A stretch of 64,000 nucleotides of DNA from Akkermansiaceae bacterium (GTDB taxonomy: Bacteria > Verrucomicrobiota > Verrucomicrobiia > Verrucomicrobiales > Akkermansiaceae): contig CAIZNN010000212.1 of NCBI GenBank assembly GCA_903934285.1, forward strand, positions 62,001 through 126,000, given 5' to 3'. A program made the translations under genes and the position numbers. The notes below the pieces were generated by a model. That model was not told the origin of the DNA, searched no databases, and saw nothing but the letters and a program-made list of their open reading frames with translations. Shown one piece after another: positions 1 through 64,000 of the stretch. The stretch's first letter is position 1. Each line of letters starts with the position of its first letter.

Positions 1-314
1 GAAGGCTGCACGTCACTGTCGGCCAGAAATGCTTCGATGCCCGCATCCGCCAGCAGGATCAGCGCCCGCTCGCCAATCGCGGAAACCACCACTGCGTCCA
101 CCTTTTGTTGCTCAAGCCACTTCGGCAGCGATCCAGGTTTGTGCTCTGGCGCGGTGGAAACTTCCTGATTTCCCAAACGGAGAGTCTTGCGATCCCCCTC
201 ATAAATTAGAAATACCTTCGTGCCGCCAAAATGTTGGCTAAAAGCACCATCTGCCATCGGAATGGCAATTTTGACGATTTCCCTGTCTTGGATAGTCCGT
301 TTGTTGTCGCTCAT
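1..314 (-). CDS. NifX/NifB-type (dinitrogenase Fe-Mo cofactor family) domain protein, 3' end outside window
   Basis: Partial gene, running off the left edge. The minus strand reads MSDNKRTIQDREIVKIAI followed by PMADGAFSQHFGGTKVFLIY, the start of the NifX/NafY fold ('IAIP..DG..S.HFG' motif). About 104 residues are visible. An in-frame ATG seven codons upstream (335) is an alternative start. Proteins of this fold bind metal clusters or simply accompany redox genes; no nitrogenase gene is visible, so a nitrogen-fixation role is not implied. It is the last visible gene of a run with DUF2892, DUF6132 and thioredoxin genes on the same strand. Confidence 0.72.
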   Translation of the reverse strand, partial: MSDNKRTIQDREIVKIAIPMADGAFSQHFGGTKVFLIYEGDRKTLRLGNQEVSTAPEHKPGSLPKWLEQQKVDAVVVSAIGERALILLADAGIEAFLADSDVQP

Positions 315-422
315 TTGTTCTGAGCGTATGCCCATAACGAGACCGGTCAACCTTTTCTTTCGGCAGGCTTTGGAAATTTCAGGTCAAACCGGCATCAGTC
401 TGGCGCAAAACGCGCCGCGCAC

Positions 423-605
423 TCATCGGCCGACTCCGATTTTTCTGAGGATGAGTTCCAGCGGGCAGAAGTTGGTAAAGGACGACTGGAGCAAGTTGAA
501 GCCCACAAACGCCGTAAACCACAGCCAGTTGGGGTTATGGTAGTGGGCGAGGGCAAGGCTGATGAGGATGAAGGTGCCGGCAAACCGGCGAATGATGCGT
601 TCCAT
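423..605 (-). CDS. DUF2892 (YgaP-like) small inner-membrane protein
   Basis: 60 residues with two hydrophobic segments (about 10-20 and 26-42) and the family pattern 'NPNWLWFTAFVGFNLLQSSF' then 'TNFCPLELILRK'. DUF2892 is the membrane part of YgaP-like rhodaneses. Here it stands alone, but rhodanese and thioredoxin genes lie upstream on the same strand. The FCP cysteine is conserved in the family. An overlapping frame at 395-583 is a shadow. Spacing to the preceding DUF6132 gene is about 20 nt, consistent with one transcript. Confidence 0.8.
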   Translation of the reverse strand: MERIIRRFAGTFILISLALAHYHNPNWLWFTAFVGFNLLQSSFTNFCPLELILRKIGVGR

Positions 606-625
606 AATGTTAGGAAGGTCGATTG

Positions 626-793
626 TTAATGTATGATGTTAGATAGCAAGGCGCCCATCACCGCACCATAGATCGTGCTGATATAGGGGTTGCTGGTCAA
701 CGGACAGGTCCCTGACGAGCACCCGACAAATTTGTAATAACTGAAGCCGAGCACGCCTCCGACGCAAATTCCAATAATGAGTTTGATGATCAT
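626..793 (-). CDS. DUF6132-like small membrane protein with GCSxGxCPL motif
   Basis: 55 residues: one hydrophobic N-terminal segment, the motif FVGCSSGTCPLTSNP, then a second hydrophobic stretch. The start at 793 is chosen because AAGGAG lies just upstream of it; a longer frame from 811 lacks this. The two cysteines and the Pro-Leu are shared with the paralogue at 12798-12959. Function is unknown. The position between thioredoxin (14 nt upstream) and DUF2892 suggests a thiol or sulfur role (inference). Confidence 0.75.
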   Translation of the reverse strand: MIIKLIIGICVGGVLGFSYYKFVGCSSGTCPLTSNPYISTIYGAVMGALLSNIIH

Positions 794-807
794 GGAAAAT
801 CTCCTTT

Positions 808-1179
808 TCAAGTTTCTGAGGCAACTGCGGCTTGCGGGGTTGCCGTCATGGCACGTTCGATCCAGATCTGTAAGGTCTTCAGAGCGCCGGCGCCAACTGC
901 CTGGTCAATCATCTGCCCAGCACCAAACAACATGAGCGTCGGCACGCCCCGGACGCCATAGCGCCCCGCCAATTCAGGTGCGTTATCCACGTTGAGCTTG
1001 GCAAATTTCAGTGAGCCGGAAAACTCGCCAGCGAGCTGTTCGAGCAGCGGCGCGATCATTTTGCACGGGCCGCACCAAGGTGCGTAAAAGTCCACGACTA
1101 CCGGCCCGGTTGCTTTCAGGACTTCACGGTCAAAGGATGCTTCAGTCACTTCGATGATGTTTTGCGTATTTGATTTCAT
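808..1179 (-). CDS. trxA: thioredoxin
   Basis: 123 residues, a standard thioredoxin length. The redox site WCGPC is at residues 35-39 after DFYAP, and the cis-proline region GVPTLMLF is present. Cytosolic disulfide reductase. The start at 1179 is preceded by a TGTAAC-N15-GGCTCA promoter-like element only 16 nt upstream, so the leader would be very short. First gene of a unit continuing into the DUF6132, DUF2892 and NifX-like genes. The open frame extends upstream to 1329 but loses thioredoxin similarity, so that part is excluded. Confidence 0.93.
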   Translation of the reverse strand: MKSNTQNIIEVTEASFDREVLKATGPVVVDFYAPWCGPCKMIAPLLEQLAGEFSGSLKFAKLNVDNAPELAGRYGVRGVPTLMLFGAGQMIDQAVGAGALKTLQIWIERAMTATPQAAVASET

Positions 1180-1194
1180 TGCTTCGTCCACTAC

Positions 1195-1224
1195 TGAGCC
1201 ACGGGAGCCAGTAAAGTTACAAAT
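1195..1224 (-). promoter_or_regulatory. ECF-type promoter P1 (thioredoxin unit)
   Basis: On the minus strand TGTAAC (1221-1216) is followed after exactly 15 nt by GGCTCA (1200-1195), 16 nt before the thioredoxin ATG. The surrounding bases (ATTTGTAACTTT, CGTGGCTCA) match the element before the RND adaptor gene (18874-18903). The same motif and spacing precede the CoA-disulfide reductase and anti-sigma genes. Assignment to the ECF sigma at 5258-5899 is inference. Confidence 0.7.
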
Positions 1225-1259
1225 CGGCCTCAAAAAAAATCGGTCCTGACGCAAGCCGC

Positions 1260-2012
1260 TTAATGTGCGCCAACCAGAGCCATCAAATTTCGTCCGATCA
1301 GCGCGATGCCCAGCAGCACCACACACCACACGAAGCCGCGACGCAAGAGCATCGACGGCATACGGCTGGCAAGCGCCGTACCCGCAAGCATTCCGACGAT
1401 GGACACACCCAGAAAAGCCAGGGTGAGCGGCCAGTCAAAATTCACATATCGCAGTTGTCCGATCAGACCACCCAGGCAATTGACCGCAATGACGGCCAGT
1501 GAAGTGCCAATGGCCGGCTTCATGTCCAAGCCCGCAAATAGCACAAGCGCGGGCAGGATCAGAAATCCACCACCCACCCCGAGAAATCCGGTCAATACTC
1601 CGACAGCAATACCTGCGACCAGACAGCGCGATGGACGGCATTGATGGGATGGCATCGTTGTAGCACCATTTCGTAGCATACGCGTTCCCGCCACCAGCAT
1701 CAGCACACCAAACAATAGCAGTAGAACCGACGCGGACACCAGGTGGGTGAATTTAGCTCCCACAAATGCACCTGCCATTCCGCTCAAAGAAAAGAATGCT
1801 GCCGCTCTAAAATTGAAAGCTCCCCGCCGCATGTTAAGCAGAGCACCCAATGAACTTGTGCCGCCTACGATGACCAGCGACATCCCAACGGCTTGTTGCG
1901 CGGGAATCCCCGCAACATAAACCAGCACTGGCAGCGTGATGATCGAACCTCCACTGCCCAGAAGCCCGAGCGACAGTCCAATCAGCGCCGCCAGTGCAAG
2001 ACCGAATGTCAT
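1260..2012 (-). CDS. TauE/SafE-family sulfite/anion exporter
   Basis: 250 residues, almost entirely hydrophobic, with two homologous halves each bearing a glycine-rich motif (LGLLGSGGSIITLPVLVY near residue 17 and FLGVGGGFLILPALVL near 143). This is the TauE/SafE (DUF81) signature. Inner-membrane transporter probably moving sulfite or another sulfur-containing or organic anion. Its ATG shares one base with the stop of the methyltransferase gene (TGATG), indicating translational coupling. Rhodanese and CoA-disulfide reductase genes upstream support a sulfur role. Confidence 0.88.
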   Translation of the reverse strand: MTFGLALAALIGLSLGLLGSGGSIITLPVLVYVAGIPAQQAVGMSLVIVGGTSSLGALLNMRRGAFNFRAAAFFSLSGMAGAFVGAKFTHLVSASVLLLLFGVLMLVAGTRMLRNGATTMPSHQCRPSRCLVAGIAVGVLTGFLGVGGGFLILPALVLFAGLDMKPAIGTSLAVIAVNCLGGLIGQLRYVNFDWPLTLAFLGVSIVGMLAGTALASRMPSMLLRRGFVWCVVLLGIALIGRNLMALVGAH

Positions 2013-2623
2013 CAGGGTGGAAGTTGTGGACGGCGGGCAAGGATTTGAACGACCGCGCCACGACCATGATGGAAGCTGCCTTCTGTCACGTCGCGCTCAA
2101 TCTCTTGTGCGACAATGAATTCCAAGCCGGCAAGCTCTTCACGGAGGCTGTCCAGAGTCATCAGCAGTTCAGGAACCTTTGGTCCGCCGGTTCCCAAAGC
2201 CAACTGCGCAGGCGTGTATGCTTCCAGAATGAAAACACCGCCGGGTTTCAAGCCTTGGACCACTGCGGCGTGGACCTTGCGGCGCAAGGGCGGCGGCAAA
2301 TGCGCGAATGTCGCAACGATCCCCGCCCAGGCACCCGGCATAATTTCAAAGGATTCGAGATCCGCATGCACAGTCTCGATCGCCACACCGCTTGCTTCGG
2401 CGAGACGGAGCGCTTTGGCCAGACCCATTGCGGATTGATCCATTGCCGTCACACGATGGCTGAGTTTCGCCAGATAGACCGCATTGCGGCCTTCGCCCTC
2501 TGCCAGACAAAGCACCGGGCCGTCAGGAATGTGCATTGCCATTTCTGCCACAAATTCGTTGGGGTCCTGCCCATAAACGTAGTCATCGGCGGCGTAGCGA
2601 TCATCCCAAAATACGGTGTCCAT
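2012..2623 (-). CDS. class I SAM-dependent methyltransferase (TehB/thiopurine-MT-like)
   Basis: 203 residues starting MDTVFWDDRYAADDYVYGQ, typical of TehB-like methyltransferases. The SAM motif GPVLCLAEGEGRNAVYLA lies near residues 45-60 and the post-motif acidic residue is in RVTAMDQS. The start at 2623 matches the family N-terminus; the open frame runs to 2728 but would then overlap the rhodanese gene. Likely methylates small thiols, metalloids or similar soft nucleophiles (family inference). Sits between the rhodanese and TauE genes in a compact unit. Confidence 0.82.
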   Translation of the reverse strand: MDTVFWDDRYAADDYVYGQDPNEFVAEMAMHIPDGPVLCLAEGEGRNAVYLAKLSHRVTAMDQSAMGLAKALRLAEASGVAIETVHADLESFEIMPGAWAGIVATFAHLPPPLRRKVHAAVVQGLKPGGVFILEAYTPAQLALGTGGPKVPELLMTLDSLREELAGLEFIVAQEIERDVTEGSFHHGRGAVVQILARRPQLPP

Positions 2624-2690
2624 AAGAAAGGTTCGGAAGTTGCAGGTGATTTTCGGAAAGCACGAAACCTCACAATGATCGTCCGCGACA

Positions 2691-3065
2691 TCAGTTGCCG
2701 CGAGCTCCGCTGAGGATTTTCTCGGCACGGCCGTAGGAGCCGAGATTGAATACGTTGGCGTAACCCATGCCTTTCAATTGCCGTTTGGCGATGCCGCTGC
2801 GAGTTCCGCTCAGGCAATGTAGGAGCAGGACCTGGTCCTTGTCCGTCACACGTCGTGGCAAACTGCTCCGGAGTTCTCCCATCGGGATATTCACCGCCTT
2901 GGGCAGGTGTCCTCCACGGTATTCACCGGCCTCACGCACATCCACCACGAGCGCGCCTTGTTGCAGAAACCTGCGGGCGTTATCCGGCGAGATGAACGAC
3001 ATTCGCTTGAAGACCCACACTGCGACCATCACGCCGACGATAATCCATATCATTGTCCAATCCAT
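2691..3065 (-). CDS. membrane-anchored rhodanese-like protein
   Basis: 124 residues: an N-terminal membrane anchor (residues 5-20, MIWIIVGVMVAVWVFK) followed by a single rhodanese domain. The active loop LLHCLSGTRSG places the catalytic cysteine at residue 84; the preceding VDVREAGEYRGGHL is the typical CH2A motif. Carries sulfane sulfur as a cysteine persulfide. Follows the CoA-disulfide reductase gene by 28 nt with no separate promoter-like motif, so cotranscription is likely. Confidence 0.88.
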   Translation of the reverse strand: MDWTMIWIIVGVMVAVWVFKRMSFISPDNARRFLQQGALVVDVREAGEYRGGHLPKAVNIPMGELRSSLPRRVTDKDQVLLLHCLSGTRSGIAKRQLKGMGYANVFNLGSYGRAEKILSGARGN

Positions 3066-3093
3066 ATTTTTGTTATTTGAGTGAAAATCTATG

Positions 3094-4767
3094 TCAGGGT
3101 GTGGGCAATTTGGCGGGCGTGCGGGGATCGAAATGGGCGCGAATGCCGCCGGTGAGCGTCGAAACCTGGAAGCCGTTTTGCGCCAGGATGCGGGCGGCAA
3201 AATAGGCGGACTTGCCGAGGGCACAGACGGTCACCACCGGACGACTGCGATCCAGCTCGCCGAGGCGCTGGCGCAGTGCCCCGAGCGGGATATTTACCGA
3301 ACTCACTTGGGTCAACGGATGCGCCTGCACCAGTGCGGCAGGACGGGTGTCAACCACTTGCACTAGCGGGTCGTTAGGGATGGAATCAATAGGAGTCACG
3401 AGACCGTCGCGGGCATTGCAGGCGGTGAATGCGGCTAGGTTGACGATGTCCTTGGCAGCACCGAATGGCGGAGCGTATGCCAGTTCCAGTTGTGCTAGAT
3501 CATCAATGGTCAATCCGCCCGTAATGGCCGTGGCTATCACATCCAGACGCTTGTCCACCCCAAGGAAACCCGTGACTTGCGCACCGAGCACGCGGCCGGT
3601 TTCCGGATCCCAGAGCAATTTGAGCAGCAGCGGCTTCGCGCCGGGATAGTAACCGGCGTGATGGTTGTCGTTGACGGTGACGCTGCGATACATACGGCCT
3701 GCGGCACGAAGGCGTTTCTCCGACCATCCGGTCAACCCTGCGGCAACATCAAAGGCACGCACAATGGCGGTTCCCAGTGCCCCCGGGTATGGCTTGGTTT
3801 GTTCGAGATGGAAAATGTGATCGGCTGCCAGCCGGCCCTGACGATTGGCAGGGCCGCCCAAGGGAACTGCGGTCGCATCTCCACTCACAAAGTCTTTGAT
3901 CTCAATGGCATCGCCGGCGGCATAGATGTCGGGATCGCTGGTCTGCATGAATGGATTGACACAGATGTGGCCCCGCAGACCAAGTTCCAGTCCGGCATCA
4001 CGGGCGAGCGCGGTGTCTGGGCGCACGCCGATGCTCAACACCACAAGGTCGGCTTCCACTACGCGACCGGAGTTGAGGCGGCAAGTCAGCGCGGCTTCGC
4101 CGACAAAACCCGCGATTCCGTCGCCAAGGATGAGTTCGATGCCGTGGCGGCGAAGTTCGTCCTCCATCAGGTGTGTCATCGGGCCGTCAAGCGGCGGCAG
4201 CACTTGATCCTGGAGTTCGACCAACGTGACTTGTTTGCCCAGTCGTACGAATTGCTCGGCCATTTCCAGGCCGATGAAACCCGCGCCGATCACGGTTACG
4301 CGCCGGGCGCTGGCGGCGGTGGCCTTGATGCGATCCATGTCTTGCAACGAGCGCAGGGTAAACAGGCGGGGATCATCGATGCCCGGCAGGTCGGGCCGCA
4401 ACGGCACGGCACCTGGCGCGAGCAAAAGTTTGTCATAGGGCAGCCATTCGGTGGTGCCGGCGGCAATCTCACGCAACTGCACGCGCTTGCCCGGACGGTC
4501 AATGGCAATGGCTTCGGTGCTGGTGCGCACGTCGATAGCCAGCATGGCCTTGAGCGTCTGCGGGGTCTGCACGGCAAGCGCGTCGCGCTGCTTGATTTCT
4601 CCACCAATGAAATAGGGCAGGCCGCAGTTGGCGAAGGAAACATCAGGACCACGCTCTATCAATGTAATTTGGGCGGATTCGTCGAGCCGCCTGGCGCGGG
4701 CGGCACAGGAAGCTCCGGCGGCCACGCCGCCAACTATCACCAATCGCTTTCCGTTTGTGAGATTCAT
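3094..4767 (-). CDS. CoA-disulfide reductase-like flavoprotein with C-terminal rhodanese domain
   Basis: 557 residues. Residues 8-25 are the FAD Rossmann motif (LVIVGGVAAGASCAA). The redox cysteine of the CoADR/NADH-oxidase family is at position 48 (SFANCGLPYFIGG). The NAD(P)H Rossmann motif VIGAGFIGLEMAE is near 165, followed by a dimerization domain. The last ~95 residues form a rhodanese domain with active loop VCALGKSAYFAA. Such fusions reduce CoA persulfide/polysulfide or CoA disulfide (family knowledge). First gene of the CoADR-rhodanese-methyltransferase-TauE unit. A TGTAAC-N15-GGCTCT promoter-like element ends 15 nt before the ATG. Confidence 0.92.
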   Translation of the reverse strand: MNLTNGKRLVIVGGVAAGASCAARARRLDESAQITLIERGPDVSFANCGLPYFIGGEIKQRDALAVQTPQTLKAMLAIDVRTSTEAIAIDRPGKRVQLREIAAGTTEWLPYDKLLLAPGAVPLRPDLPGIDDPRLFTLRSLQDMDRIKATAASARRVTVIGAGFIGLEMAEQFVRLGKQVTLVELQDQVLPPLDGPMTHLMEDELRRHGIELILGDGIAGFVGEAALTCRLNSGRVVEADLVVLSIGVRPDTALARDAGLELGLRGHICVNPFMQTSDPDIYAAGDAIEIKDFVSGDATAVPLGGPANRQGRLAADHIFHLEQTKPYPGALGTAIVRAFDVAAGLTGWSEKRLRAAGRMYRSVTVNDNHHAGYYPGAKPLLLKLLWDPETGRVLGAQVTGFLGVDKRLDVIATAITGGLTIDDLAQLELAYAPPFGAAKDIVNLAAFTACNARDGLVTPIDSIPNDPLVQVVDTRPAALVQAHPLTQVSSVNIPLGALRQRLGELDRSRPVVTVCALGKSAYFAARILAQNGFQVSTLTGGIRAHFDPRTPAKLPTP

Positions 4768-4781
4768 AACGTTGGCTCGAT

Positions 4782-4812
4782 AGAGCCTCAGATCGGAGAA
4801 AAGTTACAAACC
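4782..4812 (-). promoter_or_regulatory. ECF-type promoter P2 (CoA-disulfide reductase unit)
   Basis: Minus-strand TGTAAC (4808-4803) and GGCTCT (4787-4782) are separated by 15 nt, with the TTT that follows TGTAAC also conserved. The ATG is 15 nt downstream. Same architecture as P1, P3 and P4; only the last base of the -10-like element differs. Confidence 0.65.
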
Positions 4813-4887
4813 TTTTGCGACCTCGGACATTCGCGACATGATCATCAGCAATCCCCGATGTGCGCGGTCAGCGAATCGCCAGACCGA

Positions 4888-5133
4888 TCACTTCGTTGAG
4901 AATTTTTCCTGCCACTTTGCGCGCAATGCTTCGTGCAATTGCTCCTTAAACCTGACGGGCAGTTCATACGGCTGGTCATTTTTGTAGAGCGTGATGGTCT
5001 GGCGGATGTTGTCCACGACGACCTGGCACGGGTTGCAGCCTGCCATGTGCTGCTCGAATTCCTCGCAAACGGACGGGTCAATCGTGCCGTCCACGTAGTC
5101 ATTGAGCATTGCCAGCATTTCTTCGCACTTCAT
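4888..5133 (-). CDS. zinc-finger (zf-HC2) anti-sigma factor
   Basis: 81 residues beginning MKCEEMLAMLNDYVDG, the usual opening of zf-HC2 anti-sigma factors. Zinc ligands H29-x3-C33-x2-C36 are visible (HMAGCNPC) and C3 is also present. No membrane segment follows, so this is a soluble, ZAS/RsrA-like sensor; such proteins often release sigma on thiol oxidation (family knowledge). The start at 5133 fits the motif; the frame extends to 5169 but that part overlaps the promoter-like element P3. Encoded 124 nt downstream of the cognate ECF sigma gene. Confidence 0.85.
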   Translation of the reverse strand: MKCEEMLAMLNDYVDGTIDPSVCEEFEQHMAGCNPCQVVVDNIRQTITLYKNDQPYELPVRFKEQLHEALRAKWQEKFSTK

Positions 5134-5152
5134 ATCGCGTGGGTAGTTGGAT

Positions 5153-5180
5153 TGAGCCGTGAGCGGCAAAAAAGTTACAG
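5153..5180 (-). promoter_or_regulatory. ECF-type promoter P3 (anti-sigma gene)
   Basis: Minus-strand TGTAAC (5179-5174), 15 nt, GGCTCA (5158-5153), 20 nt before the anti-sigma ATG and inside the gap after the sigma gene. If the sigma uses it, the anti-sigma would be made in response to sigma activity, a negative feedback loop (inference). Confidence 0.65.
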
Positions 5181-5257
5181 GGAGAATGGTGGTATTTTCA
5201 AAGCGGTTTCCGCCGACGCTTTAGAGGCGTGGGATGAAATACGGAACACCGCGGGCC

Positions 5258-5899
5258 TCAGCCATGGTGATGTGCCTGTTTGATGCGCGATGCCGGATCG
5301 CCGAGTGTGGTCGTGAGGCGTTCGCGCAGTTGCAGGCGGGCACGCAGCAGCCGCACCTTCACATTGGCCTCGCTCAAGCCGAGTGCGGTGGCGGTTTCAG
5401 TGACAGACAAGCCCTCCACGTCGCGCAGCAGGAAAACGATCCGGTGTTTCTCGTCCAACTGGGCGAGCGCCTCTTCAATCAAGCTGCGGGTCTCGTTCCT
5501 TGCCACCAATTCGCCCGGCGACTGGCTCCAATCGGCAATGTATTCCGGGTGGGGAATCGACTCGTCGCTTTCCGTGCTTTCGGTCGCCGCCTCCAAGGAA
5601 ACGGTGTCCAAGCCGTCGCGTTTGCGGATGACTTTGAGCGCCGCGTGAGTGGCAATCCGCAGCAGCCAGGTGGCAAAGCCCGCTTCGCCGCGAAACCCGT
5701 CCAGATGCTCCAGCGCGCTCAGGAACGTTTGTTGGGTCACATCCTCGGCATCCTGTTCGTGCCTCAGCATCCGCAGAGCGAGGGAATACACCCGCTTCTC
5801 GTACCGATTGGCCAAGCTCTCGAAGGCAAACAACTCCCCCGCTTTGGCGCGAACCACCAACTCGTCGTCTGCCGTCTCCGGGGCCATGAGATCCGTCAT
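5258..5899 (-). CDS. ECF RNA polymerase sigma factor
   Basis: 213 residues. Region 2 includes FESLANRYEKRVYSLALRML, RHEQDAEDVTQQTFL and FATWLLRIATHAALKVIRKR. Region 4 has EKHRIVFLLRDVEGLSVTE and the helix-turn-helix ATALGLSEANVKVRLLRARL. Length is typical of RpoE-like ECF sigmas. The zf-HC2 anti-sigma gene follows on the same strand. Probable targets are the four TGTAAC-N15-GGCTCA elements in this window. No such motif is seen before this gene itself, so it may be constitutively expressed. Confidence 0.92.
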   Translation of the reverse strand: MTDLMAPETADDELVVRAKAGELFAFESLANRYEKRVYSLALRMLRHEQDAEDVTQQTFLSALEHLDGFRGEAGFATWLLRIATHAALKVIRKRDGLDTVSLEAATESTESDESIPHPEYIADWSQSPGELVARNETRSLIEEALAQLDEKHRIVFLLRDVEGLSVTETATALGLSEANVKVRLLRARLQLRERLTTTLGDPASRIKQAHHHG

Positions 5900-6031
5900 A
5901 AAAATTGTCCGTCTGATGAACGATCCGTCATGCGCCCAATCCTATCCGAGGCACAGGTTCGGGTGGGCCGGTCGGGGGAGCCTTGCATGAAACCGCAGCC
6001 TCCGCAATCAAAGTTGCCGTTGGAGTTCGAC

Positions 6032-6106
6032 AACCATCATGCTGAAGGAATCCGGCGCACCCGGGAGGAAATGACACGGCGCCGACCGGGAATCTGGTCA
6101 CTCATC
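6032..6106 (+). pseudogene. fragment related to the esterase gene at 8000-9127
   Basis: About 75 bp, ending within the last codons of the response-regulator gene, resembles bases 8140-8215 of the downstream esterase gene. The readable part EGIRRTREEMTRRRPGIWSL matches GIRRTQEEMTRRRGGVWSV of the esterase E-set (CBM48-like) domain. A one-base difference before this segment shifts the frame, and nothing else of the gene is present. It looks like the scar of a duplicated or replaced esterase. Confidence 0.6.
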
Positions 6107-6479
6107 CTTCCAGGTGCCCTTCAATGACCCGGATGAGAATGTTCAAGTCCACCGGTTTAGCCAGGTACTCCTCATCGCCGATGTAGGCCTCGCTGCCGTG
6201 GGTTTCTTCATTCGATACAATGGCCGTGAGGAAGATGATCGGAATATCCTTCAGCAATGGGTCTTCCCGCAAGCGGGCCGCCACCGCGCCGCCATCCATC
6301 TCCGGCATCATAACGTCCAACAGAATCAGATCGGGCATGAACTCCCGGGCGGATTGAACGGCTACCAGGGCGTGATTTTCCTGGCGCACTTCGTAGGCAC
6401 CCGTTGCCACGAGATTACGTCTGACACCTCGTGTGATGCTGGCGTCGTCGTCGATGATGAGGATTCTATGCTTGGTCAT
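6102..6479 (-). CDS. single-domain response regulator
   Basis: 125 residues comprising only a receiver domain: acidic pocket IIDDD (8-12), phospho-acceptor D55 in LILLDVMMPEMDG, and the conserved lysine in YLAKPVD near 110. There is no output domain, so it probably works by protein interaction or phosphotransfer. Its ATG overlaps the stop of the histidine kinase gene by 4 nt (ATGA), making the two a coupled pair. Confidence 0.9.
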   Translation of the reverse strand: MTKHRILIIDDDASITRGVRRNLVATGAYEVRQENHALVAVQSAREFMPDLILLDVMMPEMDGGAVAARLREDPLLKDIPIIFLTAIVSNEETHGSEAYIGDEEYLAKPVDLNILIRVIEGHLEG

Positions 6480-7684
6480 GGATGTGGTTTCGGTTGCAGA
6501 TTAAATGTCAAAGTTGCGCGGGCCCCGCCTTCAGGACGATTTCCAAGTGTGACGCTGCCACCGTGAATCTGGATGATTCTGTGAACAATTGCCAATCCCA
6601 ACCCGGTGCCCTGTCCCGGAGGCTTGGTCGTATGGAACGGTTCGAAAATATTGGGTAACTGCTCCTGGGGAATACCGGGGCCGGTGTCCTCAACTTCAAG
6701 GATTACCTGGGGTTCGAGGACAATGCTTGTGTCGGTAGCCGCCTGCAACGAACTCCGCACCGTGAGTGTGCCGCCGTCTGACATGGCATGGACGGCGTTG
6801 GTGAACAGGTTGACCAACACGTGCTCCATGTGTGTATGGTCCAATGACAACATGGGCAAACCGGCTTGCAACTGTCGCACCACCTCGATTCGATGTTTGA
6901 GCAACTGGTGCCGAACCAGTCCGAGGGCATTCTCGACAATGGCGTTCAAATCTTCGGGAGACGGTTGCAGAGGGCGCGGCTTGGAGAAGTCCAGCATCAG
7001 GTTGATGATTTTGGTGCCTCGCAGGACCGCATGCTTCATGTCATGGAGCAAAGAGGCATCGTCCGCGTCGGAAATAGGGCGTTGGAGAAAGTAATCCACA
7101 CCCATGCCAAGGGTCATCAGCGGGTTCTTGACTTCGTGCGCAACTCCGGCGGCCATACGACCCACCGCTTCCATCTTGGCCGCTTCGATGAGTTGCATTT
7201 GCGTGCGCTGCAATTCGGTATTGGCCAACCGAAGTTTGCCCTCAGTCCGTCGGCGCACGGTCACTTCCGCTACCAATTTGGTGGTACGCCTGGCCACCGT
7301 CGCTTCGAGGTTTGCTTGGGTGGCTTTGAGGGTCGCCAACAAGGTGGCGACGACCACAAAGATGCCGCCCATCATCAGCGTGTTCCAGAAAACCACCCAT
7401 GGCTGAATGGTCGACCAGCGTTCCAGCCACTCCGCACCGAGCCAGGCTCCGGCACTGACCGTGGCGATGAACACGCCAACCCCACGACCTGCGAACCACG
7501 CGCACCAGCAAATCGGAACGAGGTAAAGCAATGTCACCGAAATCTCGATCCCTGTGAGGTAGTCGGAGACGGCAACCACCAGAACCATCCCCAAACTTGC
7601 TGCCAGTTTTCCCAACGGCAGCCGCGAATCACTCACTTTGTTCGTTAACGGTGGTGGATCGGTTGGATCAGGTTGTTGGTCCAT
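6476..7684 (-). CDS. membrane sensor histidine kinase
   Basis: 402 residues. Four or so hydrophobic segments in residues 25-115 form a membrane sensor without a large periplasmic loop, followed by a coiled coil (about 115-165). The H-box is [13 protein letters not shown] near residue 180. Then come an N-box region ([12 protein letters not shown]) and ATP-lid glycines ([17 protein letters not shown]). Family 4-like HisKA plus HATPase_c. Translationally coupled to the single-domain regulator downstream. The signal cannot be told from the sequence. Confidence 0.9.
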
Positions 7685-7999
7685 CTGATGCTTGGTTCTT
7701 GGCGGCGACTACGGGCCTCCGCAACAGGTGAGAAAGCGCCACCCCCCACGGAATATTTCTGTAGATCTACCCAATCATGCGTCAATCACCGGCCAAGGTT
7801 CCTGAAATTTGTCGGCCACTACTCCGAACTCGCGTATTCCGAACAACGAATGTTCAGATGCCGGGCGCGTCGCGTCATGCCAAAACAGGCAAAACAAACC
7901 GCCACCCAATCCCCATGGTCGGCCCCGGTTTGACCGGCACGCAACTGCAAAATCGGGGATTCGACTGGAAAACGCCGGAAATCGCGCTTGAGTACGCCC
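7685..7999. other. intergenic region between divergent kinase and esterase genes
   Basis: 315 bp between two divergent genes that must hold both promoters. No tRNA, repeat, clear terminator hairpin or TGTAAC motif was found. Short open frames here overlap each other on both strands and have no recognisable family features. Confidence 0.5.
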
Positions 8000-9127
8000 A
8001 TGTTTCATCGCCGCTTGCTTGCAATTTTGGTCGGGCTTTTTTCGACGCTGGCCCTAGCAGCCGATGATCATCCGCTCGAATCGCCGCAAATCGTGAATTA
8101 CCGCCGGGTGATCTTCCGGCTTAAAGCGCCAAAGGCAAAAACCGTCATGCTGAAGGGTATTCGCCGCACGCAGGAGGAAATGACCCGCAGGCGGGGCGGT
8201 GTCTGGTCGGTCACGATCGACCATCTGGATCCGGGCATCTACGAATACTGCTTCATCGTCGATGGGCAACCGATGATCGACCCGTCCAATCCTGAAGTGA
8301 GATCCGGGACGAATCCCGACCGGAGTTTGCTCGAAATTTCCACGGATACTCCTTTGTTTTACCAGTGGAAAAACGTCCCGCATGGAACCGTCCACATGCA
8401 CAGTTACTTTTCCGATTCGCTCCAACGTCGGCGACGGTTGCGTGTTTACACGCCGCCCGGCTATGAACTGAACGCAAATCACCGCTATCCGGCACTCTAT
8501 CTGTTTCATGGCACCGGTGACACGGAAGCCACTTGGACGGATTTCGGCCGCGCCCATCTCATTCTCGACAACCTCATCGCAGCGGGCAAAGCCGTTCCCA
8601 TGTTGTTAGTCATGCCCGACGGACACGCCGACCTCGATGAGGAAGAGGGCGACCACAAGGCCAACTTTCTCAAATTCGAGGCGGACCTGCTCGGTTCGGT
8701 GCTGCCATTGGTGGATGCCACCTATCGGACCATCGCAACTTCCGAGGGCAGGGCCATCAACGGGCTCTCGCTGGGTGGCATGCAAGCCTTGGAAATCGGC
8801 ATCAATCACCCCGACCTCTTCGCCTACATCGGCGGCATGAGCGCCTATGTCCCCATGGCGGATGACCTCTTGGCGAAAGGGTTTGCAAACAAGCACTTCA
8901 ATGACGAGGTCAAGTTGTTATGGATCTCAATCGGCAAGGATGACTTCCTGTTCAAGGATGCCGAGGCATTCCATTCCCTCCTGAACAAACACGGCATCCA
9001 CTCACAATGGACGGTCACCAAGGGCGAGCACGAATGGACGGTTTGGCGCGGATACCTGCGGGACTTCGCACCTTTGCTGTTCCGCCAGGACAATGTGGAG
9101 AATCCGCCCGTAAAAACGCCTAATTGA
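8000..9127 (+). CDS. secreted esterase, enterochelin-esterase/feruloyl-esterase (Fes/XynZ) type
   Basis: 375 residues with a signal peptide (MFHRRLLAILVGLFSTLALA) cleaved before ADDHP. Residues ~30-115 form an E-set/CBM48-like domain, followed by an alpha/beta-hydrolase of esterase family D. The nucleophile serine is in NGLSLGGMQA; a late His is in KGEHEWTVW and an acid in SIGKDDFL. The ATG at 8000 is preferred to an in-frame TTG at 7988. Probably hydrolyses esters on polysaccharide side chains (family inference). No operon partner is evident. A decayed fragment of a related gene lies at 6032-6106. Confidence 0.85.
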   Translation: MFHRRLLAILVGLFSTLALAADDHPLESPQIVNYRRVIFRLKAPKAKTVMLKGIRRTQEEMTRRRGGVWSVTIDHLDPGIYEYCFIVDGQPMIDPSNPEVRSGTNPDRSLLEISTDTPLFYQWKNVPHGTVHMHSYFSDSLQRRRRLRVYTPPGYELNANHRYPALYLFHGTGDTEATWTDFGRAHLILDNLIAAGKAVPMLLVMPDGHADLDEEEGDHKANFLKFEADLLGSVLPLVDATYRTIATSEGRAINGLSLGGMQALEIGINHPDLFAYIGGMSAYVPMADDLLAKGFANKHFNDEVKLLWISIGKDDFLFKDAEAFHSLLNKHGIHSQWTVTKGEHEWTVWRGYLRDFAPLLFRQDNVENPPVKTPN

Positions 9128-9228
9128 CGCTCTCCTATGAGTCACAGGATGGCATTGAACAAATAATGCAAAGCACGGATCAGAGACCGGGAGAATGTGG
9201 GGGAGTAGCGTTGATTCCTTAACCCGCC

Positions 9229-10215
<987 letters not shown>

Positions 10216-10300
10216 AGGCGAATCTATTGTCTCGGAAACGGATGCACCGGGCGGGGCGCGGGGTCAATTGGAAAGTAGTCAGGTGAACGGGCTGAAGTAA

Positions 10301-11410
10301 TCAAAGGTTTTCAGCACCAGTGATTTCCGAGCAAGACTTGAAGAACGCCCGCTTGCGGTCGGAACTGATACCCCAATTCACCGGCGGCGACTGATACCCG
10401 GCCTCCGAACCCTCACCCTTCCGGCGATAGTCGAACCAACCCCACGACACGTGCTCGGCAACGGCGGCGGTGAAGTTGTTCGCGGGTTGCTCGAAGTTCT
10501 CGTGGTCGTCTTCATTGATCAAAACCGGCATCGGTTTGAAGGACGGCACAGCGCGAGTCTTCTGGATCAACTCCGTGATGGCTTGCGGTTTGACCGCACC
10601 GTTGCCGTGAATCAGCAGGAAGTCCGATGCCGCGACAATGTTAGACGTTGGCACAACACACCCGCCGAATGAAGTTCCCACGAGCAACGCGTGTCCATCG
10701 CCGGCTTTCGTGGCGCGCACCCGCTGGATGAGTTCGCCAACCCGATCCGGCCGCAGAATCGGCGGCTTGTAGCCGGGATTGGTCTCGTTGTTGATTTCCA
10801 CCAGCACATTGCGCCAGCCGCCTTGCAGCAACCACCGCGTGGCTTCGTCCGTCCCGCGAATGACCGCTGCGTCGTCTGCGAAACGAGGCGATTGTCCGAA
10901 ATAGAAATAGCCGACGATGACCGTCATTCCCTGCTCATCCGCCGCATCGAGCACACGCCGCATCCGCTCCGCAAACTCCGGACGCAGCCCGCCATCGGCA
11001 GTGAAGGCCCCGCTCTCCCATGGCTGTTTTGACGAATAGCCCTCCGGCGAGCCGCCTTGGAAATTCACCGTGAACGCGAGCAGTCCGTGTCGCTTCCACT
11101 CCGGCATGGCCGCGATGAATTCGCGCACGTTGCGCTCCGCATCCCACTTTCCGGTATCCGCGTAGGCCCAGCGCGTCGCCGCTTCGGAGTTGATGTCATC
11201 AAAGGTCGCCTGCACCATCCGCGAGTTGAGCAGCAACCCTTCAATGCGGTGACCCTTCCAGGAGCGGCCGGCATAGGTGGGTTGGCCGTTGATGTGAAAG
11301 TCCTCACCGACGATGCTGACACGGGTCTTTCCCGGCGTCGCGGCGGCGCTGATGGCGGGCAGAATCACGGCGAGCAGCAGTTGCAATGCGGAGGGTTTGA
11401 ATGATCTCAT
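10301..11410 (-). CDS. secreted TIM-barrel glycoside-hydrolase-like protein
   Basis: 369 residues with a signal peptide (LQLLLAVILPAISAAA). The rest reads like a GH5/GH-A clan barrel: WKGHRIEGLLLNSRMVQATFDD, a long aromatic-rich middle, the strand LVEINNETNPGYKPP (Asn-Glu-like acid/base region near residue 200) and VLINEDDHENF near 300 as a candidate nucleophile region. I cannot assign a CAZy family or substrate. A cellulase-superfamily fold is the best reading. Confidence 0.6.
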   Translation of the reverse strand: MRSFKPSALQLLLAVILPAISAAATPGKTRVSIVGEDFHINGQPTYAGRSWKGHRIEGLLLNSRMVQATFDDINSEAATRWAYADTGKWDAERNVREFIAAMPEWKRHGLLAFTVNFQGGSPEGYSSKQPWESGAFTADGGLRPEFAERMRRVLDAADEQGMTVIVGYFYFGQSPRFADDAAVIRGTDEATRWLLQGGWRNVLVEINNETNPGYKPPILRPDRVGELIQRVRATKAGDGHALLVGTSFGGCVVPTSNIVAASDFLLIHGNGAVKPQAITELIQKTRAVPSFKPMPVLINEDDHENFEQPANNFTAAVAEHVSWGWFDYRRKGEGSEAGYQSPPVNWGISSDRKRAFFKSCSEITGAENL

Positions 11411-11525
11411 GGCTGTAACAGCGATTTTGATAGGGGAGCTTCTTCAAACCGGGAAATTCGCCGCCATAGAGCTTGCCTGCTTCGAAGGCGTAATGTTGCG
11501 GGATCGCGGCGGCATTCCCGGGATC

Positions 11526-11927
11526 TCATGGCTTTGGTGCGACCTTGTCGATGGGCTTTCCAGCCTGCTGCCATGCAGCGATACCGCCTGCAAGATTGCG
11601 GACCTCGGTAAATCCGAGTTTGACGAGGGCGGCGGCGGCTTCCGCGCTGCGTCCTCCGCTGAGGCAGTACACCAGCACAGGTTTGCGCGGATCGAGTTCC
11701 TTCGCCGCACGGACGGTGAAATCCTTGTCGGTCCAGGGGATCAGGATGGCCTTGGCCAGATGGCCCCCGGCGAATTCCTCCTTGGTGCGCACGTCCAAGA
11801 CCTGCGCCTTCGGTGTGGCAGCCAACCACGTGTCTGCCTGTGCTGGAGACACGGTGGCGGGCTCCGCCGCTGAGACCATCACGATACCCGCGATGCACAT
11901 GGAAAATACCGCTGCAAGTTGCTTCAT
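11526..11927 (-). CDS. secreted rhodanese-like protein
   Basis: 133 residues with a signal peptide (MKQLAAVFSMCIAGIVMVSA), then one rhodanese domain. The CH2A-like VLDVRTKEEFAGGHL and the active loop VYCLSGGRS, with the catalytic Cys at residue 88, are present. Predicted periplasmic. The start at 11927 gives the signal peptide; the frame extends upstream to 11984 without adding features. A third rhodanese domain in this window, separate from the cluster at 2.7-4.8 kb. Confidence 0.88.
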   Translation of the reverse strand: MKQLAAVFSMCIAGIVMVSAAEPATVSPAQADTWLAATPKAQVLDVRTKEEFAGGHLAKAILIPWTDKDFTVRAAKELDPRKPVLVYCLSGGRSAEAAAALVKLGFTEVRNLAGGIAAWQQAGKPIDKVAPKP

Positions 11928-12233
11928 GCCCGGAGCATGGATTGTAAACGTCCCGGCATCAAGTATTCCCGCACGATGTTGCACGGGCTGCCTGCGGCTC
12001 AGGTCCGATTTTCGTCGGCATCGACCAAATCGACGAAGCTCTTCACGTCATCGTAATCTCAGGCTAGGGTGATTGCTGGAAATCGCATTACCGAGTGAAA
12101 GCCGTGGTAAGGACCGGTAGCCGGACCGGATGGTAGGGGGTGATCATGAGATTCAGTGAATTCGATCAAACCCACGGATTTTCCTTGGGGCGGCGCCAGG
12201 GCTGACTAGGATGATGCCTGAAGACTTGACGCC
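11928..12233. other. intergenic region
   Basis: About 300 bp between divergent rhodanese and DUF302 units. It holds one copy of a 14-mer, GTCGGCATCGACCA (12016-12029), which recurs at 13115 and 35595, inside a short frame reading VGIDQIDEALHVIVISG to a stop at 12064. That frame may be the tail of a lost gene. No promoter motif like P1-P6 is present. Confidence 0.35.
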
Positions 12234-12338
12234 ATGCCAACGATCCGACTTCCAGATTCTCCTTTGCAACCTCCCGGCAGGGCGCTGCTGGTTGCCGCCA
12301 GTCTTGTCATCCCCTGCGCCGCTAAAGTGAACTTTTAA
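12234..12338 (+). CDS. small ORF (34 aa) preceding the DUF302 gene
   Basis: Open frame MPTIRLPDSPLQPP then GRALLVAASLVIPCAAKVNF, ending 17 nt before the DUF302 start. It resembles the first part of a secreted protein (hydrophobic core ALLVAASLVIP) cut short, so it could be a gene remnant or a short leader peptide. No family match is recognised. Confidence 0.3.
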   Translation: MPTIRLPDSPLQPPGRALLVAASLVIPCAAKVNF

Positions 12339-12355
12339 CTGAGAACCGAAATTCC

Positions 12356-12736
12356 ATGTTGTTCAAATTGCTTACCGACAAATCCGTTAGTGAAGCTGCG
12401 GATGCCTTGCATGCCGCCGTCCAAGCCAATCACTTTGGCGTCATGCAGGTTCACAACCTCAAAGAGACCATGGCGAAGAAAGGCGTGGAGTTCTCCCGCG
12501 AATGTCTCATCTTCGAGGTGTGTCAACCTCAACAAGCGAAGAAGGTGCTCGATGAAGACATGAGTGTCTCCACCGCGCTGCCATGCCGAATCTCCATTTA
12601 CGAAGAGGGCGGTAAAACCATTCTAGCTACACTGAAGCCAACCACACTTCTGGCGATGTTCAACATGCCCCAATTGAAAGGGGTGGCGCAGGAAGTTGAG
12701 GACACGCTTGTCAAAATCATGAAGGAGACGGTGTGA
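12356..12736 (+). CDS. DUF302 domain protein
   Basis: 126 residues with the DUF302 pattern: SEAADALHAAVQANHFGVMQVHNLKETMAKKG, FEVCQPQQAKKVL, and the closing region ALPCRISIYEEGGKTILATLKPT. Cytosolic, of unknown function. DUF302 proteins often accompany sulfur-oxidation and rhodanese genes, and here a secreted rhodanese is divergent from it. The DUF6132 gene follows after 61 nt on the same strand. Confidence 0.88.
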   Translation: MLFKLLTDKSVSEAADALHAAVQANHFGVMQVHNLKETMAKKGVEFSRECLIFEVCQPQQAKKVLDEDMSVSTALPCRISIYEEGGKTILATLKPTTLLAMFNMPQLKGVAQEVEDTLVKIMKETV

Positions 12737-12797
12737 GCTGATTGGCAGTAATTCAGTGATGATGATAGCCGATGAGCAAGATAGCACCAATCACACG

Positions 12798-12959
12798 ATG
12801 AAAATACGAACCATAATCTTCTTAGTTGCTGGTGCCGTGATCGGTTATGCGGGATACTATTTTGTCGGGTGTTCCACAGGCGCCTGCCCCCTCACGGCCA
12901 ATCCATGGATCAGCACCCTGATCGGCATCGTTTTTGGCGGGGTGGTATCGCGGATTTGA
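12798..12959 (+). CDS. DUF6132-like small membrane protein (second copy)
   Basis: 53 residues, MKIRTIIFLVAGAVIGYAGY then YFVGCSTGACPLTANP and a second hydrophobic segment. Paralogue of 626-793, sharing the two cysteines and CPLT.NP motif. The start at 12798 is chosen because it aligns with the paralogue; the frame is open from 12756. Probably cotranscribed with the DUF302 gene. Confidence 0.75.
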   Translation: MKIRTIIFLVAGAVIGYAGYYFVGCSTGACPLTANPWISTLIGIVFGGVVSRI

Positions 12960-13005
12960 CTCGCTACGTTCGTTCTATTGGCGGACAGGGTCGGTATCGC
13001 GCCCA

Positions 13006-14406
13006 TTATTTCCCGCTCCAACCACCGCCGATGGCTTTGGCCAGCGCGGCGAGAGTGATACGTTGTTGGGCGTCCACCTGGTCGAGGACGAGTTGGACCC
13101 GCAGCACGGTTCGGTCGGCATCGACCACTTCGAGATAACTGCTCAGGCCCTTGTCATAGCGTTCCTGCGAAAGGTGCTGGGTTTCCCTGGAGCTGGAGAG
13201 GGCATGGTCAAGCGCGATGCGCGAGGTGGCCAGACCTTTGAGATCGACCAGTGCGTCCTCCACTTCGCGCAGGGCGACGAGCAGGGTATTGCGGTAGTTG
13301 GCAAGGGCTTCGTCCCTGCGACTGATCGACGCCTGATAGTTCGCCTTGTTCGTTCCACCATCGAAAATCGGCGCGGCCACGCCAGCACCCAGGGCCAGCA
13401 CCCGGTTTTCCCAATTGAGGAAACTTTTCACGTCGATGGATTCGAAGCCCGCGCCCGTGCTGAGGCTGAAGTTTGGATAGAACGCGGCCTCCGCCACCCC
13501 GATGCGGGCATTGGCGGCGCGGAGGTTTTGTTCCGCGGCTCTAACATCCGGACGGCGGTTGAGAACCTCGGCGGGCAGTCCGGCGCGGATGACAGGCAGT
13601 ACGCCGGTCAAGGCGCGGTTGGAGACCGAGAAATTCGAGGGTTGGGTGCCGCACAGCACGGCCAGCGCGTGTTCCGCCGCGCCGCGTTGGCGCTCGACAG
13701 CGGCCAGGTCATTGCGGGCGAGTTCCAATTCGGTGCGGGCTTGGCTGGACGACAGTCCGTCGATTATGCCGGCGTCGGTTTTGCTTTGCTGGAGATTCAG
13801 GGTGTTTTGGCGGCTCTGGATAGTCTCCGTGAGCACGATTTGCTGGCTATCGAGGCCGCGCAGCAGAAAATACTGGCGGGCGACTTCGGTGGCCACCCCG
13901 AGACGCTGGGAATCCAGCAACGCTTCGCTAGCGGCGGCTTGAGCGCTGGACGCTTCGATCAGGCGCTTGTTGCGACCCCAGAGGTCGGGATCGTACGCGA
14001 GATCGAAGGTGCCGCGGTAGCGTTGGCTTTCAAGATCGATGGCAAATCCCGGTGGCATGTTGCGGGTGGCGGTCCCTTCGGAGACGCGTGAAATGCCCGC
14101 CGAGCCATTCAGGTTGAGGGTGGGAAACATTCTCGCTCGGTCCACGCCAACGAGAGCGCGGGCGGTTTCCACTCGTGCCTTGGCGGCTGCCAGGTCGTTG
14201 TTAGCTGACAAGGCGCGATCAACTAGGCGCGTCAGTTCGGGGTCGTTGAAGAGCCTCCACCATGTGTCGGGCAGGCGCGTCCCGGACGTGGCGCGAGTTT
14301 CCTTCCAATGGGTGCCGCCGCTGGCATCAGGCAGTTTGAAATCCGGTCCAAGCATGCACGATCCGAGGACCATGGCGGTGGGTAGAATCAATAGGCGAGG
14401 TATCAT
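13006..14406 (-). CDS. TolC-family outer-membrane efflux lipoprotein (NodT type)
   Basis: 466 residues. The ATG at 14406 gives a lipoprotein signal (LILPTAMVLGSC, lipobox Cys at 17). Two OEP repeats follow, with long coiled-coil helices (LSANNDLAAAKARVETAR; REVEDALVDLKGLATSRIAL) and the typical GLPAEVLNRRPDVRAAEQNL. Forms the outer-membrane channel for the RND pump encoded immediately upstream. A TTG start at 14427 is possible but less likely. It may also serve the ABC exporter of the same locus (inference). Confidence 0.93.
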   Translation of the reverse strand: MIPRLLILPTAMVLGSCMLGPDFKLPDASGGTHWKETRATSGTRLPDTWWRLFNDPELTRLVDRALSANNDLAAAKARVETARALVGVDRARMFPTLNLNGSAGISRVSEGTATRNMPPGFAIDLESQRYRGTFDLAYDPDLWGRNKRLIEASSAQAAASEALLDSQRLGVATEVARQYFLLRGLDSQQIVLTETIQSRQNTLNLQQSKTDAGIIDGLSSSQARTELELARNDLAAVERQRGAAEHALAVLCGTQPSNFSVSNRALTGVLPVIRAGLPAEVLNRRPDVRAAEQNLRAANARIGVAEAAFYPNFSLSTGAGFESIDVKSFLNWENRVLALGAGVAAPIFDGGTNKANYQASISRRDEALANYRNTLLVALREVEDALVDLKGLATSRIALDHALSSSRETQHLSQERYDKGLSSYLEVVDADRTVLRVQLVLDQVDAQQRITLAALAKAIGGGWSGK

Positions 14407-14535
14407 GGTGTTGATAAAATGAAACAATTGGATGGTGGGACAATTCCGCCCTGGGACTACCGTCTGTCCATCGACATGGACTGCTCTAGCAAGCGTGACA
14501 CGGACTAAAGGCGGGATTTTACATACCCGCTGGAA

Positions 14536-17500
14536 TCAAGGTTCGGAGTTTTCGCCACTCCTTAACTCACGGCGGTGATTGAAGGCATAGTAGAGGATAG
14601 GCACCGCCATGCGGCTGATGAGCAGGCTGGCGACTTCACCGGCCATCAGGGCGATGGCGAGGCCTTGGAAGATCGGATCGGCCAGAATCACCGCGGCACC
14701 GACGATGACCGCCATCGCGGTGAGGAGCATCGGGCGGAACCGCACGGCACCGGCGTCGATGACCGCTTCGCTCAGGGCCATGCCCTCGCGCAGGCGCAGT
14801 TCGATGAAGTCCACCAGAATAATGGAGTTTCTGACCACGATACCGCCGCCGGCCATGAAGCCGATCATGCTGGTGGCGCTGAAGAATGCACCCATCAGTC
14901 CGTGGGAGGGCAGGATACCGATGAGCGAGAACGGGATGGCAATCATGACGATGGCCGGAGTGATGAAACTGCGGAACCAGCCGACCATAAGCACGTAAAT
15001 CAAAATCAAACAGGCGGCAAAGGCACTGCCGAGATCCCGGAATACCTCGATGGTGATATGCCACTCACCATCCCATTTCATGGATGGTTCGGCGTCGGAA
15101 AATGGCATGCTGGCATTGTGAATCTTCAACTCCGCGCCACTGCCGCCGAACTCCCGGGTGTCGAGGGCTTTCAAGGCCTTGTTCATGCCAAGGATCGCGT
15201 AAACCGGACTTTCCACGATGCCGGCGACATCGCCGATGACATAAGTCACCGGCATCAGATTCTTGTGATAGAGGCTCTTTTCCACAATGCCGTGCTCAAT
15301 CTTCACGAGTTCGCGCAACGGCACCAGCGGCGCGGCGGAGCCACCCGGTTCGGGCAGGGCATTGGCATCACCCGAACGCACGCGCAGGGCTAACAACTCG
15401 TCGGTCGTGGTCTTGGACGAGCGTGGGATTTCAAGCCGGATGCCGACATCTTCCTTTTCGGCGGGTTGATGAAGGAGATCGACGGTCTCTCCATCCACAG
15501 CGATCTGGAGGGTCTGGGAAATGGTGGCGGCGCTGATGCCGTGGAGCGCTGCCTTTTCCTTGTCGATGACAAAGCGGTCCTTTTGTTGATCCGCCTCATG
15601 ATACCAATCGACATCCACCACCCCAGGGGTTTGCTTGAAAATGGTTTTAACTTTGTCCGCCAGCTTGAGTCGGGACTCCTCGTTAGGTCCGTAGATTTCT
15701 GCGACGAGGGTTTGGAGGACCGGCGGGCCAGGTGGCACTTCGGCAATCGCCACCCGCGCCTGGTATCGCTCGGCAATGGCGGCGATCCGCGGACGGATTC
15801 GTTTGGCGATGTCGTGGCTTTGGGCAGAACGGTCGTGTTTGGAAACCAGGTTGACCTGAATGTCTGCGATATTGGCCCCGCGCCGCATGAAATAGTGACG
15901 CACCAGTCCGCTGAAATTGAAGGGCGAGGCCACGCCAGCATAAATCTGCCAGTTGGTGACTTCCGGTTCGTCGCGGATGGAGGCCCCCATCTCGCGGGCG
16001 ACGGCGGCTGTTTGTTCGAGCGACGCGCCCTCCGGCATGTTGAGGATGATCTGGAACTCACTCTTGTTGTCAAACGGCAGCATTTTCACTTTCACCCAGC
16101 CGAGGCCGACGGTGGCGAACGATGCTAACAGCAACAGGGTAATCCCTGATAGAAACGTCCACCGCCAGCCCGCATGGTGAATCAACGGAGCCATCACGCG
16201 GCGATAGAGCCGGGTGAAGGCATCCTCTTCATGGTCCGATGCGTGGCTAACGGTTGCAGGTGCCGCCTCCGCGCTTTGATCGGCAGGGGGGCGGTATTTT
16301 TTGCCCCATTTGAGGATGCGGATCGACGCCCAGGGGGTGACGATGAAGGCAATGAGCAGCGACCAGAACATCGCGGCACTCGCGCCGATGGGAATCGGCC
16401 GCATATAGGGACCCATCAGGCCGCCGACAAAGGCCATCGGCAACACTGCGGCAATCACCGCGAAGGTCGCCAGGATGGTGGGATTGCCCACCTCGTTGAC
16501 CGCTTCCACCGCGATGGCCGACCAATTCCGTCCTTGGTTGCCCGGCAGATGGAAATGGCGGACGATGTTTTCCACCACGACGATGGCGTCATCAACGAGG
16601 ATGCCGATGCTGAAAATCAGCGCAAAGAGCGTGATGCGGTTGAGGGTGAAACCATACAAATAGAACACCAGCAAGGTGAGCGCAAGCGTGGCGGGAATGG
16701 CCACCGCCACGATGCCCGATTCGCGCCATCCTAGGGTGAGCCAAATGAGCAGCGTGACGCTGAAGATGGCAATGCCCATGTGGAATAACAATTCGTTGGA
16801 TTTCTCCGCCGCGGTTTCGCCATAGTTGCGGGTCACGTCCACCGTCACGTCGGCGGGAATGAGCTTCCCTTTGAGCAGGTCCACCTTGCGCAGCACCTCG
16901 TCGGCGACGGCAATGGCATTGGCACCGGGGCGTTTGGCGATACTGAGGGTGACGGCCGGTTCCTCAATATGATTTCCCGCACCGAATAACACATATTGGC
17001 TGGTTTCCTCGCTGCCATCCTGGATGTCCGCCACTTCCCGCAGATAGACCGGCTTCCCGCTGAACACACCGATGACCACATTGCCGACATCTTCCGCTGT
17101 TTTCAGAAACGCGCCGGTTTCCACCAGCACTTCACGGTTGGCGGTGGTGATGCCACCGGCGCGGTACTGGCGGTTCGATTGTTGCAGCATCGGCACGATC
17201 CCTGCCGGACTGAGGCTGCGGGACGCCAGGCGGGCCGGATCAAGAATCACGCGCACCGCCTTGCGGGCACCACCGATGAGTGTGGTCTCGGCGACTAACG
17301 GAACTTGTTTGATCGATTCCTCAACTTGCGCCGCGAGCCGCCGCAACATGAGGTGATCGTAGCGGTTACTGTGAAAGGTGAGTCCCAGAATCGGCACATC
17401 GTCGATGCTCTTGGGCTTGATCAGCGGCGGGGCAACTCCGGGCGGGATGATGTCGAAATTTGAACGGAGCTTTTCGGTGAGTTTGACCAAGCTGCCCTGC

Positions 17501-17841
17501 GGGTCCTCCCCTACCTTGAAGCGCACGATGATCAGGCTCTCGCTGTCGCGGGAGGTCGAATAGATGTATTCGACCCCGGGCAATTCCCATAATAATTTCT
17601 CCATCGGCCGGGTGGCCCGTTCCTCGACTTCCTTGGAACTGGATCCGGGCATGGCGACCATCACATCGACCATCGGCACCTTGATTTGGGGTTCCTCCTC
17701 ACGCGGCAGCAGCACGATGGCGGCCCCGCCTAACAAAACTGCGGCGATGATGATGAGCGGCGTAAGCTTGGAGTCGATGAATGCGGCCGCGATGCGGCCC
17801 GCGATTCCCAGGGAAAGCGTTTTGGATGGGGAATCGCTCAT
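14536..17841 (-). CDS. RND-family efflux permease (AcrB/MexB superfamily, HAE-like)
   Basis: 1101 residues with the RND layout: TM1 near 34-50, a large periplasmic loop, TM2-6 around 340-530, a second loop, and TM8-12 to the end. Characteristic segments are [32 protein letters not shown] (TM4 region) and [19 protein letters not shown] near the C-terminus. The proton-relay Asp pair lies in [13 protein letters not shown]. It lacks the Met triad signature I would want before calling a Cus pump. The adaptor stop overlaps this ATG by 4 nt; TolC follows after about 130 nt. Confidence 0.93.
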
Positions 17842-18857
17842 GGCTTGGAAGTCACGGGTTGGCCATCGGTGATCTGTGAGGCATCGCTGGTCACGACCGG
17901 GTCGCCGGGTTCGAGGCCGGATAGAATCTCGGTCTTGTCACCCAACAGTTTGCCTGTTTTGACGAGGCGGAGCATGGCATGGCCTTGTCTAACTACAAAG
18001 ACCGCCTCAATCTGGCCGCGTTTGAGCACCGACTGACGCGGCACTAACAGCAGTTTGACCTCAGCCACCGGCACGGCCACACGGCCGAATTGCCCGGGGC
18101 GCAGGCCGGCGTCATTCGGCAGATCGAGTTTCACCAGAAACGTGCGGCTGACGGCATCGGCCACAGGGGAGATCTCCGAGACGGTGGCTTGGAGGGGTTT
18201 GGGCAATGACGGAATCGTGACCGGGAGGGTCGCACCCGACTTGACGTCGCCTAGCAGGCTTTCCGGTAGATCGGTTTCAAAGCGGAGATTGGCAGGGGCT
18301 TCCATTTCCATCAGCGGCTTGCCGGGCATGGCGAGATCGCCGACATCGGCGAGTTTGCGGGTGATGACGCCATCAAAAGGCGCGGTGACCTTGGCGTAAC
18401 CCAACATGGTTTCGGCTTCGTTGAGACCCGCAGTGGTCACCTTGACTCGGGCGGCGGCGTTGTCGAGTTCCTGTTGGCTGGTAGCTTTGCTGGCGATGAG
18501 GCCTTCCTGGCGGCCCAAATCGCGTTTTGCCTGATCCAACATCGCCTTGGCTTGCTCAAGCTTGGCGCGGATTTCCTGCACATCCAACTCGGCGAGCAGA
18601 TCGCCGGATTTCACGAGTTGGCCCGGGGCGACCAGGTATTGGAGGACACGTCCGCTGACTTTGGCCTCGATCACGGCGCGGAGTTTCGACCGCACCGTGC
18701 CAACCACATCCTCCGTGGCCTGATGCACTTCAAGGGTGGCGGGTGTTAGCTGTACCGCTATTGCCGGTGCGGTTTCCTTGGACCGTGCGGATTCATCGTT
18801 TTTGTGACAGGAGGAAGCCAGCAATACTGCTAGCCATAAGCCGGGGACTGATTTCAT
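17838..18857 (-). CDS. RND efflux periplasmic adaptor (membrane-fusion lipoprotein)
   Basis: 339 residues from the ATG at 18857 (a GTG at 18881 is also in frame). The N-terminus [19 protein letters not shown] resembles a lipoprotein signal. Lipoyl halves ([25 protein letters not shown] and [20 protein letters not shown]) flank a helical hairpin of residues ~95-160. Connects the RND pump with TolC. First gene of the RND unit, with promoter-like element P4 17 nt upstream. The ABC ATPase gene ends 68 nt further upstream. Confidence 0.92.
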
Positions 18858-18873
18858 CGTTTCTAAGGAGTAG

Positions 18874-18903
18874 TGAGCCACGAGAGTCCGAAAAGTTACA
18901 AAT
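18874..18903 (-). promoter_or_regulatory. ECF-type promoter P4 (RND efflux unit)
   Basis: Minus-strand TGTAAC (18900-18895), 15 nt, GGCTCA (18879-18874), 17 nt before the adaptor ATG. The match to P1 extends outside the two boxes (GATTTGTAACTTT and CGTGGCTCA), although P1 is 17 kb away. This links the RND pump to the sigma-factor cluster at 1-6 kb. Confidence 0.72.
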
Positions 18904-18925
18904 CGCAGATCATTTTTGTGGGTTG

Positions 18926-19636
18926 TTATGGAATACGGCTTTGGATCATGCCGTCCTCGACATCCAGAATGCGGTCGAAGACATCAAGCGTGCGGTGATC
19001 GTGGGTGACAACGATGACACCGGCCTGACGCTCATGGGCGATCTTGGCGAAAAGTTCCATGACCTGCCGTCCTAACGGGCCGTCGAGGGCAGCGGTGGGT
19101 TCATCGGCGAGGATGAGGCTGGGGTTGTTGGCGAGGGCGCGGGCAACAGCGACGCGCTGTTGTTCGCCGCCGGAGAGGGCCACGGGCAAATTGTTGGCAC
19201 GCGGACCGATGTTCAGGTAATCAAGCAACTCCATGGCCCGCTTGCGGGCTGCCTTTGGCGCGGTATCGTTCACTTCGAGGGCGATCTGCACGTTTTCCAG
19301 GGCCGTTAGAAACGGAATCAGGTTCGCCTTCTGAAAGACGAAACCGAGGTGCTCCCGGCGGAAGGCGCGCAGGTCCACGAGCGCCCGCGGCCCATCCATC
19401 ACCGGTTTGCCACCGATGGAGATCCGGCCGGAAGTCGGTGGATTGATCAGCGCCATGGCGGTGAGAAGAGTGGATTTGCCGGAACCGCTGGGGCCAAACA
19501 TGCCAACGATCTCACCCGGGGCGATGCTGAGCGTGGCATCACGCATGGCGACGACCTCGGTGTGGCCGCTGCCGTAAACTTTGCGGAGGTGGGTGACCTC
19601 GACCGCGGGAATGATGGGATCTGTCGCTTGCTTCAT
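18926..19636 (-). CDS. ABC exporter ATPase (DevA/LolD/MacB type)
   Basis: 236 residues. Walker A GPSGSGKST at 48-56, Q-loop VFQKANLIPFLTALENVQ, signature LSGGEQQRVAVARAL, Walker B LILADEPTAALDG, and the H-loop in VVTHDHRT. The 'NLIPFLTALENVQIALE' stretch is close to cyanobacterial DevA. The start at 19636 overlaps the permease stop by 4 nt. Energises the DevC/MacB-like permease encoded just upstream. Confidence 0.93.
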   Translation of the reverse strand: MKQATDPIIPAVEVTHLRKVYGSGHTEVVAMRDATLSIAPGEIVGMFGPSGSGKSTLLTAMALINPPTSGRISIGGKPVMDGPRALVDLRAFRREHLGFVFQKANLIPFLTALENVQIALEVNDTAPKAARKRAMELLDYLNIGPRANNLPVALSGGEQQRVAVARALANNPSLILADEPTAALDGPLGRQVMELFAKIAHERQAGVIVVTHDHRTLDVFDRILDVEDGMIQSRIP

Positions 19637-20847
19637 GCGGAGAGGACGGTGTTGGGTTCCACGTTCATGGCTTTCCAGATGCCGAGCAGGCTGGCGAGGG
19701 TGGAGATGACGACGACGATCATCGCCAGGCTGACGAGATCGGAGGGTTCTATCAGCACAAGGCGCGGGAAATGCGGAAACGCATACTGGCCGATCCACCA
19801 CGCCAACAGGTAACCGAAGGCACCCATGAGCAGTGCCTGCTGGAGAATGAGGCCGCCGATGACCCCATTGCGGGCACCGATGAGCTTGAGCAACGCGATG
19901 TCGCGGATTTTGTCGAGCGTGAGCGTGTAGATGATGAGTGCGATGATGATGGTGGAAATGATGATGAGCAGGACGCGGAAAAGCCCGAGTTGGCGGCGTG
20001 CCTTGTCCACCATGCCGGCTAGCAGGAGGTCCTTTTGTTCCTGCGTGGAATAGACAGTGATGTCCGGCCAGGTGCCCAGCGTGCGGCGCACCGCGGCTTC
20101 ATCGGTACCGGGTTGCAGAGTGACAAGCACGGCGCTGACTTGCGGCGGGGCCAACGCGGGAATGCCGCCGGACAGCCCGGCGGCGCGCTCCAGCAACAAT
20201 GGCTGGAGTCTGCCGAGATCCATATTTTCCACCCTCGCCCGCCGGGCGGCACGTTCGAGGCGCGTCGCCTCTCCCGGTTGGTCGAACTGGATGGCCATCG
20301 CATCGCTGACGGTGAAAAAAGTGAGGCCATCGCCGCCGGTGCCGACCATACCGCGGGTGAGCCCCACGACTTGATAGGCATCCTTGCCCAAACGGATGCT
20401 ACTTCCGAGTGGCAGATTTAATGACTGGTCGGCGATCATTTCATAATGCGCCTGACGCAGCGCCCGCCCGGCGACCAGCGGTACCCAGTCGCCGTGGTCC
20501 TCGGGCCAGGAAAGCCCTTGCACGACCATGCGCAGCGGTTGCCCGTTGTGCTCCCGCTGGATGGTGTGGGAGACGAAGCGGCGTGCCTGTGCCACGCCGG
20601 GCACGGCCCGCACGCGGTCTTCGAGAGTGGCGGGGATGCGGGAAATCTCCGCGAAGGGGCCGCGGGTGCTGCCCTGCACGATCCACAGGTCGGCACCCAC
20701 GCGATCCACCAGCAGCGTGGCCTCGTGGATGAGTCCCCGATAGATGCCGCCCATCCCCATGACGATCATGAGCAACATTCCGATGCCCACGGTGGTGAAG
20801 ACAAAGCGGCCCGCGTTGTGGCGGATGTCGCGAACGGCTAGATTCAT
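19633..20847 (-). CDS. ABC exporter permease, FtsX/DevC-like
   Basis: 404 residues: an N-terminal TM (residues 17-35), a MacB-like periplasmic domain (about 40-270), then three C-terminal TMs (about 285-390) of the FtsX fold. No ATPase domain is fused, in line with a DevBCA rather than MacB arrangement. Coupled at both ends by ATGA overlaps, to the HlyD adaptor upstream and the ATPase downstream. Confidence 0.9.
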   Translation of the reverse strand: MNLAVRDIRHNAGRFVFTTVGIGMLLMIVMGMGGIYRGLIHEATLLVDRVGADLWIVQGSTRGPFAEISRIPATLEDRVRAVPGVAQARRFVSHTIQREHNGQPLRMVVQGLSWPEDHGDWVPLVAGRALRQAHYEMIADQSLNLPLGSSIRLGKDAYQVVGLTRGMVGTGGDGLTFFTVSDAMAIQFDQPGEATRLERAARRARVENMDLGRLQPLLLERAAGLSGGIPALAPPQVSAVLVTLQPGTDEAAVRRTLGTWPDITVYSTQEQKDLLLAGMVDKARRQLGLFRVLLIIISTIIIALIIYTLTLDKIRDIALLKLIGARNGVIGGLILQQALLMGAFGYLLAWWIGQYAFPHFPRLVLIEPSDLVSLAMIVVVISTLASLLGIWKAMNVEPNTVLSA

Positions 20848-21998
20848 GGCAGCTTGATGCGTTGACCTTCGGTAAGCGGGGATTTCTGCCTATCAGGTGC
20901 GCGGACGACTTGTTCGCCCGCCTTCAATCCCTTGATCACGGCGAGATGGTCCTTGCCGCGCAAACCGGGAGTGATCTCGCGCCACCGGGCCTTGCCACTC
21001 GCGTTCACAAGGACCCCGGCGCGACCATCCTTCCAAACGACAAAGGCCGATGGCAGCACCACAGCATCGGCTTGGCGGCCGGTCTCGATGAAAACCTCCG
21101 CCCGCTGGCCAATGGTCCAGTTTTTCGGCAGCTCAGCGGCATGCACATCCACCAGAAACTCGCGGGTCTCGCGGTCGGTCTCGCGCCCGAGTCGCGACAC
21201 CTTGCCCGGGTAGCCGTGTCCCGGCTCCGAGCGAAAAACGATGCGTGCGGGTTGCTCCACTGCCAGGCCAGGCATCGCTGTTTCATCCACCCACGCGCTG
21301 ATCCAGAGTTCATCGAGTGAAATCATCTGCATCAAGGACGCCCCCGGGACCAACATCTCACCGGGATCGCGATCCCGGCGAATGACGAGCCCGTCATAGG
21401 GAGCGTGAATTTCGGTGAAGGCGAGCTGATCCTTGCGAAACAGCAGGTTTTTCTCCGCCACCACGATCTGCCCTTCCGCTTCTGCGATGGCCGCGTTCGA
21501 ACGCGTGAGGTCGGCTTCGGCCACCCGCAAGGCTTCGGCAGCTTTGTCTGCGTCCGCCTGAGAAACCGCTCGTGTAGAGGTGAGTCCGGTCATGCGCTTG
21601 TGATCAAGTTGGGCCTGGGTCAACACCGCCTCGGAGCGGGCGAGGTCGGCACGCACGCGCTCCGCCGTTTGTTTCGCCGCCGCCAGCGTGGCTGCGGCAA
21701 TGGCGACTTGCTGTTTCGATTCCGCATCGTCGAGCCGGGCGAGAAGCTGCCCGGCTTTCACGGTGTCCCCCTGATCCACCAGCACCTCTAACAGCCGCTC
21801 CTGGATGCGGGCGCTCACCGTCGTTTTCACCCGTGCCTCCAGGGTGCCGGTGCCCATCACTTCGGCGACGATTTCACCACGGGCCACGGTGTAAGCGACC
21901 ACCGGCACCGGCGCGAACTTGAGCTTGTAAACGGCGAACCCGGCAACGGCGGTGACGATGAGCCAGGTGAGAAGGCGGCGGATGGTGGATCGTTTCAT
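20844..21998 (-). CDS. HlyD/DevB-family periplasmic adaptor of ABC exporter
   Basis: 384 residues. An N-terminal anchor (RRLLTWLIVTAVAGFAVYKL) is followed by lipoyl half VSARIQERLLEVLVDQGDTV, a long alpha-hairpin (residues ~95-185), the second lipoyl half IHAPYDGLVIRRDRDPGEML and beta-barrel domains. Adaptor for the DevCA-like ABC exporter. The first ~235 bp and the upstream region are duplicated at 23078-23365 at roughly 95% identity in the coding part. It heads the ABC-exporter run; the divergent Crp/Fnr gene and its palindrome lie 180-240 bp away. Confidence 0.92.
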   Translation of the reverse strand: MKRSTIRRLLTWLIVTAVAGFAVYKLKFAPVPVVAYTVARGEIVAEVMGTGTLEARVKTTVSARIQERLLEVLVDQGDTVKAGQLLARLDDAESKQQVAIAAATLAAAKQTAERVRADLARSEAVLTQAQLDHKRMTGLTSTRAVSQADADKAAEALRVAEADLTRSNAAIAEAEGQIVVAEKNLLFRKDQLAFTEIHAPYDGLVIRRDRDPGEMLVPGASLMQMISLDELWISAWVDETAMPGLAVEQPARIVFRSEPGHGYPGKVSRLGRETDRETREFLVDVHAAELPKNWTIGQRAEVFIETGRQADAVVLPSAFVVWKDGRAGVLVNASGKARWREITPGLRGKDHLAVIKGLKAGEQVVRAPDRQKSPLTEGQRIKLP

Positions 21999-22177
21999 GA
22001 GAATCGTTAATATTCAGATAGGTAGGACTGGTTATTCCGAGCAAGCGGTTGCCTTGGAGGTTTGTTCACATTGGAAACAGAATATAGTGGTTGGATCTTG
22101 GTGGTGAGATGTTTGGAATTCGCAGGGCGGCAGCGCCATTCGCACTGTAGGTTTACCGTGGCCGCACCCGCCACGCC

Positions 22178-22209
22178 TTGACGCAGGTCAAACTTTTGTA
22201 AGTTTGACC
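22178..22209. promoter_or_regulatory. Crp/Fnr-type operator and overlapping palindrome
   Basis: TTGAC-GCAG-GTCAA (22178-22191) is a perfect 5-4-5 inverted repeat of the FNR/DNR class. Overlapping it, GGTCAAACTT (22186-22195) and AAGTTTGACC (22200-22209) form a perfect 10-bp inverted repeat with a 4-nt spacer. The site is 30 nt before the regulator gene and upstream of the divergent hlyD gene, so it could serve autoregulation or control of the exporter. Confidence 0.7.
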
Positions 22210-22238
22210 GCGCCGCCGCCGTCCCATAGAAACCGCCC

Positions 22239-22961
22239 GTGACATCCTCCCGCACCCAGATTTGCCGCCACGCCGCCTATGCCCATACCCTGCGCGCCTG
22301 CCAACTCTTTAGCGGGCTGCCACCGGAAGCCTTGGACACCATCGCGCAACTCTGCGTACCGCGGCGACTGGCCAAGGGCGACTTCCTGTTTCATGAAGGC
22401 GCGCCCGCCGAGGGCTTTTACGTCGTCCAGAGCGGTGCGGTGAGCGTGCATCGGATCAGCGCGGCGGGCAAGGAGCTGGTCATTGCAGTGTTCCGGGCCG
22501 GCCAATCGTTCGCCGAGGGGGCGCTGGACAGCGCCGGCTGTTACCCCGCCAATGCCCGCGCAGTGGAGGCTGCGACGGTGTTGCTGGTGCCCAAGACCCC
22601 GTTTTTCGACCTGCTCCGCCGCAGCCCCGAGTTGGCGTTGCGCATGCTCGGTGCCATGAGCCTGCACCTGCGCGAGTTGGTCGGCCGCCTGGATGACCTC
22701 ACCCTCAAGGACGTGGAGTCGCGACTCGCCCACTGGCTGCTCAAGCAATGCCCGCGTCCTCTCACTGATGCTTCCGCCGAAATCCGTCTCGGTCGCACCA
22801 AGCGGGTGCTGGCAGGTGAGCTCGGCACCGTCAACGAAACCCTCTCCCGCACTCTGGCAAAATGGCGTAGCCTCGCCTTGGTCCGCGTCAAGGGCAGTGC
22901 CGTCACCGTAACCAACCCGCTGCAACTGGACGCCTTGCTGCGGCACAATCTCGGCGACTGA
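22239..22961 (+). CDS. Crp/Fnr-family transcriptional regulator
   Basis: 240 residues from a GTG start. Cyclic-nucleotide-like beta-roll about 20-135 (GDFLFHEGAPAEGFYVVQSG), dimerization helix about 125-160, and a winged helix with recognition helix TVNETLSRTLAKWR. The E200-x2-S203-R204 pattern is that of FNR-like proteins that read TTGAN half-sites, in agreement with the operator just upstream. No FNR four-cysteine N-terminal cluster is seen, so a [4Fe-4S] sensor is unlikely; DNR-like or another ligand is possible. The gene lies between two copies of the hlyD 5' end. Confidence 0.9.
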   Translation: MTSSRTQICRHAAYAHTLRACQLFSGLPPEALDTIAQLCVPRRLAKGDFLFHEGAPAEGFYVVQSGAVSVHRISAAGKELVIAVFRAGQSFAEGALDSAGCYPANARAVEAATVLLVPKTPFFDLLRRSPELALRMLGAMSLHLRELVGRLDDLTLKDVESRLAHWLLKQCPRPLTDASAEIRLGRTKRVLAGELGTVNETLSRTLAKWRSLALVRVKGSAVTVTNPLQLDALLRHNLGD

Positions 22962-23077
22962 GGCGGCCCCGTACATGAGTTGAACGGCAAGTTTCCAAGT
23001 GTCTTCCAGATGTGCCAGGACGGCGGCGACTTCCCGTCGAGAGAGAACAACGGGTGGGTGGCGGCGGCTGATGTGGT
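22962..23077 (-). pseudogene. fragment of integron-type tyrosine recombinase (IntI-like)
   Basis: The minus strand reads HPPVVLSRREVAAVLAHLED then TWKLAVQLMYGA, matching the region of integron integrases just before the first catalytic arginine ('LPVVLTREEV..L....G....A.LLYG.GLR'). It stops at YGA, where the sequence becomes the 3' end of the Crp/Fnr gene, and on its other side joins the truncated hlyD copy. Only about 35 codons remain; no catalytic residue is left. Confidence 0.6.
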
Positions 23078-23312
23078 TGTCCCCCTGATCCACCCGCACC
23101 TCTAACAGCCGCTCCTGGATGCGGGCGCTCACCGTCGTTTTCACCCGTGCCTCCAAGGTGCCGGCGCCCATGACTTCGGCGACGATTTCACCACGGGCCA
23201 CGGTGTATGCGACCACCGGCACCGGCGCGAACTTGAGCTTGTAAACGGCGAACCCGGCAACGGCGGCAACGATGAGCCAGGCGAGAAGGCGGCGGATGGT
23301 GGGTCGGTTCAT
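23078..23312 (-). pseudogene. truncated second copy of the hlyD/devB adaptor gene (5' end only)
   Basis: Encodes 78 residues (MNRPTIRRLLAWLIVAAVAG onward) differing from the full adaptor at only about six positions, then breaks off after VDQGD into the integrase fragment. The open frame continues to 22188 only because it runs antisense through the Crp/Fnr gene. Similarity also covers about 50 bp upstream of the ATG, weaker than in the coding part. A duplication scar, not a functional gene. Confidence 0.85.
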
Positions 23313-23369
23313 GAAGATTGTTGAAAATAAGTTAGATAGGCCAGGCTATTCCAAGCTAGCGGCGCGGAT

Positions 23370-23753
23370 TCACCTGCCTGAGAGCGCGTGAAATTCGTCG
23401 AGGCAACAGAAGATTTTCAGGACACAGGGGTTTTTCAGGGTATAGAAGATCTGGGTCCCACGGCGCTCGTTCATCACGAGTCCGACTTGGCGAAGCACTG
23501 AGAGGTGGTTGGATACCGTGGACATATCCAGACCAACCAGTGTCGTCAGTTCGGCCACGCACTTTTCTCCGTGGCCAAGCGCATCCACGATCAGCAGACG
23601 GTTCGGGTTGCCCAGCGCCTTGAACACTTCGGAGACCCAGTGGAAATCCGCCGGGATTTTGCCTTTCTTGGGGTTACAGGCGGCCTTCATTATTTGATAT
23701 TTGGCAAAGTATCCAACTTTGTCAAACGATTTTCCATTTTGGGCGTCCGGCAT
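23370..23753 (-). CDS. ArsR/SmtB-family transcriptional regulator
   Basis: 127 residues. The core is FHWVSEVFKALGNPNRLLIVDALGHGEKCVAELTTLVGLDMSTVSNHLSVLRQVGLVMNE (winged helix, recognition helix MSTVSNHLSVLR). Cysteines occur at GEKC, at NPC and as a CC pair near the C-terminus (IFCCLDEF), so a metal or thiol/persulfide sensor is possible. The start at 23753 has AAGGTGG upstream; an internal ATG at 23690 is an alternative. It precedes the truncated hlyD copy on the same strand, suggesting that it once headed an efflux operon. Confidence 0.87.
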   Translation of the reverse strand: MPDAQNGKSFDKVGYFAKYQIMKAACNPKKGKIPADFHWVSEVFKALGNPNRLLIVDALGHGEKCVAELTTLVGLDMSTVSNHLSVLRQVGLVMNERRGTQIFYTLKNPCVLKIFCCLDEFHALSGR

Positions 23754-23852
23754 TGTCCCACCTTGGACCGTCCTGATCCACGATTTACAAGGATTTGCGG
23801 GCTGGCGATTTTTTCTTTCGCATCGGGTCCTTTCGCTTGGTTGACTGCGGGC

Positions 23853-24293
23853 ATGCCTGAGTTGAAATCCACTGACAACACGCCGGTCCTGCTGTGGATG
23901 GAGGATTCCACCGAAGAAACGGTGATCAAGCGGATGATCCAATTGTTGGCCGGCAGGGCGGAAGTACGGGATTTGCGGGAACTGGAGCGGGCGGTGCTGG
24001 AACGCCAGAAGCTCCAGCCACCGTTGTTAGGCAATGGGGTGGCGCTGCCGCATGCGAGGACGACCGCGGTCACCGAGATCGTCCTGGCGATTGGCCGCTG
24101 CCGGGAACCGGTGCCGTTTGGTCCCGATCAGGTGCCGATCCGCCTGGTTTTCCTGTATGGCGTTCCGACCCAATGTATTGGCGGGTATTTGGCGGCGGTG
24201 GCGCGCTTGACCCGCTTGCTGAAAACCCCGGGCACGCTGGATGCCTTGCTGACGGCACCGGATGAGGCGAACTTCCGCCAACACTTGCGGTAA
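23853..24293 (+). CDS. PTS EIIA (fructose/nitrogen type)-like protein
   Basis: 146 residues with the EIIA phosphohistidine motif NGVALPHARTTAV (His near residue 69) and the strand IRLVFLYGVPTQ. Likely a phosphorylatable regulatory domain such as PtsN or the cytoplasmic domain attached to some ClC/antiporter systems. Lies 4 nt before the ClC channel gene start and is probably translated with it, pointing to regulation of the transporter (inference). Confidence 0.82.
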   Translation: MPELKSTDNTPVLLWMEDSTEETVIKRMIQLLAGRAEVRDLRELERAVLERQKLQPPLLGNGVALPHARTTAVTEIVLAIGRCREPVPFGPDQVPIRLVFLYGVPTQCIGGYLAAVARLTRLLKTPGTLDALLTAPDEANFRQHLR

Positions 24294-24297
24294 ACGG

Positions 24298-26064
24298 ATG
24301 AATGTACCGGCGAACATGAACCCGGAATTGAGTGCGGGAGCCAGACGCCTGGTCCGTTTGCGAATCTGGCTGGGCGAGCGGATTTCGGGCAACGAAATGC
24401 GCGCCACCCTGTTGTGGGCGGCATTGGCAGGGTTGATCGGAGCGTGGACATCCATTGGTTTCAAGGAAGCGACGGAGTGGTTGCACTCGCTTTTCACGGG
24501 GCATTATTCCGGGTATGTGGCGAGCTTTGCCGCCATGCCATGGTGGCGGAGGATTTTGGTGCCGACGGTGGGTGGCTTGCTGGCCGGGCTGACGCTCTAC
24601 TTTGGCAGCAGGATCAAAAGGCGACGAAGCACCACGGATTACATGGAAGCCGTGGTGGTGGGTGATGGCAAACTTTCGGTGAGGAGGAGTTTGGTTAAAT
24701 GTTCGTCGGCTTGGTTCTCCGCAGCCACCGGCGCGTCCATCGGGCGGGAAGGGCCATTGGTGTTGCTGTCCGCGCTGGCAACTTCCATGCTTGGCCGATG
24801 GTTGAAATTCCCGCTGGCCCGACAGCGGCAGATGGTCGCGTGCGGCGCGGCGGCGGGCATTGCCAGCGCTTACAACGCGCCGGTCGCCGGGGCGTTTTTC
24901 GTCGCCGAAATCGTGCTCGGTTCGCTGGCGATGGATGCATTCGGGCCGCTGGTGGTTTCCTCGGTGGTGGCAACCTTGGTGACCCGGGCGCACTTCGGCG
25001 CGGAGGCGATGTACACCGCGCCGGTTTTCACACTCCATCAAAATTGGGAATTGCTGCCCTATATGTTGTTAGGTTTGCTGTGCGGCGCGGCGGCACCGTT
25101 GTTCCTCGGGTTCCTCAAATGGAGCGAGATCGCTTTTGGCAAACTCAAACTGCCGGATTGGGCACGTTTGGCACTCGGCGGTTTGATCGTCGGCCTGTTA
25201 GCAGTGGCGCATCCGGAGGTGACGGGCAATGGCCGTATCCTGGTTTTCAGCATCCTTCATTATCCAGGAACGTGGCAGGCCCTGGCGATGATTTTCTTAT
25301 TCAAGATCGTCGCCACCGGGGCGACCTTCGGCTCCGGTGCGGTGGGTGGCGTATTCACGCCGACCTTATACACGGGAGCGGCGCTCGGCTATCTCTTTGG
25401 AGTGGCTGCGGCCGCATTGTTTCCGAGTTGGGGGCTTGAACCAGGTGCTTTCGGTCTGGTTGGGATGGGGGCGTTTCTCGCGGCGGCCACGGGTGCGCCG
25501 GTGATGGCGATCATCATGCTCTTCGAGTTGACGCTCAATTATCAAATCCTGATGCCGGTGATGCTTGCCAGCGTGATGGGTTATTACACCTGCCGATCTC
25601 TAACATCACGTTCGCTGTATAAGGACGCGCTGGCTCGGAAAGGCGCTGCAGCCGTGGCACAGCATCTCGCCACCCTGAAAATCGGCGATCTGATGCACGA
25701 GGATCCAGGTACGATTTCCCCGCTGGCTCCCTTTGGGGAAATTGTTCGCCAATTCATGCACAGCACCCAGGACTTTCTCCATGTGGTCGATGACGGGCGC
25801 TTTCTTGGCGCTATTTCTCTGCACGACATCAAATCCTATCTGGATCGTCCGGAGCTGGAAACGCTGGTGATTGCCCAGGACGTGATGCGGTACGATCATC
25901 CCACGCTTCTTCCTGAGATGTCGATGACCAAAGCGCTGGATTTCTTTGCCAGGGTGGGAACACAGCGGCTGCCAGTCACCGATGCAAGTTCCCGGTTTCT
26001 TGGAGTGGTTACCGAGACCGATGTGTTGCTGTTCCTCGCGGGCAAGCCCCGGAGCAATGCCTGA
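24298..26064 (+). CDS. ClC chloride channel/transporter with tandem CBS domains
   Basis: 588 residues. About residues 30-440 form the ClC membrane domain: GASIGREGPLVLLSALATS holds the gating-glutamate motif GREGP; GSGAVGGVFTPTLYTGAALG is the second selectivity segment. Residues ~460-585 are two CBS domains (LMHEDPGTISPLAPFGEIV; VMRYDHPTLLPEMSMTKAL). The presence of the gate Glu fits either a channel or an H+/Cl- exchanger. The ATG at 24298 is chosen as it clears the EIIA stop; a second Met lies five codons on (24316). Confidence 0.93.
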   Translation: MNVPANMNPELSAGARRLVRLRIWLGERISGNEMRATLLWAALAGLIGAWTSIGFKEATEWLHSLFTGHYSGYVASFAAMPWWRRILVPTVGGLLAGLTLYFGSRIKRRRSTTDYMEAVVVGDGKLSVRRSLVKCSSAWFSAATGASIGREGPLVLLSALATSMLGRWLKFPLARQRQMVACGAAAGIASAYNAPVAGAFFVAEIVLGSLAMDAFGPLVVSSVVATLVTRAHFGAEAMYTAPVFTLHQNWELLPYMLLGLLCGAAAPLFLGFLKWSEIAFGKLKLPDWARLALGGLIVGLLAVAHPEVTGNGRILVFSILHYPGTWQALAMIFLFKIVATGATFGSGAVGGVFTPTLYTGAALGYLFGVAAAALFPSWGLEPGAFGLVGMGAFLAAATGAPVMAIIMLFELTLNYQILMPVMLASVMGYYTCRSLTSRSLYKDALARKGAAAVAQHLATLKIGDLMHEDPGTISPLAPFGEIVRQFMHSTQDFLHVVDDGRFLGAISLHDIKSYLDRPELETLVIAQDVMRYDHPTLLPEMSMTKALDFFARVGTQRLPVTDASSRFLGVVTETDVLLFLAGKPRSNA

Positions 26065-26358
26065 TGCACGGTTAGGAAACCGACGCGGAACCTCGCCAAT
26101 TGATCACACCTCGACAGGTCATTTTCAAACCCGAGCTGCGGGTGGCAGATTGAGTTTTTCTAGCGGCAACTTTTTGAAGGTCATGAAGCAGTGTCCATGA
26201 CGGAGTCGTTTTTGCCGACATTGGCCTTCAGGCCCATCCGCAGCGCGAACATAACAGAATTGTAATCCGTCGCGGTGGTCCCGGTTCATGTGGCCGGGGT
26301 CTATTCTCTTGAAAGGCTCCACTACGGGGCGTTTCCAACCAAGAACACCACCAACAAC
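26065..26358. other. intergenic region with weak P-type ATPase tail remnants
   Basis: 26073-26108 (GTTAGGAAACCGACGCGG start) aligns with the 3' end of the P-type ATPase gene (37733 onward); in reverse it reads VINWRGSASVS then stop, against MIKWRVPGSVS. A second short stretch, 26160-26196, may be a further piece. GAATTGTAAT at 26246-26255 recurs before the ECF sigma gene at 30093. The rest is unassigned, and the promoter of the Gly-rich secreted protein must lie here. Confidence 0.4.
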
Positions 26359-26703
26359 ATGAAAACAATTCGAATCACAACATTGATAGCTGTGGCATTA
26401 TTGACCGCAGGCACAGCACTGGCCCAAGGCGGCCCCAATCGCCGCGGCGCTGGATACGGTGGACCGCCGCAGACCGACGAAGAACGTGCCGCCCGCCAAG
26501 AGGCCTGCCAAAAGGCAAATGGCGGCGCTTGCGTGAACGGCGGCGCGTGTGTCGGCCAGGGTCAGGGCAAAGGCTGGTGCCGAGGCCAAGGCAACGGCCA
26601 GGGGAATGGTCAAGGCAACGGCCAGGGCAAGGGGCAACGCCGTGGTCCTCGCGACGGCAGCGGCCCACGCGGTGGAGGCGGCAACTGCCCTGCCGGAAAC
26701 TGA
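26359..26703 (+). CDS. secreted Gly/Gln-rich low-complexity protein
   Basis: 114 residues: a signal peptide (MKTIRITTLIAVALLTAGTALA), a segment with three CxNGGAC/ACQKANGG-like cysteines (EACQKANGGACVNGGACVG), then GQGNGQGNGQGKGQRRG repeats and a Cys near the end (GNCPAGN). No known family. Cysteines within Gly-rich sequence suggest metal binding or surface adhesion (inference). A perfect 11-bp hairpin follows the stop. The downstream DUF2202 protein has a similar Gly/Cys-rich tail. Confidence 0.65.
   Translation: MKTIRITTLIAVALLTAGTALAQGGPNRRGAGYGGPPQTDEERAARQEACQKANGGACVNGGACVGQGQGKGWCRGQGNGQGNGQGNGQGKGQRRGPRDGSGPRGGGGNCPAGN
26585..26636 (+). repeat. in-gene tandem minirepeat (GGCAACGGCCAG-like units)
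   Basis: Degenerate 12-bp units of the GGCAACGGCCAG/GGGAATGGTCAA type repeat about four times in frame and encode GQGN repeats. Unit number may vary between strains by slippage. Confidence 0.7.
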
Positions 26704-26719
26704 TAGAATGCGTCGGCAT

Positions 26720-26751
26720 GATTCAGGCGGTTCACATGAGCCGCCTGAATC
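26720..26751 (+). terminator. strong hairpin, possible terminator/attenuator
   Basis: GATTCAGGCGG (26720-26730) pairs perfectly with CCGCCTGAATC (26741-26751) around a 10-nt loop. It sits 17 nt after the Gly-rich gene and 41 nt before the DUF2202 gene. There is no U-tract, so it may stabilise the upstream message rather than terminate fully. Confidence 0.6.
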
Positions 26752-26792
26752 ACCGGTCCCGCGCCTAGAGTCCCACTAACACACCACTTGCC

Positions 26793-27461
26793 ATGAAAAC
26801 CGCCGCCCTTCTCACACTTGGCCTGTTGTTCCTCGCTCCGCTTGCCCGCGCCACAGGTCCCGCCACTCTCATCCGGCTCTATGAGGAGGAGATCCTCGCT
26901 CACGATTTGTATGTCGCACTGGGCGAGAAATTCCCCGATGTGATGCCGCTGCAAAACATCCCGCACTCCGAACTCCGCCATCGCGAGGCCCTCGCCGCAG
27001 TGCTCAAGGCCGACGGCATCGAGGTGCCCAAGCCACAGGAAGGTCACCGGTTTGTTACCGCCGGATTGGATGAAACCTTTGCCCAATGGCTTGCCGACGG
27101 ACAAAAGTCCGTGGCCGACGCCTGCCGTGCGGGTGTCCGCTTGGAAGATCATGACATCGCGGAACTGCGCCAAGCCCAAACCGATTTTCCCGCCCACAAG
27201 GAGGTACTTGCTCAACTTGAAGCGGCATCGAACAACCACCTCCGCGCCTTCCACCGCAATCTCACTGCACGCGGCGGGGCATACACCCCGGAAGCGCTGC
27301 CCGCAGCCGACTTCAAGGCGATCCTTGCCGGCACCGGTGGAACAAACGGGTGCGGCGCGGCTTGTGGTTTGACCGGCTGCGGCCCCGGCGTCACTCCCGG
27401 CGGCAAGGGCTTGGGAACCGGGAACGGCAAAGCTACGAACAAAGGACAAAAGAGGGATTGA
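26793..27461 (+). CDS. secreted DUF2202 ferritin-like protein
   Basis: 222 residues with a signal peptide (MKTAALLTLGLLFLAPLARA). The DUF2202 four-helix domain shows the di-metal-like pattern LIRLYEEEILAHDLYVALGE, IPHSELRHREALAAVL, DLEDHDIAELRQA-like and SNNHLRAFHRNL. The C-terminus is Gly/Cys-rich (NGCGAACGLTGCGPG). The ferritin-like fold with Glu/His suggests metal binding; the function is not established. Lies between a Gly-rich secreted protein and a CusS/CusR-like two-component system, converging on the latter. Confidence 0.85.
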   Translation: MKTAALLTLGLLFLAPLARATGPATLIRLYEEEILAHDLYVALGEKFPDVMPLQNIPHSELRHREALAAVLKADGIEVPKPQEGHRFVTAGLDETFAQWLADGQKSVADACRAGVRLEDHDIAELRQAQTDFPAHKEVLAQLEAASNNHLRAFHRNLTARGGAYTPEALPAADFKAILAGTGGTNGCGAACGLTGCGPGVTPGGKGLGTGNGKATNKGQKRD

Positions 27462-27478
27462 GTTCCAAAGCTGAATCA

Positions 27479-28978
27479 TCACGCATTCAGGCGCAGCACA
27501 AAGCTGGTCCACCCGGGCCGGCTTTCCTGCAGTTCCAGATCACCACCATGAGCCCGCGCTATCTCACGGGCCAGGCTCAGCCCGAGACCGACCCCGTCCA
27601 CCTGCCGCTGCCTCGCCACATCCACCCGGTGGAACCGGGTGAAGATCCGGGTTTGGTCATCCTCGGGGATTCCCGGTCCGGAATTACCGATTGTTAGAAC
27701 CGCCTGACTTGCCAACGATTCGAGATCCACCCGGATCTTGCCGCCCGGTTCATTGTATTTCACCGCGTTGACGAACAAATTGAGCAGTGCGGTGCGTAGC
27801 AACACCGGGTCGGCCTGTACGTTGATTCCCGGCGCGAGCTTCACCTCGAAATCCAGACGCATTTCCTCCGCGAGCACACGGGTGTCCTCAATGATGCCCT
27901 CCAGTATGGATGTTAGATCAACGGTTTCCGCCGCAGGCTTGAGCTGGCCGGAATCGGCGCGGGCGAGCAGCAACAGGCCGCGGGTGATGGTTTTGAGCCG
28001 TTGGGTTTCTTCTAACAATCCGCTAAAAACCTGCTGTTCCCTCGACCCGGGAGATGCTTCCTGCAGGGCGTTCTCGAGTTCCCCCTGCATGATGGCGAGC
28101 GGGGTTTTCAATTCGTGCGAGGCATCCGCACTGAAGCGGGTGGCCTGTTGGAAACTGTTTTCCAAACGATCCATCATGCTGTTGAGGACCAGGATGACAC
28201 GGGCGATCTCCGGATCCTCGTTAGACACGGGAATGCGCTGGTCCAGCCCGCGGGCGGTGACCCGCTCGGCCGTGCTAGCGATCATCCTCAGCGGCCGCAA
28301 GGCACGTCCGGCGACCAGCCACCCGCCAAGTCCCACGAGCGACAGGGCCAGCGGCAATGCCACCAGGAAAGCATTGCGCAAGCGATCCAACTCGGCGCGT
28401 GTTTGAGCAGCATTCAAGCCGATGATCAAGGTGGTGTCCGCAGTGCCAAGCATGCCCAAACGCCATTCACCCGCGACCGTGCGGATGGTCTGGAATTTGG
28501 GAATTTTGGTGAACGATACCTGACCGCCTCCGCCACCCGGACCCAGGCCGCGTCCCTGACCTCCCCGTCCACGACCGACGCTCAAGTCGTCATCGCCACC
28601 GGGAGTCGCGGCGACACCGGATGCGTCGGGATCGACCGCAAGCGTGCAATCAAGTTTCGCGTGATCGAATTCCTTCGGCCATCCCGAAGAGGTATAAAGA
28701 ACGGTGTCATCAGCAGCGTTCTTGACCATCAGAATGACCTGGTCCCGATGATCCTCGCCGAAAATGAACCCGAGCGCTACATCCAAGCGCTTGAAATCCC
28801 GGCGGTTGGTAATCCACCCCGGATGCCGTGTCCCGATGGAACGGATTTCCGTATCCAGACTTTCGGTCTTCTGCCTGGAAATCATCAGGAACGCCGCCAA
28901 CCCGAACCCGACTAACACCACCCCGGAGATGATGGCGGAAAGCAGCGCGATCTTGAGACGAAACGAGGGCGTTTTCAT
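27479..28978 (-). CDS. CusS-like sensor histidine kinase
   Basis: 499 residues: TM1 about 10-32, a periplasmic sensor of about 165 residues, TM2 about 205-228, then HAMP (LRPLRMIASTAERVTARGLDQR). H-box FSADASHELKTPLAIMQ, N-box LLNLFVNAVKYN, and G-boxes SGPGIPEDDQTRIFTRFHR and GVGLGLSLAREIARAHGG. The periplasmic part contains an unusual Gly/Arg-rich loop (VGRGRGGQGRGLGPGGGGG, near residue 130). The ATG overlaps the regulator stop by 4 nt. Confidence 0.92.
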   Translation of the reverse strand: MKTPSFRLKIALLSAIISGVVLVGFGLAAFLMISRQKTESLDTEIRSIGTRHPGWITNRRDFKRLDVALGFIFGEDHRDQVILMVKNAADDTVLYTSSGWPKEFDHAKLDCTLAVDPDASGVAATPGGDDDLSVGRGRGGQGRGLGPGGGGGQVSFTKIPKFQTIRTVAGEWRLGMLGTADTTLIIGLNAAQTRAELDRLRNAFLVALPLALSLVGLGGWLVAGRALRPLRMIASTAERVTARGLDQRIPVSNEDPEIARVILVLNSMMDRLENSFQQATRFSADASHELKTPLAIMQGELENALQEASPGSREQQVFSGLLEETQRLKTITRGLLLLARADSGQLKPAAETVDLTSILEGIIEDTRVLAEEMRLDFEVKLAPGINVQADPVLLRTALLNLFVNAVKYNEPGGKIRVDLESLASQAVLTIGNSGPGIPEDDQTRIFTRFHRVDVARQRQVDGVGLGLSLAREIARAHGGDLELQESRPGWTSFVLRLNA

Positions 28979-29649
28979 TCTTCCGGTTTCATGCGATACC
29001 CCACACCACGGATGGTTTCGATGAGCTTCTTCTCTCCTTCGCCTTCCACTTTCTTGCGCAGGCGCTGGATGTATACCTCCACCAGATTCGTGCCGGGATC
29101 AAAGTCGTAGTTCCACACCCGTTCGCAGATCTGTGAGCGGGTCAGCACCCGGCCGGGGGATCGGGCAAAATGTTCCAGCAATTCGAATTCGCGGGCGGTG
29201 AGATCGATTTTCCGCCCGGCACGTGTCACTTCGCGGGTGAGCAGGTTCACCGTCAGATCCGCCACCGCAAGGATGCTCTGACTCGCGCCCGTTGCCCGGC
29301 GCGTCACGACATGAAGGCGGGCGATCAATTCTTCGATGTAAAACGGCTTGGTCAGGTAATCATCGGCACCGAGATTCAGGCCTTCGAGGCGTTCGTTGAG
29401 TTCGCTGCGGGCGGTCAGCAGAATCACCGGCACGGCCAGCTTGCGTTCCCGCAGGTTGCGCAGGATGCTCAGCCCGTCGCGCCCCGGCAGCATGATGTCG
29501 AGCACCACCGCATCGTACGGTCGTGTCGTGACCGCAGTGAATCCCTCATCGCCGTGGTGGCACACGTCCACCACGAAGCCCTGCGCCTCCAACCCCTTGC
29601 GGATGAAGGAGGCGATCTTCTTTTCATCTTCGATGACCAGGATTTTCAT
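28975..29649 (-). CDS. OmpR/PhoB-family response regulator (CusR-like)
   Basis: 224 residues: receiver domain with D51 (AVVLDIMLPGRDG) and K in YLTKPFYIEELIAR, followed by a winged-helix output domain (REFELLEHFARSPGRVLTRSQICERVWNY; the FDPGTNLVEVYIQRLRKK recognition region). The start at 29649 matches the family; the frame extends to 29718. Partner of the overlapping kinase gene. By similarity to CusR/CopR a metal or envelope signal is likely but unproven. Confidence 0.93.
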   Translation of the reverse strand: MKILVIEDEKKIASFIRKGLEAQGFVVDVCHHGDEGFTAVTTRPYDAVVLDIMLPGRDGLSILRNLRERKLAVPVILLTARSELNERLEGLNLGADDYLTKPFYIEELIARLHVVTRRATGASQSILAVADLTVNLLTREVTRAGRKIDLTAREFELLEHFARSPGRVLTRSQICERVWNYDFDPGTNLVEVYIQRLRKKVEGEGEKKLIETIRGVGYRMKPEE

Positions 29650-30092
29650 GACGTCCGGGTGGCGCTCGTTTGGTTTCCAAGCACAGCCCTCTGGATTACA
29701 CAGTAGGAAAGCCGCCACGGCGACCTGCGGTCGGTGCAGAACCAGAATTCACCTTTCTGCCCTGGAGCACAAGCGGAACAGTCGGCACCGCACATCACGC
29801 ATCCAGACCAAAAGCGGCAGAGAACACGCTGAAATCGAGCACAGGCAACTCCTCCCGCCGTCCGTGTTTACTTCCCGATTCCTTTTATTGACTGACTTCG
29901 GAGCTTTGGGGGCGGGCGGCACGCGATGAACAACCGGACGACCTGCAAAAAGTCAAACCCCATGGATTCTAAACGAATTGTAATGTGTCGGAGGGGGCGA
30001 GGTTTATCTCACCGCCCTATTTTTCGGTGTCAGGGATGCCGAACCGGTCAGGCAAGATGCCGGTTCGTGGCTTGAACGCACGCGTGCCAACC
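29650..30092. other. 443-bp intergenic region between divergent regulator and ECF sigma genes
   Basis: No gene recognised. It holds GAATTGTAAT at 29976-29985, also found at 26246 before the Gly-rich secreted protein, and a 7-bp hairpin GAACCGG...CCGGTTC around 30040-30065 just before the sigma start. Promoters of both flanking genes must be here. Confidence 0.4.
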
Positions 30093-30692
30093 ATGGTCAA
30101 TGACTCCTCAAATATTCCCGGAAGTCTGCTCGAAGCCGCACGTGACGGGGACGAGATCGCATGGCGGGAATTGGTCGATTTACTTTATCCGCTAGTGGCT
30201 GGAACCATCCGCAACCACCTGCGGCGCGAGGCGGACCGTGACGACGTGGCCCAAGAGGTGTTCGTCAAGATTTTCGCCAACCTCGGCCAGTACGCCGGCC
30301 GTCAACCGTTCGATCATTGGGTCTCACGGATCACCTTGAACGCTTGCCGCGACTGGCTGCGACGCATCGCCGCCAGGCCTCTAACAAGCTACAGCGACCT
30401 CACCGACGACGAGCGCGAGATCCTGCAGCGCACACTTGCCAGCGATACGCCGCCCGCTGACGAAACGCCCGCCATGCTCAACGACCTGCTCGACCGGATG
30501 ATCGCCGCGCTAGCGCCCCGCGAACAAATCGTGATCCGCCTGCTTGATCTGGAACAACGCTCGGTGCAGGATGTTTGCAACCATACCGGTTGGGGAGCAT
30601 CCAAGGTCAAGGTCACGGCCATGCGCGCCCGCCGCAAACTCACCGAACAAATGCAGCGACTGGAAATGAACTCCTCATCCCAAACCGTATGA
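30093..30692 (+). CDS. ECF RNA polymerase sigma factor (second)
   Basis: 199 residues. Region 2: LLEAARDGDEIAWRELVDLLYPLVAG, READRDDVAQEVFVKIFANL, FDHWVSRITLNACRDWLRR. Region 4: LAPREQIVIRLLDLEQRSVQDVCNHTGWGASKVKVTAMRARRKL. The start at 30093 puts the domain at the N-terminus; the frame is open from 29985. It overlaps the next gene by ATGA. Its likely targets are the two TGTAAC-N17-CGTC promoters before the EF-hand and subtilase genes (inference from proximity). Confidence 0.9.
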   Translation: MVNDSSNIPGSLLEAARDGDEIAWRELVDLLYPLVAGTIRNHLRREADRDDVAQEVFVKIFANLGQYAGRQPFDHWVSRITLNACRDWLRRIAARPLTSYSDLTDDEREILQRTLASDTPPADETPAMLNDLLDRMIAALAPREQIVIRLLDLEQRSVQDVCNHTGWGASKVKVTAMRARRKLTEQMQRLEMNSSSQTV

Positions 30693-30973
30693 ATGATCCG
30701 GAACAACAGTGGCAAAAGCTCGTTGAGGCCGCCCGACGGACCAGTCCTCCCCCGGCCGCGAAGAAATCTCCTCCCCCCGGATTTGCCACCGGTATCGTCG
30801 CCTTGCGCGAATCGATCATCGCCCTCGCCCGAGTGCTGTTTTGGCGACGCTGGTCAATCACCGTCGCGGTCTTGTGTTTCGTCATCTTTGTTGTGATTTT
30901 CATGCTCTATCGCTGCACCGAATCCAGCGACCCGCTCATTGAGACGCCCGAACTCCAGCAACCCACCCCTTGA
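30689..30973 (+). CDS. small single-pass membrane protein, candidate anti-sigma factor
   Basis: 94 residues: a soluble N-terminal half with a Pro-rich stretch (SPPPAAKKSPPPG), one TM (SITVAVLCFVIFVVIFMLY, about 56-74) and a short periplasmic tail. No zinc motif or recognised family. Translational coupling to the sigma gene by a 4-nt overlap and the N-in/C-out layout suggest a regulator of the sigma (inference). Confidence 0.6.
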   Translation: MNDPEQQWQKLVEAARRTSPPPAAKKSPPPGFATGIVALRESIIALARVLFWRRWSITVAVLCFVIFVVIFMLYRCTESSDPLIETPELQQPTP

Positions 30974-30977
30974 CCTC

Positions 30978-31403
30978 ATGAAACCATCCCCTCGCGACTA
31001 CTTCGCGATCATTGCCGCTTTCCTCGCCGTTCTGCTTTGCGGCTATGGCATCGGCTTCCTCGTCGGTGAACGCACCACCCGCCAGCGCCTCGCTCACGCA
31101 GATGGCTCGTCCCAAACGCAACCGGATTGGTCCGCAGCCACCGTCGAGCGCCTGACCCGCCAACTCTCACTGACCGCCGCCCAACAAACCGCTGTCGCCA
31201 GCGAAGTCCGCCTGACGGCCACCACCATCGCCACCACCCGCCACCAGGCGATCCGCCAATACCGCAGCGCTTTGATCGATCTCCACCAACGCCTGCTGCC
31301 GCACTTGGATGACAAGCAACGCAAACAGGTCGAAGAAAGCCGGAAGCAATTGCAAATGTCTTTAGATGAAGACACCGAAAGCTCAATCGACGCCAACCAC
31401 TAA
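30978..31403 (+). CDS. Spy/CpxP-like (heavy-metal-resistance type) periplasmic helical protein
   Basis: 141 residues: an N-terminal TM/anchor (FAIIAAFLAVLLCGYGIGFLV), then an all-helical domain with VERLTRQLSLTAAQQTAVASE and HQRLLPHLDDKQRKQVEESR. This LxLTxxQ...L.P.Q...., helical pattern is that of the CpxP/Spy/CnrX ('heavy-metal resistance') group. Predicted membrane-anchored, facing the periplasm. Five nt after the candidate anti-sigma gene, so likely a sensing partner of the sigma system. Confidence 0.72.
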   Translation: MKPSPRDYFAIIAAFLAVLLCGYGIGFLVGERTTRQRLAHADGSSQTQPDWSAATVERLTRQLSLTAAQQTAVASEVRLTATTIATTRHQAIRQYRSALIDLHQRLLPHLDDKQRKQVEESRKQLQMSLDEDTESSIDANH

Positions 31404-31446
31404 CCTGGAGAATTTATGATGAACCAATCGCCCCATGAAAAATAGT

Positions 31447-31473
31447 TGTAACCGCTCTTTCAATCGGGCCGTC
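31447..31473 (+). promoter_or_regulatory. ECF-type promoter P5 (EF-hand gene)
   Basis: TGTAAC (31447-31452), 17 nt, CGTC (31470-31473), 57 nt before the EF-hand ATG. This has the layout of classical ECF promoters (AAC box and CGT box). The sequence from GTTGTAACCGCT through GGTCCCGA recurs almost unchanged before the subtilase gene (P6). Confidence 0.72.
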
Positions 31474-31529
31474 GGTCCCGATGAAGGTGGAAATCATCCC
31501 CGCCCTGGAAATCAAGAAAGGACCACAAC

Positions 31530-32075
31530 ATGAAAATCAACTGGCTAGTAATCTGCACCCTCTGTTTCACCCCGGCCGTGTTCGCACAAGGGGGACCACA
31601 GCAACAACAAAAGCGCTTCGGCGACAGCACCTGCCTGCCCGCCTACCTCGCCCAATACGACGTCAATGGTGACGGCGTCATCAGTGAGGAAGAAAAGCAG
31701 GTCATGGACTTGGCACGCGACCAAATTCAAAAAAAACTCCGGACCGATTGGGACACCAATGGCGACGGCAAGATCAGCGATCAAGAACGCACCCAGGCCA
31801 AAGACCGTCTGCGTGACATGATCACCGAATGCCGCACCACCCGCTTCCAGGAAGCCGATCTGGATAGCGACGGAGTCCTCTCCTATGAGGAGTTCATCCT
31901 GCTGCCCGGCATGGCCAAGAAGCTGGTGGACAAACCCGATGTGGTGGTCGCCATCTTTGACCGGCTCGATACCGATGACAGCGGCGCGATCTCGCTCGAA
32001 GAATTCCTCGCCTGCGTGAAACAATGCGACCAAGCCCGCGACGGCACCGGCACCGGCACGGGTTCCGGCAAATAG
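31530..32075 (+). CDS. secreted four-EF-hand protein
   Basis: 181 residues with signal peptide MKINWLVICTLCFTPAVFAQ. Four canonical EF-hand loops: D44-E55 (DVNGDGVISEEE), D75-E86 (DTNGDGKISDQE), D110-E121 (DLDSDGVLSYEE) and D147-E158 (DTDDSGAISLEE). The tail is a GTGTGTG repeat. Probably a periplasmic or extracellular calcium-binding protein. Its own ECF-type promoter (P5) sits upstream and a hairpin (32155-32179) follows. Confidence 0.9.
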   Translation: MKINWLVICTLCFTPAVFAQGGPQQQQKRFGDSTCLPAYLAQYDVNGDGVISEEEKQVMDLARDQIQKKLRTDWDTNGDGKISDQERTQAKDRLRDMITECRTTRFQEADLDSDGVLSYEEFILLPGMAKKLVDKPDVVVAIFDRLDTDDSGAISLEEFLACVKQCDQARDGTGTGTGSGK

Positions 32076-32154
32076 AACCATCCTCCTCACCGGATCGCGC
32101 CAGGTTCCTGGAAAATTATCCACCCACAGCGGTCCGTCAAAACCCAATCCTCGA

Positions 32155-32179
32155 GGCGATCCAGCAATGCCGGATCGCC
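32155..32179 (+). terminator. hairpin after EF-hand gene
   Basis: GGCGATCC (32155-32162) and GGATCGCC (32172-32179) pair perfectly across a 9-nt loop, about 80 nt after the EF-hand stop and 60 nt before the next start. No U-run follows. Confidence 0.5.
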
Positions 32180-32239
32180 TTGATTCCACGCCAACCCGTT
32201 CCTTTCGATGATCCTTCCAACAACTAGCAGAAAGATAAC

Positions 32240-33040
32240 ATGAACCGCTCCACCTTCACTCTAGGATTTGCATTGTTGGTGATCGCGGCGACCCTGGCCG
32301 CTTCGATTACCATGCGCAACGCGCCCGTCGACACCGGCAAGACCACCCGGCACGATATTGGCGCGCCCAAGATGGCCCAACCCCGCGCCCTCGCCGCCCG
32401 TGGCGGCACGGCGGGGGCAACAGCGGACCCAAAATCCCGGAATCCCCACAACCAGACACATCATCAGGAGATTGCCACCAAGGTTCAGTCATTACATGTG
32501 ACGCTCCCAGAACCATGGCTCAACGGCTTGCCAACCGAGCAACAAGCCGAATGGCGCACCCGCACGGATACTGTCGAACGTGCCGCACGCAAGAAACTGG
32601 AGCGACTCACCACCGATCTTGATCTCAACGCCGCACAAATTGACAAAATGTTCCCGTTGATCGTCCGCTCGACGCCAGGGTACGCCTCCGTCATGCTCAC
32701 CGGCGGCAACCTCACAGCAACAACCCCGGTCGCTGCCAATACCCCGGTCGCCGCCGCTGAGGAAATCCACCAAGTCCTCGACCCCCAACAGCAGACGCTC
32801 GCCGAAAACCAAGAGGTGAACCGCCAACTGTGGTGGCAGGACACACTCTCACGCCTCGAGGCTGACTTGATCGACTCAACCGGTGGTATTACGGCGACAA
32901 TCACCGCAGCTCCGACGGAGGAATCCACCGCGCCAGCCGTAACCACCCCAGCAGTGACAGCGCCAGCCACCGAGGAGCGGGTTGCGCCGGAAGCACGTGA
33001 CGACGGCAATTTGTTCGATCTTCTCGATTCCAATCGGTGA
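32240..33040 (+). CDS. hypothetical membrane-anchored helical protein with Spy-like segment
   Basis: 266 residues: an N-terminal hydrophobic segment (LGFALLVIAATLAASI), a basic/polar linker, the helical stretch RAARKKLERLTTDLDLNAAQIDKMFPLIVRS, which resembles Spy/CpxP-like helices, and a Thr/Pro/Ala-rich low-complexity tail (TAPAVTTPAVTAPATEE). Not assignable to a named family. Lies between the EF-hand and subtilase genes; a role in the same envelope response is inferred. Confidence 0.55.
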   Translation: MNRSTFTLGFALLVIAATLAASITMRNAPVDTGKTTRHDIGAPKMAQPRALAARGGTAGATADPKSRNPHNQTHHQEIATKVQSLHVTLPEPWLNGLPTEQQAEWRTRTDTVERAARKKLERLTTDLDLNAAQIDKMFPLIVRSTPGYASVMLTGGNLTATTPVAANTPVAAAEEIHQVLDPQQQTLAENQEVNRQLWWQDTLSRLEADLIDSTGGITATITAAPTEESTAPAVTTPAVTAPATEERVAPEARDDGNLFDLLDSNR

Positions 33041-33065
33041 TCACCGAGGATCAGTTTTTTATAGT

Positions 33066-33092
33066 TGTAACCGCTTTTACAATCGGGCCGTC
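33066..33092 (+). promoter_or_regulatory. ECF-type promoter P6 (subtilase gene)
   Basis: TGTAAC (33066-33071), 17 nt, CGTC (33089-33092), 56 nt before the subtilase ATG. Nearly identical to P5, including the downstream leader (GGTCCCGA, AGGTGGA, ATCAT). Confidence 0.74.
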
Positions 33093-33147
33093 GGTCCCGA
33101 CAGGTGGACATCATACCCACCCCCTGAAAAACGAAAGCAAATCTATC

Positions 33148-34383
33148 ATGAACCTCAATCGTTTCCTTATCAGTTCCGCGGTCGCAGCATTGTCTTCCAT
33201 CGCATCCGCCCAAGTCATCCCAGGCCAATACATCGTCATGCTGCGCGCTGGACATGATCCACACGGTGTGGCAATTGAGCATGGAGTTAGAGCCGAACAG
33301 ATCTATGACACGGCAGTGTTAGGTTTTTCCGGTCCGCTCTCCGCAGCCAAATTGCAGGCGTTGCAGAACGACCGGCGCGTGCAAGCCGTGGAGCCTGACC
33401 GTCAGGTGGCGATCCTCGGCCAAGTGGTGACGGCTGGGCTCACCGCCGCTACCGTCACCAGTGCCGGTGACTTGGTACCAACCGGAGTGGACCGCATCGA
33501 CGCGGAACTGAATTCTTGCACCGATGCCTCGTCTGTCGGCATCGCCATCATTGATACGGGGATCAGCCTGACGCATCCCGACCTCTATGTCGCGGGGGGA
33601 ATCTCGTATGTCACCGGTATCGCCTCCGCCAACGATGACAATGGTCACGGCTCGCATGTGGCCGGCATCACCGCCGCCAAAATCAATGGCTTAGGTGTAT
33701 GCGGGGTGGCCCCCAACGCGAAGCTATTCGCGGTAAAAGTGCTCAACAATACAGGTAGCGGCACGCTTTCGGCCGTGATCTCCGGCGTCAACTGGGTCAC
33801 CAAGAACGCCAAACTCAAGGGGATCAAAGTAGCCAACATGAGCCTGGGTTTCACCTCCACCAGCGTCACACTCAACAGCGCCATCACCAAGTCGGTCAAC
33901 GGCGGCGTGACCTATGTGGTGGCTGCTGGAAACAACGCACTTGATGCGGCGACATTCAGTCCCGCCAACCATCCCAGCGTGATCACCGTATCGGCCGTTG
34001 CAGACGAGGACGGCGACTGCGGTGGTGACGGTCTGGCCACCTACTACGGTGCGGACGACACTTTCGCCTCGTTCAGCAATTTCGGCGCGGTCGTGGATAT
34101 TGCCGCGCCGGGTGTTACCATATACTCCACGTTTATGAATGGAGGTTATGCGACCATGTCTGGCACGAGCATGGCCGCGCCGCATGTGACCGGTTGCGCC
34201 GCCCTCTATCTTGTCCACCATCCTACCGCCACACCGGCAACCGTCCGCACGGCATTGCTGGCGCAGGCGACGCCGCAATCGCCGGTGGAGCCCTGGTTGG
34301 ATACCACCGGTCGCTGGCGTGGCGGATTCAGCGGCGATCCCGATACTACCCACGAACCGCTCGTCGATGCGGCGGGACTGTAG
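33148..34383 (+). CDS. secreted subtilisin-like serine protease (S8 family)
   Basis: 411 residues: a signal peptide (MNLNRFLISSAVAALSSIAS, A), an I9 inhibitor propeptide about 25-90 (IPGQYIVMLRAG...VQAVEPD), then the S8 domain. The triad is D136 (AIIDTGIS), H167 (NGHGSHVAG) and Ser in SGTSMAAPHV (near 345), with the oxyanion Asn in VVAAGNNALD. Proteinase-K-like layout. The C-terminal ~25 residues follow the catalytic core without an extra domain. A strong hairpin terminator-like structure follows at 34425-34457. Confidence 0.95.
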   Translation: MNLNRFLISSAVAALSSIASAQVIPGQYIVMLRAGHDPHGVAIEHGVRAEQIYDTAVLGFSGPLSAAKLQALQNDRRVQAVEPDRQVAILGQVVTAGLTAATVTSAGDLVPTGVDRIDAELNSCTDASSVGIAIIDTGISLTHPDLYVAGGISYVTGIASANDDNGHGSHVAGITAAKINGLGVCGVAPNAKLFAVKVLNNTGSGTLSAVISGVNWVTKNAKLKGIKVANMSLGFTSTSVTLNSAITKSVNGGVTYVVAAGNNALDAATFSPANHPSVITVSAVADEDGDCGGDGLATYYGADDTFASFSNFGAVVDIAAPGVTIYSTFMNGGYATMSGTSMAAPHVTGCAALYLVHHPTATPATVRTALLAQATPQSPVEPWLDTTGRWRGGFSGDPDTTHEPLVDAAGL

Positions 34384-34424
34384 CCGATGAACAAGCTTCG
34401 CAAATCCCGGAGCACCCAGGCGAT

Positions 34425-34457
34425 GGCTCAACCACCGACAACTGTCGGGGTTGAGCC
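34425..34457 (+). terminator. strong hairpin after subtilase gene
   Basis: GGCTCAACC (34425-34433) pairs with GGTTGAGCC (34449-34457), and the inside, CCGACA/TGTCGG, extends the stem, leaving a tiny loop. It is 42 nt after the subtilase stop and followed by AAAA. Likely transcription end or message-stabilising hairpin. Confidence 0.7.
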
Positions 34458-34565
34458 AAAAGTCTGTAAGGCAATCCATACCACGAACCTATTCAAGGGA
34501 CTGCGTATGGACGTCAGAACATTCACATCCCGCACCACCGTCCAGCCATTCACCCCCACCAAGGT

Positions 34566-34584
34566 GATCCGGTCATGCCGGATC
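34566..34584 (+). terminator. second hairpin before secreted-protein gene
   Basis: GATCCGG (34566-34572) and CCGGATC (34578-34584) with a 5-nt loop, 32 nt before the next start codon. May be a terminator remnant or lie in the 5' leader. Confidence 0.45.
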
Positions 34585-34616
34585 GCGACGGTTCCACATC
34601 CACCTCGCCCGATTCC

Positions 34617-35594
34617 ATGATTCACCCGTTCCCGCGCCACATTATTGCATTCATTCTAGCAAGCATGCCCTTGGTCGTGCTGCCGGCCGAGGGCGGATTG
34701 TTGTACCGCACCGATTTCGAGAACTTCGTTAGCGGCGATGACAAATGGGTGGGAACCGACGGTTGGATCGGCAACAACACCGGTCGTGCGGTTCACGGCA
34801 TCGATCAGGATGTCATTGCAGGCGGTGGACTCGGCAAGACCGCCTTCATCGGTTTCAGTCTTCCCAGTTCCACTCTTGCTTTCGTTGCCAAGCCGATCAA
34901 CTACTCGCCTCAACCCGGCGACTTGCCTCTCGTCCGGGTCGAGACGCTCGTTGGAATTCAGGACTCCATCGCCAAGACGACCCGCGACAGCTTCTTTGTC
35001 AGCGTCTATAACAGCAGCGGCGGCTATCTTGCCGGAATCCGCTTCGACAACCGTCCGGCCACCTATGGAATCTGGCGTGCCGACGGTGCCAATGCCGACC
35101 ACGACACCGGGGTGATCTTCTATCGTGGCGAACTGCATTTGCTGAGTTTTACCGTCAACCTGCCGACCAACCGTTGGAGTGCGGAACTCGATGGCATTCC
35201 GCTGTTTGAAGACGCACCCTTCACCGCCACAACCCGCGCCGTCGGATTCGGGTATCTCGCCTACGAATGGCAACTCGGTGCCGCCACTGCCACAGGTTAC
35301 GGTGACAACTGGATGCTGGTGGCTGATACCGTGGTGCGTAGTGCCCCGCTCGGCATTGAGCCATTCAAACCAAGTTCTTTCATACACACCGCCGCCACAA
35401 CGACACTCACCTGGCCCGGCCAGAAAGGCTTCGACTATCAGATCGAATACTCCAACGACCTCATCGACTGGCGCAGGGACTTGACCGGTTCGGCCTTTCC
35501 CACCATTCTTGTCGATCAAACGCTCACCTTTCAAGATGCAGCATCAGGATTGCCCCGCCGTTTCTATCGAGTCCTGCGCTCGGAAACACCGTGA
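34617..35594 (+). CDS. secreted protein with LamG-like body and FYRV-type C-terminal domain
   Basis: 325 residues: a signal peptide (HIIAFILASMPLVVLPAEG), a beta-rich body (YRTDFENFVSGDDKWVGTDG onward; FTVNLPTNRWSAELDGIPLF) reminiscent of concanavalin/LamG folds, and a C-terminal repeat-like domain (TLTWPGQKGFDYQIEYSNDL, ending RRFYRVLRSETP). The latter is a common verrucomicrobial C-terminal module. Function unknown; probably exported and cell-surface associated. The last ~45 bp are duplicated at 37682-37727. Confidence 0.7.
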   Translation: MIHPFPRHIIAFILASMPLVVLPAEGGLLYRTDFENFVSGDDKWVGTDGWIGNNTGRAVHGIDQDVIAGGGLGKTAFIGFSLPSSTLAFVAKPINYSPQPGDLPLVRVETLVGIQDSIAKTTRDSFFVSVYNSSGGYLAGIRFDNRPATYGIWRADGANADHDTGVIFYRGELHLLSFTVNLPTNRWSAELDGIPLFEDAPFTATTRAVGFGYLAYEWQLGAATATGYGDNWMLVADTVVRSAPLGIEPFKPSSFIHTAATTTLTWPGQKGFDYQIEYSNDLIDWRRDLTGSAFPTILVDQTLTFQDAASGLPRRFYRVLRSETP

Positions 35595-35616
35595 GTCGGC
35601 ATCGACCAAACAGCGG

Positions 35617-36588
35617 GTGCCTCTGGCGGAACTCCTGTCGGACGGAATCCCATTGCTCATGGAAGGCGCAGTGGTGGAGCGTGTCCGGCGCGACGCACCA
35701 GAGCTGCTAGATACCCTGCTCATGAACGCGCCCTTGATTTACAGCGAAGCAGGCCGCACTCTCCTCCTCCAAATCTATAGGGAATACATGGACATCGGGC
35801 GATTGTATGATCTGCCCGTCCTCAACCTCACTCCCACATGGCGCGCCAATCCAGAACGGCTCGCCGCGTCCGCATTCTCCGGACGCGACATCAACGTGGA
35901 CGCAGTGCGCTTCCTCCAACAGATCCGGGACGACTGCGGCGATTATGGAGCGAAGATATACATCGGCGGACTCATGGGCTGTCGTAGCGATGCCTATAAA
36001 CCACAGGAGGCCCTGCCGCTTGCAGCGGCGCAAGCGTTTCATTCGGTCCAGGCCAGAGCACTGGCGAACGCTGGAGCTGATTTTCTCATGGCATCGACCA
36101 TGCCCGAGATCCACGAAGCGCTCGGCATGGCTAAAGCGCTCGCATCAACCGGCTGTCCCTACCTGGTGAGTTTTATCGTTCGCCCCACGGGCAGCCTGCT
36201 GGACGGGACGCCGATCAATGAGGCCATCGCACATATCGACGATCAAGTGGTTCCGCGCCCCCTTGGCTACTTGGTGAACTGTGTCCACAGCTCAACTCTC
36301 GATACAGTCCTTTGCGCTCCAGCCGGACAACGTGCCCTTGACACTGGCAGGCTGCTGGGCCTCCAGGCCAATACATCGTCCAAGAGTCCCGAGGAACTGG
36401 ATGGTTCTCATGAACTGGCAGGGGAGGCTCCGGAGGATTTCGCTGCGGGAATGTGCGCTTTGCGGGACCGGTTTGGCCTGCGTGTGCTGGGCGGGTGCTG
36501 TGGCACGGATTCCTCACACATTGCGGCGTTGGCCGAAGGCCTGGCACATTCACACCCCGAACCCCTGAAACAGCCCCGCCTTCTTTAG
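35617..36588 (+). CDS. homocysteine S-methyltransferase-family protein
   Basis: 323 residues from a GTG at 35617, the first start that fits the family N-terminus (PLAELLSDGIPLLMEGAVVE). The open frame begins inside the preceding gene at 35509. Zinc-binding cysteines are in YLVNCVHSS and GGCCGTDSSH. Members (MmuM/BHMT-like) transfer methyl groups from S-methylmethionine or betaine to homocysteine; the donor here is unknown. The gene sits exactly between two sequences that are adjacent at 37682-37790, as if inserted. Confidence 0.85.
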   Translation: MPLAELLSDGIPLLMEGAVVERVRRDAPELLDTLLMNAPLIYSEAGRTLLLQIYREYMDIGRLYDLPVLNLTPTWRANPERLAASAFSGRDINVDAVRFLQQIRDDCGDYGAKIYIGGLMGCRSDAYKPQEALPLAAAQAFHSVQARALANAGADFLMASTMPEIHEALGMAKALASTGCPYLVSFIVRPTGSLLDGTPINEAIAHIDDQVVPRPLGYLVNCVHSSTLDTVLCAPAGQRALDTGRLLGLQANTSSKSPEELDGSHELAGEAPEDFAAGMCALRDRFGLRVLGGCCGTDSSHIAALAEGLAHSHPEPLKQPRLL

Positions 36589-36590
36589 GA

Positions 36591-36658
36591 CTAGGAAACC
36601 GACGCCGGAGCACGCCATTTAGTCATGGCAACTTTAAGAGCGTCATTCACCACGAGGC
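36591..36658 (-). pseudogene. C-terminal remnant of a P-type ATPase gene
   Basis: The minus strand encodes LVVNDALKVAMTKWR, then APASVS and stop, matching the extreme C-terminus of the ATPase at 37729 (LVVNDAIKVAMIKWR, VPGSVS). Nothing else of that gene is present here. Confidence 0.75.
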
Positions 36659-36850
36659 AAGGCAGGGGTCTCCCACGAGCATCCTACTTGCTTCCTCAAG
36701 GTCTTACGGGACATCGCGGTGCTCGGGAAAATTGACGGACTTGGAAACCGGTCATCCGAAAAACAGAATAGGGGTGAAGACCCCATGGCGAACGCCCGGC
36801 ACGCGGGGCTAGATTGGACATCGTTTCAATCAAGAGAAGCAACCATCATC

Positions 36851-37396
36851 ATGAACAAGAACAACTCTGTCGTCACAATCTACAATTCACATTCCGAAGC
36901 CGAAGCTGCTGTCAGAGAGCTTCAACAATCCGGATTCGAGATGAAACAACTCTCCATCGTGGGCCGAGACTATCAGACGGAGGAGCATGTGGTGGGCTAC
37001 TACAATGCCGGAGACCGGATGAAATACTGGGGTGTTCAGGGCGCATTCTGGGGCGGCATTTGGGGAATGCTTTTTGGGTCGGCGTTTTTCCTCATTCCGG
37101 GAGTTGGTCCGTTGCTCATTGCGGGGCCTTTGGTCGGTTGGATCCTGGGCGCGCTGGAAGGCGCGGCCGTGGTTGGCGGCATGAGCGCGCTTGGTGCCGG
37201 TCTTTTCAGCCTTGGAATTCCCGAAAACAGCGTCCTGAAATACGAAACCGCACTCAAGGCCGACAAGTTCGTCCTGATCGCCCACGGTTCCGCGGATGAG
37301 GTGGTCCATGCTAAAGCGATTCTCAACGGCACCCATCCCGAGACGCTGGACTACCATCAGCAAACGGTTTCGCCCCTTGCGTCGGTAGCCAAATAA
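36851..37396 (+). CDS. general-stress-protein-like membrane protein (DUF1269/YflT-like)
   Basis: 181 residues: an N-terminal alpha/beta domain (SVVTIYNSHSEAEAAVRELQQSGF, KQLSIVGRDY), a long Gly/Ala-rich hydrophobic double segment (about 70-125, GVQGAFWGGIWGMLFGSAFF; GPLLIAGPLVGWILGALEG), then KADKFVLIAHGSADEV. This is the layout of the 'low-temperature/general stress' DUF1269 group. The start at 36851 follows GAAGCAACC, with weak ribosome-binding similarity. Exact function unknown. Confidence 0.78.
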   Translation: MNKNNSVVTIYNSHSEAEAAVRELQQSGFEMKQLSIVGRDYQTEEHVVGYYNAGDRMKYWGVQGAFWGGIWGMLFGSAFFLIPGVGPLLIAGPLVGWILGALEGAAVVGGMSALGAGLFSLGIPENSVLKYETALKADKFVLIAHGSADEVVHAKAILNGTHPETLDYHQQTVSPLASVAK

Positions 37397-37437
37397 CAGC
37401 AGCGGGGATTTGTATTCACAGTCAATCCGGGAAACAT

Positions 37438-37635
37438 ATGCAAGGCTCCGTCTCTCTCATCCGTCCGGTCACACGCCAGATGGTATATGCACGTACGATT
37501 GAGCTTGCTTCCTTGGCAGGCAGGGCTTCATACGAGATCAAGCAGTTCGATTACGAGCAAGCGAAACGCGAACTCACGGGGGAATCCGACTTTGACAAGC
37601 AGCAGGCAGTATTCGATTTCAACGAATACTCCTGA
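37438..37635 (+). CDS. hypothetical 65-residue protein
   Basis: Starts MQGSVSLIRPVTRQMVYART and ends ...FDKQQAVFDFNEYS. Soluble, with an acidic C-terminal half and no recognised family. Forty nt after the DUF1269-like gene on the same strand, so possibly cotranscribed. The codon pattern looks coding, and no stronger gene overlaps it. Confidence 0.55.
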   Translation: MQGSVSLIRPVTRQMVYARTIELASLAGRASYEIKQFDYEQAKRELTGESDFDKQQAVFDFNEYS

Positions 37636-37681
37636 CCATTTCACAACCGCTTGAAGTCACCTGACGGCGGAGCGACCTTGA

Positions 37682-37727
37682 GTTACCCCGCCGTTTCTAC
37701 CGGGTATTGCGAACGGAAACACCGTGA
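37682..37727 (+). pseudogene. remnant of an FYRV-type C-terminal domain
   Basis: Encodes LPRRFYRVLRTETP and stop, nearly the same as the end of the secreted protein at 34617-35594 (LPRRFYRVLRSETP). It ends 2 bp before the stop codon of the convergent ATPase gene (37729). At the other copy (35550-35595) the methyltransferase gene separates it from the ATPase tail. Confidence 0.75.
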
Positions 37728-37728
37728 G

Positions 37729-39279
37729 TTAGGAAACCGATCCGGGAACGCGCCATTTGATCATTGCAACCTTGATGGCGTCATTCACCACGAGGCAGGA
37801 AATCATCGCATAACAGAATATCACCAGCGTTTGCCACCAAGGCAATCGCATGAGTCCCGGGAGACCCACGAGTGTCAGGATGGTGCCCGTGAACACATCG
37901 GCCATGAGCGCCGCCACGAGGATTTTACTGGGCATCGTCGCCCAAAACCAGTGCCGCTCCCGCGCTGAAACAATCGAAAATGCAGCAAAGTAGAGTAGCG
38001 TGAGGAAACTGAATGTGTAGAGGGCGTTGTTGTTGGTTGCCAAACCAAACCGTGACCATCCGAACCACAAGAAGATGAGCGACTCCGCAACCATCGCTAT
38101 TCCAAGCACGATGGACACGGTGATGAAGCCCCCGATGTTCCATGTTTCCGGTTTCCTGGAGGATCGGACATGGTCGGTGGCCAGCGCGATCTTGGCGAAG
38201 TCCGTCATGAATACTAACAGAAGCATGGCGAAAGCCGACACGACGAACTTGCCAGTCACCACGAACGCGATGGCCACGAAGGCCGCCTTCAGGATCGTCC
38301 GGCTGATTTTGTTGATAATCCACGTCAGGATACGCTGGTAAATCGTCCGCCCCTGCTCAACCAGCGCCACGATGTTAGTCAGCCCTGGTTCCGTCAAAAC
38401 TACGCTGGCCGCGCCCTTGGCCACGTCGGTCGCGGTGCTGACAGCGATGCCGACTTCGGCCTGGCGGAGGGCAGGAGCATCATTGACCCCGTCGCCCGTC
38501 ATGCCGGTCACATGCCCCGCTGCCTGAAGGTGCTGCACAACGATGTATTTGTCCTCCGGATAGACTTCAGCGAATCCATCGGCCCCGGCTAACAAATCAA
38601 CGGTTTCATTGCCGGCTTTGCCGCCGGCGCCCTTCAAATCCGCCACGCGCCGGATATTGGGCAGACCGACGCCGCGGGCAATTTCACTCGCGACCGCCAA
38701 CGCGTCGCCGGTGAGCATCTTGACCGGTACGCCGAGGTCGTGGAGTGTGGCAATGAGTTGCTTGGCATCCGGTCGGGGCGGGTCATACAACGTCACCAAG
38801 CCAAGCAAGACGGCGGGGCCACTCTCGGGACCCTTCGCGACCGCCAGGGTCCGGTATCCTTTCAGTGCCGATTCACTGATTCTCGTTTCCAACGCACTGA
38901 TCGCCGGTGGTTGGAGTCCGCAGATCTCAGCGACGGCTCTTACGGCGCCTTTCATCACATGGAACCGCTGCCCGTTCTGTTCTACCACGGCTTCGGTTCG
39001 GCGGGTCTTCGCATCGAACGGAATGAAAGAGACCGGCGTTACCGCAGGGATGCCGTCAAAAACATGCCGATCCTTCGCGGCGGTTAGAAACGCGAGGTCA
39101 ATTGGATCCTGATCGGATTCCTGTGACGCGAGTGCGCCTGCCAACATCACATCGGATTCAGACGCGTGCTCCAGCGGAATCACTCCGGTCACGGCGAGTT
39201 GGTTCATCGTGATCGTACCGGTTTTGTCCACACAAAGCACGTCCATATCACCCAGAGAGCTAGTCGCCCTGATCATCAA
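37729..39279 (-). pseudogene. 5'-truncated P-type (H+-ATPase/IIIA-like) cation ATPase
   Basis: 516 residues remain of an expected ~800-850. Present: the phosphorylation site CVDKTGTITMNQ at the very N-terminus, the nucleotide domain (MLTGDALAVASEIARGVGLP; GMTGDGVNDAPALRQAEVGI) and six C-terminal TMs. Missing: the first four TMs and the actuator (TGE) domain. Upstream of residue ~5 the homology stops and the frame soon meets a stop, so transport is not possible as it stands. Likely truncated during the rearrangement beside the integrase. Closest to plasma-membrane proton ATPases by motif. Confidence 0.8.
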
Positions 39280-39610
39280 CGGAATCCTACACAGGCTGCC
39301 GCTTGTCCTCGAAACACTGGAGGAGCTTCACGAATCCAACGGGCCGCCGAGGGCGGGAGACGAGGAACTCCGGCACGGATCGATTTGTGCGGTTCGCGCC
39401 ATGATCGAACGCCTTGACCAAATCGACCTGGCGCCATGTATCTTGTCCGATACCCCGTCCTTGGCCGAGGAAATCGCTGCCGAGTGGCTGGTTGGCGACC
39501 AGCCATGCCGCCTGATTCCTGCTCCTCTCCTGGATCAGCTCACCGCGTCGATTTCCCGCCTTCTGTTGGTTCCAGCGGACTCGACGGGTTCTCCCGGAAA
39601 AAGTTCCTGA
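39280..39610 (+). other. unidentified coding-like fragment beside the ATPase break
   Basis: From the point where ATPase homology ends, the plus strand is open to 39610 (reading INGILHRLPLVLETLEELHE through LAEEIAAEWLVGDQPCRL). There is no credible start within the unique part, so it looks like the 3' part of a gene whose front was lost at the junction. No family recognised. 39611-39673 holds nothing identifiable. Confidence 0.35.
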
Positions 39611-39673
39611 TCCCGGTGATGCGCCCTTGGCGTGCGTGGACCCGGAGCAGGTCGATTCTGCCGGGTCCTTTAA

Positions 39674-40942
39674 TTACTGGCTGTTGTTTTCCATTGGCTT
39701 CATGACCACCGCTGGAGTAAGCGTCCAAAATTCGGTGGCAATTTTTCCATGAGATCGGTAGTCGTAATAGTATTGGGAAACGACGTCCGGGCTATTACCC
39801 ATCTCGTTGGCGGTTATTTCCAAGCTCTTTGTATCCGCGTATCGACAACTTCCGAATGTGTGGCGGAGTACATCACGGCGATCCACCATGGTTCCGTCGT
39901 AGACCCCTTTTCCCCGACCGCGCATGTTTCCCAGGAGATCTTTGGCGTATTTTAACCGCCATTTGCGCCATCGGGATGTCCAATATCCGGAGAGAATCGG
40001 GCCTTTCAACACGTTGCCAGGGGTTTGTGCCCGAATCCAGTCGAGCCATGCGGTCAGGGTCGGGTGAGCATCAAACTGCCGTCCCATACGAATCTTGCTA
40101 CACTCCGCTTTGACGTGGACCATGCCTTCTTGGAGGTCTTCCCAATCTGTCGTAACCGTCCTTGAAACGTTGTTGATTTTGAATCTGCCTCGGAACTCCG
40201 CCGGACGAAGTCCCGCGAATAGCGAAATCGCCAAGTGCGAAACGACTTGAAGATCCCCGGACTCAATTGCCAATTTAAGCAGCCCCCGCGCCTCGGCAGG
40301 TGACAGAGTAACTGCTTTGCCTCGGGCACGTGTTTTTTCCTTGGCTTTGCCCTTAGGGGGAGGGGGCACCGGATTCTCCGGCAGCCAACCATTAAGGGCC
40401 GCCCACCCAAGCCAACGATTTGACGTCCTGCGATAATTAATCCGATCTTGGCGTCCCGTTTTTAGTGAGGAGAGGAACGCCGACACGGCTTGGCGCGTTG
40501 CCACAGATGCGGGTTTGGAATCGCCGCCGAGGGCTTTGCACAGCAAGACTGCCCGATTCCGGATGTCACGCAAGGAGACGTCTTCCAAATCGTTGCTCTC
40601 GGACTTGAAGAAAGCCGCCCGCATCTCGCCAAGGGTGCCCCTCATCGTGATTTTCTTGAGATCCGTGATCGCCTTCTCGCCTACGGCAGCCAAAGAGCTT
40701 CCCAATTCCAGAAGATGTTTGTTGATCTTATCCCAGCGGAGGAGGTCATTTGCCGGAATTTTGGCAGCTTCTTCGCCTTGCTTCCGCCGCCGTGGTTTGA
40801 GCTCGCGGGCCCTCGCTTCGGCATCTTCCTTGATCGCAAACGTCTCGTAGCGGTCCTTGCCATCCTGCCGCCCCAGATATAGCCTCCAGCGTTCTTTCCC
40901 ATGCACCTTGACCTTGTAAGGAGTTAGACTCGTAATTGCCAT
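39674..40942 (-). CDS. tyrosine recombinase/phage-type integrase
   Basis: 422 residues from MAITSLTPYKVKVHGKERWR. An N-terminal DNA-binding region and SAM-like core domain (about 110-210) are followed by the catalytic domain: Arg in SLFAGLRPAEF, Lys in VKAECSKIRMGR, the box VLRHTFGSCRY (first His of HxxR replaced by Asp: DVLR), and the Tyr region VSQYYYDYRSHG. The start at 40942 excludes an upstream extension that is only antisense tRNA. The gene begins 75 nt from the tRNA-Arg 3' fragment, the usual place for a tRNA-targeting integrase. Confidence 0.88.
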   Translation of the reverse strand: MAITSLTPYKVKVHGKERWRLYLGRQDGKDRYETFAIKEDAEARARELKPRRRKQGEEAAKIPANDLLRWDKINKHLLELGSSLAAVGEKAITDLKKITMRGTLGEMRAAFFKSESNDLEDVSLRDIRNRAVLLCKALGGDSKPASVATRQAVSAFLSSLKTGRQDRINYRRTSNRWLGWAALNGWLPENPVPPPPKGKAKEKTRARGKAVTLSPAEARGLLKLAIESGDLQVVSHLAISLFAGLRPAEFRGRFKINNVSRTVTTDWEDLQEGMVHVKAECSKIRMGRQFDAHPTLTAWLDWIRAQTPGNVLKGPILSGYWTSRWRKWRLKYAKDLLGNMRGRGKGVYDGTMVDRRDVLRHTFGSCRYADTKSLEITANEMGNSPDVVSQYYYDYRSHGKIATEFWTLTPAVVMKPMENNSQ

Positions 40943-41016
40943 GCCGTATCCTAGCCGTATCGAAATTGCCGTCAAGCTGAAAGGCTTGCAAACAAAGGGG
41001 ATTGTGGCGAGTTCGC

Positions 41017-41062
41017 AAGGTTTCCTAAACCTTAAATGCAGGTTCGATTCCTGCCGGGGGCA
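41017..41062 (+). tRNA. 3' part of tRNA-Arg (anticodon CCT), probable attachment site
   Basis: Anticodon arm AAGGT-TTCCTAA-ACCTT (41017-41033; anticodon CCT), then a short variable loop, T-arm GCAGG-TTCGATT-CCTGC (41038-41054), acceptor 3' strand CGGGGGC and discriminator A. A matching 5' half (GCCCCCG...) is absent upstream, so this is not a full tRNA. Such 3' fragments are left at one end of elements integrated into tRNA genes. CCA is not encoded. Confidence 0.8.
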
Positions 41063-41349
41063 CTTCATTGATTTTCAATGACTTGGGTTTTGCTAAGACG
41101 CAAGACAAGAGGCAGAGAAGAGTCGACTTGTCGGACTTGTCGGACTTGTCGGACGATGTCGTGGGAGAAGATGAACTCGCCGCCGAGATGCCCGATGGTG
41201 TAGGTGAAACCGCAAAGGCTGGCTTGAAAGGCCCGATAAGCCTGCGTCACGAGGAACGCCTCCCCCCCGCCTCGCCCCAGCCAGGGGAATTTTCCGCGAA
41301 AGAATTGGCTGGAGGCAGCGTAGGGGATGGTCTCACAAACAAAACACTC
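41063..41349. other. intergenic region with 9-bp tandem repeat
   Basis: The stretch after the tRNA fragment, before the PQQ-propeller gene. It includes three direct copies of GACTTGTCG (41125-41151) followed by a degenerate one. The open frame through it continues into the PQQ gene but shows no domain. No promoter could be pinpointed. Confidence 0.45.
41125..41151 (+). repeat. 9-bp tandem repeat GACTTGTCG x3
   Basis: Three perfect tandem units plus a diverged fourth (GACGATGTCG), at 63 bp from the tRNA fragment, on the right side of the integration boundary. Confidence 0.8.
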
Positions 41350-42627
41350 ATGAAAACACGGCAGCAATTTGAGTTGGGCATGGTGGTGGCGATGGCGGCT
41401 TTCGGGATCGGGAGTTTGCCTGCCGCAGGCGCGGATTGGCCGCAGTTCCGGGGCCCCAACCTCGACGGCAAATCAACCGAGACGGGCATCATCAAAAGTT
41501 GGGAGCAACAGCCGCCGGCATTGCGCTGGATGGGCGAAGGCCTGGGCAATGGCTATGCCGGCCTGGCCGTGGTGGGCGAGCGGATCTACACCTGCGGCGA
41601 CTTCAAAGACGGCCAGGGAGTGGTGGCGGTCGATGCCAAGGACGGCAAGGTGGTGTGGACCACGGTGCTGACCGAAGGGGTGCCCAAGCACGGCTACGAA
41701 GGCGCGCGCAGCACCCCCACGGTGGTCGGCGACCAGTTGTGGGTGACCACCTCCGACGGCATGATCGCCTGCCTGAGCACGGCGGGCAAGGTGCTCTGGA
41801 AGAAGAGTTTCGACAAGGAATGGGGCGGCAAAATGATGTCGGGCTGGGGCTTTGCGGAATCGGTGCTGGTGGATGGCAAGGCGGCAATCTGCACCCCGGG
41901 CGGACCCGAGGCGATGATGGTGGCACTCGACAAGGACAGCGGCAAGGAATTGTGGAAATGCCAGGTGCCGGAATTCGCCAGCAACGGCAAACCCGGCGCG
42001 GGTTACAGCTCAGTGGTCATCTCGATGGGCGCAGGGGTGAAACAATATGTGCAAATGACCGGCCGCGGAGTGATCGGGGTGCGCGCGGCCGACGGCAAGT
42101 TTCTGTGGGGCTACGGTCACACGGCCAACGGCGTGGCTAACATCTCCAGCCCGGTGATTGAGGGCGACTATGTGTTCAGTTCGACCGCCTACGGCGCCGG
42201 CGCGGGCTTGGTGAAACTTGAAAAGGACGGTGCCGGCGTGAAGGCCACCGAGGTGTATTTCCTCAAACCCGACGTGCTGCAAAACCACCACGGCGGCATG
42301 GTGTTGGTGGACGGCTATATCTATTGCGGGCACAAACAAAACGGCGGCGACCTGGTGTGCCTCGAGCTCAAGACCGGCAAGTTCATGTGGGGCCCGATCA
42401 AGGCCCCCGGCAAAGGCTCGGCATGCGTCACTTACGCCGATGGCCACCTGATTTTCCGTTACCAAAACGGCCTGGTGGTGCTGGTCGAGGCCACACCCAA
42501 GGAATTCCGCGTCAAGGGCAGCTTCACGCCGCAGTTCCAAGAGAAGGAATCGTGGGCCTATCCGGTGGTGGCCGGGGGCCGGCTCTATCTGCGCGAACAG
42601 GACAAGGTGATGTGCTATCAACTCTGA
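41350..42627 (+). CDS. secreted PQQ-like beta-propeller protein
   Basis: 425 residues with a signal peptide ending near AAGA, then DWPQFRGPNLDGKSTETGII, the standard opening of PQQ-propeller (outer-membrane-assembly-like/quinoprotein-like) proteins. Blades repeat the pattern 'V.AVDAKDGKVVW', 'ALDKDSGKELWKCQ', 'CLELKTGKFMWG'. No catalytic motif of alcohol dehydrogenases is visible, so it is probably a structural or binding propeller. Start at 41350. TonB-receptor gene follows after 114 nt. Confidence 0.88.
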   Translation: MKTRQQFELGMVVAMAAFGIGSLPAAGADWPQFRGPNLDGKSTETGIIKSWEQQPPALRWMGEGLGNGYAGLAVVGERIYTCGDFKDGQGVVAVDAKDGKVVWTTVLTEGVPKHGYEGARSTPTVVGDQLWVTTSDGMIACLSTAGKVLWKKSFDKEWGGKMMSGWGFAESVLVDGKAAICTPGGPEAMMVALDKDSGKELWKCQVPEFASNGKPGAGYSSVVISMGAGVKQYVQMTGRGVIGVRAADGKFLWGYGHTANGVANISSPVIEGDYVFSSTAYGAGAGLVKLEKDGAGVKATEVYFLKPDVLQNHHGGMVLVDGYIYCGHKQNGGDLVCLELKTGKFMWGPIKAPGKGSACVTYADGHLIFRYQNGLVVLVEATPKEFRVKGSFTPQFQEKESWAYPVVAGGRLYLREQDKVMCYQL

Positions 42628-42741
42628 GATGCCAGCATCTTGCCCGACACTTCCGCCCGGGTTGTGCTTGCCTCCGATGCACTTGCCGTGCAACAAGCCG
42701 CCGCGCCTGCGCGTACCGAGAGCCCTTACACCCCACCCCAC

Positions 42742-44781
42742 ATGACCCGCCGAAGCCATCCCCGCGTCACCCTTGTCACCACCTTGTTGCTTGGCGGTTT
42801 GCCGCCGGGCTTGCTGCCGGCGGCCGAACCCGCCCCCGCCATGAACCCGCTGGTGGTGACGGCGGAACGCTCGACCGGGAGCGTTCTGTTAGGCAGGGAG
42901 CTCGACCTGTTTCAAGCGGACTCGGTGGCCGACCTAACGGGTTTGGTGCCGAACTTCGCGGTGGTCACCAGCGACACCCGCGGCTATGGCGACATCATCA
43001 GCATGCGGGGCTCGGCCAACACCCTGTTTTTTTCCGCGCCGGCGGTCGGGATGATGGTCGATGATGTGCCGCTGGGAGACACCTCCAGCTATCCGGCCGG
43101 ATTATTGGAACTGGACCAAGTGCAAATCCTGCGCGGCCCGCAGGGGACCATCTATGGCCGCAATGGCGCGGCGGGCATGCTGGACATGACCACCCCGCCA
43201 CCGGGACCCAAGAGCGAGACGCATTTGACCACCGATTACGGGTCGTATGATGCGTGGGGCGCGCGCCTGCGCACCGGCGGCCCGCTGGGCGGCGGCTTCG
43301 CCCAGACGCTCCAACTCTATCACCAGCAACGCGACGGCTTCATCGACGACCCCACCCTCGGCCGCGCCATCGACGACCGCGAGCTCACCGGCGGCTTGGC
43401 CAACTTGTATTGGCAGCCCACTGCGGATAGCACGTGGCGGCTGCGGGTGCTGGCCGAGCGCGCCGATGACGGCGGCCAGCGGCTCAGCTCGTTAGCCAGC
43501 CCGGACCCGTTCAGCGTCACTTCGGAAATCGCCGGCAAAACCGCCATGGAGCGCCACCAGGTGTCGTTGCACTGGACCAAGGAAGGGCCGTGGGGCCGCT
43601 TCAAATCAATCACCGCCTGGCAGGACTGGAAACTCGACCCGAGCGTGACGGATCTGGATTTGAGAGCGAGCTATCCGGGCTACGAGTCGTCCTCGACGAT
43701 CATCCAGGACGAGCAGCTGTGGAGCCAGGAATTCCGTTGGGAATCGCCGCAGGATGCCGGCCCGTGGTCGTGGCGCACGGGCGTGTTTTTCATGAATCAG
43801 GCGAGCAGTGGCGATGCGACGCGGGCGTTCCCGGTGGAAGTGGACTACGGGCTGTGGATGCCCATGTCCGAACGCACTGTCTATCAACTCGACCAGTGGA
43901 ATGTGGCGGCCTACGGCCGGGCCTCGTATGCGGTCAGCCCGCAGCTGAGCCTGCAAGCCGGGGCACGGCTGGAATATGCGAACACCCAGATCGAGCGCAC
44001 CAAGTCAAGCACGCTGGTGTTTCCGCCGAGCGTGGTCAACGACGACACGGGCGCTTGCTATGTCTCGCCGGAACTCGGTGCCTCCTATGCGGTGTGCGAC
44101 ACCACCCGGCTGTACGCGCGCAGCGCCATCGGCATCAAGCCGGGCGGGTTCTCCGCCTTTGCCAGCACCCCTGCCCAGGCGCGCTATGACGAGGACGTGG
44201 CGTGGACCAACGAAGTGGGCGTGGAAGTGGCCGTGCCGGAGCAGCACCTAACAATTTCGCTGGCGGGTTTCTGGAACCGCAACAACGACTATCAGGTGAA
44301 CCGCCCGGATGTGTATTCGACCGACTTTTTCACGGTGAATGCCGGCGCGGTGAGTTCGCCCGGAGTGGAGACCGAGCTGCGTTGGCAACCCCTCGCCGGG
44401 CTGACCGTGCAAGGCAGCGCGGGATATGTGAACGCGCAATTCGACGATGCCCCCTATGCTGGCAACGCGGTGCCGTTTGTGCCCGAGTTCACCGCCAGCC
44501 TCGGGCTGCGCTATGATTTGCCCAAGGGCTATTATATGCAAACCTCGGTGCGGGCGACCGGCGCCACCTATTTTGATGAGGCCAACCACGACGCATTCCG
44601 CCAAGGTTCGTATCTTTGCTGGGATGCCGAGATCGGGTATGCCGCGCAACAGTTCTCGGTGGCGCTGTTCGGCCGCAATTTGCTAGATGAGGAGTATTAC
44701 ACCTTCATCAATCCGCAGATCAACGCCGGCTCCCCCGGCGACCCGCAGATCTTCGGCATCCGCGCGTCGTTGGATTTCTAA
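42742..44781 (+). CDS. TonB-dependent receptor
   Basis: 679 residues with a signal peptide (VTLVTTLLLGGLPPGLLPAA), a TonB-box-like NPLVVTAERS, and a plug domain about 45-160 (PNFAVVTSDTRGYGDIISMR, VQILRGPQGTIYGRNGAAG). A 22-strand barrel follows, ending in ...GDPQIFGIRASLDF with the C-terminal Phe for BAM. Resembles siderophore/carbohydrate receptors of the 'RGPQGTIYGRN' type; the substrate is unknown. Start at 42742. Confidence 0.93.
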   Translation: MTRRSHPRVTLVTTLLLGGLPPGLLPAAEPAPAMNPLVVTAERSTGSVLLGRELDLFQADSVADLTGLVPNFAVVTSDTRGYGDIISMRGSANTLFFSAPAVGMMVDDVPLGDTSSYPAGLLELDQVQILRGPQGTIYGRNGAAGMLDMTTPPPGPKSETHLTTDYGSYDAWGARLRTGGPLGGGFAQTLQLYHQQRDGFIDDPTLGRAIDDRELTGGLANLYWQPTADSTWRLRVLAERADDGGQRLSSLASPDPFSVTSEIAGKTAMERHQVSLHWTKEGPWGRFKSITAWQDWKLDPSVTDLDLRASYPGYESSSTIIQDEQLWSQEFRWESPQDAGPWSWRTGVFFMNQASSGDATRAFPVEVDYGLWMPMSERTVYQLDQWNVAAYGRASYAVSPQLSLQAGARLEYANTQIERTKSSTLVFPPSVVNDDTGACYVSPELGASYAVCDTTRLYARSAIGIKPGGFSAFASTPAQARYDEDVAWTNEVGVEVAVPEQHLTISLAGFWNRNNDYQVNRPDVYSTDFFTVNAGAVSSPGVETELRWQPLAGLTVQGSAGYVNAQFDDAPYAGNAVPFVPEFTASLGLRYDLPKGYYMQTSVRATGATYFDEANHDAFRQGSYLCWDAEIGYAAQQFSVALFGRNLLDEEYYTFINPQINAGSPGDPQIFGIRASLDF

Positions 44782-44828
44782 GCGGCCGCGTTTCCCGCTT
44801 TACTTCACTGCGGTTTTGAGCCATTGGT

Positions 44829-46028
44829 GTGGCCACGCCCATGCTCCAGATTAATCCGAACCTCACCGACCTCGTCGCGGATGCCGCCGCCGGGCTGCGC
44901 CAGCGACTGCAAGCGACCGCGACCATCACCGCCGCAGCGCCGGGACGAGTCAACCTCATCGGCGAACACATCGACTACTGCGATGGGTTTGTGATGCCCT
45001 TTGCCATCGACCGCTACATCGTCATTGCCGGCTGCGCCAACGGCACCAACGAGGCCCGCATTTGCGACCACACCTTGCCCGGGATGGCCGTGTTGGACGT
45101 GACCGCGATGCAGCAAGCCGGCACGCCCAAATGGAGCAACTACCTGCGCGGGGTCATTCGCGGCTTCCAAGACCGCGGCCATCACATTCCCGGCTTCGAC
45201 GCGTTCATCATCTCCTCGATTCCCGGCGGCGCGGGCCTGTCGTCCTCCGCGGCGCTCGAGTGCGCCACGGCCACCTTTCTGGAAGGGCTGCTGGACACGG
45301 TGTTAGACACCAAGGAAAAGGCGCTGCTGTGCCAGAAGGCGGAGCATGATTTCGTGCATGTGCCCTGCGGCATCATGGATCAATTTGCCTCGGCGTTCGG
45401 CAAGCCCAACCGGCTCATTCTGATAGATTGCCAGTCGGGCGAACCGGAACTGGTGCCGTTTGAAAACCCGGATCTCACCGTGTTGATCGCCAACACCATG
45501 GTGCACCACGAACTATCCGACGGCGGCTATGCCCTGCGCCGCAAACACACCGAAGACGGCCTCGCCATCCTCGGCAAGGCGTCGTGGCGCGATGTCACCG
45601 CGGCCGACGTCACCGCCGCCTGGAGCCAACTCGGCGATCCGGTCAACCGCCGCTCGCGCCACGTGGTCGGCGAAATCGCCCGCACCATTACCGCCGCCGC
45701 AGCGCTGGCGAGAAACGACTTTGAGGCGCTCGGCCCGCTGATGGCGGCCAGCCATGATTCGCTGCGCGACGATTTCGAGGTGTCGTGCAGCGAGTTGGAC
45801 ATCATGGTGGAAATCGCCCGCAAGATCGGTCGCGCCGGGGGCGTGATCGGCGCGCGCATGACCGGCGGCGGTTTTGGCGGCTCCACCGTGACCCTGTGCG
45901 ACGCCAGCAAAGCCACCGCGATTGCCGCCACGCTGGCCGCCGACTACGCCGCGGCCACCGGCATCAGCCCGCAAATCTTCGCGTCGCGGCCATCGCAAGG
46001 GGCGCATCTGGTGACCTCAGGACAATAG
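44829..46028 (+). CDS. galK: galactokinase
   Basis: 399 residues (GTG start at 44829; ATG at 44841 possible). GHMP-kinase signatures: substrate motif PGRVNLIGEHIDYCDGFVMP near 40-60, ATP motif PGGAGLSSSAALECA near 138, and GGGFGGSTVTL near 345. Phosphorylates galactose at C1. It stands without galT or galE here, and converges with the POT transporter gene, whose stop is 11 nt away. Confidence 0.92.
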   Translation: MATPMLQINPNLTDLVADAAAGLRQRLQATATITAAAPGRVNLIGEHIDYCDGFVMPFAIDRYIVIAGCANGTNEARICDHTLPGMAVLDVTAMQQAGTPKWSNYLRGVIRGFQDRGHHIPGFDAFIISSIPGGAGLSSSAALECATATFLEGLLDTVLDTKEKALLCQKAEHDFVHVPCGIMDQFASAFGKPNRLILIDCQSGEPELVPFENPDLTVLIANTMVHHELSDGGYALRRKHTEDGLAILGKASWRDVTAADVTAAWSQLGDPVNRRSRHVVGEIARTITAAAALARNDFEALGPLMAASHDSLRDDFEVSCSELDIMVEIARKIGRAGGVIGARMTGGGFGGSTVTLCDASKATAIAATLAADYAAATGISPQIFASRPSQGAHLVTSGQ

Positions 46029-46039
46029 CCGGCAGCATC

Positions 46040-47917
46040 TCATTGCAGATAGGCCTTGGGCCGATAGAGCATGGCGAAGGGCACGAAGATGATGGCCGTG
46101 GCGAGCATCAGCCACATGAAAAAGCGGAAGTAAGCGGCGCCGTGGAGCCTGGTCTGGCCCCCGCAAAACGCCCGCCGGGTGAACGTGAGGCCGGCGGCTG
46201 GAGCCTCGGCTGCCAGCGTGACGCCGAGTGCGTTAGAGCGGCGCTCAAGCCAGGTAGCGGCGGGGTGGAACCGGTCCAGCCAGGAGGTTTCCGGTGCGGC
46301 AGGCGGGCGCTTGAGGTCGACGATCAGGCCGAGGTCCCACTGGGTGTTAGGGGTTTTGTCGGGACCGTCGCTGATCAGGCGGAACCGGTCGGCGTTGAGG
46401 ATTTCATAGCGGATCGGATTGCCCCAGAGATCGGTGCCGAAAGCGTCGGACGGGCCATCTCCGGGTGGCAGCTTGCCATCGAGCTCGAGGATTTTCGCTT
46501 CGAGGCGGGCGGCGGCGGCGGCGAAGGCGGGCTGCCCGGGAATGGTTAGATCGGGGCTGGCGTCAGCCTTGTGTGTCAGGATGAAGTCATCCGCGGTACC
46601 GGGGCTGCCATCGTATCCGGCCAGGGTGAGGGTATGCGGGGTCTGGCGCGACACCGCCGGCAGCGCGGCCATGGCGGCGGCGGCTTGTTTGGCGCTGGCG
46701 CTGGGGATCTGGATGAGGCGGTTGGTGGTGGAAGTGAACATATTGCCGATGAAGGTGGAGAGCAGGAATATCGACATGATCATCGACTTCATGTTGCGGG
46801 GCGCCTGGGTGTAGGCGAATTCCAAGCCGACGATGGAGACCATGATTTCGGCGGCAGTGATGATGACGAAGGCGAGGAGTTGCCAGCCAATCGACGGGCA
46901 GTGGCCGGCATCGATCCAGGACTGGACCAGCGCGGTGAGGGCATATGACAAGGTGACCAGAAACATGCCCGTGCCGATTTTGCGCAGCGGCGTGAGCGGG
47001 AAGAAGCGGTTGATGCACGGATAGACAAACAGCGTGAACAACGGGATGAAAACCAAAATGAGGATCGGGTTGATCGCCTGGATCTGGCTTTCGAGCCAGG
47101 TGATGCCGAGGAACTTGCAATTCATCTGGCCGGCCTGAAACACCCATGACGAGCCGGTTTGGTCATAGAGCGACCAGAACACCGCGAAAAACAAAAACAA
47201 CGGAATGAGTTTGGCCAGGGCGACGAGCCCCTCGCGCGACCCCAACTCACGGAAGAACTTGCTGCCGCCCGGCGGGATGTGGGCGAACTTGTGGCGGCCC
47301 ATCCAAAACAACAGCGTGGCCAGGCCCATCAACACCCCCGGCACCCCGAACGCCCAGTGCGGACCATACCAATCCAGCAGCCAGGGCGTGAGCAAGGTCG
47401 AAAAAAACGACCCGAGATTGATCGAAAAATAAAACCAATTGTACACGCGGGTCAGCAGGTGGCGGTTGGCGGGGCCGAATTGATCGCCCACGTTGGAGGA
47501 CACGCAGGGCTTGATGCCGCCCGAACCGATGCAGATGAGCAGCAACCCGGCAAACAACCAGTAGGGCGAGTGCCCGCGCGTCCCCATCAACGCCAGCGCC
47601 GCGTGGCCACCACAATAAACCAGGCTCAGCAGCAGAATCGTGCGGTATTTCCCCAGGAAAATGTCGCTGAGCAAGGCACCTATCAGCGGCGTGAAATACA
47701 CCCAGGCGGCAAACGCGTGGAAGTGCTCGACGGCCTCGGCCTCCGCCATCGGCGTGCCGCCCGGCCCATCCATCAGATAGAGATACTTCGCCATGAAGAC
47801 CACCAGGATCGTCCGCATGCCGTAAAACGAAAACCGTTCGGCCGCCTCGTTGCCGATGATCCAGGGAATGCCCGGTGGCATGTGCTCGGTATCAATCGCA
47901 GTGGTGCGGCGGGACAT
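46040..47917 (-). CDS. POT/PTR-family peptide transporter with a large C-terminal periplasmic insertion
   Basis: 625 residues, longer than the usual 450-500. N-terminal POT motifs FSFYGMRTILVVFMAKYL and GALLSDIFLGKYRTILLLS are clear, as is GSGGIKPCVSSNVGDQF. After the TM near residue 395, about 200 residues (401-598) form a soluble segment, then a last TM (FFMWLMLATAIIFVPFAMLY). The insert contains GYDGSPGTADDF and TDLWGNPIRYEIL / DGPDKTPN, patterns like the C-terminal part of GspG pseudopilins. Probable proton-coupled di/tripeptide importer. Fifteen nt after fabH, so possibly cotranscribed with it. Confidence 0.85.
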   Translation of the reverse strand: MSRRTTAIDTEHMPPGIPWIIGNEAAERFSFYGMRTILVVFMAKYLYLMDGPGGTPMAEAEAVEHFHAFAAWVYFTPLIGALLSDIFLGKYRTILLLSLVYCGGHAALALMGTRGHSPYWLFAGLLLICIGSGGIKPCVSSNVGDQFGPANRHLLTRVYNWFYFSINLGSFFSTLLTPWLLDWYGPHWAFGVPGVLMGLATLLFWMGRHKFAHIPPGGSKFFRELGSREGLVALAKLIPLFLFFAVFWSLYDQTGSSWVFQAGQMNCKFLGITWLESQIQAINPILILVFIPLFTLFVYPCINRFFPLTPLRKIGTGMFLVTLSYALTALVQSWIDAGHCPSIGWQLLAFVIITAAEIMVSIVGLEFAYTQAPRNMKSMIMSIFLLSTFIGNMFTSTTNRLIQIPSASAKQAAAAMAALPAVSRQTPHTLTLAGYDGSPGTADDFILTHKADASPDLTIPGQPAFAAAAARLEAKILELDGKLPPGDGPSDAFGTDLWGNPIRYEILNADRFRLISDGPDKTPNTQWDLGLIVDLKRPPAAPETSWLDRFHPAATWLERRSNALGVTLAAEAPAAGLTFTRRAFCGGQTRLHGAAYFRFFMWLMLATAIIFVPFAMLYRPKAYLQ

Positions 47918-47932
47918 GGCGGGAGCGGGGCC

Positions 47933-48934
47933 TCACCAGCGGATGGCGGCGGCAGCCCAGGTCAGGCCGGCGCCGAAGACGACGAGCACGATATGGTCGC
48001 CGCGGTGGAATGCGCCGGAGCGGTTGGCTTCGTCGAGGGCGATGGCGATGGCGGCGGCGGAGGTGTTGCCATACTTGTCGAGGTTGATGAAGACGCGCTC
48101 GTTGGGCACGGCGAGACGGTCGGCAATGGCATCGATGATGCGCAGGTTCGCCTGATGGGGGATGACGCAGGCGATGTCACTGGCGGTCAACCCGGCGCGC
48201 TCGATGACTTTTTCGGCGGCTTCCCTCATGCGGTTGACCGCATGTTTGAACACCTCCTTGCCGAGCATATTGAGGGTGAAGAGGTGGTCATTGACGTTGG
48301 CGGCGGTGATCGGGCAGGCGGTGCCGCCGCCGGGAATCTTGAGCAGATGGGTCAGGTTGCCATCGGTGCCCATCTCGGTGGCCAGAATGGAGCCTTCGCC
48401 CGGCGCGGCGAGGCGCAACACGGCGGCTCCCGCCCCGTCGCCAAACAACACACAGGTGGAACGATCCTCCCAGTTGGTCACCGAGGAGAGCTTTTCCGCG
48501 CCGATGATAATGGCATTCTTGAACGCGCCGGAGGCAATCAGGCGCTTGGCGATTTTCATCGCATAGAGAAAGCCGGAGCAAGCGGCGGAAATATCAAAGG
48601 CCACCGCCCGGCTGGCACCCAGGTTCTGTTGGATATAACAAGCCGTGGCCGGGGTGGGCGTGTCCGGGGTGATGGTGGCCACGATGATGAGCTCGATTTC
48701 CGCGGCGGTTAGGCCGGCGTTGTCCAGCGCCCGCAGGGCCGCCTGGGTGGCCATCTGGGAGGTGGTTTCATCGGCGGCGGCGATGCGGCGTTCGCGGATG
48801 CCGGTGCGGCTCAGGATCCACTCTTCGCTGGTGTCCACGCGTTGTGCCAGCTCGGCGTTCGTGAGAATTCTCTCAGGAACGTAGCTGCCGGTGCCTGCGA
48901 TACAGACTGGAAGGGCGGTCGTCAATTCACTCAT
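47933..48934 (-). CDS. fabH: beta-ketoacyl-ACP synthase III
   Basis: 333 residues. The catalytic Cys is in DISAACSGFLYAM (near 112), His in VIPHQANLRI and Asn in YGNTSAAAIAIAL. It condenses acetyl-CoA with malonyl-ACP to start fatty-acid chains. Last gene of the DUF177-rpmF-plsX-fabH run, 66 nt after plsX, with the POT transporter gene following at 15 nt. Confidence 0.96.
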   Translation of the reverse strand: MSELTTALPVCIAGTGSYVPERILTNAELAQRVDTSEEWILSRTGIRERRIAAADETTSQMATQAALRALDNAGLTAAEIELIIVATITPDTPTPATACYIQQNLGASRAVAFDISAACSGFLYAMKIAKRLIASGAFKNAIIIGAEKLSSVTNWEDRSTCVLFGDGAGAAVLRLAAPGEGSILATEMGTDGNLTHLLKIPGGGTACPITAANVNDHLFTLNMLGKEVFKHAVNRMREAAEKVIERAGLTASDIACVIPHQANLRIIDAIADRLAVPNERVFINLDKYGNTSAAAIAIALDEANRSGAFHRGDHIVLVVFGAGLTWAAAAIRW

Positions 48935-49000
48935 GCGGCGGAAGACTGAAACCCCAACGCCGGACTCACAAGCGCGAAGTTAATTAACAGCCGCTAAATT

Positions 49001-50029
49001 TCAAATCCCGTTAACCGGCACCTGATGGATGGCGGCCAGTGCCTCCTCGATGCGCGGGTTGACGCGATGGGAGACGGTCTCGATGCCGACGCGGATGGCG
49101 TTGCGCACGGCCAGCGCGGACGACGAGCCATGGGCGATGATGACCACGCCGTTGACGCCGAGCAAGGGACTGCCGCCGTAAGTTTCGTAGCTGCTTTTTT
49201 CCTTGAGTGCGGTGAAGGCGCCCTTGGCGATGAGGGCGCCAAGCATGCGCAGCGGGCTGGCGGTGATTTCCGCTTTCAGCCATTTGGAGACCGCTTTGGC
49301 GGTGGATTCCACGGTTTTGAGCATGACGTTGCCGGTGAAGCCGTCGCAGAGCACGACGTCGAGTTCGGTTTCGAAGAGATCGTGGCCCTCGACGTTGCCG
49401 ATGAAATGGATTCCGGCGGTGCGTTGGAGCAGTTTAAAAGTTTCCTTGGTGAAGGCGGTGCCCTTTTCGTCCTCCTCGCCGTTGGACATGAGGCCCACCC
49501 GCGGGTTCTTGACCCCGAGCACATGGCGGGCAAAGGCGGTGCCCATCACCGCGTAGGCGACGAGGTGTTCGGGTTTGGCCTCGGGATTGGCCCCGGCATC
49601 GAGGATGCTGCACAACCCGTGTTCATTGGGAATGGCCGTGGCGATTCCCGCCCGGTCCACGCCCTTGAGCGTGCGCAACTTCAAGGTGGCGGCAGCCACC
49701 GCCGCGCCGGTGTTGCCGGCAGAGACGAAGGCGTCGGCATGGCCGTCCTTGACCAGATCCATCGCCACATTGATCGAGGAGAGCTTTTTGCGGCGCACGG
49801 TTTTGGCCCCGGGTTCGGACATGCCGATGACTTCAGGGGCATGCACGATGCTGACCCGCGGGTCCCTCAGATCGAGGCCCTGCTTGGTGCATTCCTCGCG
49901 CAACACGGCCTCATCACCGACCAAAAACAAATGCTTCAGTCTGGGGTAAAGGCGCAACGCCTCGCTGGCCCCACCGATATTGATCGATGGCGCGTGATCC
50001 CCGCCCATGGCGTCCAAGGCTAGTTTCAT
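49001..50029 (-). CDS. plsX: phosphate acyltransferase PlsX
   Basis: 342 residues opening MKLALDAMGGDHAPSINIGG, the PlsX hallmark. Further conserved segments are FVSAGNTGAAVAAA, VLCDGFTGNVMLKTVE and GGSPLLGVNGVVIIAHGSS. Converts acyl-ACP to acyl-phosphate for phospholipid synthesis. Classic position between rpmF and fabH. Confidence 0.97.
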   Translation of the reverse strand: MKLALDAMGGDHAPSINIGGASEALRLYPRLKHLFLVGDEAVLREECTKQGLDLRDPRVSIVHAPEVIGMSEPGAKTVRRKKLSSINVAMDLVKDGHADAFVSAGNTGAAVAAATLKLRTLKGVDRAGIATAIPNEHGLCSILDAGANPEAKPEHLVAYAVMGTAFARHVLGVKNPRVGLMSNGEEDEKGTAFTKETFKLLQRTAGIHFIGNVEGHDLFETELDVVLCDGFTGNVMLKTVESTAKAVSKWLKAEITASPLRMLGALIAKGAFTALKEKSSYETYGGSPLLGVNGVVIIAHGSSSALAVRNAIRVGIETVSHRVNPRIEEALAAIHQVPVNGI

Positions 50030-50126
50030 ACGGATGAGGAAAGACCGCGGCGGGATTTACACCACAATGCTGCGGCGCGCCGGGACAACCCGACCCGACC
50101 CCTGCGGTGCGTCACCTGCGGGCGCT

Positions 50127-50309
50127 TCAGAGGGCCTCCACGTCCAGCACCTGGCGGTCGCGGTAATACCCACAAGACGGGCAGGCAATGTGCGATGGCA
50201 CACGACTTCCGCACTCGGGACAGCTCTTGAAGATTGGGGCACGCCAACGGGTTGCGCCACGGCGCATTTTCTGACGGCTTTTGGATTGGCGGCGCTTTGG
50301 AACGGCCAT
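50127..50309 (-). CDS. rpmF: 50S ribosomal protein L32
   Basis: 60 residues, MAVPKRRQSKSRQKMRRGA onward, with the two zinc CxxC pairs intact (CPECG and CPSCG), i.e. the C+ paralogue. Fourteen nt after the DUF177 gene and about 100 nt before plsX. Confidence 0.97.
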   Translation of the reverse strand: MAVPKRRQSKSRQKMRRGATRWRAPIFKSCPECGSRVPSHIACPSCGYYRDRQVLDVEAL

Positions 50310-50323
50310 GGTATTTCGTGTGT

Positions 50324-50827
50324 TTAGGGTTGATCCTTGAGGTTCTTGAGAATGTCGAGTGCTGACCAGCGGTCGTCGCCCTCGACGCGGGGCCGGGTCT
50401 CTTGCCCGCTTTCCGCAGCTTTGTCCACTGCTAAATATCGGGAATCGATTTCACACGCCTGCGGAATGTCGCCATCCTCGCATTTGGGATCGACCGGAAA
50501 GTGGATTAAAACCTCTTCGCGTAAGGCTTCCGTGACATCCAGGTCGCCTTCCTGGGCGATTTCCAAGGAAATCGCCGCCTGCTCCACCTGGACGGTCTGG
50601 ATGAAGGGATGAAGGGTCCGCACGCAGGTGAATTCAAACGGTGCAGTCAGCCAACCGGTCAGCAGCAATTCGGAGCCAAAGCGCTGGACCCACAATTCGT
50701 AGCCCAGCGGCCCGGCGGGTTGCGCATCGCCTGCCGGGAGGTCGAAAATTTCCGGCGGCAATTCGCCGACAAAGCGTTTCCCGCTCTCCGGCAAGCTGGC
50801 CAAGTCGACAATCAAACGTTTTTTCAT
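50324..50827 (-). CDS. yceD: YceD/DUF177 family protein
   Basis: 167 residues; the family core includes FEFTCVRTLHPFIQTVQVEQ and LREEVLIHFPVDPKCEDGDIPQ. The usual CxRCL cysteine pattern is reduced to one Cys at FTCVRTL. DUF177 proteins are the constant upstream partner of rpmF and are linked to 23S rRNA maturation. First gene of the rpmF-plsX-fabH unit. Confidence 0.9.
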   Translation of the reverse strand: MKKRLIVDLASLPESGKRFVGELPPEIFDLPAGDAQPAGPLGYELWVQRFGSELLLTGWLTAPFEFTCVRTLHPFIQTVQVEQAAISLEIAQEGDLDVTEALREEVLIHFPVDPKCEDGDIPQACEIDSRYLAVDKAAESGQETRPRVEGDDRWSALDILKNLKDQP

Positions 50828-51045
50828 GGGCGGAGGCTAACCCGTCCGCCCCCGCCCGGCAACCGCAATTTGCCCGCATCGGCTTCCTGCCGCAGCCTTG
50901 GTTGTTGCCGGCGGCGCGCTGGCATGGCTGGTGGGGGCGATTGCCGCCGGTTTGAGGTACGGCTTGCGGCGCTGCCAGGCGGGATTTCCCGTTGGCAGAG
51001 TTTCCACTCGCCAAGCACCGTGGTGCCGGTAGCTTGCTCTCCGCC

Positions 51046-52104
51046 ATGCCCATCGATATCTCCTTGCTCAGCAGAATTTGTGAAGCTCCCGGCGCGCCGG
51101 GCTCCGAAAAGGCCATCCGCACCCTCATCCTCACCGAACTGGCGGGACTCGCCGATGAGGTCCGCGTCGACAATCTGGGCAGCGTCATTGCCTGGAAAAA
51201 AGGCCGCTCGGCAGCCAAGAAAACCATGGCCGCGGCGCACATGGACGAGATTGGCTTCATCGTCACCCATATCGATGACAAGGGGTTCATTCGCTTCAAT
51301 CCGGTCGGCGGCTTCGATCCCAAAACGCTCACCGCCCAGCGCGTGATCATCCACGGGCGCAAGGATCTGGTTGGCGTGATGGGCTCCAAGCCGGTCCATC
51401 TGATGTCGGCGGAGGAGAAAAACAAGGTGCCGCAGATCAAGGATTATTTCATTGATGTGGGCATGGTCAAGAAGGACGTGGCCAAAATCGTGGCGGTCGG
51501 GGATTTTGTCACCCGCCACTCGCCGCTCATGGAGTTGGGCGCGTGCGTCAACGTCAAGTCCCTCGACAACCGGGCGTCGGTGTTTGTGCTGCTCGAAACC
51601 CTGCGCGAACTGAAACGCTCCAAACGCAAGCCCGCCTACGATTTCCACGCCGTCTTCACCGTGCAGGAAGAAGTCGGACTGCGCGGCGCCCAAGCCTCCG
51701 CCTTGCAAATCCAACCCGATTTCAGCTTCGGCCTGGACACCACCATCGCCTATGACATTCCCGGCTCCACCCCCCAGGAACAATGCACCGCCCTCGGCGA
51801 CGGGGCCGCCATCAAGCTGATGGATTCCTCCGTCATTTGCGATTATCGCATGATCGAGTTCATGAAGGCCGCCGCCAAACGGCACAAAATCAAATGGCAG
51901 CCGGAAATCCTCGCCGGCGGCGGCACCGATACCGCCAGCCTGCAACGCATGGTCGGCGGCGGCTCGATCGCCGGGGCCGTGTCCATTCCCACCCGCCACA
52001 TCCATCAAAGCATCGAGTCCTGCCACAAGCACGACCTCGCCGCCTGCATCCTGCTGCTCGCCGCTTGCGTCTGCGAACTCGACAAACACGATTGGAGTTT
52101 CTGA
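51046..52104 (+). CDS. M42-family metallopeptidase (glutamyl aminopeptidase/endoglucanase type)
   Basis: 352 residues starting MPIDISLLSRICEAPGAPGSE. Metal ligands: His in AAAHMDEIGFIV, Asp in SLDNRASVFVLLE, Glu-Glu in VQEEVGLRGAQ, Asp in FGLDTTIAYD and His in STRHIHQS-like IPTRHIHQSIES. Di-metal aminopeptidase of the tetrahedral TET group. The start at 51046 matches the family; the frame is open from 50992. Divergent from the DUF177-rpmF unit. Confidence 0.93.
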   Translation: MPIDISLLSRICEAPGAPGSEKAIRTLILTELAGLADEVRVDNLGSVIAWKKGRSAAKKTMAAAHMDEIGFIVTHIDDKGFIRFNPVGGFDPKTLTAQRVIIHGRKDLVGVMGSKPVHLMSAEEKNKVPQIKDYFIDVGMVKKDVAKIVAVGDFVTRHSPLMELGACVNVKSLDNRASVFVLLETLRELKRSKRKPAYDFHAVFTVQEEVGLRGAQASALQIQPDFSFGLDTTIAYDIPGSTPQEQCTALGDGAAIKLMDSSVICDYRMIEFMKAAAKRHKIKWQPEILAGGGTDTASLQRMVGGGSIAGAVSIPTRHIHQSIESCHKHDLAACILLLAACVCELDKHDWSF

Positions 52105-52194
52105 CATGCCAGCGAGGCTTCGCCTCAGACCCAAGACCCGAAACCCGAGACGAAGAATTTGACCTAACGGCCACAGCCCGGCGCTGAGACCCGT

Positions 52195-53658
52195 TCACCG
52201 CCCCGCAAGCAGCGCTTCTAACAAGTCGTCCAGTGCCACGCTGGCGATGGCCGAGGCGCGGTCGCTGATGGCAAAGGGCAGGATGAGTTCGCGGCCGAGA
52301 AGCAGCGAGCCACAGCTATAGACCACATTGGGCACGTAGCCTTCGCGTTCGTTGCCCTCGGCCGACAACAGCGGCGTGCGCAAGCGCCCGATGACTTGGG
52401 TGGGATCCTCCAGATCCAGCAGTGCGGCACCAATGCAATACTTGCGCATGGGCCCGACGCCGTGAGTGATAACGAGCCAACCGGCTTCCGTTTCGATAGG
52501 TGAGCCACAGTTGCCGATTTTCACTGCCTCCCACATTTCCGCCGGCCGCAGGATGAGTTGCGGGTCATTCCAATGGTGCGGACTGTCGGAAAACATGATG
52601 AAGAGGTTCTCATCATCCTGCCGCGACAGCATCGCGTAGCGGCCACCGATGCGCCGCGGAAACAGCGCCATGCCTTTGTTTTGCACTGCGCTGCCATTCA
52701 AGGTGAGGATGCGGAAATGGAGGAAATCCTCCGTCTCGATGAGCTGGGGCAGAATCACCCGGCCGTTGTAGGCGGTGTAGGTCGCGTAATACATCAGCGC
52801 CCCATCGTCCTCGACGAAGCGCACGAAGCGGGCGTCTTCGATGCCGTTGGTTTCGTTAGACGAGACCGGGAAGATGATGCGTTCGCTCATGGCGAGTTCT
52901 TCCGGAAACAACAACTCGTAGTTGGAGTCGGCCAGCCACTGCAAACACTCGAGCGTGCGGCGCAGGTCGCGCGAGACCGGGTGGGTGCCGTGCAGCACCA
53001 GGCTCAGGCTTTTGTTCAAGTCGTCACGGGTGAAACTCTCGGCCAGCGGGGCCATCACGATGACCACGTCGGCGTCGTTAAAACCCATCTCGCGCAACTT
53101 GATGATGAAGCGTTTCTTGTTGTAACTGGGATTAAGGATAATCTCGGGCTCGGTGACAAAGCGCGAGACCGGCTCAATCGTGATCTGGCTATCTGGCCCG
53201 ATAAGTCCGGCGCGGAATTCAATCGACGAAATGTGCCCCTCGCCGGTGGCGCGCAGACTCATGATGAAGCGCAGGCCGCCGGCCGGCACGCCGCTCTGGT
53301 CGGGATGGGGCACGATGGAGGGATTGAAAATGGCGGCGGATTCCAAGGCGTATTCGCCGGAGAACAGCGCCCCGATGAGCAACTGCCGTTCGTGCGAAAG
53401 CGGCCGCTGCGTGAACACATAATGTTGCACTTTCTCGTAGTGCGCTTGCAGCAGCGAGTTGATGTCGAAATGCCGTTCATCAAACTCCTGACAGACGCTC
53501 CTGAGCTCGCGGGCGACCTCTTCCTCGGTGAGGGCCAGGGCGCGACCGATCGTGGTGGTTACACGATGGGTTTCCGCCGGGATGAAGGGACGGATGATGA
53601 CCCGCGTGCACTCGGGCAGGAGAGTCAACTCGTGGCGGCGGAGGCGGATAGGTTTCAT
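52195..53658 (-). CDS. GH130-family glycoside phosphorylase/hydrolase
   Basis: 487 residues. An N-terminal helical extension (1-~95) precedes a five-blade propeller with ESAAIFNPSIVPHPDQSG, RFVEDDGALMYYATYTAY, GPMRKYCIGAALLDLEDPTQVIGRLRTPLL and EGYVPNVVYSCGSLLLG, the standard GH130 landmarks. Members phosphorolyse or hydrolyse mannosides. The long N-terminal part and size fit the larger GH130 subgroup. Its ATG shares a base with the upstream GT gene stop (TGATG), so the two act together. Confidence 0.9.
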   Translation of the reverse strand: MKPIRLRRHELTLLPECTRVIIRPFIPAETHRVTTTIGRALALTEEEVARELRSVCQEFDERHFDINSLLQAHYEKVQHYVFTQRPLSHERQLLIGALFSGEYALESAAIFNPSIVPHPDQSGVPAGGLRFIMSLRATGEGHISSIEFRAGLIGPDSQITIEPVSRFVTEPEIILNPSYNKKRFIIKLREMGFNDADVVIVMAPLAESFTRDDLNKSLSLVLHGTHPVSRDLRRTLECLQWLADSNYELLFPEELAMSERIIFPVSSNETNGIEDARFVRFVEDDGALMYYATYTAYNGRVILPQLIETEDFLHFRILTLNGSAVQNKGMALFPRRIGGRYAMLSRQDDENLFIMFSDSPHHWNDPQLILRPAEMWEAVKIGNCGSPIETEAGWLVITHGVGPMRKYCIGAALLDLEDPTQVIGRLRTPLLSAEGNEREGYVPNVVYSCGSLLLGRELILPFAISDRASAIASVALDDLLEALLAGR

Positions 53659-55967
53659 CAGGTGGGAAGGGGTGGGGGGGTGATCAAATGCTCGGCAAAG
53701 GCCATTTCGGCAAGGGCGAGATGGAACGCCAGCGTGGATTCCGCGCCTTGGTTCTCATTCACCCGCTCCGGGTGCAGGCCATCGCAACAGCCACCGGTGC
53801 TGGAATCGTAGAGCGGCAGCCCAAGATCGTTGCGCCCCAGAAACCATTCAAAGGCACGCCGGGCCTTGCGCGGCCAGGTCGGATTCTGCGTCGCGCGAAA
53901 CGCTTCGAGGCAGGCCGCAACCATCGCTTGTGCCTCCAGCGGCTGCTGGTCAAAGTAGGCCCGCGCCCCGTCGCGATGATAGAACCCGTCACTGCCAACC
54001 GGCCGGAAATGGCCGGCCTGGGTCTTCTGAATTGACGCCAGCCAGCGCAGCGACTTCAGCCCGATGGACAGCGCTTCGCCGTGCCCCAGCCACCGGCCAC
54101 TGAGGATCAACGCCTGGCACAGGCGGGCGTTGTCATACGTCACCTTGGGTTCAAACCATGGCCAGGTTTCCGTGGCGCAATTGCGCCACAGCGCCACGAG
54201 CCGCTCGGTCAAGGACTCGCGCATGGCGAGCGCCTTCGCTGCGCCGGGAAAGCGCTGCAAATATTCATGGATGCCCAGCAAGGTGAAGCTCCACGCCCGG
54301 GGCGAGGTGAGCAACGCCACCGCCGACAGCCCGTGCTCAAAGAGCTGGATGGCGAGCTTGCGGTGGCCCTCATTGTGCGAGCGCCCGACCCCGGTGCCGG
54401 TGGCCCACAGCGCGCGGCCATGACAGTCCTGACTGCCGACCTCACCCAGCCACTGGTGGCCGTGACTCATGAAATTGCGGAAGCGGCCGGTTTCGGCATT
54501 GAAGGCCGCGGCGAGGAAGGCGAGGTAGCGGGTGGCCAAGGCGTCGAGGTTTTCCGCGGGCAGCGGATCGCCGAGTTCATCCAGCAGCGTGCACAGGATG
54601 TAGGCGCGGGCATTATCATCCGTGCAATAGCCTTCGTGAAAATTCGGCACATTGAAAATCGCGTGCTGGAAGATGCCGGTGCCGTCAGTCATGCGCACCA
54701 GGTGGTCGAGGCGCACCGGCGGCAACTGATAGGGCCGGCCGCCCAGCGTCCACCCCGCAAAGGCCGCGCGCGGCGTGGCCCGCCGGTCGGCGCGGGCATG
54801 CTGGAACGCTCCCAGATAGCGCTGCGCCACCACCGGCCAGATCATGTCGCGCCCCAGCACGTACGCTTGCTGGCGCATGCGCTCCATGCGCGGGGCATCC
54901 TCGAGCAAGCTGCACACCGCCTTGGCAATGGCGTGAGCATCTCTGAACGGCACCAACACCCCGCGCTCGTCGGCCAACAACTCCTGTGCGTGCCAATACG
55001 GCGTGGACACCACCACCTTGCCCGCACCGAAAACATAGGCCAGGGTGCCCGAGGTGATCTGCGCCTCGTTCAGATAGGGCGTCAGATAAATGTCGGTCGC
55101 CCCGATGAACTGCTTGAGGTCATCCGCCGAGAAAAAGCGGTTGTAAAAAATCACGTGTCCGCGCACCTGGCGATCCTCGGCGAGGCGTTCCAGGCTCAAG
55201 CGATAGCGCTCGCCTTCCCGCGCCAACAGCTGCGGATGGGTGGCACCCAACACCAGATACACCACGTTCGGGTGCTGCCGCACGATCTCCGGCAGAGCCT
55301 CAATGACATGCTCAATGCCCTTGCCCGGACTGAGCAAACCGAAGGTGAGCAGCACCTTGCTCCCGCCCACCCCAAACTGCCCCTTGTAATACCCCGACTC
55401 AATGAACCCGAAATCCGGAATCCCGTGCGGAATGATGTCCACCTTAGCCGCCGCCACCCCGTAAGTGTCGCGCAAAATCTCCGCCCCCTTGCGCGCCATC
55501 ACCACCAGGCGGTCACTGCGCTCCACCAACTCGCCCATCACCTGCCGTTGCGCCGCATTGGGTTGGCTCAAAATCGTGTGCAACGTGGTCACCACCGGCA
55601 TGCGCAGCTCCTTGAGCAGCGCCAGCAAATGGCTGCCCGCCGGACCACCGTAAATCCCGAACTCATGCTGCACACTGAGCACGTCCGCATTGTTGAAATT
55701 GAGAAAATCCGCCGCCCGCCGGTAATAATCCAAGTCTTTTTCCAGCACTTCAAAGTGCACCCGCGGCGGGTACGCATACCCCTCCGCACGATCATTGACC
55801 GCTCCCACAAAACAATCCGAGTCGGGTGCCGCACACGCCACCGCCTCACACAGGTCATGCGTGAAGGTGGCTATCCCGCACAGCCGCGGCAGGTAATTAC
55901 CCAGAAAGGCGATGCGTGGCAGCGCATCGGAACGACTCGACGCCCATCCCCTCTCCCTCTGCTTCAT
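53658..55967 (-). CDS. two-domain protein: GT4 glycosyltransferase fused to a helical (six-hairpin-like) glycosidase-like domain
   Basis: 769 residues. About 1-400 is a GT-B fold GT4 enzyme: FLGNYLPRLCGIATFTHDLC, VDIIPHGIPDFG, TFGLLSPGKGIEHVIEALPE, and the donor-site region DIYLTPYLNEAQITSGTLAY. About 410-769 is all-helical with repeated short hairpins (YCTDDNARAYILCTLLDELG; HGRALWATGTGVGRSHNEGH), like (alpha/alpha)6 glycosidases. Coupled by TGATG to the GH130 gene. A role in making and trimming a mannose-containing oligosaccharide is inferred. Starts 100 nt from the divergent tmRNA. Confidence 0.85.
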   Translation of the reverse strand: MKQRERGWASSRSDALPRIAFLGNYLPRLCGIATFTHDLCEAVACAAPDSDCFVGAVNDRAEGYAYPPRVHFEVLEKDLDYYRRAADFLNFNNADVLSVQHEFGIYGGPAGSHLLALLKELRMPVVTTLHTILSQPNAAQRQVMGELVERSDRLVVMARKGAEILRDTYGVAAAKVDIIPHGIPDFGFIESGYYKGQFGVGGSKVLLTFGLLSPGKGIEHVIEALPEIVRQHPNVVYLVLGATHPQLLAREGERYRLSLERLAEDRQVRGHVIFYNRFFSADDLKQFIGATDIYLTPYLNEAQITSGTLAYVFGAGKVVVSTPYWHAQELLADERGVLVPFRDAHAIAKAVCSLLEDAPRMERMRQQAYVLGRDMIWPVVAQRYLGAFQHARADRRATPRAAFAGWTLGGRPYQLPPVRLDHLVRMTDGTGIFQHAIFNVPNFHEGYCTDDNARAYILCTLLDELGDPLPAENLDALATRYLAFLAAAFNAETGRFRNFMSHGHQWLGEVGSQDCHGRALWATGTGVGRSHNEGHRKLAIQLFEHGLSAVALLTSPRAWSFTLLGIHEYLQRFPGAAKALAMRESLTERLVALWRNCATETWPWFEPKVTYDNARLCQALILSGRWLGHGEALSIGLKSLRWLASIQKTQAGHFRPVGSDGFYHRDGARAYFDQQPLEAQAMVAACLEAFRATQNPTWPRKARRAFEWFLGRNDLGLPLYDSSTGGCCDGLHPERVNENQGAESTLAFHLALAEMAFAEHLITPPPLPT

Positions 55968-56066
55968 ACCGTAACCTAGATCCGCTCAGGGCCTAAGCCA
56001 AGCCATTTTTAAAAATTTATCCTTGCATCGCCCGCCGCCCCGTGCATCCTTCTGCCCTCTGGCACA

Positions 56067-56420
56067 GGGGGCGTTCTGGTTTCGACGGGATGTCTGATGC
56101 GCTGGCTGCACGTGGAGGTTGATCGGCTGGCCTCCTTAAAAGCCGCTCAAAACAAACAAATGCAAACTCTAACGAGCTCGCACTGGCTGCTTAATTGACA
56201 GTCACGTCTGAACCCTGACGCCTGCTGGGGGGGATGGCGACACCTTAGCAGGCTGGGCGGAAGCCGGGTAACCGGGCCTCTTGCCGAGATCCAACAGGTT
56301 CCTAGGATCAGCAACGCCGCGTGAGGGCCCAGCCTGTCCGAAATCCCAGACCTCATGCTAAACGTGTAGATGCCTGTGTTGATGGCGTTTCGGACAGGGG
56401 TTCGACTCCCCTCGCCTCCA
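56067..56420 (+). ncRNA. ssrA: transfer-messenger RNA
   Basis: The 5' acceptor strand GGGGGCG followed by TTCTGGTTTCGACGGG, and the 3' end GGTTCGACTCCCC-TCGCCTCC-A, pair as a tRNA-like domain. The reading frame resumes at GCA 56162 and encodes the tag ANSNELALAA before TAA at 56192-56194. CCA is not encoded. Length 354 nt. Rescues stalled ribosomes with SmpB (not in this window). Confidence 0.95.
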
Positions 56421-56729
56421 CTGCCTGAGTTTCAATGAGTTGCAAAGCTCAGAGGCCTGTCCTATACCTCTGCTTATAGCACGCCGGAACAAACGGATGA
56501 TCCACCAAGCATCGGCGTGGCACGCAATCAAATCACCGCCCGCTGCCGGACATCTTCCAGAATGGCTACCAGTTGGGCTATGATATGTAGGCCCGTTGGG
56601 CCATTGGAAGACCCCCTGCCACGCCAGCGCGGGATCAGTAAGATGCGGGCGAAGTCCGGCCAGACGCTGAGGCGTCCGGCGCAGCCGCCACATGTCGATG
56701 AGGACGGTGCTATCGGCAATCACTCGCAT
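56421..56729 (-). pseudogene. degenerate PIN-domain toxin (vapC-like)
   Basis: Starts MRVIADSTVLIDMWRL, the PIN opening with the first acidic residue (D6) and D12. After LAWQGVF the frame no longer follows PIN proteins; plausible pieces appear in another frame (HIIAQLVAILEDVRQRAV) and then GGDLIACHADAWW. The open frame runs on into the tmRNA 3' end. Likely frameshifted and inactive. Overlaps the antitoxin gene by 10 nt as expected for vapBC. Confidence 0.65.
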
Positions 56730-56989
56730 GAGGACCAGGCGGGAGGAAGCGGGCGATTCATTTCTTTCTCGAACTGATCAAACTCGTCATCGGTCAGGTC
56801 GGGAAGTGCGGCGGCGGCGGCGAGTGTGGCATCGAAATCAAAATTCGTGAACGCCGCCCACTGCGACGACGGACGGTCTTGGCAGAGGGCTTTCAGCCCG
56901 GTGGTGACCAGCGTTGGCCAATCGTGAATGTTAGTAGCCTTCTCCGCTTGGCGCAGCAGGGCTTCATCGATGGTCAATGTCACGCTCAT
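56720..56989 (-). CDS. VapB-type antitoxin (type II toxin-antitoxin)
   Basis: 89 residues: an N-terminal ribbon-helix-like MSVTLTIDEALLRQAEKATN, a central helix (TLVTTGLKALCQD) and an acidic tail (DLTDDEFDQFEKEMNRPLPP) typical of toxin-binding ends. The cognate PIN toxin downstream appears broken, so the antitoxin may be an orphan. Confidence 0.7.
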   Translation of the reverse strand: MSVTLTIDEALLRQAEKATNIHDWPTLVTTGLKALCQDRPSSQWAAFTNFDFDATLAAAAALPDLTDDEFDQFEKEMNRPLPPAWSSCE

Positions 56990-57009
56990 GGGGGAAAGCT
57001 ATAGGATCA

Positions 57010-57130
57010 CATGGAATTATGCAAGCATCCCGCCAATTCCTTCATGCCCTGGTGGATTTCCGTTTCCAGTTTGCCGAGGGATTTAAGAATCCCCCTCGGC
57101 TTGCGGTGAGCGACCTCCTCGTGGACGAGG
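57010..57130 (-). pseudogene. fragment resembling the C-terminus of a type I N-6 DNA methylase (HsdM)
   Basis: The minus strand reads VHEEVAHRKPRGILKSLGKL then ETEIHQGMKELAGCL before a stop, like the helical C-termini of HsdM/N-6 methylases ('L..LE.EI..GM.EL..ML'). Upstream the frame breaks. Only a tail is left. Low certainty because the motif is short. Confidence 0.35.
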
Positions 57131-57374
57131 CGGGTAGGACGGGATGACTTCGACCGCCTGCTTGAGGAAGAACACTAACAGATCGCACCAGTTCACTCAA
57201 AACAGATGAAATGGCTCTGGGCACCCGCGCCGATTTCACTACCGAGTTCTTGACAAGCAGCCGCGGGCGGCCAGGCTAACAGCATCGGCGATGCCATCTA
57301 TGAAATCCGCCGATCCCGCCACCTTCCAGCCTTCGCCGGAGTCTCGTGCCGCCAACAATTCATCGCAGTCAATC
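57131..57374. other. intergenic remainder before the lipoprotein gene
   Basis: No gene or clear regulatory motif recognised. The frame of the downstream lipoprotein is open from 57291 (MPSMKSADPATFQPSPESRA), but this part lacks signal-peptide or domain features. Confidence 0.35.
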
Positions 57375-60300
57375 ATGGCAGTTCATTCCTATCAAACCAC
57401 CAGCAAATCTCCCAGTCCGGCGGGTTCCCCCCACTCCTTGGGGTTGTGGACCCTTGGCTTTACCCGGCATCTGGTGGTGGGTTTGCTCGCGCTGCTGGCG
57501 TCCTGCAAGGAATCCACAAAGGGAACCGCCGCCGGGGGCGGGGAAACCGCAAACACCCCTGCTGGCGAGGTCGCGCCCCTCGATCAGACAACCCTCACCC
57601 GGGTTGCGAACGCCTGGGGAATCGTCCATTTGAATGACGGCACCCACCGGCAGGGGATTGTGATCCAGACCGGGCAATCGACGGGCGGTAGGTATGACTA
57701 TGTGGTTCTCGCGGCGGCCCCCGACAGCGAAAAGCGGATCGATTTCGCGATGGGCTCGGCAAAAGCCGAGTTTTCCACCGCTGTGAGGCAGGGGCGGCTG
57801 AAAAACGGTCTTGGCCTGTTCGGCTTCAGCTCGACCGTGAGGCTGGCTGGGTTCAAACGCCACGCCGCCGCGCCCGGCATTGAACTTCATGCCATCCGGC
57901 TGTCGCCAAGTGGCCCGCAGGCCGCGTCGGAGGCGAAGGTGCTGCGGGAGCAGCTGGACCAGAAACTGCAGGAAAAGAATCAAGAGTTGCGGGCGGAAGC
58001 CGAGCAGCGGCGCGCGAGCCCTCGAACCGCAAGCGGGGCGCGGCAACCAAGATCACCCCGGATGACCGAGATTTTCGACCAGGCGGACCGCCTCAAGGCC
58101 CAATTGAATTTTGCCAGTCAGTCCATAGCCGCCGCCGAGACCGCTGCGGGCAGCACGGTCGAGAAACTCAGCGGTTCCCAGGCGGCATGGGAAAACACCG
58201 TCCTCGTCGGGCAGGATCTGAGGGTTTTCGCCATCCGCCATGGTGGCCAGTGGGTGAAAATCGATGAGGCTCTCGATTCCGTCCCGGCCTGCCCCAAGGG
58301 AGTGAAGCTCATGATCACCGGCACCAACTCATCGGTGCAGTTGACGTGCTTGCTCAAGTGGGAAATTCCGCCTGCGTCGGCGTCGTTTTCGCTGGTGGCG
58401 GCCACCACCCACGAACTCGAATCGCAGGCGGGCGGCACGCTGGAGGAGCGCCTCACCAAGGTGGCGGCGGAAGCGTTCCGGCCGTCCGGATCCAACCTGG
58501 AAATCACGAAGAGCCTGACCTGGAGCGGCGCGCCAACCACCCTTTGGATCAGGGTCATGGACGGCGCGACTCCGGGCCAGCCCCTCATTGATGAGGCGAT
58601 CTCGCTCGAATATGACAACTCGTTCGTCGCCAAATGGGTCAAGCCGCCGTCGCCGTTGATCGAGATTCCGCAAGGCAGGACGGACACGCCCGAAGATCTG
58701 GTGAAGGACCGCGCCATAATCGAAACCGGCGGGACGGTACTCGACCTAATTTCCACTGCGGACGCGGCATTGCTGCTTGTGCGTACGGATCAGCCGCCGT
58801 TCTGGGCGTCTCTGGATTTGAAGACCGGAACTGTAGGCAAGGTTCCGTGGACTTCGACTTCCGACACGCTGGTCGCCACCCAAGCGGGAAAGACCTACGT
58901 CGCCAACCGCAAGACCAAGGAGGTCGAAATCTGGGACGATGCGTCGTCCAAGCGGGAAACCGTCCGGCTGCTGGCACTCCCGGGGGAGCTCATTTCGCTT
59001 GCCGCCCCCAAACTGGCACCCGGATGTCCGGTGCTGGTTGCCACCAGCCAAACCGCCGCCTTTGTCAATCCAGCCACTTTCAAGGTCACCCCTTGCTGGA
59101 TCGACCTAGCCCCGGTGTTTTCACCAGCGCAGGACAATCGACTAGCCTTGCCGAAATTGGACCCGGCCACGCTGCGGGTGAGAGCAACCTCCGATGGTGC
59201 GATTTACACCCTTTCCGGGATGGACTTGGAAAGCAGCAACAGCACATTGCGTACGGTTTCGATGCATATGACCGGCGGGATTGTGGTCGCGAATGAAACC
59301 GTCGACGGACCGACCTATCTGCCGTCGGTCGGCCGAAATCTGCTGAAGGGTAACTACGGGATAATTCCAGATCAGGGCGGTGGCGATCTTTCGCTTACCG
59401 TGGAGAGACGATATGCGGCATTTCCGGCCCTGCCGGGCTCCATCGAGTTCAAAACCGAGAAAGGCAGGGGCGCCGTCGGCGTCTTGGAATCCGCTCCGTT
59501 CGTGCCGGCCTTCTCCCGGAGGGACGCGGCGGCGGTGCTTGCGTGCGACAGGCGGCTTTATCTGGATACCCGTTGCGAGGTGCTGCTGATCCCGGAGGCG
59601 GCCAAAATCCATCTCCTCCACCTCAAGCTGCCGGAGGTTGCCGCGTTGGTTCCGGATTGCGTTTTCAGCGGTGAAACTGTGGCAATCCCCTTGCCACCCG
59701 GAACCGGTCATCGCGCAACGTCGAGCGGCGGCGACGACGTTGCCATCGCCGGTAAAACGCTGACCTGGCGGGTTCCCGACAAGTTGTCGCGCGTCGCGGC
59801 AACCTTGCAGTTAGACTGGACCGGGGAACTGGGCAGTGCCATGACCCGCAAGATGGATTTTTCGACGCGCCAGGCTCCGCCGCGACCGGTCGTCGTTTCC
59901 GCCGATGGGTCACGGGCCATCGCACTCAACCGCCGGACCTTGATTTCCAACCGGGGAAACTCGCATGGAATTGCCGGCGCGGGCCATGTCCTGCTGGTTT
60001 CCGACGGCGACAAAACCTCCGCTTGGAGTTTGGTGGATGGTCACCGGCTCTGTGAAATTGACCACCGGTTCTTCCAGTGCTTCGGCGATGCGGACCGCCT
60101 CTATGGGCTCGACCGGAATGGCCTGCTTTCGGGCTATGACCTCCGGACCGGCAAGTTGCTCCAGAGCAAGCAATTCGGCAACGCGTCGAATGGCAGCCAG
60201 CAGGGCCTCGTTTACCTCACCACCGGCAGCGCCTCGCGAGGCCCCTTGGTTGCGATCGCGGTGGACCATGACAAGCGCTACTTCGCCCAGATCGACCGCG

Positions 60301-60857
60301 AGACCCTCGCACTCGAACTGCTCGACTTCGGCACTGGAACCCCGCCCCAACCCACGTATCGCCTGCAATCCAATGCCTCGGGCTCGGTTTGCTGGTCGTT
60401 TTCATGCGGAATTTTCCGGCAGGAAGACCGGGTCACGGTGAAACAGTCGAATGGGGCGATTGAGGGCAGCCCCGACGCCTCCGGGCGTTATCTGGTGGAC
60501 CACACAGGCGTGATGGATCTTGGTCGCACACCGTCCGAAAAGCTCCAGGCCAAGGACCTTCCCGGCGCAAGCGCAGGCTCGTCCCTGCTACTCGACCATT
60601 CGGGTCGCTATCTCCTGGTCACGGACTACAATCTCAAAACGGAAAGCAGCAGCGTCTCGGTCCGCAGGCTGGCGGATGGATTCAAGGAGGTTTTTAAGAT
60701 CAACTATGCCGGGCGGGTTACTTCCGGCGGATTTCATCTGATTTCGAGCACCAAGACCCTTGTGACACTGGGGCACCTTGGCAGCGGACATTTCGTCTAT
60801 GATCTCGATTGCGAGGCCATCGAGAGAGAACTCGCGTCCCCGGGACCGACCCCATGA
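57375..60857 (+). CDS. large beta-propeller-like lipoprotein
   Basis: About 1160 residues from 57375 (57291 also possible). The hydrophobic stretch RHLVVGLLALLASC ends in a good lipobox (LASC). Residues ~70-180 contain WGIVHLNDGTHRQGIVIQTG and resemble a degenerate trypsin-like fold. A coiled region (LREQLDQKLQEKNQELRAEA) follows, then propeller-like repeats to the C-terminus (AWSLVDGHRLCEIDH; GYDLRTGKLLQSKQFG; LLLDHSGRYLLVTDYN). No enzyme motif. The stop overlaps the protease start by 4 nt (ATGA), so the two products are probably partners. Confidence 0.65.
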   Translation: MAVHSYQTTSKSPSPAGSPHSLGLWTLGFTRHLVVGLLALLASCKESTKGTAAGGGETANTPAGEVAPLDQTTLTRVANAWGIVHLNDGTHRQGIVIQTGQSTGGRYDYVVLAAAPDSEKRIDFAMGSAKAEFSTAVRQGRLKNGLGLFGFSSTVRLAGFKRHAAAPGIELHAIRLSPSGPQAASEAKVLREQLDQKLQEKNQELRAEAEQRRASPRTASGARQPRSPRMTEIFDQADRLKAQLNFASQSIAAAETAAGSTVEKLSGSQAAWENTVLVGQDLRVFAIRHGGQWVKIDEALDSVPACPKGVKLMITGTNSSVQLTCLLKWEIPPASASFSLVAATTHELESQAGGTLEERLTKVAAEAFRPSGSNLEITKSLTWSGAPTTLWIRVMDGATPGQPLIDEAISLEYDNSFVAKWVKPPSPLIEIPQGRTDTPEDLVKDRAIIETGGTVLDLISTADAALLLVRTDQPPFWASLDLKTGTVGKVPWTSTSDTLVATQAGKTYVANRKTKEVEIWDDASSKRETVRLLALPGELISLAAPKLAPGCPVLVATSQTAAFVNPATFKVTPCWIDLAPVFSPAQDNRLALPKLDPATLRVRATSDGAIYTLSGMDLESSNSTLRTVSMHMTGGIVVANETVDGPTYLPSVGRNLLKGNYGIIPDQGGGDLSLTVERRYAAFPALPGSIEFKTEKGRGAVGVLESAPFVPAFSRRDAAAVLACDRRLYLDTRCEVLLIPEAAKIHLLHLKLPEVAALVPDCVFSGETVAIPLPPGTGHRATSSGGDDVAIAGKTLTWRVPDKLSRVAATLQLDWTGELGSAMTRKMDFSTRQAPPRPVVVSADGSRAIALNRRTLISNRGNSHGIAGAGHVLLVSDGDKTSAWSLVDGHRLCEIDHRFFQCFGDADRLYGLDRNGLLSGYDLRTGKLLQSKQFGNASNGSQQGLVYLTTGSASRGPLVAIAVDHDKRYFAQIDRETLALELLDFGTGTPPQPTYRLQSNASGSVCWSFSCGIFRQEDRVTVKQSNGAIEGSPDASGRYLVDHTGVMDLGRTPSEKLQAKDLPGASAGSSLLLDHSGRYLLVTDYNLKTESSSVSVRRLADGFKEVFKINYAGRVTSGGFHLISSTKTLVTLGHLGSGHFVYDLDCEAIERELASPGPTP

Positions 60858-62431
60858 ACTTGGACATAACGACCATGAGCCTGAAACCGATTTGCGCCGT
60901 CGCCTGTCTCATCGCCTGCCCCGCCTCCACCGTCGCGGCGGAAGCCACCCGGTTGTTTGAAACCCTGCGGCCTTCCATCGTCCTGATCTCGAGCGCCGAG
61001 GGTATCGGCAGCGGAATCGTGATCGCAGCGGATGGTCTGATTCTCACCAACCTGCATGTCGCTAACACGCCGCTTGCCCTCAGCGTGACGGTGACCGTCG
61101 AGCAAACCGGCAAACGGGTCGAGCGGACGTTCGAGGGGCTTCATCTCCACAAGGTGCACCAGCGGAGCGATCTGGCGCTGTTGAAGATCGATGCGCCGGA
61201 GTGTCGGTTCATTCCTGCCCGGCTGGCCAAAGGCGAGGCGGATTGCAAGACTGGCGAGGCGTGTTTCGCACTCGGATTCCCGTTCCTTCCCGGCCAAACC
61301 CGATCCGATCTCACGCTCACCCAGGGCATCATCAACTCCACCCACCGGGAAATCGAGGGCAAATCCTATCTCCAAATCGACGCGGCGATCAGTCCGGGCA
61401 ATTCCGGCGGCGCGCTGGTCAACGCCAATGGCATCGTGGTTGGCATTCCGACGCTGCGTTACGAAGGCGCAAACCGGGTGGGCCTGGCCATTCCCGTGGC
61501 GTCGATCCGGATGCAGGATTTTTCCGCAGCCAAGGACCGCCAGACCAACCCGGCCGCCGCCGACCTTCTCGACAAGCAGGCCAGCGCCTATCTGGCCAAG
61601 GATGTGTTTGGCGGGGGCGATGCCGCCGCCGCCTTGATGGCGCTGCAATTGTTCCGGGAAGCCCTGAGCGAGGACCCCGGCAATGCCAACCGCTGGCACT
61701 TGGTGTCGGAAACCTTCCGCCACCTCGGGATGCTCCGACCCGCCCGCGCCTACGCAGAACACGCGGCATGTCTCGATCCGGCGAATTTCGTCCTCCGCTT
61801 TGCGCTGGCGACGATCTGCGACGAACTGCATGACGGTGACGGTGCCCTCGACAAATACTTGGCCTGCCTCCCGCTGCTGGGCGCGGTGACCAACGAGTTG
61901 CAGAAAACCGGGGTCTGCCGCAAGGCCATCACCCTGGCAAGCGGGCGCCGGGAAGCCCTCCGCACGCTCTATCTCATTTCCTGGTCCAAGGCAATTCTCG
62001 GTGGCACCCTTTCATTTGACGACCAACTCCAGGTCAAACGACTCTCCGGCGTGCTCCCCGCAGACCTGGTCGAGGCGATGCTAGCGAAAAATGACGGCCA
62101 TTCCATCGTGGAAATGCAACTACTCGCAGCCGCACATCCCCAACTGATCCCCGAGGCGCCCACCCGTGAACTCCCGCCCGCGGATGCTTCCAAAGTGAAG
62201 GAAGAGGCCGTTGCGAGCACGGCGATCCGCTCTAAAGTCAGCTTCCCGCAAGGCGACACTGCCCGCCTTGCCGATGCTCCGGATGGCGTGGTCTACAAGC
62301 CTGCCGAGGGGGTGGTGGAATGGACGCCCGTCCTTTTCTCCGCCGATACGGAAATCCGGGTTTTATTCCTGGTCACCCACCCGGATGGCAAGGAGGACAC
62401 CGTTATCCATACCATCAAGCGCGAGCCGTGA
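60854..62431 (+). CDS. secreted trypsin-like serine protease with C-terminal TPR-like region
   Basis: 525 residues with signal peptide (CAVACLIACPASTVAA). The S1C (DegP-type) protease core has triad H68 (LILTNLHVAN), D106 (HQRSDLALLK) and S184 (SPGNSGGALV). Helical TPR-like repeats follow, about 235-330 (ALQLFREALSEDPGNANRWH; RPARAYAEHAACLDPANF), then a short beta-rich tail. No PDZ domain is seen. Coupled to the preceding lipoprotein gene by ATGA. Hairpin structure downstream at 62455-62523. Confidence 0.9.
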   Translation: MNLDITTMSLKPICAVACLIACPASTVAAEATRLFETLRPSIVLISSAEGIGSGIVIAADGLILTNLHVANTPLALSVTVTVEQTGKRVERTFEGLHLHKVHQRSDLALLKIDAPECRFIPARLAKGEADCKTGEACFALGFPFLPGQTRSDLTLTQGIINSTHREIEGKSYLQIDAAISPGNSGGALVNANGIVVGIPTLRYEGANRVGLAIPVASIRMQDFSAAKDRQTNPAAADLLDKQASAYLAKDVFGGGDAAAALMALQLFREALSEDPGNANRWHLVSETFRHLGMLRPARAYAEHAACLDPANFVLRFALATICDELHDGDGALDKYLACLPLLGAVTNELQKTGVCRKAITLASGRREALRTLYLISWSKAILGGTLSFDDQLQVKRLSGVLPADLVEAMLAKNDGHSIVEMQLLAAAHPQLIPEAPTRELPPADASKVKEEAVASTAIRSKVSFPQGDTARLADAPDGVVYKPAEGVVEWTPVLFSADTEIRVLFLVTHPDGKEDTVIHTIKREP

Positions 62432-62454
62432 GCAGCAACGAATGTGCCCACCAC

Positions 62455-62523
62455 GGTGTTGTGTTGCGTGTTTGTACCAACCACCTGATGCCAGGTCGTC
62501 CGCTGGCTCACAAACACAACACC
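62455..62523 (+). terminator. long-range inverted repeat after the protease gene
   Basis: GGTGTTGTGTT (62455-62465) and AACACAACACC (62513-62523) form a perfect 11-bp stem; the loop contains a smaller ACCTG...CAGGT hairpin. Begins 24 nt after the protease stop. Could end transcription. The remainder of 62524-62748 shows no gene. Confidence 0.5.
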
Positions 62524-62748
62524 ACCGCCCCTGCCCATCAACCGCCCTGCGGCAGCAAAGATATGGATTGGACAGATGTCCTAATCGAAAACCGCCAGCC
62601 AGGTGCAGACCGACTCGCTGCAAGCACCCATCTCCATCAAACCATTGGGACCTGCATATTTCCTTGACGTGCCCGGCTTCCCGGATTTCTCATGTGCGCC
62701 CCGACGGGAATGCCGGGTTGCCGGCGACCTAGTTCACCCCACCAACAA

Positions 62749-63870
62749 ATGACCTCCAAGGAACGCATGTTGCGGGCGCTGGCCCGCGAGAAGCCCGACC
62801 GTCTGCCCGTCACGGTTCACCAGTGGCAACAGTACCACCTCGACACCTACCTTGGCGGCATGGATGCGCTGGCCGCCTGCAAGACCTGCGGCTTGGACGC
62901 CTCGATCCAATATTTCGAAGCCATGGGTCAATTCTGGATTCCCAACGCGGAAAACTTCATCGTCTCCACCCCCGACTGGCGCGAGCAAATCGATATCGTC
63001 CAGGACAATCCGGACGACAAACTCCTCAACCACACCATCACCACCCCCGGCGGCCGCCTGACCTACAAGACCGGCGGCAATCGCACCACCACTTGGATCA
63101 CCGAATATCTCATCAAGAACCATGAGGACGTCGAGTTGATCGAACGCTACATGCCGGTGGCAAAGCTGAGCAAACACGCCATCGCCAAAGAGTACGACCG
63201 CATCGGCGACGACGGCATTCTGCGCGGGTTTGTGTGGGGCGACCAGGCCGGCTGCTGGCAGCATGCCTGTTGTCTCATGTCGGAAGAGGAGCTGATCCTG
63301 GAGTGCATCGACAACCCCGACTGGGTGCACCGGTTGCTGCGCACCCTGCTGGAACGCAAGTTGCGCTTCATCGACGAGTCACTCACCGGCGCCAAGTTTG
63401 ACCTCATCGAAACTGGCGGCGGCGCGGGCAGCGACACGGTGATTTCACCGACACTGCACCGCGAGTTCTGCCTCCCCTATGACCAGCGCATTCACGACGC
63501 GCTGCACTCCTTGGGCCACCGCTCCACCTACCACACCTGCGGCGGCATGATGCACATTCTCGACCTCATCCTCGCCAACCACACCGACGCCACCGAGACC
63601 TTGGCGCCGCCCGGCGTGGGCGGCAATATCACCGACCCGGAAACGGTGCGCGCAGTCTTCGGCGGCAAGGTCGCGATGATCGGCGGCATGGACCAGTTCA
63701 ACATTCTGACCAATGCCAGCAAGGAGCAGATCCGCAACGAAACGCTGCGTCTCTTCGATGGCTTCGGCAAACACGGCGGCTATATCTGCTCGGCGTCGGA
63801 TCATTTCTTCGAAACCCCGGTCGACAACCTGAAAGCGTTCGCGGCAGCAGCCAGCGAATGCCTCTACTAA
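62749..63870 (+). CDS. uroporphyrinogen-decarboxylase-family protein (methyltransferase-like)
   Basis: 373 residues starting MTSKERMLRALAREKPDRLP, the opening of the URO-D superfamily. Typical later segments are GGGAGSDTVISPTLHREFCL, YHTCGGMMHILDLIL (possible zinc ligands His and Cys) and GGKVAMIGGMDQFNIL. This is the branch often acting as corrinoid- or methyl-transfer enzymes rather than heme synthesis HemE. The start at 62749 matches the family. A symporter gene follows after 28 nt, which suggests catabolism of an imported methylated compound or sugar derivative (inference). Confidence 0.85.
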   Translation: MTSKERMLRALAREKPDRLPVTVHQWQQYHLDTYLGGMDALAACKTCGLDASIQYFEAMGQFWIPNAENFIVSTPDWREQIDIVQDNPDDKLLNHTITTPGGRLTYKTGGNRTTTWITEYLIKNHEDVELIERYMPVAKLSKHAIAKEYDRIGDDGILRGFVWGDQAGCWQHACCLMSEEELILECIDNPDWVHRLLRTLLERKLRFIDESLTGAKFDLIETGGGAGSDTVISPTLHREFCLPYDQRIHDALHSLGHRSTYHTCGGMMHILDLILANHTDATETLAPPGVGGNITDPETVRAVFGGKVAMIGGMDQFNILTNASKEQIRNETLRLFDGFGKHGGYICSASDHFFETPVDNLKAFAAAASECLY

Positions 63871-63898
63871 CCATCGCCCCCCCGGTCCACCATCGCAC

Positions 63899-64000
63899 AT
63901 GACTAGCACAATGAGTTATTTGGACTGGGGCATCATCGCCGTCTATATGCTGGCCGTGGTTGGCATCGGCGTGCTGGCGGGCTTTGTGCGGCAAAAGGGC
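63899..64000 (+). CDS. sodium:solute symporter family, N-terminal fragment at window edge
   Basis: 34 codons visible: MTSTMSYLDWGIIAVYMLAV then VGIGVLAGFVRQKG. The first TM and the 'LDW.I...Y....IGI' start are typical of SSS-family transporters. An ATG at 63911 is an alternative start. Continues beyond the window. Confidence 0.65.
   Translation, partial: MTSTMSYLDWGIIAVYMLAVVGIGVLAGFVRQKG

Follow-up and report, generated by a model that had tools for sequence, protein, structure and literature searches.

Probable patchwork insertion of a Crp/Fnr regulator gene between arsR and hlyD of an exporter operon in an Akkermansiaceae bacterium

In a 64,000-nucleotide stretch of DNA from an Akkermansiaceae bacterium (the window; the source genome has 4.8 Mb in 282 contigs), an intact Crp/Fnr regulator gene lies between two direct copies of the beginning of hlyD, and an arsR gene lies just behind the second copy. 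How did a regulator gene come to stand inside a duplicated piece of an exporter operon, and which regulator does the exporter now answer to? The exporter genes, the repeat copies, and arsR are the following.

18926..19675, minus strand: ABC ATPase of the hlyD operon, DevA/LolD type (Pfam ABC_tran 9.7e-33; DevA 2e-63)
19633..20847, minus strand: MacB/FtsX-type permease of the hlyD operon (Pfam MacB_PCD and FtsX)
20844..21998, minus strand: hlyD, full-length periplasmic adaptor, 384 aa (Pfam HlyD_3 2e-17, HlyD_D23; TIGR01730 RND_mfp 5.6e-48; NF008606 MacA 3.5e-29)
21764..22048, minus strand: repeat copy 1, hlyD codons 1-78 and about 50 bp of the former arsR-hlyD spacer
23078..23362, minus strand: repeat copy 2, hlyD stub (codons 1-78) and spacer, joined to arsR
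23370..23699, minus strand: ArsR/SmtB-family regulator (Pfam HTH_5 9.5e-13; NF033788 8.7e-26; counterpart L069 9071-9397)

The preliminary description had placed direct repeats at about 21764-22060 and 23078-23365, and they are real. They measure 285 nt (21764-22048 and 23078-23362), have a spacing of 1314, and are 92% identical without gaps (BLAST E value 2.5e-113). Over the first 79 codons of hlyD, 11 of 237 bases differ (95.4% identity), which agrees with the figure of about 95% in the preliminary description, and the first 235 bases of the full-length hlyD are part of copy 1. The second copy, said to encode 78 residues, does match 78 to 79 codons of hlyD, but the frame runs on past them and is open for 374 codons in all (22188-23312, minus strand), through an integrase scrap and the antisense strand of crp. 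We considered a fusion protein of these three parts and rejected it as a product of chance, because the equivalent antisense register holds four stops in G006 and two in G029, two genomes of the same genus. Beyond arsR, at 23826-26064, a PTS EIIA-type gene and a channel gene, which we take to be of the ClC type, run in the opposite direction.

The closest relative with the locus, G057, has arsR, hlyD, the permease gene, and the ATPase gene uninterrupted on one strand, with arsR at the head. Window positions 18901-22048 correspond to 5914-9060 of the G057 locus (L069; 89.6% identity), and positions 23078-23648 correspond to 8776-9346 (85%). Together the two matches form one continuous stretch of L069, in which 8776-9060 is the counterpart of both repeat copies. 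Therefore, the window holds a patch with a net gain of 1,314 bp. A comparison with relatives carrying an uninterrupted arsR-hlyD operon had been proposed for this locus, and G057 provides it. The arrangement was absent from the other genomes when 73 genomes of the genus, 195 relatives, and 386 genomes of the order were searched (overlapping sets, with the source genome included in the counts), and none of the relatives searched had it with both hlyD copies full length. The closest of 11 named hlyD loci is that of Akkermansiaceae bacterium Loclat_bin-20621 (CAISTY010000135), at 90% on the protein level.

The promoter had also been thought to be duplicated, and this is not borne out. The doubled upstream part consists of about 50 of the 57 bp of the arsR-hlyD spacer in an arsR-first operon. 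Because this spacer lies inside the operon, the old promoter was probably upstream of arsR and outside the duplication.

The same neighborhood takes other forms in relatives. In G057 the channel gene is missing, the EIIA gene is matched only in part, and only fragments are left of an RND operon downstream of the ABC ATPase gene (L069 5278-5915). In G047 (L077, contig C202, 8064-9493), the same arsR stands directly before an RND adaptor gene, without the hlyD-ABC module; therefore, the module may be a later arrival between arsR and the RND operon. In G192 and G154 (L061 and L062), the hlyD relatives match only to about residue 316 to 318 and have an internal TGA, with the permease gene behind.

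Read from left to right, the DNA between the repeat copies holds an hcp remnant, a divergent promoter region, the intact Crp/Fnr gene, and a scrap of an integron integrase gene.

22043..22085, minus strand: hcp remnant, about 14-15 codons of hydroxylamine reductase (tblastn 87.5% over 16 codons)
22086..22238, no strand: former hcp-crp divergent promoter region (alignment with G006 and G029)
22178..22191, no strand: operator-like TTGACGCAGGTCAA, a perfect inverted repeat (alignment with G006 and G029; HcpR consensus motif)
22239..22961, plus strand: Crp/Fnr regulator, 240 aa, HcpR/DNR-like, intact (Pfam cNMP_binding PF00027 2.6e-21; HTH_Crp_2 PF13545 1.2e-11)
22964..23070, minus strand: integron integrase scrap, about 35 codons, in frame with the hlyD stub (TIGR02249 8.6e-5; 79% aa identity to intI of G006:C75)

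The Crp/Fnr gene, operator, and integrase fragment of the preliminary description were thus all recovered (by Pfam, as a perfect inverted repeat, and by TIGR02249, respectively). Its reading of the locus as insertion of a regulator gene with partial duplication also agrees with the relatives: the G057 segment is uninterrupted, and the Crp/Fnr unit stands elsewhere, beside hcp, in G006 and G029. Window positions 22041-22963 match this standalone unit at 86% in G006 and 84% in G029, where the Crp/Fnr gene is divergent from hcp (hydroxylamine reductase, NF003658 3.2e-241). The source genome has one hcp gene, which lies elsewhere and is 47% identical. Between the window and G006, crp has a dN of 0.065 and a dS of 0.445, which indicates purifying selection and a gene that has been maintained.

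The Crp/Fnr protein has both a cNMP-binding-like sensor domain and a Crp helix-turn-helix. No HcpR or DNR model was among its NCBIfam matches, of which the best were FtrB (6.6e-27) and Fnr, below the cut-off. The site at 22178 is a perfect TTGACnnnnGTCAA, that is, TTGAC-N4-GTCAA, and is the sole match to TTGA[CT]N4[AG]TCAA within the 64 kb. It has kept its form in G006 and G029, and it is followed by a palindrome, AAACTT-TTGT-AAGTTT. PMC1274295 gives TTGACnnnnGTCAA as the HcpR consensus for two cyanobacteria, where the divergent partners are hcp and norB.

Related Crp proteins were found in 18 of 195 genomes at an E value of 1e-40, which gives 19 loci with that of the window. A site of the TTGA[CT]N4[AG]TCAA type lies within about 125 bp upstream of crp in 16 of these 19, the window included. 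At the 18 other loci, the divergent neighbor is flavohemoglobin in six (by NCBIfam or Pfam domains), a NorC-like cytochrome c in four, hcp in two, copper nitrite reductase in one, a heme-type radical SAM protein in one, and something else or ambiguous in four. The cytochrome, which we take to resemble NorC, was assigned by Pfam Cytochrom_C at L113 to L115 and by resemblance at L112. The linkage to hcp, nor, nir, or hmp genes that marks HcpR and DNR regulators is thus present in 13 of the 18 relatives' loci, and the window itself has the hcp remnant only. Together, the divergent neighbors of the NO type and the HcpR consensus site suggest, as far as sequence can tell, that the Crp/Fnr regulator is most likely NO-responsive.

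The integrase scrap is about 105 bp long and covers positions 95-128 of the 315 in the TIGR02249 profile. It is 79% identical over 34 residues to the intI product of G006 contig C75 and matches intI genes of G006, G029, G015, G017, and others. The source genome has one integron integrase above the family cut-off, which is intact (C134); it did not appear as a source of the scrap among the tblastn matches listed, from a database that included C134. A complete intI was not found at the site, where about 35 codons are all that stands. We rejected a mobile element or cassette, since the patch has no repeat ends and intI is present only as a scrap. There is no inverted pair at the patch ends of the kind expected of a composite transposon or insertion sequence, and the duplication is 285 bp long. 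A plasmid origin was also rejected: the hlyD DNA had no plasmid match, and the Crp protein had no near match in plasmids, the best among the matches listed being about 36 to 37% identical.

Where did the second hlyD start come from, and when? The stub DNA is 92% identical to the adjacent hlyD and 83% identical to the hlyD of a second operon in the same genome, on contig C31. At six sites, both window copies carry a derived base relative to G057 and C31. These two results indicate that the hlyD start was duplicated locally, once the lineage had split from G057. Between the copies (79 codons), dN is 0.042 and dS is 0.066. Against G057, the full hlyD has a dS of 0.28 for those 79 codons and of 0.46 along its entire length, with a dN/dS of about 0.12. 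The duplication is therefore more recent than the split from G057. Of the 11 differences between the copies, 10 could be polarized: eight fall on the stub and two on the full copy, a split that is weak in numbers, and one was unresolved. The stub changes are spread 3, 2, and 3 over the codon positions, as expected of a dead gene, again in small numbers. The hlyD stub is decaying or dead.

The second operon (G000:C31:9693-12783, L003) is a complete hlyD-permease-ATPase set, 84 to 95% identical in amino acids, followed by a sigma-factor-like gene. Window positions 5254-5899, a long way from the exporter operon described above, hold DNA 81% similar to that sigma-factor-like gene.

What does the patch mean for the exporter? 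Its operon has been cut off from arsR, and what now precedes hlyD is the old hcp promoter region together with the Crp/Fnr gene and its site. In the proposed sequence of events, arsR would now be followed by a dead hlyD stub, and the full exporter operon, left without its arsR-side promoter, would be transcribed from the old hcp promoter under the Crp/Fnr protein. Control would thereby have passed from ArsR to an NO or nitrosative type. We put this rewiring forward tentatively, on the layout of genes and sites. A quite possible outcome of the same history is a neutral scar, with the Crp/Fnr protein serving other targets or only itself and not the exporter. A scan for promoters and terminators found nothing, and no sigma-70-like promoter was found in 21900-23900, although the promoters of this phylum need not fit that model. 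The hcp remnant has ATA where relatives have the ATG start codon, and the site lies about 48 bp from crp versus about 180 bp from the start of hlyD; these points favor the neutral scar. Against it, the conservation of crp and the site contrasts with the decay of the hlyD stub, and the full hlyD is intact, with the low dN/dS given above, despite the loss of its arsR-side start.

A possible role of the exporter can be read in part from its neighbors. In G025 the order is arsR-thioredoxin-CcdA-like-ArsP-hlyD, in L119 it is arsR-ArsP-hlyD, and in G151 it is arsR-MIP channel-ArsA-hlyD. Verrucomicrobial ars clusters at L072, L119, and L127 have ArsP or ArsA with an HlyD/MacB-type ABC exporter behind it. 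Many other hlyD loci, such as L073, L080, L120, L122, and C31, have no arsR in the stretch examined. A search of 16 loci for ArsP and thioredoxin gave ArsP in L119 (70%), a weak ArsP match in L050 (27%), and neither protein in the other loci. Because arsR and arsenic-type genes head the module in some relatives, an ArsR-controlled, metalloid-linked exporter is likely in the window too, but the link is not general.

That a patch was inserted into an arsR-hlyD operon, with the start of hlyD duplicated, is in our judgment very probable. The route can be sought in the three junctions.

22041..22048, no strand: junction J1, spacer to hcp, 7-8 bp microhomology (GCAAGCGG), from the G057 spacer, the G006/G029 hcp, and the window lined up
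22962..22966, no strand: junction J2, crp 3' end to integrase scrap, about 3-4 bp common
23070..23078, no strand: junction J3, integrase scrap to hlyD, 0-3 bp common

The process would have started from the G057 state, with arsR, hlyD, permease, and ATPase genes on one strand. A patch of about 1 kb would have entered this operon, made up of about 15 hcp codons, the hcp-crp promoter region, the whole of crp, and about 105 bp of intI, and the first 285 to 290 bp of hlyD and most of the spacer would have ended up on both sides of it. The simplest single-event route, to which we give an even chance, would be that replication or repair synthesis switched templates at short homologies. Synthesis would have left hlyD at codon 78, passed through the integrase scrap and then crp and the hcp start, and reached the arsR-hlyD spacer; re-entry behind the point of departure would have produced a direct repeat around foreign scraps. 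One such path yields exactly the observed order, orientation, and repeat. At J1, CAAGCGG is common to the G057 spacer and hcp, a match of 7 bp that the G before it may extend to 8. Against this explanation, J2 and J3 have only 0 to 4 bases in common, near the level of chance, and the donors, a full intI of this kind and an hcp-crp pair, are absent from the present genome. On balance, we think it fairly probable that the locus arose by patchwork insertion, plausibly through microhomology-mediated template switching, and that the exporter was thereby placed downstream of an NO-type regulator and promoter.

The main rival is single-crossover integration of a prepared donor. In this Campbell-type or flank-assisted scenario, a donor from a related cell, with the hlyD start joined to hcp'-crp-intI', recombines with the chromosomal hlyD; the shared segment is doubled around the insert, and the 8% difference between the copies is a strain difference and not decay. 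Such an integration leaves a direct repeat around the insert and fits both the divergence of the copies and the lack of a donor in the genome. However, the donor would have had to capture the hlyD start in an earlier, separate step. No such donor was found in 195 relatives, the plasmid matches of the Crp protein reach about 36 to 37% at best among those listed, and the two window copies are sisters relative to G057 and C31. We consider this route unlikely. An assembly error that joined pieces of different strains or species is highly improbable. The genome is a draft of 282 contigs, probably a metagenome assembly, and the patch combines pieces of three loci, but the junctions stand at the repeat edges with 8 common bases or fewer, too short for an ordinary k-mer mis-join; moreover, the integrase scrap has only about 105 bp, the hcp remnant has decayed, and the copies have diverged. 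Recombination between two related efflux operons, one headed by arsR, which had been offered earlier and for which the C31 operon (84% aa identity) might have been the partner, can practically be set aside in view of the stub's closeness to the adjacent hlyD, the six bases derived in both window copies, and a search around the C31 operon that found neither arsR nor crp.

The scar is real, but it is an ordinary kind of genome scar. Patchwork insertion would gain its interest from the rewiring. It is quite possible, and we state it with reserve, that a single event brought an arsenic-type exporter operon under the promoter and regulator of an NO-stress gene and left the old operon start behind as a decaying stub. 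If so, G057 and this genome form a clean before-and-after pair for a one-step change of the signal that an operon obeys. Promoter, operator, and regulator would have moved together, in a natural and datable case in which the remnants of both old operons can still be read. The locus further draws attention to ars clusters of Verrucomicrobiota in which arsR stands at the head and an HlyD/MacB-type ABC exporter is included.

Three known systems bear comparison. The excerpted text of PMC3161906 describes repeated template switching with inserts and microhomology in Escherichia coli. The window resembles this microhomology-mediated break-induced replication (MMBIR) of starving cells, as given there, in its short junction homology, its inserts, and a duplication on switching back to a replicated stretch; it differs in that the event is read from an old scar and two of three junctions are almost without common bases. 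As in the NO-responsive HcpR/DNR/NnrR group of Crp/Fnr regulators, in the part of PMC1274295 that treats them, the Crp/Fnr gene is divergent from hcp in two congeners and has the consensus site, and in other relatives it is divergent from flavohemoglobin, NorC-like, or copper nitrite reductase genes. Unlike that group, the window has lost hcp except for about 15 codons, and an efflux operon is the neighbor on that side. Finally, among verrucomicrobial ars clusters with arsR at the head and an HlyD/ABC exporter, the G057 locus has arsR directly before hlyD, whereas in the window the patch has severed arsR from the exporter.

Follow-up and report, generated by a model that had tools for sequence, protein, structure and literature searches.

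A lambda-like tyrosine integrase and a displaced tRNA-Arg(CCT) fragment at the likely right end of an 81.6-kb integrative island in an Akkermansiaceae-type genome

The window, by which we mean the whole 64,000-nucleotide stretch of DNA that was analysed, corresponds to C212:62001-126000, where C212 is one of the 282 contigs of a 4.80 Mb draft genome that is 96.9% complete. On its minus strand, at positions 39674-40942, lies a gene for a tyrosine integrase of 422 residues, assigned by profile and predicted fold, and to the right of this gene, at 41018-41064 on the plus strand, is a 3' fragment of tRNA-Arg(CCT) with the sequence AGGTTTCCTAAACCTTAAATGCAGGTTCGATTCCTGCCGGGGGCACT. The fragment comprises the anticodon arm, with CCT in its loop, the T-arm and the 3' strand of the acceptor stem. 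ARAGORN calls no tRNA at this position, and the 27-nt 5' half of the gene was not found upstream of the fragment, where the best match is 13/27. A sequence-only reading of this DNA had proposed just such a fragment without its 5' half, together with an integrase reading away from it at a distance of 75 nt, and both proposals hold, the gap between the integrase ATG and the fragment being 75 nt. A mechanically assigned start of the integrase frame at 41068 is unlikely because that frame runs through the tRNA fragment.

The complete tRNA-Arg(CCT) that the same reading expected further to the left is present: ARAGORN places it at C212:21362-21434 (+), on the fragment's own contig and in its orientation, 81.6 kb leftward. 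Its 3' half is joined to the fragment by a direct repeat of 47 bp (45/47 identical to C212:21389-21435), and a pattern search of the whole genome allowing up to three mismatches returned only these two copies. The repeat foreseen at about 45 bp therefore exists, although its two mismatches mean that it is not identical as had been supposed, and the intact gene is linked and carries the repeat rather than lying at an unlinked locus without it, the finding that had been named in advance as speaking against an island. Since the fragment lies downstream of the intact gene, with both on the plus strand of one replicon and 81,630 bp apart, the element between them is 81,630 bp long. The 40 kb accessory region previously noticed to the left of the integrase is thus real (41 kb) but is just the right half of the island, at window 1-41017, and the remainder lies at C212:21435-62000. 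The G+C content is 58.4% within the island, 64.7% in the left flank and 62.7% in the right flank. Directly right of the island, at 41125-41160, is a 9-bp tandem repeat (GACTTGTCG) whose unit also occurs on contigs C211, C230, C164 and C181. The first chromosomal gene on this side, at 41380-42627 (+), encodes what appears from its sequence to be a quinoprotein-type beta-propeller and has homologues that are 71-82% identical in 13 other genomes of the genus.

The two mismatches in the repeat reveal which half of the tRNA is foreign. They form one base pair of the T-stem, T49-A65 in the intact tRNA and G49-C65 in the fragment, and because the change is compensated, both copies descend from working tRNAs. 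In G087, the closest relative with tRNA-Arg(CCT) at the same place, the left flank is shared (PFOR gene, 89.6% identity over 3.8 kb) and the intact tRNA is identical at 46/46 bases to the fragment, not to our intact tRNA; two further genomes, G018 and G019, also have the G49-C65 form. Given that these relatives all have the fragment's form, the fragment is, by this comparison of sequences, the displaced resident 3' end, and the 3' half of the present intact tRNA-Arg(CCT) was brought by the element. Provided that the T-arm variant of the intact tRNA was brought in by the element, the crossover must precede the first T-stem mismatch at 41038 and would fall within the 20-bp anticodon stem-loop at 41018-41037 (+), which is identical in both copies. 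An independent case is offered by the tRNA-Arg of another genome, G006, in which the fragment again has the resident form and the T-stem of the intact tRNA differs from it but is compensated.

A second feature is common to both ends. Just inside the right end, at window 40944-40961 (C212:102944-102961, +), is the doublet CCGTATC-CTAG-CCGTATC, with a period of 11 bp, and its twin, CCGTATC-GACA-CCGTATC, is found at C212:21510-21527, 76 nt inside the left end. The pattern CCGTATC-N4-CCGTATC occurs exactly twice in the 4.8-Mb genome, once at each of these places, and the chance of such a shared doublet was 3 in 200,000 random window pairs drawn from the contig. A doublet that is matched at both ends and unique genome-wide shows that both ends are parts of one element. 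The doublets fit the pattern expected for the arm-type sites of lambda-like integrases and are therefore putative binding sites of Int. The right doublet comes within 2 nt of the integrase start codon, on its upstream side, and binding of Int at this site would probably repress the int gene as well.

The AlphaFold2 model of Int (pLDDT 88.5) consists of three strands and a helix, followed by a helical core-binding region and a catalytic domain. Its best match in the PDB is lambda integrase (1z1g, full-length Int on a Holliday junction; Z 15.0, 306 residues aligned, rmsd 6.5, 14% identity). At the N-terminus, strands at 9-13, 16-26 and 29-35 and a helix at 38-60 suggest an arm-binding domain, an assignment that derives from predicted secondary structure, since the fold search barely probed residues outside 97-400. 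A profile of 32 relatives of the integrase matches XerD at 7.5e-22. The protein has the Arg I, Lys-beta, Arg II and Tyr nucleophile of the tyrosine recombinase superfamily (R246, K283, R360 and Y392) together with the core-binding and catalytic fold, and these four residues are kept in 31-32 of the 32 aligned members, one sequence being cut short and one having Arg for Lys. The canonical RKHRH pentad is not present: Asp357 and Asn383 occupy positions 3 and 5, where they align with His244 and His270 of XerD. Both residues are invariant in the nine members that form the core of the subfamily (9/9), and in the wider set the Asp is partly a selection effect, as the motif used to scan the collection contained it.

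The integrase matches no Pfam, PHROG or NCBIfam model. For Pfam the result extends to the subfamily, none of whose nine core integrases matches any model at E 0.01, PF00589 included; for PHROGs and NCBIfam it refers to this one member. We regard the missing PF00589 match as a detection limit of the model, not a defining feature of the island integrase. When 387 genomes of the order were searched with a profile, the core subfamily scored at E ~1e-129 or better and all other tyrosine recombinases at 1e-52 or weaker, a gap that is inflated because most core matches were in the profile itself. Our partial search of the literature found no description of this integrase subfamily. The subfamily and the matched doublets are new, while the kind of island is ordinary and well known.

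The arrangement recurs at other loci. Eleven of the 12 core-subfamily loci adjoin a tRNA 3' fragment, and most of them also have a doublet with an 11-bp period. Within the genus, 10 of 10 loci have a tRNA 3' fragment (Arg, Tyr, Asn, Met, Thr or Cys) on the upstream side of int, directed away from the gene, compared with 0.03% of control windows; the count by script was 9/10 because one start codon had been set too far downstream, and the tenth locus, L035, was found by inspection. Doublets of at least 7 bases with a period of 10-12 bp lie between int and fragment at six of these ten loci by script, against 4% of controls, or at eight once two more are included, in which the doublet overlaps the int frame or had been lost to a wrongly placed start. 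Some of the subfamily loci are close relatives and so are not independent. In another family (G044), a tRNA-Thr locus has GTTGCAG doublets, a motif it has in common with the tRNA-Thr locus of G065. The one exception, at G044:C105:60612-61799, has a core-subfamily int with an in-frame TAG beside an apparent tRNA 5' half, and this element is probably rearranged or decayed.

Both ends could be paired in other elements as well, of which those of G032 and G006 are complete. In G032, 66.3 kb separate an intact tRNA-Cys(GCA) from its fragment on a single contig, both ends have the doublet CCAATAGGTTGCCAATAGGT (matched doublet CCAATAGGT), and the same doublet also bounds a tRNA-Cys element in G061, there on two contigs. 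Partial Rfam hits had suggested that the fragments in G061, G023 and G032 derive from tmRNA, but this is ruled out by the matching intact tRNA-Cys(GCA) genes. The element of G006 in tRNA-Arg(CCT) spans 6.9 kb and has the doublet TGGTTACAAGTGGTTACA at both ends (matched doublet TGGTTACA); its integrase is a more distant relative of the core subfamily. This compact element (L172, G006:C23, 6993-13970) has its own int at the fragment end and several unrecognised proteins, and it resembles a small element of the satellite type. In the incomplete genomes G074 and G027, no intact tRNA-Tyr partners were found. At three other loci (L018 in G026, L022 in G019 and L194 in G023), repeated short motifs resembling GAAATGCAC or of other kinds come after other tRNA genes of the genus, in some cases together with different doublets (GATTACAAA, CGGGCAAT), which suggests further elements with other integrases at these sites.

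Taken as a whole, these observations make it very likely that window 39674-41064 is attR plus int, the right attachment end of an 81.6-kb integrative island in the tRNA-Arg(CCT) gene of an Akkermansiaceae-type member of the Verrucomicrobiota. The earlier proposal that the left part of the window belongs to an integrative element is upheld by the tRNA and repeat far to the left and by the unique doublets at both ends. According to this view, a circular form of the element would carry an attP consisting of a copy of the tRNA 3' half with a CCGTATC doublet on each side. The N-terminal domain of Int would occupy the doublets as arm sites, and its core-binding and catalytic domains the tRNA anticodon arm. 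Strand exchange in the 20-bp anticodon stem-loop would then join the 3' half supplied by the element to the chromosomal 5' half, such that the tRNA stays whole and the resident 3' half is pushed to the far end. At the opposite, left end of the island, an excisionase-like HTH_17 protein (C212:21697-22155; HTH_17 at 5e-6, and a TIGR01764 excisionase match of 5.6e-6 whose score of 26.6 is below the cut-off of 28.8) is the likely directionality factor.

It is possible, though we think it the less probable state of affairs, that the island is defective, with intact ends but no longer able to excise. The gene next to the integrase, a P-type ATPase piece at 37729-39246 (-) with only the HAD and C-terminal transport parts, is probably truncated and likely a pseudogene, which would favour this reading, but Int itself is a full-length open frame with its R, K, R and Y conserved, and both ends keep the core and the doublets. 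Much less probable is that the fragment is the relic of an older, unrelated insertion and that the 81.6 kb was assembled in several events and is not one element of this integrase. Gene content is variable, an IS21-type pair lies near the left end of the island, other elements occupy the same tRNA in relatives (G006 and G026), and other tRNAs of the genus have second-type doublet-like repeats beside the site (G023), all of which would suit a composite; against this stands the genome-unique doublet just inside both ends, the right copy of which abuts this very int gene. A nested insertion inside the 81.6-kb element is possible. That the fragment is not derived from a tRNA and the reading frame not an integrase, a chance resemblance to which the lack of matches in Pfam, PHROG and NCBIfam might point, is refuted by the 47-bp repeat with its compensatory pair, the fold match to lambda Int and the recurrence across the subfamily, and we give it almost no credence.

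The sequence-only reading had also suggested looking for the empty site in related genomes, and no empty attB was found in a close relative among the genus genomes examined. In these relatives, PFOR and a dihydroorotate-dehydrogenase-like gene, which represent the left flank, are on other contigs than the quinoprotein gene of the right flank, and the neighbours differ. Past the flanking genes the gene order varies, and the genomes are too rearranged for a left-right junction to be read; the contig of G087 breaks off after the final base of its tRNA-Arg(CCT).

The integrative island has a diverse cargo. Within the window are genes for an AcrB-type RND pump, a membrane-fusion-like protein and ABC/MacB-FtsX-type permeases (14536-21998, -), a pyridine nucleotide-disulphide oxidoreductase with a rhodanese domain in a sulfur/redox block (3094-4572, -) and a voltage-gated chloride channel (CLC) with CBS domains (24832-26064, +). 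Other island genes encode cytochrome bd, ZnuA, an ABC-3 permease, a ZIP transporter, CobW, deformylase, SufBD-like and sulfur-transport proteins, rhodaneses, an aldo-keto reductase and a subtilase. A link to zinc homeostasis has been reported for COG0523/CobW proteins (PMC2770081), and we suspect that the CobW/ZnuA block is a zinc-limitation set. The genome has three threonyl-tRNA synthetase genes, one in the island (C212:46949-48826), among zinc-uptake genes and deformylase, and two elsewhere (C47:3321-5192 and C102:54349-56223) that are 79-87% identical to the island copy. Left of the window, at C212:26456-28786 (-), is a gene for a 776-residue protein in which a VHRM...D.H.H motif is conserved and for which Pfam has no match and NCBIfam no significant one. 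Among 289 genomes of the order it occurs in four, with homologues in G009, G036 and G044; in G036 one of them is separated by ~3 kb from a related integrase located at a tRNA fragment. Its motif is such that the protein could be an unrecognised relaxase; a model built from a three-sequence alignment (pLDDT 46) was too poor for a fold search. No conjugation machinery was identified among the proteins recognised in the island by general, not T4SS-specific, models. Of the cargo, only one rhodanese gene was matched at the tRNA-Arg locus of G019.

In P4-like islands, int adjoins the intact tRNA. The present island likewise has int beside a tRNA attachment site, but at the displaced fragment instead, and no phage-satellite genes were recognised in its 81.6 kb. 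The resemblance to lambda lies in the predicted fold of Int, in its N-terminal strands-plus-helix region and in the att sites: arm-type sites in lambda flank the core on both sides, and the doublets here are placed in the same way. Apart from the low sequence identity, the differences are that the core here is a tRNA anticodon arm, that the arm sequence is another one, and that Asp and Asn are found at the two variable His/Trp positions of the active site. Six subgroups of integrases with an arm-binding domain have been described that have a complex architecture with an extra N-terminal domain, many of them integrating at tRNA genes, and in some (IntBPP-1, IntDes) the first His is reported to be weak or to have been replaced (Smyshlyaev et al. 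2021, PMC8138268); our integrase shares the integration at tRNA genes and, by prediction, the extra N-terminal domain, and the main text of that study does not mention Verrucomicrobia. In overall layout there is a parallel with the islands catalogued by Islander (PMC4383910), of which 2083 of 3919 have an anticodon-class crossover and most have 3' fragments, with lengths of 2-200 kb. There too, an intact tDNA and a displaced 3' fragment in the same orientation bracket an element with a tyrosine integrase, the difference being that int here sits at the fragment end rather than beside the intact tRNA. Islander finds integrases by PF00589, whereas the nine core-subfamily integrases have no match to it. 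Islands of this subfamily would therefore probably fail its integrase filter.

For an island of 81.6 kb from a phylum that has received little study, the analysis defines the exact ends and identifies the foreign half of the target tRNA. It also exposes a blind spot, in that tools based on PF00589 would miss islands driven by this integrase subfamily. One possibility, to which we give about even credence, is that in the Verrucomicrobiota a subfamily of integrases that target tRNA genes, go unrecognised by Pfam and have Asp and Asn at the two active-site His/Trp positions marks each element at both ends with its own arm-site doublet of ~11-bp period. Integrase, target tRNA and doublet would then change together, and the doublet alone could delimit islands and predict the integrase that acts at a given site. 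Matched doublets are an inexpensive means of assigning the two ends of one island to each other in draft genomes, and they directly predict the place where each integrase binds. Finally, the cargo, with its zinc-uptake genes and paralogues of zinc-limitation type, cytochrome bd, sulfur/redox genes and efflux, suggests that such islands move metal and redox traits.
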